Of a stretch of DNA of 42,048 nt, positions 1 to 42,048 are shown piece after piece. Source of the stretch: Laspinema sp. D2d (GTDB lineage: Bacteria; Cyanobacteriota; Cyanobacteriia; Cyanobacteriales; Laspinemataceae); NCBI RefSeq assembly GCF_025370755.1, contig NZ_JAMXFC010000047.1, positions 1 through 42,048 of the forward strand, read 5' to 3'. The notes below the pieces were generated by a model. That model worked only from the letters and a program-made list of their open reading frames with translations. It had not been told where the DNA came from and searched no databases. The position numbers and the translations under genes were made by a program. The first letter of the stretch is position 1. Each line of letters starts with the position of its first letter.

Positions 1-1
1 A

Positions 2-442
2 GCATTCTGGCTATATGGGATAGTTGAACCGGAAACAGGCTGGCACTTTACCCAAGAGTACGAAAAGCTTAACAGTAGAAACTTTCAAGCCTTTATTGAT
101 GCAATCTCTGAACAACTCGGTGATACCATTGCGGTGATTCAACTAGATGGCGCATCCGCCCATAGAGCTAAAGCCTTGGAATGGCCTGAGAATTTAATTC
201 CAGTGTTTCAACCGCCTCACAGTCCCGAACTCAATCCGATTGAGAGGCTATGGGAATTCCTCAAGAGCCTCTGGAAAGGGGAGAACTTTGCCTCGCTCCA
301 GGAGTTACGCGAGCGTGTGACTAAAGAACTAGAAATGCTCACCCCAGAACAAGTCCAATCTTTAACATCTTACAACTTTATCCTCGATACGTTATTAGCT
401 ACTAAGTTTGAGCCGACTGAGTTTCATCTTGTGCAGGCTTAA
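2..442 (+). CDS. IS630-family transposase, C-terminal part (cut by window edge)
   Basis: The frame is open from the left edge to a TAA at 440-442, so the 5' part lies outside the window; a GTG at 134 is only an internal codon. The translation has the DDE layout of IS630/Tc1-mariner-like transposases. A strand ending in the second catalytic Asp reads IQLDGASAHRAK, and the typical third-acid motif reads PPHSPELNPIERLWEFLK, with the catalytic Glu in NPIERLWE. These enzymes cut and paste their element into TA dinucleotides. No frameshift is visible here, but intactness cannot be judged without the left half. No terminal inverted repeat could be defined downstream. Next to it is a broken ISL3-type gene, so this is an insertion-prone spot. 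Confidence 0.82.
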   Translation, partial: AFWLYGIVEPETGWHFTQEYEKLNSRNFQAFIDAISEQLGDTIAVIQLDGASAHRAKALEWPENLIPVFQPPHSPELNPIERLWEFLKSLWKGENFASLQELRERVTKELEMLTPEQVQSLTSYNFILDTLLATKFEPTEFHLVQA

Positions 443-575
443 ATTTAATTGGTATAACTTATAAGTATTATAATGAAAAAGCTGATAAAAGACGTAGCCG
501 AAAGTTTTCAAAATTTCTAAATCCATAGCCTTGTGCCGTGGCTCTTCGACGACACTAAAATTGCAGCCGGGGGAC

Positions 576-785
576 CTATAAATAAGTGATTTTCTCAAAA
601 CAAGGAAGGTCTCGTACTACGATTGGACGATTTTGATTGATTTCGGTGGTATAACTTTGACATACAGGACAGTATGTTCCTAAGTTGGTCAATTTAATCT
701 TTATGCAAATCCCATCTTCTAGCATTGTAAATTCTCTAACGGTCACTTCAGGTAAGCCCAGTATTAAATTGAGATGATTTTCCAT
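576..785 (-). pseudogene. ISL3-family transposase, N-terminal fragment
   Basis: This 69-codon fragment has the start of an ISL3-type transposase: a short lead-in beginning MENHLNLILGLPE, a strand-rich stretch, a CPVC zinc-knuckle half and the typical VRDLPCFEK segment. Full ISL3 transposases have around 400 residues with a DDE core. Here the frame stops right after the N-terminal zinc-binding region and no DDE domain follows on the minus strand, where the IS630 gene lies instead. The likely reading is a truncated remnant left after insertion or deletion. Assignment rests on the zinc-finger/VRDLP pattern only. Confidence 0.6.
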
Positions 786-1224
786 AAACCGAAGCTCAAA
801 AATTTTTAGGGTGAAATGGGGAGTTCCACAAAACAGCTAAATTTTATCAGTTTAGGGCTTCACTTTAAGTCAGGTAACTAAATTTAATGATTTTTTCAAG
901 ATTTGGCCGAGTTATAAGACTTTTTTTTTAGCATGAGGAGCTATAAGGCTTCATTTATATAGGTTTTAGCTTCTAATTTTATGCGCCGACTCATAGTTGA
1001 TTAGATAAATTTATCAACACAAGTCCTGAAGAGCCGACCCCAGTTATCTCAAATCCGCTTATCAGCTAGGGAAAAAACCCCTTTTAATTGGCGCAAGTGA
1101 TGACAATACGCCCAACCGGGCGATCGCCCATCAAACAAAGACAGTTCAGCAGGGAGTTTAATAGTTCCAGTTCACCCAGTATAAGCATTTCATCCCCTTA
1201 TGACTCGCAACCCGCTAAGTAGCG
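786..1224. other. Gene-free stretch between IS debris and the ATPase-nuclease gene
   Basis: No convincing gene is seen. The left half is AT-rich. The right half holds small dyads: GCCC-AACC-GGGC around 1110-1121, and CGCTA-AG-TAGCG at 1213-1224 directly after the stop codon of the neighbouring minus-strand gene, which may help end its transcript. The only minus-strand reading frame is about 33 codons near 1187 and resembles nothing recognisable. It may be eroded IS sequence. Confidence 0.5.
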
Positions 1225-3201
1225 CTAAAAGTAAATTTCTCCACTATCTAGCTTATCCTGAAGTTTATTTTTAACGTTGTTGGTTGAACCCAACCCCTGC
1301 AATAAATCATCTAAGTTTTTATATAAAAATTTAGGGCGGCGCTGGCTAATCTTTTCAATTGTATTTTTCCTCATACCACTACCCTTAAATGCTTGTATCA
1401 GGTCATCCAAACTGGCCGTATTAATATTAATTCCAGACTTTTTGATAAGGGTTTCTGGGATTTTGGGGGTAGATTCTACCTCGGTCGGGGTCACATCTAC
1501 CGAGTTGATTTCTTTTGCAGTTTCTGGATCGGTTGCTATAACCTGGGGATGGGAAGGCACTAATACCACCGATTCTATGTGAGTTAAATTGTTAGTAATA
1601 CCGGGTTCTAGCGGTTTTAAAACTTTCGATTTATCTCCTGAATTTTGTGATTGCATTTCTGGTTCCTTCGGTAAGGGATAAAACACAATCTCAGTATTTT
1701 TAATTTTCAGTTCAAGAAGATTGGGGCAGCCCGGAGCAAATAAGTAAGCTAAATCAGGGGGAGATTTTTTTCCATAAAACCGAACGTCAGCTAACCAGGC
1801 CTTAAATGTTGTAAAGTGGCTGGTTAAAAGCTCATAGTTTTTAGCTTCACCAAAGGCTTTGGCAATTACATCGCCATTATGCCTTAATTCGGCGTAACCA
1901 TCAAAATTGTGACCCTCTAAATTCGTTGTAGTTTGTGCTATGATAAGCTTATAGCCTTGTTTACCAGAGAACCGCTTCCATTGTTGATGCCCCTGGTAAT
2001 TGAAGGGACCACTAATCGGACTTGGTGCGTTCCCTAATTGTTGACTCCATTTTTGAATACAGAGTTCTTCTAGTTTAATTCGTGACTGAAATTCAAATTG
2101 GTTAAAGGATTTATCGTGATGTTTGAAATATTTTTGATGAATTTGTAAAACTTCACTTCCATATCGCTGACAAAATTCCCTCAAACTATTAAAATCTGTT
2201 CCAGCTTTTAAGTCAATACTCTGAACCTCTTTTTTAAATTCCGGAAAATCTTTATAGCCTTGATAGGCACTATAAAGCCGGTTATCAATTTTAGCGCGAA
2301 TTTCCTCACACTCTTGGTTTCTAAATCTAACTAATCGGATTTCTCCAGGATAAACTCGACTTTTTAAAGCTGGATTCTCCTTGATGAATTTTTGGACATC
2401 ATCGGATAAACCCGAAATATACAAGCCTAATGGTAACTTTCCTTGATAGTCATCTTCAATTTGGTTAATTAAATGCCGAAAGGTATTAACGGCATCTTTG
2501 GACCTCTCACTCTGATAAAGTGAATCTAGCTCATCAATCAAGAAAAATAAGTAAAATCCTTGATTTTTAAAGTGTTGGACTATTTCTAGAAACGTTTCAA
2601 GGAGGTCACAACCTGATTCAATTAATAATTTATCAAGTTTTGTTTTAACAGCGCCACTTTTTTTGGAAGTTACAATGAGATTAACCAAGTTTAGTTCTTC
2701 AGGAAATAATTCTTCCAAGGAACGGGCCGCTGATTGCTTAAAACGAGGTTCCAGAGTTTCAATTAATGCAATCTTAAAGACTTCACTAATCAAATGCAAA
2801 TAAAATTGACGGCTAAATCCCTGTGAGCTAAAACTGGTTAATAAGTTGTTTAAATTAGTATAAATTGGGATAATGATTCTACCTGTATCGGAATGATTGG
2901 CCTCCAGTCTTTGCTGAATATAATTCAAAATAGCGGTTTTTCCACTTCCCGCGTCTGCTGCAATCATTCTAAAGATAAAGTTTTGGTGCTGAAAACAAAA
3001 GTTCAAGTCATCTTCAATTAGCTCAGTAATCGTGCTAATGGGATAACCCGATAGACTCTCAGCTTGGTTACATAGAGGCCCTTCTGAACCGGGCCGCTTT
3101 ACTTCACGGTCAATCCAGATTTCCTCAACAAGCTTTAAACCCTTTTTAACTTGAAGAAGGAAATCGGTGATAGCTTGTTTTTGTCCTGCATTTTCTGGCA
3201 T
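1225..3201 (-). CDS. AAA/P-loop ATPase fused to a PD-(D/E)XK nuclease-like domain and HhH motifs
   Basis: The 658-residue protein is not a family I can name. Seen directly: a Walker A motif DAGSGKT at residues 83-89; a Walker B motif with a run of hydrophobic residues then LIDELDSL, Asp223/Glu224, resembling Orc1/Cdc6 or KAP-type ATPases; a second domain at about 410-510 with Asp434 in FDGYAEL, then Glu452-Ala-Lys454 in GEAKNYE, matching a PD-(D/E)XK nuclease centre; a low-complexity linker at about 512-588; and a C-terminal helix-hairpin-helix block at about 590-650 (INTASLDDLIQ, then a second copy starting NLDDLLQGLG) like the DNA-binding end of ComEA. Inferred role: an ATP-driven DNA-binding nuclease in defence or repair. 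The ATG lies 16 bases after the stop of the upstream winged-helix-like gene, with GGATGAG just before it, so the two are probably one operon. IS debris flanks the 3' side. Confidence 0.75.
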   Translation of the reverse strand: MPENAGQKQAITDFLLQVKKGLKLVEEIWIDREVKRPGSEGPLCNQAESLSGYPISTITELIEDDLNFCFQHQNFIFRMIAADAGSGKTAILNYIQQRLEANHSDTGRIIIPIYTNLNNLLTSFSSQGFSRQFYLHLISEVFKIALIETLEPRFKQSAARSLEELFPEELNLVNLIVTSKKSGAVKTKLDKLLIESGCDLLETFLEIVQHFKNQGFYLFFLIDELDSLYQSERSKDAVNTFRHLINQIEDDYQGKLPLGLYISGLSDDVQKFIKENPALKSRVYPGEIRLVRFRNQECEEIRAKIDNRLYSAYQGYKDFPEFKKEVQSIDLKAGTDFNSLREFCQRYGSEVLQIHQKYFKHHDKSFNQFEFQSRIKLEELCIQKWSQQLGNAPSPISGPFNYQGHQQWKRFSGKQGYKLIIAQTTTNLEGHNFDGYAELRHNGDVIAKAFGEAKNYELLTSHFTTFKAWLADVRFYGKKSPPDLAYLFAPGCPNLLELKIKNTEIVFYPLPKEPEMQSQNSGDKSKVLKPLEPGITNNLTHIESVVLVPSHPQVIATDPETAKEINSVDVTPTEVESTPKIPETLIKKSGININTASLDDLIQAFKGSGMRKNTIEKISQRRPKFLYKNLDDLLQGLGSTNNVKNKLQDKLDSGEIYF

Positions 3202-3217
3202 AATTGCTCATCCAAAA

Positions 3218-3805
3218 CTACTCAATCCACTGAAGATTTTTATCTTCTCGTCCTTGAACTGCTGAAATTAAGTTTTCTTCCTGTAGACGCTTGTAGTATC
3301 GCTGAACCAAGTCTTCTGAGAGGTTATACTCCTGAGAAAATTTCTGGAGAATCTCTTTTTCCCGCATCACATAAGTTCCGGCCAAAGACTGACGTTTCAA
3401 TTCTTCAAAAAAGAATTTCTTGAATTGTTCCAGAAATTCTTCAAAACCTAAATCTGTCTCGTGACTGATTTTTCCCATTCTACCGAAAGAAGCCGCAAGT
3501 TTTAGGCAAGCCATGAGAGCATTCACAACTCGGCTTCCTTTGACCGTCGTGAACTCATAGTCTGTAGTTTGAAGATTTGTAACTAATGCCTCTTTTCCCG
3601 AGAGGGAAACGGTCACACGCCGCAATTTGGGTGAGTCTAAAAATTTTTGTTCAAGTAACGACTCGCAGATAGTCCCGGCTTCAGTACGATAAGACTTAGG
3701 GAGATATCTTTTCACCGTACCCTGGGTGACAGACTTCTGTTCTTCTTCGGTATAAGCAAAAGCATACAGAAGATAGAGCAACTCTCCCGTGGATAAGTTT
3801 GCCAT
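3218..3805 (-). CDS. Double winged-helix-like protein, partner of the ATPase-nuclease gene
   Basis: This protein of 195 residues is not recognised as a named family. The frame opens at 3847, but the ATG at 3805 is preferred: GGAG sits nine bases before it, and the extra 14 residues look non-native. Two regions look like winged helices. Residues about 5-75 hold helices followed by a strand pair in RRVTVSLSGKEA. Residues about 145-190 hold REKEILQKFSQEYNL, then SEDLVQRYYKRLQEENLI, typical of a recognition helix and wing. The middle is helical (FEEFLEQFKKFFFEELKRQ). There is no catalytic motif. It comes first in a two-gene unit with the ATPase-nuclease. A DNA-binding specificity or regulatory subunit is the likely role (inference). 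Confidence 0.7.
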   Translation of the reverse strand: MANLSTGELLYLLYAFAYTEEEQKSVTQGTVKRYLPKSYRTEAGTICESLLEQKFLDSPKLRRVTVSLSGKEALVTNLQTTDYEFTTVKGSRVVNALMACLKLAASFGRMGKISHETDLGFEEFLEQFKKFFFEELKRQSLAGTYVMREKEILQKFSQEYNLSEDLVQRYYKRLQEENLISAVQGREDKNLQWIE

Positions 3806-3960
3806 GAAACTAGACTCCGATGTGTATTTTAGGCTGAGACAAGCCACAACAATTGGGATTATAACAGATCAGCCAGCTTATGAGTTCCTAATCTAGCAAT
3901 CCTACATGATTTGTAACAAAGCCAGCGAGCAAGATGCGATCGCACTCTGATTTAAAACTA

Positions 3961-3990
3961 AAACCCCGGTTGTTTAAACAACCGGGGTTT
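3961..3990 (-). terminator. Perfect palindromic terminator after miaB
   Basis: A 30-base perfect inverted repeat: AAACCCCGGTTGTTT followed at once by its reverse complement. On the minus strand, after the stem, the transcript reads UUUAGUUUUAAAUC, a U-rich tail. It lies 30 bases past the miaB stop, so it probably ends miaB and insulates the downstream winged-helix/ATPase pair. By symmetry it could also stop transcription from the other side. Confidence 0.75.
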
Positions 3991-4019
3991 TCCATAACTC
4001 ACTTATGTCGTACTCGCCC

Positions 4020-5384
4020 TTAAACCAGAGCGGGTTGAGGGACTGAAATTGCTTCGCCGGATAAACTGAAGGCTCGGGATTCGGTAATCTTAACTTGGAC
4101 TAACTGTCCCTTTAACTGATTGATATCCCCAGTGAAGAAGGTGAGGCGGTTGCCTCTTGTTCTTCCCATCACTTGCGTGGGGTCTTTGGCATTCTGTTCC
4201 TCGACTAGGACCTCTTCAATTCTTCCTAGATACCGCTCCGATCGCTCGGCGGCTTTGATAGATACTAAGTGATTCAACCGTTGCAGGCGATCGCTTTTCA
4301 CCTCTTCACTCAACTGATTCTCCCACACTGCCGCTGGTGTCCCGGGACGGGGGGAATAAGCCGCAGTATTGAGCATATCAAAGCTAATTTCTTCTAACAG
4401 TTTCAGGGTGTTTTCAAACTGTGCCTCGGTTTCCCCAGGGAAGCCGACGATCGCATCGGCACTGATAGAAGCATCGGGCATATAGTGGCGAATCATATCG
4501 ATAATTCGGCGATATTTTTCATGGGTATAACCCCGCGCCATTGCCTTTAAGACTTCATTATCCCCCGATTGAAACGGGATATGAAAATGTTCGCAAACCT
4601 TCGGCAATTCCTGACAAGCTCGAATTAATCTCTCGGTGAAATAGCGGGGGTGAGAAGTGGCAAAGCGAATCCGTTCAATTCCCGGGACATCATGGACGAA
4701 ATAGAGCAAATCCGTGAGGGTATGTAAATTCCGTCCCTCCGGTGTAGTTCCCGGTAAATCTCTGCCGTAGGCGTCGATATTTTGACCGAGTAAGGTGACT
4801 TCTTTGTATCCCTGGCGTCCGAGTTCTTCCATTTCGGTGCGGATCGCTTCTGGGGTGCGGGATTGTTCGATACCACGCACCGAGGGTACAATGCAATAGG
4901 TGCAGCGTTCGTTACAGCCGTAAATTACGTTCACCCAGGCGGTAACTTGGCTTTCCCGGCGCGGTTTGGTGATATCCTCCATGATATGCACCGCCTCGGT
5001 CGCTACCACTTGGTTCCCGGCGAACACCTGTTCGAGCAAATCCTCTAGGCGGTTGGCGTGTTGGGGACCCATGACCATATCTAATTCGGGGACCCGTCGC
5101 AGTAGCGCTTCTCCTTCCTGTTGTGCCACGCAACCGGCAACGATGAGGGTGAGGTTGGGTTGTTGGAGTTTGCGTTTCGCTTGCCTGCCTAGGTAGGAAT
5201 AAACTTTGTGCTCGGCATTATCCCGAATTGAGCAGGTATTGTAGAGGATGAGGTCGGCTTGGTTGGGGTCTTCGGAAAACTGGAACCCCATATTTTCCAG
5301 GATACCTGCCATGCGTTCGGAGTCAGCTTTGTTCATCTGACAGCCGAAGGTGGTAATGTGGTAACGACGAGGAATAGAGGACAT
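4020..5384 (-). CDS. miaB: tRNA-2-methylthio-N6-dimethylallyladenosine synthase
   Basis: Radical-SAM enzyme that adds a methylthio group to i6A37 of tRNAs reading UNN codons, helping codon pairing. All hallmarks are present in 454 residues, the usual length. The N-terminal UPF0004 domain carries three Cys for the auxiliary Fe-S cluster (C15 in [13 protein letters not shown]51 in [13 protein letters not shown]85 in [10 protein letters not shown]). The radical-SAM CxxxCxxC motif is C157/C161/C164 in [19 protein letters not shown]-terminal TRAM RNA-binding domain spans about 385-445. The ATG at 5384 begins [15 protein letters not shown], which fits the family. Transcribed alone, ending in the palindromic terminator. 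MtaB or RimO are unlikely because of the CQMNKADSE and CNERCTYC forms. Confidence 0.96.
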
Positions 5385-5549
5385 AATGTGCTATTTTTCG
5401 CAAATGAACGGGCCTTTGGGGTCTATGTCAGTCTGGCCCTCGACCGGCTATGGGCAGCGCGGGGAAAGCCATGACTCGGATGCAAACATAAACTATTATT
5501 ATAAAGCTTGCTGTCAATTTTACCCACTAGGAATGGAAATCAAAATCCT

Positions 5550-6221
5550 ATGATTCAGGAGCGATCGCAATATAAGGAAACTTGGAACAACCTCGCCGCG
5601 AATATGGATGAGGCTAAACTCTATGTAGCCGGACATACGGATGAGGCCGAATTAGACCGTACAGGACTAAATACGGTGAATCGAATTGAGAATTTTATCG
5701 GCATCCAACCGGAAGATATTTGTTTAGAAATTGGTTGTGGGGTGGGTCGAGTTGGCAAGTTTTTAAGTCCGAAATGTCAAAAATGGATTGGCACCGATAT
5801 TTCGGCAAATATGCTCCAATATGCCGCGCAACGTCTGGAAGGATTGGATAATATTGAATTAATTGAATTGAGTGGGGTAGGATTACAAGAAATTGCGGCT
5901 CATTCCATTGATTTGGTTTACTGTACGGTGGTGTTTATGCACCTGTATGAGTGGGACCGTTATCAGTATTTAAAAGAAGCATTTCGCGTGTTAAAGTCCG
6001 GGGGACGCTGCTTTTTTGATAATGTAGATTTGACCTCCAATCATGGATGGGAGGTGTTTATGACGGGGTATTCTTATCCCCTTGACCAACGTCCAGCCTA
6101 TTTGAGTATGTGTTCGACGGGGGAGGAATTAGAAACTTACGCGAAGCGATCGGGCTTTGTCGAGATTAAAATCCATCGTTGGGGAGATGCGCGCGTCGGG
6201 GTTACAGGGATAAAACCGTGA
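5550..6221 (+). CDS. Class I SAM-dependent methyltransferase, substrate unknown
   Basis: A 223-residue protein with a Rossmann-type SAM-binding fold. Motif I is EIGCGVGRVG at about residues 60-69. The acidic end of strand beta2 is in WIGTDISANML, motif post-I is around the DLVYCTVVFMHL strand, and the later strand reads LKSGGRCFFDNVDL, as in methyltransf_11/25 proteins. The substrate cannot be told. An in-frame TTG exists at 5508, but the ATG at 5550 fits the fold better and is preferred; a weak AGGA lies 17 bases before it. It is divergent from miaB and 166 bases before mscS, so no clear operon. Small-molecule, quinone or lipid methylation would all fit. Confidence 0.85.
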   Translation: MIQERSQYKETWNNLAANMDEAKLYVAGHTDEAELDRTGLNTVNRIENFIGIQPEDICLEIGCGVGRVGKFLSPKCQKWIGTDISANMLQYAAQRLEGLDNIELIELSGVGLQEIAAHSIDLVYCTVVFMHLYEWDRYQYLKEAFRVLKSGGRCFFDNVDLTSNHGWEVFMTGYSYPLDQRPAYLSMCSTGEELETYAKRSGFVEIKIHRWGDARVGVTGIKP

Positions 6222-6387
6222 GGGAATCAATAGATAGAGCAGTTTCTGTACCGTATAAGTCCAGAAACTCCGATATCTCAGGATTATTCCCTAATTTCCA
6301 TCGAAGGGGTGGGGTTAAACCTACGCCTTCGAGAGTCCCCGGTATTAAACCCTGTGACGTTTTTGCACTTTTAAATCAGTCCTTAAT

Positions 6388-7275
6388 ATGAATCCCCTTT
6401 TTAAACAAATCCAAGCAACTCTGATTAACTTAATTGCTCAAGGAGTGGCACTGATACCAGCCATTTTAATTGCTTTGCTGGTGTTAGGTCTAACTTGGTA
6501 TGCTGCCAATATGGTGCGTCGCGTGACGATGGCGGCAGGACGGCGAATATTAAAGAATAAATCCCTCCGAATGTTAATGGTTCAAACGGCTTATGTCGCG
6601 GCATGGTCCGTGGGAATTATTGTAGCCTGTGTTCTGGCTTTTCCAGGTTTGGCCTTGGGCGATATTATTGGGTTACTGGGGTTAAGTTCCGTTGCGATTG
6701 GGTTTGCCTTCCAAGATATTTTTAAAAATTTCCTAGCTGGAATTTTACTGTTATTACAGGAACCCTTTAAACTGGGGGATCAAATTGTTGTGGAAGGATA
6801 TGAGGGAACGGTGGAGGAAATTGCGATTCGTTCGACGCAAATTCGCACCTATCAAGGGGAACGAGTTGTCATTCCGAATGCGGTGGTTTTTACGAATGTG
6901 GTGCAAGTTAAAACCGCGTTTTCTCATCGGCGCACGGATTTAGAAATAGGGGTGGATTATAATACACCCTTACCGCAGGCAGTCGATACGCTTTTAAAGA
7001 CGGTATCCCAAGTTCCGGGGGTGTTATCGAAACCAGAACCAGAAGTCGATATTGTGGGGTTTGGAGAGAGTTCAATTGATATGATGGTGCGATATTGGAC
7101 GGAACCGGAACGACCCTCAGTAAGACGGATTCAAACTAAAGTGGCGATCGCCTTAAAAGAGGCTTGCGATCGCGCCAATATCAATATTCCCTATCCTGTC
7201 CGCACCCTGTATTATTATGACCAAGAAAAGTTTGGCGATAATAGTCCCGTTTCCGGAAATGGCGATCGCACCTAA
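6388..7275 (+). CDS. Small-conductance mechanosensitive channel, MscS family
   Basis: Integral membrane channel that opens under membrane tension and releases solutes during osmotic downshock. The 295 residues match the compact MscS core: an N-terminal hydrophobic helix at about 15-37, a second around 65-90, and the pore-lining TM3 with Gly/Ala spacing in LLGLSSVAIGFAFQDIFKN. This is followed by the signature LLLLQEPFKLGDQI and the beta-domain segment VEEIAIRSTQIRTYQGERVV ending IPNA. The C-terminal alpha/beta domain follows, with a polar tail of about 15 residues. The gene faces the NACHT gene tail to tail with only 19 bases between stops. Confidence 0.93.
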   Translation: MNPLFKQIQATLINLIAQGVALIPAILIALLVLGLTWYAANMVRRVTMAAGRRILKNKSLRMLMVQTAYVAAWSVGIIVACVLAFPGLALGDIIGLLGLSSVAIGFAFQDIFKNFLAGILLLLQEPFKLGDQIVVEGYEGTVEEIAIRSTQIRTYQGERVVIPNAVVFTNVVQVKTAFSHRRTDLEIGVDYNTPLPQAVDTLLKTVSQVPGVLSKPEPEVDIVGFGESSIDMMVRYWTEPERPSVRRIQTKVAIALKEACDRANINIPYPVRTLYYYDQEKFGDNSPVSGNGDRT

Positions 7276-7294
7276 GTCCATAAAGGGGGGATTT

Positions 7295-9757
7295 CTAGTT
7301 TCCGCGTAGCATTCGTCCTTGGATGACTTTCCAGGTAGCTGGGGTGACTTCCGAGGCCGCATCATAGCAGCGAACAATCAACCCATTGGCATAAAAATAA
7401 TCCCCTAATGCCTGATTTTCTTCGGGGGATAATTTCAAGCGATCGCTGGACAAATTGAGGGCGGTTAGCCAACTGTGACGAATGCGATCGCGAAACTCAT
7501 AATGCACTTGATAGGCCGCATTGGTATCAGGAATCTCCGTTTGCAGAGCTTGTAAAGTGGCGATCGCCTCCTGACAATCTTTAAAAATTCCCACCTCTTC
7601 TACCAATCGAGTTAGAATACTAACAAAGGCCAAATCTCGGGCGCGATCCAAAGCGAAATTGCTGGGAGCATCGAGTAAACAATCGAGGTCCAGAACCAGT
7701 TGACGAGCGCGATCGCGGGCCAATTTTCGGGCCAGTTCCCGCGTCAATTCTCCAGCGGATTTTTCCACATCTAAGGGGCGATCGCAAATAAACGCCAAAT
7801 TTTTGGTAAAATCCTCTGCTAACCGGCCTGCACGAGTAATCAGTTCAGATAAATTGAACCCCAAAATTTCGCAGAGATTCAACGCCACATTTTCAGGAGA
7901 TTCTACTTCCCCCCGCTGCTTCAATTGGCGAGCAAGGCTATCCGTAGAATAGGGACTTTCCGCCGATAAATCCGGTTCTAAGGTGGCATTTAAGGCCCGC
8001 ACTAGAAACAGCGCTGCCGTCCTTTTCGCCGCCAGGGAAAGCGTCCCCCTATCGTCCTCCGTGGATTCAGAAGCCCATCGCAAGAGCGATCGCAATTTAC
8101 TGGTTTTCAGGTACTTTTGAGCCGATGATTCCATTAAAATCAGTAATTTATCCGCTGTGGGGTAGCGAATCCCTGACACAAATAAAAAGATTTCTTGCCA
8201 ATGGCGCAAGGTCATATTTTTCGCGGAAATTTGAGCGGCTAAATAATAGGTATCGATATAAATAGCCGTAAAATATTCTTGCCAAGTTACTTGAGTAAAG
8301 GCAAAGCGGTCCGGCCCAATTTGCAGCAGTAAACCGGACCGCAACGCGATTTTTTCCAGCATTTTCTCAACCCGATAGCGGTTCTCCGCAATGGTAGGAG
8401 TTAAAGATACTGCTGGATTTTTATTCGAGGGATGATTGGCTTTTTCATTTGGATTCGTGGGAACTATTGTCAAGGAGTTTTTACGCGCTGAGGTTAACGT
8501 AGTCGAATTTTTATTGGTATTGTCCGTGGCATTAGAATTAACATTAGTGGGTACAGAAAAGGGAAAATACTCATCTTTATGTAAATCCAACAAATGCACA
8601 GGAATCCGACTGCTTAAATCGGCCCCAGAAAACACCGAACGTTCAGCGATCGCACTTCGGAAGGCTAATTGAGCCAGCCACAATTTTGCCAATTCCCGAT
8701 TCATTTCCAGACTCGGCGACACTTCCGGAGTCGTGGCAATATTTCCCGCAGCTTCTAGTAAAATGTGAGAAGTTCGTAGATAAAGCGTTGCCCGATTTTC
8801 CGGTAGAGCGTGAGTCCGGTCATACACCAAGCAGAGCAAGGTAAGTGAGAGGGGGAATTCAGCCAAAGAGCGGGCGTGAGCATTTTCGGGGCGTTCTAAA
8901 TCCGCCCGGAGTAAGTCACCACTGGGGGTTGTAGCAGACGGAGTGTTATACCATTGTCGGATCAAACTCGCCTGTTGTCCCTCGTCTAACGGCGCGATCG
9001 CCACCGGATGAAAACTGCGCCAGTGATGGTTAACAACCCCGGGTCGGGAACAAGCTATATATCTATTTTTGGGATAAGTTTGTATAAACCCTTCCAGACG
9101 AGCGATCGCCTCAGCCATCACAAACGAGGGAATGGTATGCAAATCATCCAGTAAAATTAAGCATCGCCCTTGAGCCAGTGCCTCTCGAACCAGTCGATCC
9201 GCAGCGGGAAAACTACAGCGCCGAAACTCATCCGCGATCGCCGTTTCAATTTCCCCTTCCCCACCACTCAAGGTTTTAACTGGAATAAACACCGGAATAT
9301 ACCCGCGCCGAACCACCCCCCCGAACCGAGTTCCCCGTAGGGCTTCTAGGCCGATTTTCCTCAGTAAGACAGACTTTCCCGAACCCGGGGAACCCCAGAT
9401 CATCACCCCATCCCGTTCATTGATCACCGCGATCGCAGATTTAGGAGTAGACTCCACTGGGGAAGCATTCGGGTTCGTCATTCCTGGCTCATCCATCTCC
9501 CTCACCTGCATATCCACATAGAGAGATTCTAACGGCACGGGATCGCGAGTTCCTAACAAATCAATCGTCGCATACCGTTGGAGATAGAGGTTGACATAAG
9601 TCTCCGAAGCAGCAGCGATCGCCTCCTTCGTTTTTTTATCCGGAGTTCGGGGAAAAATACCCAATAATTTGCTCTTATCTTCCAACAGCGTATCTGTTGC
9701 AATTTGAGCAATATTGGTAGCGGCATCTGCAACAATCGTTTTTCGTGGAATCATCAT
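7295..9757 (-). CDS. NACHT-domain STAND NTPase with NCH2-like C-terminus
   Basis: An 820-residue signalling-type NTPase. The N-terminal helical region (1-105) has no recognised enzymatic effector. The NACHT core shows Walker A GSPGSGKS at 122-129, Walker B LILLDDLHTI at 201-209 (Asp204/Asp205) and the sensor-like strand YIACSRPG at 233-240. A winged-helix/helical part follows, interrupted by an Asn/Thr-rich insert at about 401-455 that looks disordered, then FTQVTWQEYFTAIYI typical of the NACHT arm. The C-terminus, about 750-820, reads like the NCH2 domain of cyanobacterial NACHT proteins (LSPEENQALGDYFYANGLIV). Such proteins act as NLR-like sensors, some in phage defence; that role is inferred. 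Two tandem ATGs mark the start, with no clear ribosome site. A perfect dyad lies 16 bases upstream. Confidence 0.85.
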   Translation of the reverse strand: MMIPRKTIVADAATNIAQIATDTLLEDKSKLLGIFPRTPDKKTKEAIAAASETYVNLYLQRYATIDLLGTRDPVPLESLYVDMQVREMDEPGMTNPNASPVESTPKSAIAVINERDGVMIWGSPGSGKSVLLRKIGLEALRGTRFGGVVRRGYIPVFIPVKTLSGGEGEIETAIADEFRRCSFPAADRLVREALAQGRCLILLDDLHTIPSFVMAEAIARLEGFIQTYPKNRYIACSRPGVVNHHWRSFHPVAIAPLDEGQQASLIRQWYNTPSATTPSGDLLRADLERPENAHARSLAEFPLSLTLLCLVYDRTHALPENRATLYLRTSHILLEAAGNIATTPEVSPSLEMNRELAKLWLAQLAFRSAIAERSVFSGADLSSRIPVHLLDLHKDEYFPFSVPTNVNSNATDNTNKNSTTLTSARKNSLTIVPTNPNEKANHPSNKNPAVSLTPTIAENRYRVEKMLEKIALRSGLLLQIGPDRFAFTQVTWQEYFTAIYIDTYYLAAQISAKNMTLRHWQEIFLFVSGIRYPTADKLLILMESSAQKYLKTSKLRSLLRWASESTEDDRGTLSLAAKRTAALFLVRALNATLEPDLSAESPYSTDSLARQLKQRGEVESPENVALNLCEILGFNLSELITRAGRLAEDFTKNLAFICDRPLDVEKSAGELTRELARKLARDRARQLVLDLDCLLDAPSNFALDRARDLAFVSILTRLVEEVGIFKDCQEAIATLQALQTEIPDTNAAYQVHYEFRDRIRHSWLTALNLSSDRLKLSPEENQALGDYFYANGLIVRCYDAASEVTPATWKVIQGRMLRGN

Positions 9758-9772
9758 ATTAAAAATTTGGGT

Positions 9773-9787
9773 CTAATCTAGGATTAG
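9773..9787. promoter_or_regulatory. Perfect dyad before the NACHT gene, possible operator
   Basis: CTAATC-TAG-GATTAG, a six-base perfect inverted repeat with a three-base spacer, 16 bases upstream of the NACHT ATG. The position would suit a repressor site or a leader hairpin masking the start. No regulator can be named. Confidence 0.35.
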
Positions 9788-9951
9788 CCCTATTATGAGC
9801 TTAATGTTTGATAGTCTTATTCTCGCAAAAGTTAGAAAATTCGACAAGAGACCCCAACTCGCTTTTCAGATAGGGTTCTAACCGATAACCAGTGAAACCC
9901 ACAAATAAACGGTTCCACTGGTTAAACCCCACTTCCGAACGACCCCAAGTC

Positions 9952-11157
9952 TTAAACCACTGCCACCGCTTTACTGGCAAAAATTTTCTCGATCGCCTCT
10001 TCAACCACCTTATCTGGCGTTGAAGCACCGGATGTCACCCCAATCACCAGGGGTCCGGGCGGTAGCCAATTTTCGGCAATTTCTAACTCTTGATGCAAAG
10101 GTTTATGTTCGATGCGATTTCCCGGGAGAATCCGACTCGCACTATCAATATGATAAGACGGAATTCCTCGATCAATCGCAATTTGTTGTAACTGCGTCGT
10201 ATTCGAGGAATTATACCCGCCAATCACCACGATCGCATCCACTTGATCCTCGACCAAATCCAACATGGCATCTTGACGTTCTTGGGTGGCATCGCAGATC
10301 GTATTAAAGGCCAAAAAATGCTGATTTAAGTCTGCGGGACCATATTTTTTCATCATCGTCCGTTCAAACAACTTGCCCATTGCTTCCGTCTCACTTTTGA
10401 GCATCGTGGTTTGATTCGCAATGCCAACTTGTGCTAAATCTCGGTCCGGGTCAAATCCGGGCGAAACGGCTTTACTGAATTTTGCCATGAACTCAGCTTT
10501 ATCCCCACCATTGAGAATATAATTAGCAACATATTCCGCTTCGGCCATATTCAATACAATTAAATAAGTTCCGGCAAAAGAACTGGTTGCCAGGGTTTCT
10601 TCATGCTTATATTTGCCATGAATAATGGAAGTGTAATTGCCTTTTTTATGTTTTTCTACACTATTCCAAACTTTAGAAACCCAAGGACAAGTAGTGTCTA
10701 CAATTGTGCAGCCTTTTTCATTGAGTAACTGCATTTCTTGAACCGTGGCACCAAAGGCCGGTAAAATCACCACATCCCCCGGTTGAACCACTTCAAAATC
10801 TTTTTTCCCTTCATCAACGGGGATGAATTCAACATTCATCTCTTGGATATGTTGATTAACGCTGGGATTGTGGATGATTTCATTGGTAATCCAGATGCGT
10901 TCCGTGGGAAAATGCTGACGAGTTTCGTAGGCGATCGCCACGGCGCGTTCGACCCCCCAGCAAAATCCAAATGCTTGGGCGAGACGGATAGTAACCTCGC
11001 CACGAGTCAAAGTGTAATTATTGTCTCGGATTTGCTGAATCAGGGGACTTTGATAAACGGAGTTCATCACCCCAGTTACTTCTTCTTGGTGACCAAATCC
11101 CTTGCGATGATAGTTATCAGACTTTTGCAGTGCGCGTTTGAAAGCTTTAGTGTCCAT
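9952..11157 (-). CDS. ispH: 4-hydroxy-3-methylbut-2-enyl diphosphate reductase
   Basis: Last enzyme of the MEP pathway, reducing HMBPP to IPP and DMAPP, which feed carotenoids, the phytol tail of chlorophyll and quinones. The three Cys ligands of the [4Fe-4S] cluster are present: C66 in [12 protein letters not shown]157 in [11 protein letters not shown] and C288 in [11 protein letters not shown]. The 401 residues fit the cyanobacterial/plant-type IspH. The frame extends upstream into a leucine/proline/histidine-rich string, but that is translation of the 9-bp repeat array and not protein. The ATG at 11157 ([14 protein letters not shown]) has AGGA upstream and gives the family length. The repeat array begins about 55 bases upstream, inside the leader region. 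Confidence 0.96.
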
Positions 11158-11212
11158 GCCGTGAAATCCTAGCTTCTTTTCTCTTGATTGTAGAAGACTT
11201 AGGTTACCGGGA

Positions 11213-11312
11213 GTGGGGAGATGGGGAGGATGGGGTAGATGGGGGAGATTGGGGAGATGGGGGAGATGGGGGAGATGGGGGAGATGGGGAAGATAGGGGA
11301 GATATGGGAGAT
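11213..11312. repeat. 9-bp minisatellite, GGGGGAGAT type
   Basis: About eleven tandem, imperfect copies of a purine-rich 9-mer (mostly GGGGGAGAT, with variants GGGGAGGAT, GGGGTAGAT, GGGGAAGAT). It lies between the SGNH hydrolase gene and ispH, close to the ispH start. Any reading frame through it is an artefact. Confidence 0.9.
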
Positions 11313-11354
11313 GAGGTGGAAACGACAGCAAGTCGTTAATACAAAATTCTTAAT

Positions 11355-11426
11355 CCTCCCCATCCTCCCCATCCTCCCCATCCTCCCCATCCTCCCCATC
11401 CTCCCCATCCTCCCCATCCTCCCCAT
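11355..11426. repeat. 9-bp minisatellite, opposite orientation (CCTCCCCAT x8)
   Basis: Eight perfect tandem copies of CCTCCCCAT, the reverse complement of the ATGGGGAGG form of the neighbouring array. It starts just after the stop codon of the SGNH hydrolase gene. With the array at 11213-11312 it can form a long imperfect hairpin in a minus-strand transcript. Confidence 0.93.
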
Positions 11427-11432
11427 CCATCC

Positions 11433-12260
11433 TCAACTGGGATCAAACACCATCAAGGCGGTTCGCCAGACTAAGTAACCTTGCTCGTTGAGATGTAAAC
11501 CGTCGGTGGTGAGATCGAGGCGGAGGTTGCCTTGAGAGTCGGAGAAGATGGGGTAGAGGTCCAGGAACTCAACCCCTTCCTCGGAGGCGATCGCGGCGAG
11601 TTGGCGATTGATGTCGCGGATCTGTTCGTTGGGGATACTCAGGAGGCGATCGCGACCTTCCCAAGTCGAACCGGCCCCACTGTGGGGTAAAATGGATTGG
11701 ACGACTATTCGAGCATTGGGATGAACCCAGATGAGATCGCGAACGATCGCCCGTTGATTTTCCACAACCTCTGACGGTGAAATGCCGCGAATCAGGTCAT
11801 TAATCCCAATCATCACAAAAATCACCTCGGGATCGCTGTTGTCAAATAACGATAATCGTTTCAACAACCCCGAAGAGACTTCTCCAGAAATTCCTTGATT
11901 GAGCCAAGTGCGTTGGGGAGGCAGCAGTTCCGGTGGGAACCAGAGACTAATCGAATCTCCAGCGAGAACCCCGAGACGTTCCGGGGGATTAGCGGCGATC
12001 GCCTCCGCTTCCCGTTGTAACTGAGCCAACCATTGCTGATAATTCCACTGGTGACGGGGACCTAACTCAGGCTCCATGCCTGGGGTTTGTGAACCCGAGG
12101 CATTCTGCGCACTCGAACCATTCCCCTGTAATGCCGACAAATTTTGGAGATCCGAGGACGAACTTTGAGCGCGGACGATCAGTAAAATGACCGTGAGCAT
12201 CAAAATCCCATTCGTAGCCAGGGATAACAAAGCCCAGGGGGGTATCTTTGACCAGAACAT
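11433..12260 (-). CDS. SGNH/GDSL-type hydrolase with N-terminal membrane anchor
   Basis: A 275-residue esterase/lipase-like protein. Block I holds the nucleophile Ser103 in LAGDSISLW. Block II Gly is in NQGISGEVSSG, block III Asn154 in MIGINDLIRG, and block V Asp253/His256 in TTDGLHLNEQGY, so the catalytic set is complete. Residues about 9-30 form one hydrophobic helix followed by a Ser/Gln/Gly-rich linker to about 70, indicating a periplasm-facing anchored enzyme. The frame opens with a TTG at 12308, but the ATG at 12260 directly before the membrane helix is preferred. Likely acts on acyl or acetyl esters of lipid or envelope glycan (inference). A second SGNH hydrolase lies at 35849-36565 and is only distantly similar. 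Confidence 0.85.
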   Translation of the reverse strand: MFWSKIPPWALLSLATNGILMLTVILLIVRAQSSSSDLQNLSALQGNGSSAQNASGSQTPGMEPELGPRHQWNYQQWLAQLQREAEAIAANPPERLGVLAGDSISLWFPPELLPPQRTWLNQGISGEVSSGLLKRLSLFDNSDPEVIFVMIGINDLIRGISPSEVVENQRAIVRDLIWVHPNARIVVQSILPHSGAGSTWEGRDRLLSIPNEQIRDINRQLAAIASEEGVEFLDLYPIFSDSQGNLRLDLTTDGLHLNEQGYLVWRTALMVFDPS

Positions 12261-12406
12261 GACCGCGAATTTAGACAGAACCGGGTTTGAACGCAAATTT
12301 AAACGCAATGCCGTCGATCGCTACGCAACAATAAATTCCCGACCTACTCTGCACCTTCAAGCGGACCTTGCCCGGAAGCTTATCCCTACTCGTCGCACCT
12401 GCGGGC

Positions 12407-12463
12407 AAAAAAAATGCGGTCAGGAGATACTTCCAGTGTATTAAAAATCCTCCTAAGACCGCA
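12407..12463 (-). terminator. Rho-independent terminator after amt
   Basis: On the minus strand a TGCGGTC/GACCGCA stem (12415-12421 with 12457-12463) is extended by inner AGGA/TCCT pairing and followed by eight T residues (12407-12414 on the plus strand read as A). It begins 48 bases past the amt stop. Confidence 0.85.
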
Positions 12464-12510
12464 AATATAGCAAATAATCAAAAGTTGAGAGTGCAGACTG
12501 CACCCCTAGG

Positions 12511-14040
12511 CTAGGGACCTCCCCCTGCCATCCCGCGATTATCCTTGAGGAAGCCGCTGTAAGCTTCCATGCCATGTTCGGCAATATCTAAGCCTTTCAA
12601 TTCTTCGTCTTCCGTGACTCGGATCCCTAGGAAATATTTGAGAACAACCCAGAAAATCGTGCTTAGAAGAACAGTCATCCCCCCAACGGAGGCCACCCCG
12701 AGGAATTGGATACCCAGTTGGGCCAGACTCCCCGTATAGAATAAACCGCTATCTACATTAAACAGACCCACGGCTAAAGTTCCCCAGACTCCATTGACGA
12801 GGTGAACTGAGGTCGCCCCTACGGGGTCATCAATTTGGATATTGTCAAAGAAAGTGACTGCGAACACCACTAAAATGCCGCCGATGGTCCCGATAATGGC
12901 AGCACCAAATACGCTGAAGCCATTACAACCGGCAGTAACTGCCACCAGTCCAGCGAGGATGCCGTTAATAATCATGGAAAGGTCAGGTTTGCCCAGATAT
13001 ATCCAAGCAACCAGGGTTGCAGCAATAGCACCCATAGCAGCGCCAATGTTAGTGACTACAGCAATGTGAGCGATGGTGTGGTCAGCCGCCATCGTTGAAC
13101 CCGGGTTAAAGCCAAACCAGCAGACCCACAAAATCAAGCATCCCAAGGTAGCGATACTCATGTTATGTCCCGGTAATGCCACGGGACGTCCATCTTGATA
13201 TTTACCGAGACGTGGCCCTACGAAAGCAGCTCCCATCAGGGCAGCCCAGCCGCCCACGGAGTGCACTGCGGTGCAGCCTGCAAAGTCCAGAAAGCCTAAC
13301 TGTGCAAGCCAGCCTCCACCCCAGACCCAATGTCCGGTGATGGGGTAGGCAATTCCGACGAGTAAAAGACTGAAGATTAAGAAGTCAACAAACTTAATCC
13401 GTTCAGCGACGGCACCGGAAACAATGGTAGCGGCAGTACCGGCAAAAGCAACTTGGAATAAAAACTTCGCCGCTAGAGGGACTCCGGCCCAGTTTAGAGA
13501 ATCGAAGACCCCAACGTAAGCGTCCCCGGTTGCGGGACTGTTGTCGGGTCCGGCGAGGAAAAAGCCGCTAAAGCCGATGAAAGGATTACCATCCCCGAAC
13601 ATCAAGCCAAATCCGATCGCCCAGAATGCCACCGTCGCTAAGGCGAATACAATCAGGTTTTTGGAGAGGATGTTGACAGCATTTTTTTGACGGCAAAAGC
13701 CAGTTTCCAACATTGCGAACCCGGCGTTCATAAAGATGACCAAGATGGAGGCAATCACCACCCACATGGTATCCAAACCGATCCGGAGTTGTTCTGTGTC
13801 CGTTAAGGTTTCCGGTAGATCACCGGGGGGAGCTTGGGCCACCGCAGAATAGGCCGATACCAACAAAATGATGCTGGCTAAAGGAATACAGGCTTTCCAC
13901 GAGGGGGAGAGTCTCCCAATAGCGGAGAATAATTTTTGAAAAATCGAGTTTTCCAGGCGTTGGGGGGCATTCCGAATGGAAGACCGCCGCCTACGATATC
14001 TGGGTTTTGATTTCTGGCTGAAGTTTAGTTTAAAGGTCAT
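12511..14040 (-). CDS. amt: Ammonium transporter, Amt family
   Basis: Membrane channel/transporter for ammonium uptake. The 509-residue protein begins with a basic stretch (about 15-25, rich in Arg) and a hydrophobic signal segment ending SAVAQA near residue 70. The Amt body of about eleven helices starts at [20 protein letters not shown], with the conserved ETGFCRQKN. The twin-His pore residues lie in [14 protein letters not shown] and in the later [14 protein letters not shown]; the periplasmic Phe-gate region FGDGNPF and the GFNPGST motif are also visible. The ATG at 14040 (MTFKLNFSQ) is preferred over a GTG-like extension to 14073. A GTA-N8-TAC NtcA-type site lies about 285 bases upstream, consistent with induction under nitrogen limitation. 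A strong terminator follows. Monocistronic. Confidence 0.95.
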
Positions 14041-14322
14041 TGTCGGACTTTGCGGTGAATGGGTCAAGCACATTGAATTGCCGGAGCAAGTGGGTGCTTT
14101 AGAAGTGGAAAGCTAGGGCGATCGCCTACGTCGGATTGGTCGTAGGTTGTCCCCCATTTGCACCTTCCAGACTTCAGAGCTGGCGATTTTCTAAAATGAC
14201 TTAGGCTAGGGAACCTCGGATGAGCGCCGGAACCTGATGCAACCGCCTCTGTTTTCGGAAAAAGCCGACGGATCTCCATGCTCCGAGTCACAATGATTGC
14301 ACCAATTCTGGGAAATTCATTC

Positions 14323-14338
14323 TGTATCAGAGTTTACA
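14323..14338 (-). promoter_or_regulatory. NtcA-type binding site upstream of amt
   Basis: TGTATCAGAGTTTACA matches the consensus GTA-N8-TAC, with the flanking T and A that strengthen it. On the minus strand a TGCAAT lies 22 bases downstream, close to the TAN3T -10 position expected of an NtcA-activated promoter though not exact. It precedes amt, a classic NtcA target. Confidence 0.6.
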
Positions 14339-14359
14339 TTTTTTGAGGCGCTTGTTTCC

Positions 14360-14434
14360 CTTGCCCGAGAGAAAAATCTCTGACTGTTTCCCCCATTGGC
14401 TGGTTTTGATGGCCCAAACCTCTCAATGGGCAAG
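14360..14434 (-). terminator. Stem-loop region after purE, probable terminator
   Basis: Long-range CTTGCCC/GGGCAAG (14360-14366 with 14428-14434) competes with an inner CCCATTG/CAATGGG pair. A small perfect hairpin AGAGA-TTTT-TCTCT lies at 14368-14381. It starts about 30 bases beyond the purE stop and before the amt promoter, so it likely separates the two transcripts. There is no long T tract. Confidence 0.4.
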
Positions 14435-14462
14435 GGTCGGTTTTCCTGGTTCCCTCTGGAAG

Positions 14463-14984
14463 TTAGGGCATTTGAGTTAAGTATTCTTGATAACCCAGTT
14501 CCTCTAACCTCCCTTGCTTTTCCATCACCGAGTTTTTGAGGCTTTGGCGGTACTCTTGCACGAGATCCAGCAATTGCGGCTGATGGGTGGCTAAAATTTG
14601 CACCGCTAACAATCCGGCGTTTTTGGCATTCCCGATCGCTACCGTTGCCACGGGAATTCCTCCCGGCATTTGTACAATAGAGTAAAGAGAGTCCAGACCC
14701 TGAAGGTGCCGAGTGGATACGGGAACCCCAATCACAGGTAAGGGGGTCAGTGCTGCCACCATTCCCGGGAGATGGGCGGCCCCTCCTGCACCGGCAATAA
14801 TCACTTTCAGTCCTCGCTGATGCGCCTGGGAAGCATACTGCACCATCCGTTCCGGGGTACGATGAGCGGAGACGATCGCCACTTCTACGGGAACCTGAAA
14901 TTCCTCACAGACGGCGATCGCCTCTTTCATCGTCGGCAGATCTGAATCGCTGCCCATAATAATGCCGATTTGGGGTTGACTCAT
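14463..14984 (-). CDS. purE: N5-carboxyaminoimidazole ribonucleotide mutase
   Basis: Class I PurE, converting N5-CAIR to CAIR in purine synthesis. At 173 residues it has normal length. The nucleotide-phosphate loop is [12 protein letters not shown] at about 8-19. The catalytic His41 sits in [11 protein letters not shown]. The glycine-rich loop reads [13 protein letters not shown], and the later segment is [20 protein letters not shown] then [13 protein letters not shown]. Start ATG at 14984 ([15 protein letters not shown]) agrees with homologues. Its partner purK is not in the window. It is divergent from nagA with about 390 bases between starts. Confidence 0.96.
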
Positions 14985-15372
14985 GGGATGTTTTGAGATT
15001 TTAAATGGGAGATTTTAAATTTTATCGGCAAACTGTTAAATTTTAAGGGTTAAATTTTAGAATTTAACGTTAAAAATCAGGGTAAAGTAGGAGATTTCCG
15101 ATGAAACGCCTTCTTAAAAAGGCTAATTCTCCGAAATCTCGCCTCAAGTGGCGAGGTTCAATCAACCCAAATTCATCCCTAAAAAATCCTCTTCCAAATC
15201 CCTCAGCTAACCTCTCTTAAGCTCTGACCTAGCTCAAAAAAAAGAAAGGAGAAAATCTTGACCTCCTTGAAGTGCGCCTATCTGGCTCGCTAAAATTATT
15301 CCGTTTAAATACATCTCTTACACTTAATCTGTTTTAGATTCCCACTCACCTTTTTGTTTGACAACAACCTCG
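14985..15372. other. Divergent intergenic region purE/nagA with hairpins
   Basis: AT-rich near purE. Two adjacent hairpins stand out: GCCTT-cttaaaa-AGGC around 15108-15123 and CTCGCC-TCAAGT-GGCGAG at 15138-15155. They lie about 220 bases before the nagA start and could be leader structures or a small RNA. No riboswitch class is recognised and no gene is seen. Confidence 0.4.
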
Positions 15373-16614
15373 ATGACTCCACTATCACGCCTCCGTACTC
15401 TTCTGCCCATCTCGGGTTGCACCAACTTGGATATTATCAATGCTCAACTTCCCGGTTATGAAGATTTGCACTGGCTGCGAATTGATCAACAAGGTGCGAT
15501 CGCAGTGATTCAACCCATGAAAACCGAGAAGCCTCCCATTCCCTCTGTGGAAAATTTACAGGACATGGCCTTACTCGATGTAGAAGGGGACTGGGTTTCT
15601 TTGGGCGGGGTCGATCTCCAAATTAATGGCGCGTTAGGACTCGCCTTTCCCGATCTAGAATTGGCTGACTTTGACAAACTCAAAGATATTTGTCAATTTC
15701 TCTGGCATGAAGGCGTAGATGTTTTTCTACCCACCCTCGTCACCACTTCAGTAGAAAATATTCAGCGATCGCTCGCTACTTTGTCCTCCTTTATCAACAA
15801 CCCCGAATATTCCGGTCCCAACAATCAACGCACGGCTAAAATTGGCGGCGTCCACTTAGAAGGACCCTTCCTCAATCCGGACAAACGCGGCGCACATCCT
15901 GGGGAATATCTCCTCCCCCTCACCCTGGAAAATGTCAAGCGGGTTTTAGGTGACTATGCCCCACTGGTCAAAATTATCACCCTGGCCCCGGAATTAGATC
16001 CTAGTGGTGAAACCCTAGACTATCTGCACTCCCTGGGAATTACCATTAGTTTGGGTCACTCCCTCGCCACCGCCGAACAAGCGACAGCCGCCTTTAATCG
16101 GGGTGCCAGGATGGTGACTCATGCGTTTAATGCCATGCCACCGATTCATCACCGACAACCGGGGTTATTAGGGGCGGCGATCGTCCATCCGGAGGTGAAA
16201 TGTGGGTTAATTGCCGATGGTGAGCACATTTCTCCCATTACCATTGAGTTGCTGCTGCGTGCCAGTCACTATTACAAAGGGATTTTTCTCGTGAGTGATG
16301 CGCTTTCTCCCTTGGGACTCCCCGACGGGAAATATCCCTGGGATAGTCGTCAAATCGAAGTGATTAATGGGACCGCCCGCCTCGAAGATGGCACCCTCGC
16401 CGGTACCACCTTGCCGCTGCTGACTGGAGTGCAGAATTTAGTCAAATGGGGACTCTGTGAAGTGGGAGATGCGATCGCCTTGGCAACGAAATCCCCACGC
16501 TGGGCGATCGGCTTACCCCAGTTAAACATTGGTCAACCCGCTTCTTTACTCCGCTGGCATCTCGATGAATCGGAAAATTTGTTAACCTGGGAGCGACTTG
16601 GACCCCTGGACTAA
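15373..16614 (+). CDS. nagA: N-acetylglucosamine-6-phosphate deacetylase
   Basis: Amidohydrolase-superfamily enzyme removing acetate from GlcNAc-6-P in amino-sugar/cell-wall recycling. From the ATG at 15373 it has 413 residues. Metal and substrate residues are visible: Glu in GVHLEGPFLNP (about 163), His in ISLGHSLAT (about 229), His in VTHAFNAMPP (about 250) and the catalytic Asp in LVSDALSPLG (about 309). The early N-terminal metal site is GGVDLQINGALG, with Asp-Gln in place of the two His seen in some amidohydrolases, as is usual for NagA. An in-frame TTG at 15358 is an alternative start; neither has a good ribosome site. mgsA follows 52 bases later. NagB is not in the window. Confidence 0.93.
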   Translation: MTPLSRLRTLLPISGCTNLDIINAQLPGYEDLHWLRIDQQGAIAVIQPMKTEKPPIPSVENLQDMALLDVEGDWVSLGGVDLQINGALGLAFPDLELADFDKLKDICQFLWHEGVDVFLPTLVTTSVENIQRSLATLSSFINNPEYSGPNNQRTAKIGGVHLEGPFLNPDKRGAHPGEYLLPLTLENVKRVLGDYAPLVKIITLAPELDPSGETLDYLHSLGITISLGHSLATAEQATAAFNRGARMVTHAFNAMPPIHHRQPGLLGAAIVHPEVKCGLIADGEHISPITIELLLRASHYYKGIFLVSDALSPLGLPDGKYPWDSRQIEVINGTARLEDGTLAGTTLPLLTGVQNLVKWGLCEVGDAIALATKSPRWAIGLPQLNIGQPASLLRWHLDESENLLTWERLGPLD

Positions 16615-16666
16615 CGGCATAGAGCCTCTCCGGGGCCACTTCAAAGCGCCCACTGGATTTAATCTC

Positions 16667-17041
16667 ATGTCCTCAATCATTGCCTTAATCGCCCACGATC
16701 GCAAAAAAGATGAAATGGTCGCCTTTGCTCAAAAGCATTCGGCGATCCTGTCCCACTATCATCTGATTGCTACCGGAACCACCGGGGCCCGAATTAATCA
16801 AGCGACGGGACTCGAAGTCCAACTCATGCAATCAGGACCAATGGGGGGAGATTCTCAAATTGCCGCCCAAGTCGTCGCCGGGGGGGTGAAAGCGGTGATT
16901 TTCCTCATTGATCCCCTGTTTGCTCAACCCCACGAACCGGATATTCAAGCACTCTTGCGAATTTGCAACCTACAGCAAACCCCCCTGGCAACCAATCTTG
17001 CCACCGCAGAAGCAATCATGCCCAGTTTGTCCCCAGCTTGA
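16667..17041 (+). CDS. mgsA: Methylglyoxal synthase
   Basis: Converts dihydroxyacetone phosphate to methylglyoxal and phosphate, a bypass that relieves sugar-phosphate overload. Compared with the E. coli enzyme the active-site set is present: His10 in LIAHDRKK, the phosphate loop ATGTTGARI, Asp62 in SGPMGGDSQI, Asp82 and His89/Asp92 in FLIDPLFAQPHEPDIQ. The 124 residues end just after TNLATAEAIMPS, so the roughly 20-residue C-terminal helix of the E. coli enzyme is lacking. An upstream extension to 16598 overlaps nagA and is not family-like; the ATG at 16667 is preferred. Co-directional with nagA (52-base gap) and probably co-transcribed. Confidence 0.92.
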   Translation: MSSIIALIAHDRKKDEMVAFAQKHSAILSHYHLIATGTTGARINQATGLEVQLMQSGPMGGDSQIAAQVVAGGVKAVIFLIDPLFAQPHEPDIQALLRICNLQQTPLATNLATAEAIMPSLSPA

Positions 17042-17145
17042 TCCCCTGAACCGGCAACGGGAAAAGGTCGGGGACTGGCTACTTTTTCATTGGAAAGAAT
17101 GTGGTAAGTTAAGAGGCTGGACACAACAGAGCAACAGGCATTCCA

Positions 17146-17832
17146 ATGAACGCAGTAGATGATAAAACCGTAGTCAGGGAGTATTTTAATGCCACCGGGT
17201 TCGATCGCTGGCGCAGAATTTACGGCACGGAAGAGGTCAATAAAGTTCAGCTTGATATCCGCAAGGGACATCAGCAAACGGTCGATCGCGTCTTGGCGTG
17301 GCTACAAGCCGACGGCAATTTGCAGGGATTATCAATTTGTGATGCAGGTTGCGGCGTCGGTAGTCTGAGTATTCCCCTCGGACAAGCCGGTGCAATGGTC
17401 TATGGCAGCGATATTTCTGAAAAAATGGTGGAGGAAGCATACCAACGGGCAAAAACCCTGTTCGGTCCCACCCATACGATTTCTTTTGCAGCCCAGGATT
17501 TAGAATCGTTAAGTGGGCGCTATCATACGGTGATTTGTCTGGATGTGCTGATTCACTATCCCCAGGATAAGGCGGCAGAGATGATCGGCCATCTGTGTTC
17601 TTTGGCACAGGAACGGTTAATTCTGAGTTTTGCCCCGAAAACTGTCGCCCTGAGTGCTTTGAAGAAGGTGGGGGAATTATTCCCCGGTCCGAGTAAAACC
17701 ACTCGGGCGTATCAACATCGAGAAGCGGATATTATCGCGATTTTGGCTAAAAATGGCTTTGCGATCGCTCGCCAAGAAATGACTAGCACGCGGTTTTATT
17801 ATTCTCGCCTCCTGGAAGCAATTCGGCACTAA
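17146..17832 (+). CDS. chlM: Magnesium-protoporphyrin IX O-methyltransferase
   Basis: Uses SAM to methylate the 13-propionate of Mg-protoporphyrin IX, the step after Mg-chelatase in chlorophyll synthesis. The N-terminal REYFNATGFDRWRRIYG (about 11-27) is diagnostic of BchM/ChlM. The SAM loop is DAGCGVGSL at 66-74, with an acidic SDISEKM afterwards, and the C-terminal block LFPGPSKTTRAYQHREADI fits the family. Length 228 is normal. The ATG at 17146 begins MNAVDDKTVVREYF. It lies 104 bases after mgsA. Co-transcription is possible but the pathways are unrelated. Confidence 0.96.
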   Translation: MNAVDDKTVVREYFNATGFDRWRRIYGTEEVNKVQLDIRKGHQQTVDRVLAWLQADGNLQGLSICDAGCGVGSLSIPLGQAGAMVYGSDISEKMVEEAYQRAKTLFGPTHTISFAAQDLESLSGRYHTVICLDVLIHYPQDKAAEMIGHLCSLAQERLILSFAPKTVALSALKKVGELFPGPSKTTRAYQHREADIIAILAKNGFAIARQEMTSTRFYYSRLLEAIRH

Positions 17833-17922
17833 CTGATAAAAAATCCGTCCCAGCCACCAGGTGACAAGCGTCAAGAAAGTAGGCTAGAATTTCGGGAAAT
17901 TTTACAAAGTCCGGTGGAGTTT

Positions 17923-18351
17923 ATGAAACCGATTAAAACGGTGGCGGCGGGTTTGTTACTGGCTTTTGGATTTTTTTGTCTAATGGTGGCTGTCTCGGGG
18001 TTAGTGGAAACTGATCCTGAGAAGCAACCCGAGGGCAGAGAGATAGCCCTCACGGGATTCGGGGTAGGGATTCCAGCAGTGGGGGTGGGTGGATGGTTAG
18101 CTTGGGGTCTCTATCGCGAGGGCAAAAATAAAAAGTTGGCCTTGGATAAAGAAGAAAGCGATCGCCTACAGGGCATCTTTTTCCAAATGATCCGAGAACG
18201 TAATGGTCAAATTACGGCCCTGCACTTTGCGATGGAAAGTCAGCTCTCTGCTCATCAAGCCAAGCAATATTTAGAAGAGCAAGCTAAAGAGTTTAATGCA
18301 GATTTTGAGGTGAGCGATCGCGGAGATGTGATCTATCGATTTAAAGTCTAA
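17923..18351 (+). CDS. Small membrane protein, paralogue 1 of a tandem pair
   Basis: Unrecognised 142-residue protein. There are two N-terminal hydrophobic segments (about 7-28 and 43-64, ending in GLYREGKNKK). A soluble C-terminal part (about 70-142) follows, helical with DRLQGIFFQMIRERNGQITA, then an HTH-like stretch QLSAHQAKQYLEEQA, and closes with FEVSDRGDVIYRF. That layout resembles a small winged-helix domain on a membrane anchor. The ATG at 17923 follows GGTGGAG at a good distance; a GTG nine bases earlier is less likely. The next gene encodes a protein of exactly the same length and the same plan. Confidence 0.75.
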   Translation: MKPIKTVAAGLLLAFGFFCLMVAVSGLVETDPEKQPEGREIALTGFGVGIPAVGVGGWLAWGLYREGKNKKLALDKEESDRLQGIFFQMIRERNGQITALHFAMESQLSAHQAKQYLEEQAKEFNADFEVSDRGDVIYRFKV

Positions 18352-18465
18352 AGAGATTCTCTCAATCCGGTAGTTTTTCCGGGTTTAAAGTAGAGAAGAA
18401 GGAAGGAGGGGGACAAGCCAAGTTTATCAAAAATACCGACCTATAAAACCGATTAGATTGAACTT

Positions 18466-18894
18466 ATGAAAGGGTTGAAAAAATCAGCATCAGCACTATT
18501 TATGCTCCTAGGACTCTCCGTTTTAGGAGTAGCGACGGAAAAGTTAAACAATCCAGATACCCCCGCCCAAGATAGAGAGGAACTGAAAGCTTGTATTCTT
18601 TTATTGGGCCTCCCTTTTAGCCTCCAAGGAGGAGCAATGGCTTGGGGATTGTATCGAGATAACAAGGAGGGTTATCATTTACAGGTTAAACAGGAACGCG
18701 ATCGCATTCAGTCGATTTTTTATCAGGTCATTCAGGCCCATGATGGCAAAATTACGGTGATGCGGTTAGCACTGGAAGCCGGATTATCGGTGAAAAAAGC
18801 CCGAAAGTTTTTAGATGAAAAAGCCGTAGAATTTGACGCTGATTTTGAAGTCAGCGATCGCGGGGAAATTTACTACTCGTTTAATTTTGGATAA
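18466..18894 (+). CDS. Small membrane protein, paralogue 2 of a tandem pair
   Basis: 142 residues, same architecture as the gene 114 bases upstream. The two hydrophobic segments are MLLGLSVLGVA and LLLGLPFSLQGGAMAWGLYRD. The cytoplasmic part shares DRIQSIFYQVIQAHDGKIT, an HTH-like LSVKKARKFLDEKA and the closing FDADFEVSDRGEIYYSF. Conserved positions concentrate in the soluble half, suggesting that is the functional domain, possibly a membrane-tethered winged-helix regulator or a protein-interaction module (inference). ATG at 18466; no strong ribosome site. Function unknown. Confidence 0.75.
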   Translation: MKGLKKSASALFMLLGLSVLGVATEKLNNPDTPAQDREELKACILLLGLPFSLQGGAMAWGLYRDNKEGYHLQVKQERDRIQSIFYQVIQAHDGKITVMRLALEAGLSVKKARKFLDEKAVEFDADFEVSDRGEIYYSFNFG

Positions 18895-18941
18895 CCCCCC
18901 ACCTAGTGGGGTAAAAAAACCCACAATTCAGGAGTGAATCG

Positions 18942-19319
18942 ATGGCGCAACTTTTTATGGTGACTGCCTCCATTTTGGCAGGACTCTCCGTCGCTGCCGG
19001 GGCTTTTGCCTCTCACGCCTTGAAACCCCAACTCAGTGAGAGGTCGATGGAAATTTTTGAGACGGGCGCAAGGTATCAAATGTATCACGCCTTGGCCCTG
19101 TTGTTTGTGGGATGGGTTGTTAGTCAGGCTGAAATCCGTTGGCGGATATGGCTGCGAGTGGCTGGATTTGCCTTCATCACTGGAGTCTTGCTCTTTTCCG
19201 GAAGTTTATATACCCTCAGTTTATCCGGAATCAAGGGATTAGGTGCGATTACACCCTTTGGGGGTGCAGCTTTTTTACTCGGTTGGGGCTGTTTAGCGGT
19301 GGCAACCTGGAAAATGTAG
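18942..19319 (+). CDS. DUF423 family membrane protein
   Basis: A 125-residue integral membrane protein matching the DUF423/YgdD family. It has four hydrophobic helices and the conserved features GAFASHALKP near residues 21-30, YQMYHALALLFVGW around 46-59, and the C-terminal GITPFGG-like segment GAITPFGGAAFLLGW. Biochemical role is unknown in the family. ATG at 18942 follows CAGGAG at good spacing. A strong hairpin terminator follows 22 bases after the stop. Confidence 0.92.
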   Translation: MAQLFMVTASILAGLSVAAGAFASHALKPQLSERSMEIFETGARYQMYHALALLFVGWVVSQAEIRWRIWLRVAGFAFITGVLLFSGSLYTLSLSGIKGLGAITPFGGAAFLLGWGCLAVATWKM

Positions 19320-19341
19320 GGAAGTGCTTGCACCCGTTACG

Positions 19342-19376
19342 AAAACCGGCAGAAGATCCCCACCTCTGCCGGTTTT
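19342..19376 (+). terminator. Strong hairpin terminator after the DUF423 gene
   Basis: A perfect 12-bp stem: AAAACCGGCAGA (19342-19353) pairs with TCTGCCGGTTTT (19365-19376) around an 11-base loop. The T-run on either strand would allow bidirectional use. Confidence 0.85.
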
Positions 19377-19574
19377 GCCGTTTCTACAGGCAACGGTTTG
19401 TAATCGATTCTGATTGTGCCTTGACGTTTTGAATTTTCGTGGATTCAATAGGGAAAGAGAGAGGGTTTCGTTGCCCATGATCACCCTAGGGAATGGAACA
19501 GTCCCCGGCGTTGAGGCATCGGGTCCCTAAACTCAATTGGTTCCCCTCTATCCCTCTGACTTCCGGAGTTCAGT

Positions 19575-22373
19575 ATGAAAGTCTGGCTGCACGGTTTGTT
19601 TTCTGTCATTTTCTGGCTATGGAATCTCACATTTTTAGGAACGGTTTACCTGGGTATCTTACCTTGGATAGCCATCCCCTTAATTCAGGCAACCGTTGAG
19701 GGAATCATCCCCCTAGAATTTACCCTGGCAGTCACTGGGGCGATCGCCATTCCCACAGTTTGTACGGGAATTGGGATGAAGTTACGCAAACATCCCTTAC
19801 AACTAATTCGCCTCTTTTATGGCGTTGAAGCACCCTTATTTACCCTCTGCCTCGTGCGGTTATTCATGCTGCGAGAAATGACCGCCGCAAGTAACCTGAT
19901 TGTCGGCACTGCCCTGGTGGCAATGGCTGCTTTTGCCCTAGAATTATTTTATGGCTATGCCAAGGGCGATCGCAAGTTAGCTTGGCTACAACTGGCTACT
20001 CACAGTTTAATGTTATTAATGGGCCTCTATCTAGGCGCATTATTACTCTTCTATGTTGTTCCCTTCACCGGGTTTTTTACCGCCTACCTAATCAGCTTCA
20101 ATTGGATACAGTCAATTATTAATATATTCCGGTATAACCACTGGAATGTCATCTGGTGGATACCCTTTTCCTTTTTCTTATGGGGATTCAGTGCCACCTT
20201 ATTTATTGCAATGCCATCGGCCCTAGCAACCTTTCACATCTACTCCGGCTACAAAATAATCCAGCAATTTGCCGCCCAATACGGACGAAAATGGGCAATG
20301 TTTGGATCGGGATTCGTAGTGACAGCCTGGATGGTGCTATTTTTAGCCTTTCAACAACAACCGCAAATTCAAGCCTTTAAAAGCTTAGAAAATCCAGCCT
20401 CAACAGATCGAGAACGGCAAGAATTGTTAGCCAAATCTGACTCCATTCGCCAAGGACTACTCAACGCTTATTTACTCTCCTATCGCTATCTCAGTACCCA
20501 CGAAGATAATAATCATATCCGGGCTATGTATCAAGACATCCTCGGAGTGGAGGAACCTGCTGCGCAAGTTTTGCAAAATTGGTATAATGGGTTAATGTCA
20601 CCCTTTTTGTACCAAGGGTCGCGAGAAGATAGCGAAAAAGCCGCCACCCTTTATGCGGAATTTTTTGATACCCCTATCCAAAAGGGAGAAGCCAAAACTA
20701 TTTTACACGCAGTTCAATCAACCTTTAATCAAGAAGAAGCGAAAGCGGGTTTACTGAATATTAATGAACAACGAGTTTTGCTGAAGCAACAGGAGATTAC
20801 TGTCACGGAACGAGGAGATTGGGCCGATGTAGAATTGTATGAGGTGTATGAAAACCAAACCCCGCAAGATGAAGAAGTTTTCTATTATTTTTCCTTGCCG
20901 GAAAGTGCGGTATTAACGGGAGTTTGGTTAAATGAAACCGCCGATCGCAGCGATCGCTACGTCTTCCAAATTTCCCCCCGGGGTGCCGCCCAACAGGTGT
21001 ATAATGACCAAGTACGCCGCAATATTGATCCAGCCCTCTTGGAACAAGTTGGACCAAGACAATATCGCCTCCGAGTGTTTCCCGTTCCCGCCCGCCTCAC
21101 TTCCTTTGACAATACGAACCGTCAAGAACAGCCGAAACAGCATCTCTGGTTAACCTATAAAGTCATGCAAAGCGCCCAAGGTTGGGCCATGCCACAACTG
21201 GCAGAAAAGCGTAACGTTTTTTGGAACCGCAAAACCCAGCGCCAGTATAACGGAGAAACGGTCAAACGCCTCGGTGATGCTTGGATGCCAGAGTTTCTCC
21301 CCGCAACTAATTCCCCCTCGGGAACCACACATCAGGTAACGTTCCCGGGAGATTACCAGATTTCGGCACAACCTCTAACAGAAACGGATTATATCTTACC
21401 CCAAGGGAAACGGATTGCTGTCATCGTTGATCGCTCTTATAGTATGCGATCGCACGGCAAAGAAGTCACAGAAACCGTAAATTGGCTAAAACAAACCGGA
21501 TTTGCCGATAACCGTTTTGATAACAACGATGCGGATATTTATTTAACCGCCTCACCCGGTGCGATTCCCCTGCGTCTGGACAATCTCAATGAGTTAAATC
21601 CCGCCAAAATCACCTACTATGGCAGTCTCAACTATCGGGAAATGTTGCAGCAGTTCCAGGAATTACAAGGGGAGACAACTTATGATGCCGTTGCCTTGAT
21701 TAGCGATCGCGGTAGTTATGAATTAGCCAAAGATAGTTCTGATTTACTCACCCTCTCCAGTCCCTTATGGATGGTCCATTTAGGGGGATTACCCCGGGCG
21801 TATGATGACGGAACCTTACAAGCGATTCAAGGCACTGGCGGGGGCGTTTCTACAGACCTAGAGACAGTATTACAGCGCATCGCCACGACGGCCAAATTAG
21901 GCCCTTCTACGGTGAGTGTGGTAGATGGATATCGCTGGGTTGTAGAGAAACCGGCGAAAGCGGATCTTGCCACTTTACCGAAAACTCTAGCCACGGCAAC
22001 GGTTCCAGACAAAGCAGGATTAGAATCGTTAGCAGCAAGGCAACTGATTCTGGGGTTATCTAAACAGATGGATGCAGCAAGTATAGCTGATTTAGATGCG
22101 ATTCATGCGATCGCTAAACGCTATGAAATTGTCTCCCCTTATTCCTCAGCGATCGTGCTGGTTAACGAGGAACAAAAGCAGCAGTTAAAAGAGGCGGAAT
22201 CCCGCAGCGATCGCTTTAATCGGGAAATCGAAGATGGCAAAGAAGAGTTGCAACAACCGGACGATATGATGAGTGTGCCGGTCCCCGAACCCCATCAATG
22301 GGTAGGGATGATTGGGGCAACTGGATTGCTGATTTTTGCCAAGCGTAAATGGGGTAAAAAATCAGTGGAATAA
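19575..22373 (+). CDS. Large membrane protein with VIT and vWA-like domains and PEP-CTERM tail (TIGR02921-like)
   Basis: A 932-residue protein. The N-terminal third has about eight hydrophobic helices up to residue 270. A VIT-like region follows at about 385-525 (ADVELYEVYENQTPQDEEVFYYFSLP region). A von Willebrand A-like domain starts near 610 with a MIDAS-type DRSYSM at about 618. The C-terminus has VPVPEPHQW, a short hydrophobic helix and the basic run FAKRKWGKK, the layout of a PEP-CTERM sorting signal. This matches the TIGR02921 PEP-CTERM integral membrane family, linked to exosortase-dependent export. The exact role is unknown; metal-dependent adhesion or assembly of envelope polymers is plausible. 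The ATG at 19575 has CCGGAG upstream. No exosortase gene is in the window. Confidence 0.85.
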   Translation: MKVWLHGLFSVIFWLWNLTFLGTVYLGILPWIAIPLIQATVEGIIPLEFTLAVTGAIAIPTVCTGIGMKLRKHPLQLIRLFYGVEAPLFTLCLVRLFMLREMTAASNLIVGTALVAMAAFALELFYGYAKGDRKLAWLQLATHSLMLLMGLYLGALLLFYVVPFTGFFTAYLISFNWIQSIINIFRYNHWNVIWWIPFSFFLWGFSATLFIAMPSALATFHIYSGYKIIQQFAAQYGRKWAMFGSGFVVTAWMVLFLAFQQQPQIQAFKSLENPASTDRERQELLAKSDSIRQGLLNAYLLSYRYLSTHEDNNHIRAMYQDILGVEEPAAQVLQNWYNGLMSPFLYQGSREDSEKAATLYAEFFDTPIQKGEAKTILHAVQSTFNQEEAKAGLLNINEQRVLLKQQEITVTERGDWADVELYEVYENQTPQDEEVFYYFSLPESAVLTGVWLNETADRSDRYVFQISPRGAAQQVYNDQVRRNIDPALLEQVGPRQYRLRVFPVPARLTSFDNTNRQEQPKQHLWLTYKVMQSAQGWAMPQLAEKRNVFWNRKTQRQYNGETVKRLGDAWMPEFLPATNSPSGTTHQVTFPGDYQISAQPLTETDYILPQGKRIAVIVDRSYSMRSHGKEVTETVNWLKQTGFADNRFDNNDADIYLTASPGAIPLRLDNLNELNPAKITYYGSLNYREMLQQFQELQGETTYDAVALISDRGSYELAKDSSDLLTLSSPLWMVHLGGLPRAYDDGTLQAIQGTGGGVSTDLETVLQRIATTAKLGPSTVSVVDGYRWVVEKPAKADLATLPKTLATATVPDKAGLESLAARQLILGLSKQMDAASIADLDAIHAIAKRYEIVSPYSSAIVLVNEEQKQQLKEAESRSDRFNREIEDGKEELQQPDDMMSVPVPEPHQWVGMIGATGLLIFAKRKWGKKSVE

Positions 22374-22416
22374 TTGCCTAGATACCGTTAGAATCAAGCT
22401 GGGAAGTTGACAGAAA

Positions 22417-22438
22417 TTAGCCCGCCTGTGCGGGCTAA
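22417..22438. terminator. Hairpin between convergent genes
   Basis: TTAGCCCGC-CTGT-GCGGGCTAA, a perfect 9-bp stem with a 4-base loop followed by AAAA. It lies about 45 bases past the PEP-CTERM gene stop and about 90 bases past the UbiB-like gene stop on the other strand, and could serve both. Confidence 0.7.
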
Positions 22439-22469
22439 AATGGATCAACAACATAAAAATTAGTCTTTA

Positions 22470-22494
22470 CCCCGCTTCCAGTGATGAGGCGGGG
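22470..22494. terminator. Second hairpin between convergent genes
   Basis: CCCCGC/GCGGGG stem with a 13-base loop, then GTTTAA on the plus strand. On the minus strand it lies 33 bases past the UbiB-like stop and is followed by TAAAGACTAATTTTTATG, making it a plausible terminator for that gene. Confidence 0.55.
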
Positions 22495-22526
22495 GTTTAA
22501 TCCCACACCCTACCCCACACTAAAAC

Positions 22527-24179
22527 TTACCGCAATCTGCCCGATCGCAAGATACTAATGATCAACCACAACCCAATCAAACTCGCTGCTGCAAACAGAA
22601 TATCACTTAAATAGTAGACATTACTCACCGCTGCTTGTGAGGAAACGACTGCTGCCCCCATAATCAGAGACCCTACCAATATACTAAAAGAAAGCCTATT
22701 GGCGGAGGAATCTACGGTGCGACGGAGGGCCTCTACGTCTTTCATCGCGACGTTCCAAATTAAACTTTCTGAGGTTACTCGGTCGAGTAATACCTCAAAT
22801 TGTCTTGGGGACTGCAAGGAGAGATTTTTGATATCAAGGGCGGTTCTGAGTAATCCCTGTAATGGCGCTTCCCCGATGAGTTGCCGTCCGAATAAATCGG
22901 TCATTAAGGGTTTGATTTGGTCGGCAAAGTTGTACTCGGGGTCGAGATTACGGGCGATTCCTTCTAGGTTGGCGATCGCCTTGGCACAAAGTCCCATATT
23001 TGCAGGCATCCGTAAGCGATTGTTGCGGGAAACCTCTAGCACTTCGTAGAACATTTGGCTAAAACTGAGTTCAGACAGGCTGAGGTTATAATAGCGCCGC
23101 AAGAGGCGATCGTAATCACTTTCCAGATTCGCCACATTCACGGTCTTACTCGTGGAACCCGCCATTGCGATCGCCAATTGACTGCATCGCTGGGCGTCTA
23201 AATTCACCATCGCCAACAGCATTTCAATCAATAACTGTTGGGTTCGCGGGTCCATCCGTCCCACCATCCCACAATCAATCAACGCCACTCTTCCATCCTT
23301 GAGATAAAACAAATTCCCCGGATGTGGATCAGCATGGAAAAATCCATCTAAACAAATTTGTTGGAAAAATACCCGGGTCAATAAATTGGCGATCGCCTTC
23401 CGTTGGTCAACTCTATCAACCCCGGGCATTCCGTCATATTTTGCGAGCAAAATTGGGTCGCCATCCACCCACTCCATGACCAGCAATTTTTCTGTTGTTA
23501 AATTCCAATAAATTTCAGGAATCGCAATTTTTTTGGGGTCAAACCAGCGACTCTGGGCTAAATTACGCCGCAGTTTATCTCCATTTGCTCCTTCTTCTGT
23601 AAAATTTAATTCCCCTCGCAAAGCCGTCCCAAATTCCTCGGCCAAGGCGACTAAATCGTAAGAGTCTCCAAACTCGGCGATCGAGACTAATTCGGCTAAT
23701 CCCGTTAACAACGTAATATCTTGTTCAATAATCTTTTCCAATCCGGGACGTTGCACCTTAACCGCAACTTCCTGACCATTTTTTAGGGTGGCCCGATGGG
23801 TTTGGGCGATCGAACCCGCCGCGACAGGTTCAGTATTTAGGGTGGCAAAAACATCCTCAATCGGTTGTCGCAATTGTTGGCGGATAGTGACTTCGACATC
23901 TTCCCAGGGGACTGGAGGTACTTCCGCTTGTAATGCGGTCAGTTCATCAATATATTCCTCGGGTAAAAGGTCGGGACGGGTACTCAACAGTTGACCGACT
24001 TTTACATAGACGGGGCCAAGATCTACGAATATATTCCGGAGGACTGCTGGGGGTGGCAATTTCGGTTCATCGGTTTTGCCCCCCGTTAACAACCGTCTCA
24101 TGTAGTCCCAACCATTACGCAGGACGACTTCAAAAATCTCCCGTTGACGGGCGCTAGATTGAGTAAGGTTTGACCACAT
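22527..24179 (-). CDS. ABC1/AarF/UbiB family atypical kinase-like protein
   Basis: Membrane-associated ATP-binding protein of the ABC1K family, several members common in cyanobacteria and chloroplasts and linked to prenylquinone metabolism and stress. The 550-residue protein shows the family KxGQ motif (YVKVGQLLSTRPDLLP), the Ala-rich nucleotide loop (AAGSIAQTHRA), the Lys strand (EVAVKVQRPG), the catalytic loop HADPHPGNLFY and the metal motif LIDCGMVGRMD. Two hydrophobic helices close the C-terminus (about 495-545). The ATG at 24179 (MWSNLTQSSARQREIF) with GAGAG before it is preferred over a TTG at 24191. Monocistronic, convergent with the PEP-CTERM gene. Confidence 0.93.
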   Translation of the reverse strand: MWSNLTQSSARQREIFEVVLRNGWDYMRRLLTGGKTDEPKLPPPAVLRNIFVDLGPVYVKVGQLLSTRPDLLPEEYIDELTALQAEVPPVPWEDVEVTIRQQLRQPIEDVFATLNTEPVAAGSIAQTHRATLKNGQEVAVKVQRPGLEKIIEQDITLLTGLAELVSIAEFGDSYDLVALAEEFGTALRGELNFTEEGANGDKLRRNLAQSRWFDPKKIAIPEIYWNLTTEKLLVMEWVDGDPILLAKYDGMPGVDRVDQRKAIANLLTRVFFQQICLDGFFHADPHPGNLFYLKDGRVALIDCGMVGRMDPRTQQLLIEMLLAMVNLDAQRCSQLAIAMAGSTSKTVNVANLESDYDRLLRRYYNLSLSELSFSQMFYEVLEVSRNNRLRMPANMGLCAKAIANLEGIARNLDPEYNFADQIKPLMTDLFGRQLIGEAPLQGLLRTALDIKNLSLQSPRQFEVLLDRVTSESLIWNVAMKDVEALRRTVDSSANRLSFSILVGSLIMGAAVVSSQAAVSNVYYLSDILFAAASLIGLWLIISILRSGRLR

Positions 24180-24409
24180 TTGAACTCTCAACAGTTAGAG
24201 GTATATTGGAAGAATTCAGAACGGGGAAAAATCAAGAATTCCACACAATTAAACGGCGGATCTCCCTCATTTCAAGGTTCCGGAACCCTTCCCTACCCCC
24301 CCCCAAAACCCAGGGAGGGGATTAGAGACCTTTTAAAATAGTCCCTTTTGGACGGATAATCCGGAGATTCTTCCCGTTCTCTTCTTACTTTGTCTCGATC
24401 TTTTCTCGT

Positions 24410-24808
24410 TTACCCTTCTTTGTCATCTTCTTCGAGACGGATTATATCTTCATCCCCTAGAAATTCTCCATTTTGTACTTCAATTAAAACGAGGGGAATC
24501 ACCCCTGGGTTTTCGAGGCGATGGGGGGTACAAACGGGAACGTAGCTAGATTGGTTTTGAATGAGTAGGGATTCACTGTCACCACAGATGATTTTGGCAG
24601 TCCCAGAGACAACGATCCAATGTTCACTCCGGTGATAATGAATTTGGGTTTTCATCCGATGTCCGGGTTTAACTTCGACTCGGGAGATGCGATACCGTTC
24701 TCCGGTTTCTAAGACGGTGACGGTTCCCCAAAATCTCTGTTCGGTATGAAGTTCGTTATCGGAGACTTTCACGGAATCTAATTGGGTGGGGTTTTTAGTT
24801 TCGGTCAT
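24410..24808 (-). CDS. Type II mannose-6-phosphate isomerase-like cupin
   Basis: A 132-residue single-domain cupin corresponding to the C-terminal isomerase half of bifunctional PMI/GMP (ManC/AlgA-type) enzymes. It interconverts fructose-6-P and mannose-6-P. Cupin metal ligands are visible: His57, His59 and Glu62/His63 in QIHYHRSEHWIVV, with His96 in PVCTPHRLENPG. The family signature FWGTVTVLETGERYRISR precedes it. The guanylyltransferase half is a separate gene 222 bases upstream in the same orientation, so the bifunctional protein is represented by two genes here. Confidence 0.88.
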   Translation of the reverse strand: MTETKNPTQLDSVKVSDNELHTEQRFWGTVTVLETGERYRISRVEVKPGHRMKTQIHYHRSEHWIVVSGTAKIICGDSESLLIQNQSSYVPVCTPHRLENPGVIPLVLIEVQNGEFLGDEDIIRLEEDDKEG

Positions 24809-25030
24809 GGATTTGTAATTCCTTGAGATTCAAGTGGATTGAGAGGGGCGAAATTTGCGATCGCCCTCGGCAAATATCAGGATTACTCCAGTGATGGGCT
24901 CCCGTTCCCGGAATTCGGGAGTGCGAGTCAAATACTCGCTCATCTCCCCCTGATCCAAATGATCCAAACGGGAACAAGATACTCACACTCCTGGGGTCAT
25001 CTGTACCGCCCAAGTCCTCTGGGCGCTCTA

Positions 25031-26080
25031 TTATAATTCCGGACTAAATCGGGGGTCATTTTCCAACTGTTTCAGGACTTGTTTAATATCCTGAGTGCGG
25101 TCTTTTTTGACAATCAAGGTGACGTTGCGATCGCGCACAATGACAATATCCTCTAACCCAATGGTAACGATGCGCTCATCATCGCTACTGGAATAGAGGA
25201 TTGCACCTTGGGTATCGAGTCCGATATGGTTCGCCAGTTCCACATTGGTTTGATCGCCCTTGAGGAGTCGTTCCAATGCGTTCCAGTCGCCTAAATCATC
25301 CCACCCAAAGGCGGCAGGAATCACATAAGCTAACTGAGTTTTTTCCATTAACGCATAATCAATACTTTTTTTCGGCAGATCCCCATAAGCCGCTACCCCT
25401 TTTTGGGCTAGGGGTTCAAAAATCTCAGGAGCATGGGTTTTTAGCTCCTCAATGACCACTCCAGCGCGAAAAATAAACATTCCACTATTCCAGGTATAGC
25501 GGCCTGTGGCGATAAATTCCTCAGCTTTGGCGCGATCGGGCTTTTCCGTAAAGCGGCTGACGCGGTAGGCGTTTAATCCCTGATAAGGGGCGACTAACTC
25601 CCCTTGTTCGATATAACCGTAGCCTGTGGAGGGTTCGGTGGGTTCAATTCCCAGGGTGACGATCGCCGGTTTTTCCGTTGCCAGTTGACTCGCTGCAGCT
25701 AGGGTTTTTCCGTAGGCGTCTTCATCTGCAATCCAGTGATCCGCTGGGAAAAATCCGACGACTGCCTCGGGACCCTCCCGACGCTCAATCTCGATCGCCG
25801 CCCATGCAACTGCCGGTGCCGTATCCCGTCCCTGGGGTTCAATCAGAATATTTTGTTCCGGGAGTTGGGGTAACTGTTCCTTGATGCCATCGGCAATCTG
25901 GGCATTTGTGACGACCCACAATCCGTCCCAACCTCCGGCGACTGCCAGCAAGCGATTGGCGGTGGCTTGGAGTAGACTGATGCCACTGCCATCTAAACTT
26001 AAAAACTGCTTCGGTCGCGATCGGCGACTCAGGGGCCAAAAGCGTTCCCCTTTCCCCCCAGCCAGAATTACGGGTATCAT
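25031..26080 (-). CDS. manC: Mannose-1-phosphate guanylyltransferase
   Basis: Makes GDP-mannose from mannose-1-P and GTP for envelope glycans and fucose precursors. The 349-residue nucleotidyltransferase starts MIPVILAGGKGERFWPLSRR; the GGKGERFWP and RPKQFL parts are the signature GTP-binding loop. The pieces PADHWI, TGYGYIE, FTEKPD and WNSGMFIF are typical of GMP. It stops about where the GMP domain ends, without the fused isomerase cupin, which is encoded by the next gene downstream. The ATG at 26080 is preferred over a TTG at 26086. The spacing of 222 bases argues for co-transcription without coupling. Confidence 0.93.
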   Translation of the reverse strand: MIPVILAGGKGERFWPLSRRSRPKQFLSLDGSGISLLQATANRLLAVAGGWDGLWVVTNAQIADGIKEQLPQLPEQNILIEPQGRDTAPAVAWAAIEIERREGPEAVVGFFPADHWIADEDAYGKTLAAASQLATEKPAIVTLGIEPTEPSTGYGYIEQGELVAPYQGLNAYRVSRFTEKPDRAKAEEFIATGRYTWNSGMFIFRAGVVIEELKTHAPEIFEPLAQKGVAAYGDLPKKSIDYALMEKTQLAYVIPAAFGWDDLGDWNALERLLKGDQTNVELANHIGLDTQGAILYSSSDDERIVTIGLEDIVIVRDRNVTLIVKKDRTQDIKQVLKQLENDPRFSPEL

Positions 26081-26232
26081 GGACAATTTTTCTTAACGGT
26101 TATTAGGGTTTGCCTTATTATAACCGCTCAGGTTGGGGGCTTCGCGAAGGGACCGCTCAGGTTGTCAAAAGTACCGGATTAGCACCCTGGGGAATCGGTT
26201 ACCTGTTTAAAGAATAAAGAGTAGAAAATTAA

Positions 26233-26805
26233 TTATGAACCTCTGGGAGTACAACCCTCTTGCTCGCTCAAATCATCCAATTTAGAGCCTGAACAGCTTA
26301 ATAGTTCTTCTAACATCAGTTCCTCTAACACCGAGTTCCCAATTTGTAACTGAGACTTAGCCACTTCACTTAACTGTAAGCGCCTGCGGGATTCCTGGTG
26401 AAAATCTGGCCCTTCCTCAAATCCACAGGCTTTTAATTTTTGCACCGCCCAGGTACAAGCTTCTGCCCTTAAATCGAGTTCCGGCATCAAGAGTAAGGAA
26501 TTTTGAACTAACCAACGACAAGACTCGGGATCAACTTCCGCTAGTTCATAGGTGGCTTCTTTCAAAACTTCCTCGATCGCTTGAGGGGTCGGTAACACCT
26601 TTAAAAAGTTTTTCACGGCAATCACTAAAGCAGGATTCCTCGCCTTGAAAACATCGAGGGCTACTTCTGTATGTAGCCGTTCCTTCCGAGCACTGTTGAG
26701 ACTTTTTAAAGGGGACATTAATACCGTCCTTTCCTTTGCCCCACAGGGGTTAAGGGTTTGTAACATGACTAAATTGGTGAGTTTTTTATAAACGATCGGG
26801 TTCAT
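26233..26805 (-). CDS. Conserved-looking hypothetical protein
   Basis: Unrecognised. It has 190 residues from the ATG at 26805; a GTG at 26820 is an alternative. Predicted mostly alpha-helical and soluble, with no signal peptide or membrane segment. An N-terminal basic part ends near residue 30 (SPLKSLNSARKERLHTEVAL). Helices follow such as PTPQAIEEVLKEATYELAEV and SCRWLVQNSLLLMPELDL, and the acidic C-terminus is rich in Leu/Glu (VLEELMLEELLSCSG). The helical pattern could suit a HEAT-like or adaptor role, but no function can be supported. It lies 152 bases upstream of manC in the same orientation. Confidence 0.6.
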   Translation of the reverse strand: MNPIVYKKLTNLVMLQTLNPCGAKERTVLMSPLKSLNSARKERLHTEVALDVFKARNPALVIAVKNFLKVLPTPQAIEEVLKEATYELAEVDPESCRWLVQNSLLLMPELDLRAEACTWAVQKLKACGFEEGPDFHQESRRRLQLSEVAKSQLQIGNSVLEELMLEELLSCSGSKLDDLSEQEGCTPRGS

Positions 26806-27231
26806 CGGAGTCAATCCCACCCTGAGATAGAGCGAGGCGGCAAGGGAGTTTTCACCCTTGGGGTCTTAATCCCCCAAACCCGTTTGAACTCCCGGAATGG
26901 CCGAACTCTTGATAATTATGGGCTACAGTGGCATTAAATAGGAGTTGACCTGTCCTGAAACCCTACAAAAACAAAGTGAAGTATTTGTGAAGGTTACCGA
27001 AACAGCTCAATCTGTCAAGGGATGGGAGATTTATTGCGTTTTGTTAAAACTCCCTAACAATTCACCAGTAATTCACAATCTCTGCTTAGGGTGTAGGTCA
27101 ATGACTGAATCAGCTCATTCCCCGGAACACCCCTGATGGCCTCAAGTTTACAGGAATTTTTCTCCGGACGGGTCAGATTTAGCTTAATCGGTAGTTCGGC
27201 TCTCTTAAAAGCATGAATTGGGTGTAATATT
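26806..27231. other. Divergent intergenic region, hairpins only
   Basis: Holds CAAGGG-agttttca-CCCTTG at 26841-26860 just upstream of the minus-strand hypothetical gene, overlapping with a GGGGTCTTAATCCCCC dyad. A 63-codon frame at 26945-27136 shows no family features and is not called. The remainder probably contains the promoters of the two divergent genes. Confidence 0.4.
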
Positions 27232-27603
27232 ATGAGTTCTTGTCCTTGTTGCTCTTATCCCCTCTTACGCCATATCCGCCATAGCCAGGTTGATTGGTTT
27301 TGTCAGCACTGTTGGCAATTCATGCCTGATTTTTCTGCTCCCCTCACTTCCTCCCAGACCCTGAGTCACTTCCATAATGAAGTAGACGTCATTACGACTC
27401 AACCCCGATGGAATCGCGAACCAAATCGGCATCCGCAATTAGTTAATTTATCGGATTCGATGCAATTTAAGAATGCCAAGCCCAATGCCGAAAAAACTCA
27501 CCCTTTACCCTCCGCAAAACCTCAACTGTTAAACTCGGAAAAAACTCAACGGTTAAACGCGCAGAAAGCTCGACTCTTGGTAGGAACTCGGGAAATTTTA
27601 TAA
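27232..27603 (+). CDS. Small zinc-ribbon protein, cyanobacterial type
   Basis: 123 residues. The N-terminal 30 carry a four-Cys zinc ribbon: CPCC at residues 4-7 and CQHC at about 24-27, embedded in the pattern SYPLLRHIRHSQVDWFCQHC then WQFMPD that recurs in small cyanobacterial proteins of unknown function. The rest is Gln/Asn/Lys-rich and probably disordered, with repeated LNSEKTQ/LNAQKAR segments near the end. ATG at 27232. It converges on the response regulator/kinase pair, and proteins with this N-terminus are often seen near sensor kinases (recalled, not checked). It could bind nucleic acid or protein. Confidence 0.7.
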   Translation: MSSCPCCSYPLLRHIRHSQVDWFCQHCWQFMPDFSAPLTSSQTLSHFHNEVDVITTQPRWNREPNRHPQLVNLSDSMQFKNAKPNAEKTHPLPSAKPQLLNSEKTQRLNAQKARLLVGTREIL

Positions 27604-27738
27604 AAAACTGCCTTTACGGATCCTTAAACAGTGCCGATCGCGGATCTTGGGTGGAGATCCATCCCGGGTTTTCGCCAAGGTGCAGGCGCATTCCATTGAT
27701 ATTGCCTTTTACCTAATTTGTTGATAAAAAGCCGATAG

Positions 27739-28116
27739 TCATTCAGTCCATTGCAAAATTTTTCGCACATCATGGGCTAAATTTTCGGCCTTAAAGGGCT
27801 TGAGAATGGCCCCAGCCCCTCCTAATTCAATGAGTTCTTTTTGTTCCCGAATTTGAGCCTTAGCTGTTAACCAAATCGTCGGAATTTGCTCGGTAGAGGC
27901 ATGGCTTTTTAAGGCCCGAAATGTGCTCGGTCCATCCATTTCAGGCATCATTACATCGAGTAAAATGGCATCGGGTTGTTCCGCTTGAGCTAACGCAATG
28001 CCTTCCCGTCCGGAACTGGCGGTAAACACCTCCCATCCAGCCACTACTTCCAAGGAAAATTGAATAATCTCCCTTAAGCCATCTTCATCGTCAATGACTA
28101 AAATTCGTTTGTTCAT
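27739..28116 (-). CDS. Single-domain response regulator
   Basis: 125-residue CheY-like receiver. The acidic pocket is DDED at 9-12, the phospho-acceptor Asp54 is in ILLDVMMPEMDG, the switch Thr is in IWLTAK and the conserved Lys in ILKPFKAENL. There is no output domain. The upstream part of the frame (to 28185) overlaps the kinase gene and is not used; the ATG at 28116 (MNKRILVIDDEDG) is family-like. It overlaps the end of the histidine kinase gene by 26 bases, so the two are translationally coupled and surely partners. The output is therefore by protein interaction or phosphorelay. Confidence 0.95.
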   Translation of the reverse strand: MNKRILVIDDEDGLREIIQFSLEVVAGWEVFTASSGREGIALAQAEQPDAILLDVMMPEMDGPSTFRALKSHASTEQIPTIWLTAKAQIREQKELIELGGAGAILKPFKAENLAHDVRKILQWTE

Positions 28117-31100
28117 GGTTGGTCTCATCTGGAGAAGTTTCCGGGGTAATGTCAGGTACGGTAAAATAAAAGGTACTGCCTTCATTGAGAACGCTTTCTA
28201 CCCAAATTCTACCGCCATGTTGCTGGATGATACTGCGACAAATCGCTAATCCTAATCCTGTGCCGCCTTTTTTACGGGAATCGGAGGCGTCAACTTGATG
28301 GAATCGTTCAAAGATACTTTCCATCTTATTTTCGGGAATACCCCGACCTTGATCTTGAACCGCAAATAAAATCAGGGATGGGGGGGAGTCTGCATCCAAT
28401 TTCCCCAGGGGGTGATGAGCCAGGTTTCGCCCTTGTACGGAAATCGAAACCGTAGAAGCTGGGGGGGAAAATTTGATGGCATTGCTTAAGAGATTGGTTA
28501 GCACTTGAATGATGCGATCGCCATCAATAAATAACTCGAAATTGGAGTCGCATTCCACCTGAAAATTGATCTCCGCTCGATTTGCCATAACTTGCATGGT
28601 TTCGATCGCCTTTTCAATCAAGTCCCGGGCGAAGTACCGTTCCTTGACCAGGGCAATTTTGCCGGAAGTTAATCGTTCCAGATCTAGAATATCATTGACC
28701 AAGCGCACGAGGCGATCGGCACTTTCTGCCGCGATCGCCATCACCCGTTGCCCCTTCTCTCCCGTGGGGTCAATTAATCCGCTGGAAATCAAATTCAAGG
28801 CCCCGTGAATCGAAGCTAAGGGGGTGCGCAGTTCATGACTCACCACGGAAATAAACTCATCTTTCATCCGTTCGATCGCATCTCGTTCCGTAATATCCTC
28901 CCCAATACTCAGAGTCCCTATTTCCACCCCTCGCAAATCGTGCAACACCGTATTATTCCAAGCAATAATTTTCTCCTGTCCCGAACGAGTAACAATAATA
29001 CTCTGGGGGTGAGAATAAAAATCAGGGGTGCGCAACTCCTCCAACACTTCCGAGTGCCTCCGCTGCTGATGGGTGGGAATAAACAACTCAAACCAATCCT
29101 TACCCTGAATTTCGGAAAGTGCATACCCCACCAACTCCAGGAAAAACGGATTGGCATATTCGATCGCACCCCGGCGATCGAGTCCCACAACGGCTAACTG
29201 CACCGTTTCCAACAACCTGCGCCACCGTCGTTCCGATTCTCGGACTGTCGCTTCGATTTCCTTTTGTTTCGTAATATCCCGGGCAATACTAGAGAACATC
29301 GTCACCGCCCCATCGGGAGATTTATGGGCGATAATCAACTCCGAAAGGGTAATTTCCACCCCCTCGGGAGTCACCAGGGCCGTTTCGCCAATCCAAGTCC
29401 CCTGGGCGATCGCTGTGGGAATTCCCTCATTTTGAATCATGTCATTGGCGGACCCGGTATGAGACCGGAAAATCTGAAACGTTTCTAAGGGGCGGTCCAC
29501 TGGGACCCCAAGAACGGTACGCGCCGCCTTGTTTAAATAGAAAACCGTCCCATCCACACTCGCCGAGAGGATAAAATCCGGAGTCGCCTCCAGAATTTCA
29601 ATTAACTTCGCCCGTTCCGCTTCTGCCCGTTTGCGATCGGTAATATCCCGCAAACACAAGGTAAACACCTGTTCCCCGGCAATTTCCACTTCTGAAATGG
29701 AAACTTCTGCGGGAAACTGTGCCCCATCTTGGCGCAACCCAATAATTTCCCCAGACTGGTCCATCATTTGGGCTAGATGATCGGAGCATCCTTCTCCACT
29801 CACCACACATTCCCCGGTGCTATCTAAGCACAAGGGCAGTAATTTTTCCAGGGGTTGTCCCAGTAATTGAGCAGCACTATACCCAAAAATCCGCTCTGCT
29901 GCTTGATTAAATAAAGTAATTTGTTGATTGCTATCAATGGAGATAATCGCATCCCCCGCTAATTCCAGAATCGCGGCGATCCGGGCCCGGGAAGAATGCA
30001 GTTCTTCCCTCGCTCGTTTCCGGGCGGTGATATCTTGAATTTGGGCAATTAAATAGAGCGGGCGTTCTCGGGAATCCCGGACCAAGGATGCACTTAATTG
30101 AACCCAAACTACCTGCCCTTGTTTGTGGCAGTAGCGCTTCTCCGTCTGGTAAGAGGGAATCTCTCCGGCGAGTAAGCTTTGGAGGAACTCTAGATCGGTC
30201 TCTCGATCCTCGGGATGGGTAACATCGTGAAATGTTTTTTCCAGCAATTCCCCTTCGTCATAGCCGAGAATCTCGCATAAAGCGCGATTGACTTTTAACC
30301 AATGACCGTTGGGGGCCACCAGTGCCATGCCAATGGTGGCATAGTCAAAGGCATTACGGAACCGCGCTTCACTGGAATGTAAGGCAGATAGGGCTTCGGT
30401 GCGATCGCTGACATCCAGGACTAGGGACAAAACGGAAATTAACTCCCCCGTTGGGGCGAACAAGGCGGAATAATACCATTCACAATCAATCACCCGTCCG
30501 TCTTTGGTGTAATTGCGATTACAGCAGACGGTTCGCGGTTGTTGTCCGGAAATCAGCAGATTTCGCCGCTGGGTAACGGCTTCCAGGTCCGCTTCGTAAA
30601 TCAAGGCATAGTCCATATCAGATTTGCCAAAGACTTCCTCCGCTTGCCAACCAAAGATTTTTTCCGCTTGGGCGGACCAATTTAAAATCCTCCATTCCCG
30701 GTTCCATTCGATGACCGCGAGGGGGGTATTTTCGACATGGAACTGCAAGCGCTGATAAGCGCGTTGTAAGACTTGTTCCACGCGCTGGCGGTGTTGGAGT
30801 TCGTTTTCTAGGCGTTCGTTGGCGTTGCGTAATTGTTCTGTCCTTGCTCGAACCTGGCTTTCTAGGTCCTGTTTGGCTTGTTGTAAGGCTTGTTGTGAGC
30901 GTTTGCGTTCCGTGGTGTCTCGGAAAAAAATTGAGAGTCCCTCTTTGGCGGGATAGATATAGTTTTCAAACCAGCAATCGTAAGGGGGATAATATTCTTC
31001 AAGGTAAATGGAGGTTTGTTCCTCTAGGGCTTGCTTGCAGGCTTGATAAAATTGCAGTCGGGTCACTTCGGGAATTTCGGTAAAGATTTTTTGGCCGATC

Positions 31101-32800
31101 AGGTCTTCCCGAGGTTTTTGTAGGAGTTGGGCAGCTTTTTGGTTGATATAGGTGTATTGTCCCTGGGTATCTAGGGCGATAAAGCCATCGGTAATGCTTT
31201 CGAGGATGTTGGAGAGTTGCTCTCCGGCGAGTTGGGCGGCGGTATGGGCGACTCGTTCTGTGGCGAGGAGTTGTTGAATTTGGAGTTCAGCCCGTTTGCG
31301 ATGGGTGATATCCATGACGATACCGAGGGTTCCCAAGGGTTGGCCGCTGGGGTCCCAAAAAGCGTTCCCCTGGGCTTTGAGCCAGTGAAGGGTCCGATCG
31401 CCCCAAATGACACGATATTCGACCTCGAAAGCTTGCCCGGTGGCGATCGCTTCTTCTACGGTTTCATGGACGAGGATGCGGTCCTGGGGATGAATGCAGG
31501 CTTCAAAGGCGGTGTAGCTGTTGTCAAAGGTTTCAGGGTCGATGCCGAACAGGTGCAGGCATTCTAGGGAACAGGTCACCCGGAGGCGATCGCCCCCGGT
31601 GCGATCGTGGCAAATTTCCCATTGCCACGTTCCCATGTTGGACGCTTGCAAGGCAAGGCGCAATTTTTCTTCACTTCCCCGCAGGGCGGATTCAGCAGCG
31701 GCGTGATCCTGCTGACGCCGCAAGGCGATGATGCCATAGGCGAGGTCATGGGTGAGTTCAATGAGTAACTGCACTTCGTCGGGGTCGAAGGCATCGGGTT
31801 GGGTAGCCCGGAGATTCAGGGTGCCAAATAGCTGGTCTTCATTGAGTAGGGGTAGGGCGATCGTGGAAGTATAATTCCCCTCCCAAGCGGGGAGTCGTCT
31901 GGTGGCACTCTCGGTCTCTGGATACCAATATTGACCTCGGAGGGATCCCCCAGTCCGCATTAAGGGGATTAGGGCTGCTAATCCCGAGTCTGACTCGATG
32001 ATTTGGCCGGACTGAAGTAATTCTTCTAGGTTTTCTCCCGCTTGGGCCACGGGGATGATCCGTTTGGGGTCATCTTCGGCTATATATCCTACCCAGGCCG
32101 ATTGATAACCCCCGATGGCGGTGATCATTTCGCAGATTTGCTGCAAAATGTCGAGTTCTTGTTTACCGTGAATAATGATGTGATTGCCTGCGCTCAGGGC
32201 GCTCAGGGCGCGTTTTTGCTGACGCAATTGGGTTTCCACGCTCACCCGTTGGTCAATATTGAGCAGGGTTCCCACGGCCCGAATGGGTTCGTGGCGATCG
32301 CTGTAGAAAAATTTACCTTGGCTTTCGATCCAATGGGTACTGCGATCGGGCCAAATAACACGAAATTTCAGGTGATAATTCCCACAGCCTTGGTATCCTT
32401 GATCGAGGATTTCGGTAATTGCACCTCGGTCATCGGGATGAATGCAGGCCAGAAACTCTGCAAAACTACCGTTAAAGCTGCCGGAATCGCGACCCCATAA
32501 CAGTTCATAGCCTGGGGTTCCGGTGATGCGATCGCCCAGAATATCCCATTCACAAATTGCCATTTGTGCCACATCCAACGCCAGCCGTAGCCACTCCTCT
32601 GGGTTCCGCAACCCCTCGGTTCCCTCCTCGGAAAATGCGTTATCTGGACTCCTGGGGAATGCCTTTTGGCTTCTCTGATGGGATTTTGGACTGTGAATCT
32701 CCTGCAATCGCAGTTTTGCCCGGTTCAGTTTTTGGCCCCGTTCTTCAATTTCGCGGATTAACTCTTGCCTCGATTGGTTAGCCCAATTTGTATTACTCAT
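28091..32800 (-). CDS. Very large multi-PAS/GAF sensor histidine kinase
   Basis: 1569 residues without membrane segments, so a cytosolic multi-input sensor. In order: short N-terminal coiled coil, PAS/PAC (about 65-195), GAF (about 215-365), two PAS/PAC (about 375-640), coiled coil (about 640-690), five PAS/PAC units (about 690-1305), HisKA with His1322 in VVSHELRTPLASIH, and HATPase_c with N box LTNLLSNAIKFS, G1 QDQGRGIPE, F box FERFHQVD and G2 KGGTGLGLAICRS. Many PAC endings are recognisable (ITHRKRAE, DITARKRA, DITDRKRAE). The ATG at 32800 has AGGGA ten bases before it; the opening eight residues of the longer frame are dropped. It ends overlapping its response regulator. A structured gene-free segment lies upstream. 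Ligands are unknown. Confidence 0.95.
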   Translation of the reverse strand: MSNTNWANQSRQELIREIEERGQKLNRAKLRLQEIHSPKSHQRSQKAFPRSPDNAFSEEGTEGLRNPEEWLRLALDVAQMAICEWDILGDRITGTPGYELLWGRDSGSFNGSFAEFLACIHPDDRGAITEILDQGYQGCGNYHLKFRVIWPDRSTHWIESQGKFFYSDRHEPIRAVGTLLNIDQRVSVETQLRQQKRALSALSAGNHIIIHGKQELDILQQICEMITAIGGYQSAWVGYIAEDDPKRIIPVAQAGENLEELLQSGQIIESDSGLAALIPLMRTGGSLRGQYWYPETESATRRLPAWEGNYTSTIALPLLNEDQLFGTLNLRATQPDAFDPDEVQLLIELTHDLAYGIIALRRQQDHAAAESALRGSEEKLRLALQASNMGTWQWEICHDRTGGDRLRVTCSLECLHLFGIDPETFDNSYTAFEACIHPQDRILVHETVEEAIATGQAFEVEYRVIWGDRTLHWLKAQGNAFWDPSGQPLGTLGIVMDITHRKRAELQIQQLLATERVAHTAAQLAGEQLSNILESITDGFIALDTQGQYTYINQKAAQLLQKPREDLIGQKIFTEIPEVTRLQFYQACKQALEEQTSIYLEEYYPPYDCWFENYIYPAKEGLSIFFRDTTERKRSQQALQQAKQDLESQVRARTEQLRNANERLENELQHRQRVEQVLQRAYQRLQFHVENTPLAVIEWNREWRILNWSAQAEKIFGWQAEEVFGKSDMDYALIYEADLEAVTQRRNLLISGQQPRTVCCNRNYTKDGRVIDCEWYYSALFAPTGELISVLSLVLDVSDRTEALSALHSSEARFRNAFDYATIGMALVAPNGHWLKVNRALCEILGYDEGELLEKTFHDVTHPEDRETDLEFLQSLLAGEIPSYQTEKRYCHKQGQVVWVQLSASLVRDSRERPLYLIAQIQDITARKRAREELHSSRARIAAILELAGDAIISIDSNQQITLFNQAAERIFGYSAAQLLGQPLEKLLPLCLDSTGECVVSGEGCSDHLAQMMDQSGEIIGLRQDGAQFPAEVSISEVEIAGEQVFTLCLRDITDRKRAEAERAKLIEILEATPDFILSASVDGTVFYLNKAARTVLGVPVDRPLETFQIFRSHTGSANDMIQNEGIPTAIAQGTWIGETALVTPEGVEITLSELIIAHKSPDGAVTMFSSIARDITKQKEIEATVRESERRWRRLLETVQLAVVGLDRRGAIEYANPFFLELVGYALSEIQGKDWFELFIPTHQQRRHSEVLEELRTPDFYSHPQSIIVTRSGQEKIIAWNNTVLHDLRGVEIGTLSIGEDITERDAIERMKDEFISVVSHELRTPLASIHGALNLISSGLIDPTGEKGQRVMAIAAESADRLVRLVNDILDLERLTSGKIALVKERYFARDLIEKAIETMQVMANRAEINFQVECDSNFELFIDGDRIIQVLTNLLSNAIKFSPPASTVSISVQGRNLAHHPLGKLDADSPPSLILFAVQDQGRGIPENKMESIFERFHQVDASDSRKKGGTGLGLAICRSIIQQHGGRIWVESVLNEGSTFYFTVPDITPETSPDETNHEQTNFSH

Positions 32801-32899
32801 CTTTACAATCCCTATGATCAGCAACCGACGACTTCCCCCGAATGGGTTCCTCTCTCACTCCGTCTCTTGTGAGGCAGGCCCTATAGATTTTTCGTTCCG

Positions 32900-33290
32900 T
32901 TCTCCTGCGCTGTCGGGTGTCCCCAGCACTCAGGGTCTTTCCTCAAGAGCATCGAGTTCAGTTTTTTCTCGATAGTCGGGTGGGTTTTTGGGTCGAACAT
33001 AGGGAGAGGTTCTCCTCGGTCATTACATCCATTATTAGCCAATTTCGCCTCCTCCTGAAGAAGTGCGAACCCTTTCTACCCAAAGTTGCTCTGGTGTTCG
33101 GCATCTACAATTAGCCCGTTATTCACCCACAAGTTCTAGGGGTGCGAGCTTTCCACTACCCTCGGGTAACCCCATTAAATGCTCCACTGTTTATCCGCTG
33201 TGCTTGCTCTCGGCAAGCCATGTGGGCGGGTGACCTTGTGCTAAATCCAGGTTATTGGCTTGGTCCAACCTCCGTCCCTGTCCATTTCCC
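32900..33290 (-). ncRNA. Probable structured noncoding RNA, HEARO/IscB omegaRNA-like (tentative)
   Basis: GC-rich, gene-free segment with dense, nested pairing on the minus strand. The pairs are: a long-range TCACCC/GGGTGA helix (33224-33229 with 33122-33127); a GCTTGC-CGAGA-GCAAGC hairpin near 33205-33221; a GGGG/CCCC helix enclosing TACCC-GA-GGGTA near 33138-33172; a GCTAATT/AATTGGC helix enclosing CCAGAG-CAA-CTTTGG; GAGG-AGAA-CCTC near 33003-33024; and ATCGAG/CTCGAT around 32951-32973. Both nested helices and tight loops argue for a selected RNA. Size and cyanobacterial host suit the HEARO class, which is the guide RNA of IscB-type elements. No iscB or tnpB gene is adjacent, so it would be a solitary copy. 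Class assignment is from memory of the family and unproved. Confidence 0.42.
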
Positions 33291-33299
33291 CGCCCCATC

Positions 33300-33879
33300 A
33301 AGCTATAATTTAGGTTGGTTTTTGTAACAGGTGAATGGGATGAGGGGCGGCAAATAATTTTAAAATTTAACCTAGGAATTTGACCCTTTGATTAGCTTGA
33401 AACCTGATAAAATCATTTTTTCTATCAAATTATTAATCCGAAATTGGGCAAAATTGGTGATAAAATAGTAGTTTTTTAAAATCGGTCATAACTACGGAAT
33501 TTTTGGGGTAACATTCAAGGATTGATGGGGCATAGGCTTTGATTGAAAACTCCCAAAGTGGCCCAACTTAATCCCGTTAAATTTACTCTTTTATGGGTTC
33601 TTCAATTATACCATTCCTCCCTCCCTTAAAAGATAATTAACAAAAATTTACATCTTTGGAGAGAGAATGCCCTATTCCCAGGGAAGATTCCTGAAGCTTG
33701 CTGCGGTCCCGACCGAGGATCATCTCTATATCCCCTCGCCAAATCCCAGGTGAGAATTCCAGGGTCTTCTTTAGGGATTCACCTTTGGAAAATTGACGAA
33801 TTTTCCCGATTCAGCCCCTTAAAACGCGCTCTATAATAAAGTTAAAGCCTTGCGCCTGTAAAAACCCCCTTAAAACCCT
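33300..33879. other. AT-rich intergenic region upstream of the LCP gene
   Basis: No convincing gene on either strand. It is AT-rich, with several A/T tracts (33360-33480 and 33580-33650), which together with its place suggests the promoter region of the downstream LCP gene. No specific promoter or operator could be assigned. Confidence 0.4.
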
Positions 33880-35298
33880 GTGTTAGAAATCATAGAACTC
33901 TATAAAAATTTACCTATTCCTCCGCAAAAGCCGAAAAAAAAATCACCGCCACCCAAACGCAATCGTTTCAATCGCACCTCAAATATTTCGATTCCTCCGC
34001 TACCCTTAACCCTACGACTGACGAGGTTACTATTGGGTAGCTTTACGCTGCTGTTAATGGCGACTTTTTCTCTAACCCTCGGGGCGATCGTAGCGGTGTT
34101 TGATGGCAAAGTCACGAATACAGTCCCTTCAGGGAGACTGCCGTTGGTACAAACAGATTCCTCTTTGCCTTCCCTACGATTATCTCGAACACTTAACCTT
34201 TTGGTTCTGGGAATTGAGGAGGGTGTCACTCCCACAACAGGCAGTCAATCTAATGAATCAAATCCGGTTGAAACCCTCTGGTTAATGCGGTTTGACCCGG
34301 TTGAAAACGCTGTGAGTGTGTTATTGATTCCTCCTCAAACTCGCGTGCAAATCCCCGATCGCGGACGCAATCCTATCGCCAGTGCACACAGCATGGGTGG
34401 GGTTACCCTCACCTCCCGAGTCCTCAGTCAAACCCTCAATGCTATCCCGATTGACCGTTATATTCGCGCTGATGCTGCAACTTTTCGCAGCTTCATCGAC
34501 TTACTAAATGGGGTAGAATTATTCGTGCCTGAGTCCCTCTCTTATCAGGATTCCACCCAGGCGATCGCCGTCAATTTAGAACCGGGGTGGCAAACTCTCA
34601 AAGGGGAAGAAACCCTTGGTTTTGCTCGCTTCACGGAAAATCAAGCGGATCTTAGTGGCATCCACCGCCAGCAAATGATTCTCCAATCTGTCGGCGATCG
34701 CCTTGCCAGTCCCACCCTTTCCCCCCAATTGCCGCGAATCGTGCAACTGATGGACGAATACATTGAGACCAATCTGACCCTCGAAGAACTATTGGGGTTA
34801 GTGACTCTTGTCCAACAGCGATCGCCCCACGGGTTGAAAATGGTCTTACTCCCCGGAGAATTTTCTACCGCGCGATCGGTCCCGATTCCCTATTGGAATA
34901 TCGATACCACCGGACGCGATCGGGTCATGTACCATTATTTTGACCAGGAACTCAACCCCGGAACCCAAGGCGATCGCACTACCAACCCTAAATCCCCCCA
35001 AACCCTAAAAATTGCCGTGCAAAATGCTTCCGGTAATCCCTTAATTTTGGGTCAAATTGTTGCGGAATTAAAATCTCGGGGATATCGAAATGTTTACCCA
35101 ACTTCTGACTGGCCCGACCCCCAACGGCATACCCAAATTATCACACAAACCGGAGATATACCGGCGGCAACTACGCTACAAATCCTCTTACCCACTGCCC
35201 AGATTCAATTTAATTCTTTAGGCGACCTAGAGTCAGACATCACCCTGAGAATTGGAGAAGATGCCCTGAATATGAAGGATTTATTTGGGGTAAAATAA
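33880..35298 (+). CDS. LytR-CpsA-Psr (LCP) family protein with LytR_C domain
   Basis: Envelope enzyme family that attaches glycopolymers to cell wall peptidoglycan using lipid-linked donors. The 472-residue protein has a basic Pro-rich cytoplasmic start, one membrane helix at about 50-72, then the LCP domain. Visible parts are NLLVLGIEEG, WLMRFDPVENAVSVLLIPPQT with the conserved Arg/Asp, GGVTLTSRVL, FIDLLNGVELFVPE, LEPGWQTLKGEETLGFARF and HRQQMILQSVGDR. A LytR_C domain closes it (about 380-445, KIAVQNASGNPLILGQIVAE). GTG start at 33880, as no ATG fits. Likely roles in cyanobacteria are exopolysaccharide or S-layer linkage (inference). A tiny membrane peptide gene follows. Confidence 0.9.
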   Translation: MLEIIELYKNLPIPPQKPKKKSPPPKRNRFNRTSNISIPPLPLTLRLTRLLLGSFTLLLMATFSLTLGAIVAVFDGKVTNTVPSGRLPLVQTDSSLPSLRLSRTLNLLVLGIEEGVTPTTGSQSNESNPVETLWLMRFDPVENAVSVLLIPPQTRVQIPDRGRNPIASAHSMGGVTLTSRVLSQTLNAIPIDRYIRADAATFRSFIDLLNGVELFVPESLSYQDSTQAIAVNLEPGWQTLKGEETLGFARFTENQADLSGIHRQQMILQSVGDRLASPTLSPQLPRIVQLMDEYIETNLTLEELLGLVTLVQQRSPHGLKMVLLPGEFSTARSVPIPYWNIDTTGRDRVMYHYFDQELNPGTQGDRTTNPKSPQTLKIAVQNASGNPLILGQIVAELKSRGYRNVYPTSDWPDPQRHTQIITQTGDIPAATTLQILLPTAQIQFNSLGDLESDITLRIGEDALNMKDLFGVK

Positions 35299-35333
35299 AG
35301 CTAGTTTTATGAAATCATAAAAGTCAAGAAGTG

Positions 35334-35453
35334 ATGTTAAAACGTTTTTTTATCGTGACCATCGCCTTACTCCTAGCTGCCCTCTGGATTCTTCTTACTG
35401 CCAAAGAAGCGATCGGTCTACCCGATTTAATTATCACTCTCGGAATTTTTTAA
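35334..35453 (+). CDS. 39-residue single-pass membrane peptide
   Basis: ATG at 35334 to TAA at 35451-35453. The product starts MLKRFFIVTIALLLAALWIL, a basic N-terminus then a strong hydrophobic helix, and ends with a short amphipathic tail (EAIGLPDLIITLGIF). It lies 35 bases after the LCP gene in the same orientation. The ribosome site (AAGAAG) is modest. No family recognised; codon use and hydrophobic pattern make it a plausible small protein. Confidence 0.45.
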   Translation: MLKRFFIVTIALLLAALWILLTAKEAIGLPDLIITLGIF

Positions 35454-35848
35454 CTTATGGATAACGACTTGAGTTGGTTTCGGATACGGAAGCGGGTTGC
35501 AAAAAGTCAGTTTTCTCTCTTAGCCCGCGCTGGAGAGGCTCCTTCCCTATAACCCCACCCTTGAGAGTGCGGGTTTTTATCGACCTTTAAAAACCGGATT
35601 TCGTATGATAATTAGGTTCATAAATTGCTACTGTTTATTAAGTTTAAAGTTAACCCAAAACAAAGGCGAGAGTCTCAACCCCCGCCCGTTGTTGGTAGTA
35701 CAATCTTTCTCGGAAGACGACCCCTAACCCGATCGCCCATCGTAATACCCAACTAAATTTACAGACAATTTTACTTAAAACAAACTGGAACAAAATAGGC
35801 TGTTGGAACCGCCTAGACTTGAGAACTCGCCTTTTATCCTGAATATTT
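35454..35848. other. Intergenic region with terminator-like hairpins
   Basis: Contains GCGGG/CCCGC (35492-35496 with 35524-35528), GGAGAGGCTCC near 35532-35542, and AACCC/GGGTT (35551-35555 with 35571-35575) followed by TTTT, the best terminator for the LCP unit. An 83-codon minus-strand frame at 35650-35901 overlaps the SGNH gene end and is not called. Confidence 0.5.
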
Positions 35849-36565
35849 TTAGGCGGTATGTCTCCAACTTTCTGAAACGGAAGTAAACCCGGTGAAAACA
35901 TCCCAGTTTTGAATATCTTGCAATAAAGATTGATAACCTGTTACATTGGGATGGAGACCATCATCGCATAAATGCGCTTGCCTCCAGGCTTCACCGCGAT
36001 CGCGCCATAACTCAAATAAGTCTAAATAGGGAATTTGTCTCTGTTCGCACCCTTGTCTAGTTACTTCCTTGTAGCGATATTGGTCCGCATGGTTAAAATA
36101 CAGGCAATCCGAAAAAGGCATCTGAGTCTCATTAACCGGGACCATGCCGACGAAAAAGACGGGACAGAGTGCTTGGGCGCAATCCAGAAGTTGGGCAATC
36201 TCTGCGGTAAAGGTGTTAAAGTCAGTGAAATTGCGTCCGTTGGGACGTCCTAGGCGGGCGGAATCATTCACTCCAACGGAGAGAATGATCGCATCGGGTA
36301 GGCGATTTTTCAGTTCTCCCCGATAGCGAAACTCGTTTTCAAGTCGTTCCAGGACTTGGCAAACGCGATCGCCTCGGACGCCAAGATTGTACAGTACATG
36401 ACCCGCGCTTGAGGGCATCATCCACTCCCGTCTCAGTCGTTCGACCCAACCCCCCCCGACGGGATCGCCAAATCCATAAACGAGACTGTCTCCAAGGGCT
36501 ACTATTTTCCGAGGATTTACGGTTGCGCGATAGGAACGGTTAGAAGATGCTGCTAAAACTTGCAT
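35849..36565 (-). CDS. SGNH/GDSL-type esterase, cytoplasmic type
   Basis: 238 residues without a signal peptide. Catalytic blocks: Ser27 in IVALGDSLVYGFGD, Gly in NLGVRGDRVCQVLERLE, Asn100 in ILSVGVNDSARLG, and Asp201/His204 in CDDGLHPNVTGYQSLL. The YGFGD extension and the GVNDSAR block resemble the lysophospholipase/arylesterase TesA-like subgroup of SGNH enzymes. ATG at 36565 (MQVLAASSNRSYRATV). It is divergent from rpoZ with 95 bases between. Substrate unknown; acyl or acetyl esters are likely. Confidence 0.85.
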   Translation of the reverse strand: MQVLAASSNRSYRATVNPRKIVALGDSLVYGFGDPVGGGWVERLRREWMMPSSAGHVLYNLGVRGDRVCQVLERLENEFRYRGELKNRLPDAIILSVGVNDSARLGRPNGRNFTDFNTFTAEIAQLLDCAQALCPVFFVGMVPVNETQMPFSDCLYFNHADQYRYKEVTRQGCEQRQIPYLDLFELWRDRGEAWRQAHLCDDGLHPNVTGYQSLLQDIQNWDVFTGFTSVSESWRHTA

Positions 36566-36660
36566 AGGCGATGGGACCTCGTACTTATAAAATCTTTACA
36601 CATCGATACCAATCTACATCATTGGCTAAAATTAACATAATTACCTAAAGGTACAGAATC

Positions 36661-36984
36661 ATGAATAGTGGATCGGGCAATCCAGAAAAAAGTAAGCGTT
36701 CTAGCTTCAGTACAGACAAAATCGAAAGTTTTTCCAGGAGAGCATTGTTTGCCCCCCACAAACGGGCGACGACTATTGATACAGAACATTTGATGCGCCG
36801 CGCTGAGGATCTAGTAAATGCGGCTTCCAATCGCTATCGGATTACTGTCCAAGTGGCTAATCGTGCCAAGCGTCGTCGCTATGAAGATTTCGACAGCATG
36901 GAAGAACCGACAATGAAACCCGTGATTCGGGCGATCGTCGAAATGTCGGATGAACTGGCGCAACCGGAAATCATCGGCGATTAA
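36661..36984 (+). CDS. rpoZ: RNA polymerase omega subunit
   Basis: Small subunit that promotes assembly of beta' into the polymerase; in cyanobacteria also linked to sigma recruitment at high temperature. The core is unmistakably cyanobacterial: [20 protein letters not shown], then [16 protein letters not shown] and [20 protein letters not shown]. At 107 residues it is longer than the usual roughly 75-80, with an extra N-terminal stretch of about 25 residues that is Ser/Lys-rich. No ATG further in fits, so the ATG at 36661 (AAGG upstream) is kept. The next gene starts 47 bases later, so co-transcription is likely. Confidence 0.95.
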
Positions 36985-37031
36985 TTAACGGTTTGGAGGG
37001 GAAATTGGGTTTGGTGGCAGGAAGACAAACG

Positions 37032-37676
37032 ATGATGCAAAAGCAGCGCAAAAGGCAAGCGATCGCCTGGATCGGAGTCGGGTTAATACTCGGTCTATCT
37101 TTAGGAATACCTCCTCAGATAGATTCCCCCGAAATTTTGCCCAGGGCCGTCGCCCAAGAGGTTTCACCGCCTCAACGCCGACAACGGGTAGACCCCCGGC
37201 AACTGTGGCGGCAAGTCTATGAACGCCTGCCCGATTTCCCCTTAGAAAATAACTACATCAGCACAGAGACTGGAGAGGTGGACCCGAATAACACCCTCGC
37301 GAGTCGGTTGATTTCCTATCACCTCTATGTCAAAAATCGTCTGCCCATATTTCGTCTGGATTGGAAGTTGACCCTAGCAGACTATCTGGGCGTTCTTGAT
37401 CAACTAGACGAGACTGCTTATCCCGGAAATGGGGTTTTGCAAGAAAATCCAATGGTAGGCGATCGCGAAATCCTCTCCCAACTCAACCGCCAGCAACGGG
37501 AGGAGTTAATCGAGGTTCTCGTCACTCTGTTTAATCCCAACTACCACAACATACAAGGGCCAACCCCAGAGGCAACCCCAGGACCAACTCCAGGGGAAAC
37601 TTCCTCTCCTCCCAGAACTCCGGCAGGACCACCCCCCTTGCCAGAAGCAGGGGATGCGGATTTATTGAGATTGTAG
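37032..37676 (+). CDS. Secreted or periplasmic cyanobacterial protein of unknown function
   Basis: 214 residues. The signal segment is AIAWIGVGLILGLSLGI (about 8-24) and a cleavage region lies near AVAQE. The middle domain is of a type found in many cyanobacteria after rpoZ: ERLPDFPLENNYIS, NNTLASRLISYHLYVKNRLP, FRLDWKLTLADYLG. The tail is Pro/Thr/Gly-rich and likely disordered. Two adjacent ATGs at 37032/37035 follow GGCAGGAAG; a TTG at 36993 opens a longer frame but is unlikely. Position between rpoZ and a DUF1818 gene suggests one transcript of conserved cyanobacterial genes. Confidence 0.8.
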   Translation: MMQKQRKRQAIAWIGVGLILGLSLGIPPQIDSPEILPRAVAQEVSPPQRRQRVDPRQLWRQVYERLPDFPLENNYISTETGEVDPNNTLASRLISYHLYVKNRLPIFRLDWKLTLADYLGVLDQLDETAYPGNGVLQENPMVGDREILSQLNRQQREELIEVLVTLFNPNYHNIQGPTPEATPGPTPGETSSPPRTPAGPPPLPEAGDADLLRL

Positions 37677-37691
37677 AGGGGGCGTGGGTTG

Positions 37692-38081
37692 ATGTCTCCT
37701 CAAACCGTTCCTAACGCAGAACGACGGATTAGAAGTGGTGCCGGATGGCGCATCGGGTGGGACCCCCAAGGAGAACTCTATCAGGGGTTAGTCGGGGGAG
37801 ATGACTGGGCGATCGAACTCACCCCGGGCGAGCTCCATGACTTTTGCCGATTATTGGCGCAATTAGCAACAACCATGACTCAAATGGCATCGGAGTTGAT
37901 GGATTCGGAACGGATCGCCTGTGAAGCAGAAAGCGACGTCCTGTGGATGGAGGTAGAAGGCTATTCCGATGCTTATCTTCTTCATGTTATCCTCAGTACA
38001 GGACGGCGCTGCGAGTTTAGTTGGCCTGCCTCCGCAGTCCCCGGACTGGTCGAGGCGGCAAGGGTGTTAAAAATTTTTTAA
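37692..38081 (+). CDS. DUF1818 family protein
   Basis: 129-residue small soluble protein of a family confined mainly to cyanobacteria and plastids. Features: IRSGAGWRIGWDP near the start, YQGLVGGDDWAIELTPGELH in the middle, and SDAYLLHVILSTGRRCEFSW, then VPGLVEAARVL at the end. Function unknown. The ATG at 37692 is preferred to the TTG three bases before. It lies 15 bases after the previous stop, so it is in the same transcript. tRNA-Pro follows 50 bases later. Confidence 0.9.
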   Translation: MSPQTVPNAERRIRSGAGWRIGWDPQGELYQGLVGGDDWAIELTPGELHDFCRLLAQLATTMTQMASELMDSERIACEAESDVLWMEVEGYSDAYLLHVILSTGRRCEFSWPASAVPGLVEAARVLKIF

Positions 38082-38131
38082 TTTCCCTCTTGCGTCCATA
38101 AAAAGTTAATGCTAAGATAGTAAAGCGTCGT

Positions 38132-38205
<74 letters not shown>

Positions 38206-38215
38206 CTTGAAAACG

Positions 38216-38238
38216 CTAAAACCGAGTTCCGGTTTTAG
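38216..38238 (+). terminator. Hairpin after tRNA-Pro
   Basis: CTAAAACCG-AGTTC-CGGTTTTAG, a perfect 9-bp stem 11 bases past the tRNA. It lacks a long T-run but the stem itself ends in TTTT. Likely ends the tRNA transcript. Confidence 0.6.
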
Positions 38239-38249
38239 AAAATCAACAG

Positions 38250-38301
38250 AATGAAAGAACGTCGAGTCTTCTACAAAGTAGGGGTTCGGCGTTCTTTCAT
38301 T
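38250..38301. terminator. Second stem-loop, 12-bp perfect arms
   Basis: AATGAAAGAACG (38250-38261) pairs exactly with CGTTCTTTCATT (38290-38301) around a 28-base loop with partial inner pairing. It lies between the tRNA and the minus-strand gene stop at 38329 and could terminate both directions. Confidence 0.55.
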
Positions 38302-38328
38302 TGGTGGCGATCGCCCCCCTCAAAAGAC

Positions 38329-38688
38329 TCAAGTTGAGGGCTGTTGCAGATGCTGCCAGAATTTGCCCAATAGAAAGGCTGACATCTCATCGGGGTCCGT
38401 GATTCCCAAACCTCGCAAAGATTGAGTCAGTGGATTCACCCGCCACAATTCCCAGTTATTGCGAATCCACATTGCCAAGTTTAAATGTTGTGAATCCAGA
38501 AACTCGGCTTGGGGTATGGTGCGGACTTTTTCTATGAACTCTGGGTGCAACATCTTGTCTAGTTCGGCTACTGCCTCCTCGATGCTGGATGGAATAAACA
38601 ACCCTGTCTCCTGCGAGTAGGTGGGGTTAATCTGCTGCTTAGGGTCTGTGGGCTCTGGGGTAACTTCAATCGGTAGGTCCATGTTCAT
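38329..38688 (-). CDS. DUF6794-like small protein
   Basis: 119 residues. A disordered start rich in Pro/Thr is followed by a helical domain reading IPSSIEEAVAELDKMLHPEF, then MWIRNNWELWRVNPL and GITDPDEMSAFLLGKFWQHL. This pattern (S-x-EEAV-x-EL-D, then MWIRNNW-x-LW, then HPD/DEMS) matches the DUF6794 domain, found in small bacterial proteins of unknown function, often in accessory regions. ATG at 38688 or 38682. Convergent with tRNA-Pro. Confidence 0.75.
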   Translation of the reverse strand: MNMDLPIEVTPEPTDPKQQINPTYSQETGLFIPSSIEEAVAELDKMLHPEFIEKVRTIPQAEFLDSQHLNLAMWIRNNWELWRVNPLTQSLRGLGITDPDEMSAFLLGKFWQHLQQPST

Positions 38689-39285
38689 GCGGTAAGCGGA
38701 GCTATGCCGTAGGCGATCGCCTCGACTGTTACTAAGTTTAAATAAAATGCAGCGTAGTTAGAGAGAGGCAAGCATCCGGTTCATGGCTAGATGAGTGCCG
38801 ATAATAAGCGAGGGTCGTCATAAATATCTAATGAGGCGGCTAGATTGTAGCAAAATTATCAAGGGAAAAAATGTGGATGCCCGTTTATTGAAAATAGCTT
38901 GAAAAATATAATGTTTATCAAGGGATTGAACTCCCCTTCTCCGGGCAAAGTTCTCCTTTTCAAGGGGGATTTAGAGGAATTGTTCGGACTTCCGGGGAGC
39001 AAAACCCGCTATAATTAGGAACCCCAAATCAGGGGAAGAATTAGGGAAATATTTACCCCTGTTTATCAGTAATGTGCCGTTTTCTATACCAAGCGTTGAC
39101 AAGCAGATAACTGGGTTGCCTCGCAAACTAGATATAAAATCTGTGAATAAAAACGAACCTTATTGAAGAGCTTAGGAATACTTAAAACAGCAAATGCCCA
39201 GGTAGGTTATAAAACTTCATGATTTTCTAAACAATTAGATAATCCTACTGGGGTCTTAAATTTTATTCATGATTATAACGAATCA
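38689..39285. other. Gene-free stretch
   Basis: About 600 bases, AT-rich in the right half, with no frame that looks like a gene. A loose AACTCCCCTT...AAGGGGGATTT inverted pair lies near 38928-38973. The left end should hold the promoter of the DUF6794-like gene. Nothing else stands out. Confidence 0.4.
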
Positions 39286-39516
39286 TTACCTATTTAGGGC
39301 TACCCATAGGCGTTTGATTTCCTGGGAACTTTCAAATCTGGAGAGTTCTCCTTTCATTTCTAATTCTCGTATGACCGAGACTTTTTGACCAAACTCTTGT
39401 AAATTAGCCTGATCGACCATCAGTTCTGGAAGAAAGTTAGGGTTACAAACTGGGTGGCTGAATTCAAACCGGGGCAATTTTTCTCGCTGTTCAGGAGTTC
39501 TACTCATAACGTCCAT
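39286..39516 (-). CDS. Small hypothetical protein
   Basis: 76 residues, or 73 from the second ATG at 39507. No membrane segment. The C-terminal half (FGQKVSVIRELEMKGELSRF, then IKRLWVALNR) resembles a short motif recalled from filamentous cyanobacterial hypothetical proteins, with QVS-x-I-x-x-LE and IK-x-LWK. The N-terminus is polar. No function known. No clear ribosome site; isolated between two gene-poor gaps. Confidence 0.5.
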   Translation of the reverse strand: MDVMSRTPEQREKLPRFEFSHPVCNPNFLPELMVDQANLQEFGQKVSVIRELEMKGELSRFESSQEIKRLWVALNR

Positions 39517-40293
39517 AAAGGGTCAAAGGAGGGAGTAAATCCGAGTTTGAAATAGATCAGCTTTCCAATTCATTCAGTCTGGGCAGTTGAGGCGATCGCG
39601 TTGCTTGAGGAACGCAACAGTGTCTTGGCAAGCGTGGAGATTCCACCGTGGATAATGAACTAGAACCCGGGGTATCTAAGACAGTTAATTGTTTTAGGTA
39701 AAAACAGGTAGAAGAATTTTTCATGATTCATCAAAAAGAAAAAATTAATAAGGAGGAAGGATTGTAACGACCCGCAAAAACTCCAAGAATTTAGCTGAAA
39801 AAAGCCGAATTTAGCCTGTCTTGTAGTAGTCTTCAAGGGATTGGATCACGGATCCCCGATGGAAACGTTGTCCGTGGGAGCCTCTGGCTCCCTAAGTTAG
39901 GTTACAAATCATTTAGGATTGCTACAGAGGAAATTATGGGTTGGCTGTTGATTTTCATCTCTCTAAACTATCCTGTTTTAGGGTAATCCTTCTTCTACCG
40001 AAAGGATGGTCCTGATTGTAAAGTTGCATTGTAAGAACTACTACAATTAGCCTTGGATTGCTCCCACTGCAAGACTTGACTAAGGGAACCGCACAGGGTG
40101 CAACCTAGGAGAAAAATACTCAACCCGTTATCGAACAAGAGGAAAATAGGGGGAGATTTTGATCCCTGTAGGATTGGGGGACCATCGGGGATGGAGAGAT
40201 CAAAACGACCGGAATACCAGGCCCTTTAAGATCCGGAAGCCTCTGAGCACAATAAAATAGGAAAGAGAAATACAACGGGAGGTTAGCGCGAAG
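39517..40293. other. Long gene-free region with several hairpins
   Basis: No supported gene in about 780 bases. Hairpins: GTGGA-GAT-TCCAC near 39634-39647, GGATC-ACG-GATCC at 39843-39855 and GGGAGCC-TCT-GGCTCCC at 39876-39892. A strong Shine-Dalgarno-like AAGGAGGAAGG near 39749 leads only into a short frame that stops at once. A TGTA-N8-TACA element lies at 40030-40045. A small RNA could be encoded around 39830-39900. The right end is the TPR gene promoter region. Confidence 0.4.
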
Positions 40294-41496
40294 ATGGTCA
40301 GGGAAATTTGGCAAAGCCTGAGAGGGTTATTGAGAGAAGAACCCACCAGTCCAGAACTCCAAGAACCCGCCGGATCGGCTTCGTCACTGCCGCCGCTGGA
40401 AGATGAGGATTATGAATTGCTCTTTACCCAGATTGTGGAAGGGTTGCGCCTGGGTTGGGACCGCGATCGCGTCCAAGAATTTTTAGGGGCCCTCAGTTGG
40501 CGTGGGGATCTTCAGTTGTGGGCGGATTGGTTGCGACGCTTTGGCGATCGCCTCCAAGGGCAAGAAAATCCGAACCCAGAATGGGGGGTGCGTCTAGTCC
40601 AGTTGGGGCGCTTGGGCTGTGGAGAATTCAGTCAAGTGGCCCTGAACATCGGGACCGGGTTAATTCAGCGCCAAATGCCTGCCCCTGTGCCACCCCCAGC
40701 GGCCCCAACTCCGCCCCAAGATGCCCAAACTTGGTTTGGGGAAGGAAATACCAAACTAAATGCGGGCGATTGGACTGGGGCGATCGCCGCCTATCGCGAA
40801 GCGGTGAAACTCAAACCCGATTATTTGGAGGGCTGGAGTAATTTGGGGGCCGTTCTGTTTTATTCTCAACAGTATCCAGAAGCTTTGGAAGTGTTTGATC
40901 GCGCCTTGGCCCTCCAAAGTGAAAATGCGAGTTTATGGTTTAATCGCGGCTTTACTCTGTCTTTATTAAATCGTCCCGCTGAGGCGATTGATGCTTATGA
41001 AAAAGCCCTACAACTTCAGCCGGATTTGGTGGTAGCATGGCAAAACCGGGGGGTTGATTTGATGCATTTGGAACAGCATCAAGAGGCGGTTCGCTGTTTT
41101 GAGCAAGCGATTCAGCTTAAGCCGGATTTTGGAGAAGCTTGGAATAGTCGAGGGAATGCGTTATTCAAATTAACGAGGTATGAAGATGCGGTTACCAGTT
41201 ACGATCGCGCTATTGAATTGCAAAGCGATCGGGCTGAAGCTTGGTTTAATCGGGGATTAGCCTTAGCAGCCAATAGCCAACCGTCCGAGGCGATCGCTTC
41301 GTTTGATCGGGTGATTTCTCTGCAACCGAATAACTTTGAAGCTTGGGTAAATCGAGGGTTAACCTTGATGAGCAGCCAACGATTTTTAGAGGCGATCGCT
41401 TCTTTTGATCGGGCGATTGAAATTAATCCCAGCGACTCCCCAGCGATCGCCTATCGACAACAAGCCCAGGACCTACTCGAACAAAGTGCTTCTTAA
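40294..41496 (+). CDS. TPR-repeat protein
   Basis: 400 residues. A cyanobacterial N-terminal domain (about 30-128: EDEDYELLFTQIVEGLRLGW and GDLQLWADWLRRFGDRL) is followed by a Pro-rich linker and seven tandem 34-residue tetratricopeptide repeats from about 143 to 393, with the usual W/G/Y/A/P consensus (for example AWNSRGNALFKLTRYEDAV). TPR stacks bind partner proteins; no enzymatic domain is present and no signal peptide. ATG at 40294 with GGGAGG upstream. Alone in its unit, followed by a hairpin. The scaffold role is inferred from family only. Confidence 0.9.
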   Translation: MVREIWQSLRGLLREEPTSPELQEPAGSASSLPPLEDEDYELLFTQIVEGLRLGWDRDRVQEFLGALSWRGDLQLWADWLRRFGDRLQGQENPNPEWGVRLVQLGRLGCGEFSQVALNIGTGLIQRQMPAPVPPPAAPTPPQDAQTWFGEGNTKLNAGDWTGAIAAYREAVKLKPDYLEGWSNLGAVLFYSQQYPEALEVFDRALALQSENASLWFNRGFTLSLLNRPAEAIDAYEKALQLQPDLVVAWQNRGVDLMHLEQHQEAVRCFEQAIQLKPDFGEAWNSRGNALFKLTRYEDAVTSYDRAIELQSDRAEAWFNRGLALAANSQPSEAIASFDRVISLQPNNFEAWVNRGLTLMSSQRFLEAIASFDRAIEINPSDSPAIAYRQQAQDLLEQSAS

Positions 41497-41508
41497 GCGC
41501 AGGTTAAA

Positions 41509-41540
41509 GGAGGCGATCGGCTGATTTTTTCCCCGCCTCC
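41509..41540 (+). terminator. Hairpin after the TPR gene
   Basis: GGAGGCG (41509-41515) pairs with CGCCTCC (41534-41540); the loop contains six T residues rather than a T tail, so termination is likely but weak by pattern. Confidence 0.45.
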
Positions 41541-41726
41541 CCTGATGCTTCTTCTTCCACCATCATCCAGAGACGACTCGGGATCATAATTTTTCTCAAT
41601 TACCCCAAATTTTTGGACCTTCATAATGGCAAGCATGGATAAAACCTATCCTACTTTCTTGCCTTGTCAGTCCATTTGGCGGTAAGAATAAGACATCAAT
41701 CTCATCCAGAAAAAAAGGATTTTATC

Positions 41727-41933
41727 ATGACTATTTGGGTAAACGAACAAATCGATCCATCAGGACTGGTTTATGCTTGCATTGCCTGCTGTGATGAAAC
41801 CCAAGCACAATCCTGTCACGACTCCTTTCTAAAAAATCTCTCCGATGAACAAAAAACCAGGGGTTGGAGTGTCAAAATGCGAACAGTAGACTCCTGGGAG
41901 GAAGTACCCGTAAGTGCCTTGAAATTGGCATAA
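41727..41933 (+). CDS. Small cysteine-containing hypothetical protein
   Basis: 68 residues from the ATG at 41727, which follows AAAGGA at good spacing; the frame upstream of it is not used. It starts MTIWVNEQIDPSGLVYACIA and has CC and C further on, then ends SVKMRTVDSWEEVPVSALKLA. No membrane helix. Looks like a compact alpha/beta domain; function unknown. The purine-rich 9-bp repeat array begins a few bases after its stop. Confidence 0.65.
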   Translation: MTIWVNEQIDPSGLVYACIACCDETQAQSCHDSFLKNLSDEQKTRGWSVKMRTVDSWEEVPVSALKLA

Positions 41934-41937
41934 GGGA

Positions 41938-42030
41938 GATGGGGGATGGGGGAGATAGGGGGGATGGGGAGGATGGGGGAGATGGGGGAGATAGGGGAGA
42001 TGGGGGAGATAGGGGAGATGGGGGAGATGT
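41938..42030. repeat. 9-bp minisatellite, GGGGGAGAT family, at the right edge
   Basis: About ten copies of GGGGGAGAT/GGGGAGGAT/GGGGAGATA variants running almost to the window end, the same family as the arrays at 11213-11426 and starting a few bases after a stop codon, as the array at 11355 does. Frames read through it are artefacts. Confidence 0.9.
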
Positions 42031-42048
42031 TCAAAGTCATGACTTCAG

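Follow-up and report, generated by a model that had tools for sequence, protein, structure and literature searches.

Operons that combine an ORC/Cdc6 ATPase, an REase and a multi-wHTH protein have been predicted to be counter-invader (defence) systems directed at selfish elements, and they are found in mobile neighbourhoods (PMC10853773). HerA/FtsK is often part of the core of these operons, as is an inactive REase that sits between the AAA+ core and an ORC-type wHTH (PMC10853773). CDC6/ORC NTPases with a C-terminal REase are likewise mentioned in the same paper. Its main text contains none of the words cyanobacteria, cyanobacterial, Nostoc, HhH, helix-hairpin-helix and WD40, and a search of the open-licence literature found no description of the gene family considered below. 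That family is represented by two adjacent genes, here called A and B, in a 42,048-nucleotide stretch of DNA (‘the window’) from the 6.6-Mb genome of Laspinema sp. D2d. The preliminary description of the pair called it a candidate undescribed system, a term that can stand for the family; it does not stand for the kind of system, since the make-up of ORC-like ATPase, REase and multi-wHTH protein had already been predicted as defence (PMC10853773).

Both genes lie on the minus strand. Gene A (3218..3805), the first gene of the unit, encodes a wHTH protein of 195 aa, as defined by its ORF and an AlphaFold2 model; its start is the ATG at 3805, the ORF as listed opening at a GTG at 3847. Gene B (1225..3201) encodes an ATPase-nuclease-HhH protein of 658 aa, as defined by its ORF, an alignment of 11 proteins and an AlphaFold2 model. 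The two reading frames and the gap of 16 bases between them were confirmed as first described, and the pairing passed the test that had been proposed for it, namely conservation across genomes: among 388 Cyanobacteriia genomes, 12 yielded B and 11 yielded A, all 11 with A adjoining B, whilst the twelfth B-bearing genome holds a B fragment only, at a contig end. A profile scan of a genome contig collection gave 38 loci, the titles of which are all cyanobacterial; the scan relied on two short peptide patterns and could thus overlook divergent relatives outside the cyanobacteria. Unlike the profile scan, a single-protein scan of the same collection found nothing. Removal of 7 duplicates left 42 unique loci, and in 36 of these A immediately precedes B; A is also just ahead of B in all 36 full-length copies that were aligned. 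In four loci without A, B is partial and at a contig end (L042, L064, L078 and L074, in the last within 72 bp of the end), and two more are remnants (L079, L080) whose neighbourhoods share gene families with intact copies; in L077, B is split over two ORFs. The gap between A and B is 2–5 nt in the loci, the exceptions being the window and its closest relative, the copy in Oscillatoria sp. HE19RPO (L043; B 82% identical), both with 16 nt. Across 11 pairs, identity ranges from 30 to 40% for A and from 34 to 38% for B. Most of the named carriers belong to what we take to be filamentous genera, with Acaryochloris as an exception. No gene cluster besides A and B is present in more than 9 of the 42 unique loci, and no constant third gene was found. 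A and B are a real two-gene unit.

The ATPase of B has been placed at residues 76–300 (2302..2976, minus strand) and is probably ORC/Cdc6-like, of the AAA+ class, on the basis of matches to KAP_NTPase and AAA_16, of structural comparison and of invariant residues. It carries both a Walker A motif (GSGKT, residues 85–89) and a Walker B motif (LIDELD, 221–226), as looked for in an ORC/Cdc6-type AAA+ ATPase; G85, G87, K88, T89, D223 and D226 are invariant in all 36 full-length copies aligned, and E224 is kept in 35, with D in the remaining copy. In Pfam, KAP_NTPase matched over its cut-off (3.1e-5), alongside AAA_16 (9.5e-5), and BrxC_BrxD fell slightly under its cut-off (1.1e-4). The best NCBIfam matches, headed by an Sll1717-family ATPase (4.9e-6), were all under cut-off; DS41_1_antiphage was far under (0.042). 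Sequence-only PDB searches gave weak matches. The AlphaFold2 model of B (pLDDT 79, pTM 0.55) was compared with known structures using Foldseek, and ORC/Cdc6 proteins came first, the best being Aeropyrum ORC2 at E 2.0e-6 with a low TM-score (0.26 by query, 0.40 by target); the ORC/Cdc6 chains in the top ten ranged from 0.2 to 0.26 by query and from 0.33 to 0.42 by target. After archaeal ORC2/ORC1 came ORC subunits, TnsC (8fcu_Q, 3.5e-4), RdrA and BrxC (3.2e-3), the TM-scores being low throughout. The above-cut-off KAP_NTPase match and a Foldseek list headed by ORC/Cdc6 bear out the P-loop ATPase noted in the preliminary description.

Residues 401–512 of B (1666..2001, minus strand) are a probable PD-(D/E)XK nuclease, as had been suggested from the letters of the sequence. 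The candidate motif consists of D434 and E452-A-K454, and D434, E452 and K454 are invariant in the 36 full-length copies aligned. One of the two scan patterns includes GEAKNY and thus partly builds this invariance in by selection; ten relatives fetched without that pattern, through the Cyanobacteriia genome search, also carry the three residues. In the model, the motif is surrounded by strands 435–441 and 444–453, helix 456–472 and strand 484–489: D434 stands just ahead of the first strand and E452 ends the second, after which come the helix and the last strand, an arrangement that fits a D...(D/E)xK motif spread over two adjacent strands in an alpha-beta fold. This is the usual order of elements in PD-(D/E)XK domains. 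Pfam and PDB sequence searches with the segment gave no relevant match, and ‘nuclease’ is therefore a motif-and-model assignment. The C-terminal tail (residues 587–658; 1228..1443, minus strand) resembles ComEA-type helix-hairpin-helix domains, and the HhH motifs claimed for it are borne out through weak matches, all under cut-off, to T2SSK (2.7e-3), ComEA TIGR00426 (4.2e-3) and, in one of the 11 aligned B members, HHH_3 (5.3e-3). Annexins were the best PDB matches of the C-terminal profile (5.2e-4, about 25–32 profile positions); they were put down to a short stretch of likeness, given that the tail is matched by ComEA-type HhH models too. In one copy (L072), WD40 repeats stand in place of the HhH tail, within one open frame.

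The two winged-helix-like regions reported for the small protein are recovered in the structure that AlphaFold2 predicts for A (pLDDT 85, pTM 0.54), where two long helices connect two wHTH-type units. In Foldseek it came closest to regulators of the PadR and MarR families, every match being weak (best E 8.5e-3); A could accordingly be a plain regulator, a point against an immune reading of the pair. No PADLOC model matched A up to E 1, and those matching B (NERD+UvrD, 1.4e-4; mad8, 4.1e-3) did so in the ATPase part alone. Neither A nor B is thus convincingly matched by any PADLOC or NCBIfam model, which supports the earlier statement that the pair does not match a named system.

The unit occupies a site that differs between close relatives. 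The block carrying the pair (1036..3943) is shared with a congener locus (L158) at 86.8% identity by blastn, and next to it a perfect palindrome of 16+16 nt (3960..3991), found by repeat search and flank alignment, marks the start of the flank shared with congeners, in which homology starts at 3960 or at 3975–3976; the palindrome looks like the terminator of miaB. At this miaB-side site, congeners carry a STAND-type ATPase gene with a WD40 gene (G634), a STAND-type ATPase gene (G637) or a DUF4365 gene (G635). The congener G633 has A, B and a Uma2 gene in a stretch of 4.36 kb that lies between an ABC-F-type gene and a fatty-acid desaturase gene, and in G632 the matching flanks are only 21 bp apart. 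The pair is present in two of eight genomes of the genus, the window's own counted. It is accessory, patchy and at a variable site, and the housekeeping role that the preliminary description had named as a refutation is not seen in this distribution (12/388 genomes; 2/8 of the genus).

Comparison of the window with G633 gave dN/dS values of 0.19 for A, 0.28 for B and 0.03 for miaB, at dS values of 0.23, 0.37 and 0.30, respectively; A and B are under purifying selection. Within B, the two lowest segments are residues 301–400 (0.12) and the nuclease-like residues 401–512 (0.19), and the linker 513–586 reaches 0.62. Trees of A and B, with 36 rows each, agree on one seven-row group (100/100 and 100/99) and on many small groups. 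The window and L043 form a long branch in both; the B tree places the two with the seven-row group (9 rows, 100/99) and, unlike it, the A tree places them beside Okeania and Trichodesmium (90/70), a mismatch that may be long-branch error or partner exchange. As the A and B of the window are placed differently, the two genes need not always travel as a pair. Nostoc mirabile has two copies (L049, L053) from different groups, and those of Dolichospermum fall with Adonisia instead of Nostoc, which suggests horizontal transfer of the pair.

The insertion-sequence debris reported beside the pair was confirmed as a DDE_3 transposase fragment at 134–439 of the window (8.7e-12). On the other side, 3.5 kb from the pair, the window encodes a NACHT-NCH2 protein (7295–9757). 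A few copies adjoin restriction-modification genes. Single neighbours that speak for defence are a DNA cytosine methyltransferase encoded about 190 bp away from B in the locus L032, and an HKD/Snf2-type helicase near L053. Linkage to defence islands, put forward beforehand as a check, did not emerge from a comparison with PADLOC models. The neighbour set comprised 241 of 285 proteins (135 + 106) of 130–1100 aa within 6.5 kb, 44 having been left out by hand (mostly neighbours that recur between syntenic loci, with L077 and L078 omitted entirely), and the control set comprised 139 of the 164 proteins encoded in 17 regions taken from three genomes. At E 1e-12, 95 and 74 PADLOC families were matched in the two neighbour sets (135 and 106 proteins) and 42 in the control set, and PADLOC matches were not clearly commoner near the pair (241 neighbour vs 139 control proteins). 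No enrichment is claimed, because many PADLOC models overlap (methyltransferases, kinases), because the comparison covers 25 listed families per set, and because the generic matches mad3, PDC-S03 and PD-T4-6 are, among the matches listed, present in the control set too. Two neighbour proteins have mad8 matches.

A related but differently built system came to light when the A profile was searched in 386 Cyanobacteriota genomes. It matched in 23 of them, strongly in seven (canonical A) and weakly in 18 (E from 4.2e-10 to 4.7e-4), both kinds of match occurring in two genomes. Each of the 18 weak A-like matches (L104–L120 and L121, which is the same locus as L048) has for neighbours an ATPase gene and a DUF1802 gene like those of L048; L106 and L113 have the ATPase gene broken in two. 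The family names are taken from L048 alone, where AAA_16 (4.5e-9) and DUF1802 (1.2e-25) matched and Mrr_cat (7.2e-3) was under cut-off. Profiles of the wHTH protein, ATPase and DUF1802 protein were built from 14, 13 and 14 of the 18 loci, respectively. The wHTH proteins of the two systems match profile-to-profile (probability 97.7, E 1.7e-12), the match between the ATPases is confined to 83 columns around Walker B (probability 83, E 8.7e-6), and the comparison of the nuclease part of B with the DUF1802 protein gave no alignment. The DUF1802 proteins have a nuclease-like motif of their own, with D294 and E306-C-K308 kept in 14/14. The split system shares with A–B a homologous wHTH protein accompanied by an ATPase, and differs in that ATPase and nuclease-like part are encoded by separate genes. 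The L048 locus holds the two systems less than 10 kb apart in all, separated by genes for a type II restriction enzyme and a methyltransferase. It is tempting, though at slightly less than even confidence, to regard the two as members of one undescribed immune superfamily of mainly filamentous cyanobacteria, in which a wHTH partner and a swappable tail would direct an ORC-like ATPase and so let a nuclease loose on DNA of foreign or host origin. If its defence role is confirmed, the pair would constitute a native DNA-directed defence for cyanobacteria, bloom formers and nitrogen fixers included, that is absent from the PADLOC library, and the fused and split architectures would give insight into the control of nucleases by ORC-like ATPases.

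On balance, we are inclined to see A and B as one DNA-targeting conflict (immune) system of cyanobacteria, an ATPase-driven nuclease with a recognition or loading subunit. B would be an ORC/Cdc6-type AAA+ ATPase held on DNA, with ATP, by its HhH tail and by A, and this holding would bring the PD-(D/E)XK domain into action, so that DNA judged foreign would be cut. A, co-produced with B, would be the recognition or loading subunit, and the exchangeable C-terminal tail (HhH, or WD40 in one copy) may help to set what is sensed. We infer the DNA cutting, the A–B complex and phage or other foreign DNA as the target. The architecture, the sporadic presence and the use of the variable site by STAND and WD40 genes as well are points for defence, and the conserved pairing, the invariant catalytic residues, the purifying selection and the split relative likewise favour this reading. 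Counting against it are the low TM-scores, a nuclease domain assigned by motif and model, the limited ATPase match between the two systems, the differing tree positions of the window's A and B, PADLOC matches not clearly commoner near the pair than in the control, and the plasmid, phage and viral-contig collections, where no relative was found. The same gene order could also belong to a toxin-antitoxin-like or abortive unit, with A as repressor and antitoxin and B as a self-directed nuclease freed once A is displaced or inactivated: a small HTH gene lies just ahead of a nuclease-like gene, by 2–5 nt in nearly all copies, the top structural matches of A are the regulator families PadR and MarR, and there are broken or decayed copies (L077, L079, L080). 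We consider this unlikely, as B is large and its ATPase is intact in 36/36 copies; a large protein with an intact ATPase is unusual for a simple toxin. Nor is an operator seen in the window, because the sole inverted repeat (arms of at least 8 nt, within 60 nt) in 3700–4030 is the miaB-side palindrome. The similar identity ranges of A and B across the 11 pairs decide nothing on this point.

The presence of TnsC among the Foldseek matches (8fcu_Q) and the insertion-sequence debris by the window copy raise another reading, in which the pair is an accessory of a mobile element and B a TnsC/TnsA-kind ATPase-nuclease aiding transposition or integration. Transposase- or integrase-like clusters, read from first 60 residues, are indeed common to L035/L038, L033/L036 and L052/L053, but in a check for Tn7-like elements no such cluster was found in three or more loci (judged on first 60 residues, where unrelated insertion sequences escape clustering), and no relative was found in plasmid, phage and viral-contig collections; this role is very improbable. 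The weak resemblance of the HhH tail to ComEA, together with an ORC-like ATPase, would fit a housekeeping protein of DNA repair or competence that processes damaged or incoming DNA, but the variable insertion site, the few genomes concerned (12/388, and 2/8 of the genus) and a protein evolution faster than that of miaB make such a function very improbable too.

Several systems already described come close to A–B. With BREX, B shares a near-cut-off match to BrxC_BrxD in Pfam and BrxC among its Foldseek matches; it differs in having no constant neighbour but A, the commonest other cluster being present in at most nine of the 42 unique loci, and constant BREX neighbours (PglX, PglZ and others) were not found among the neighbour clusters of those loci. 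SspB–SspC of the Ssp phosphorothioate system also join a multi-wHTH protein to an ORC/Cdc6-type ATPase (PMC10853773); A–B is set apart by description, its nuclease-like domain being fused to the ATPase and no third gene being constant. Crinkler-type NTPase-REase effectors and their prokaryotic relatives resemble B in carrying a CDC6/ORC-clade NTPase and a C-terminal REase in one protein (PMC10853773); again by description, A–B differs in its constant wHTH partner gene and its HhH or WD40 tail. The nearest of the described kinds is that of the predicted ORC/Cdc6, REase and wHTH operons, which, compared by architecture, have an ORC-like ATPase, an REase and a separate wHTH protein in common with A–B; they differ in that HerA/FtsK and an inserted inactive REase often belong to their core (PMC10853773), while no third gene was found to be constant here. 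The small size of the unit (two genes, less than 3 kb) makes direct testing in a laboratory host feasible. The pair probably acts in DNA-cutting defence, a function that we infer, and it is best read as a cyanobacterial variant of conflict systems of the predicted ORC-ATPase/REase/multi-wHTH type.

In the window, the two-gene pair (gene A, encoding two winged-helix-like units, and gene B, encoding an ATPase-nuclease-like-HhH protein; 1225-3805) lies 3.5 kb from a reverse-strand gene (7295-9757) whose 820-aa NACHT product matches the NCH2 C-terminal domain (1.7e-12) and is predicted to be a STAND-type immune protein. A DDE_3 transposase fragment is located near the contig start (134-439, forward strand), and the edge of the block carrying the pair is occupied by a short dispersed repeat (about 3890-3947), a stretch with many 40-60 bp matches in the related genomes searched. 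The miaB-side site, which in the window holds the pair next to a flank shared with congeners, has been found in congeners to hold a STAND-type ATPase gene (loci L154, 4783-8912, and L156, 7847-9628), with an adjoining WD40 gene in L154.

The positions of the window's A and B proteins disagree between their two trees, which may reflect partner exchange or long-branch error. Copies of B also vary: in one, a single ORF, WD40 repeats replace the HhH tail (L072, 8001-10451), whilst L057 holds the full pair together with a second, partial B (16850-17797) that runs into a masked or unknown stretch.

An A-like winged-helix protein is also encoded in a sister system, alongside an ATPase and a DUF1802 protein on separate genes (L048, 174-4435; L104-L121). 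Searching the open-licence literature for ‘DUF1802’ returned nothing beyond seemingly unrelated work. All three genes were found together in 18 of 18 loci, and at one locus (L104, 2717-7386) the winged-helix gene is flanked by two ATPase genes.
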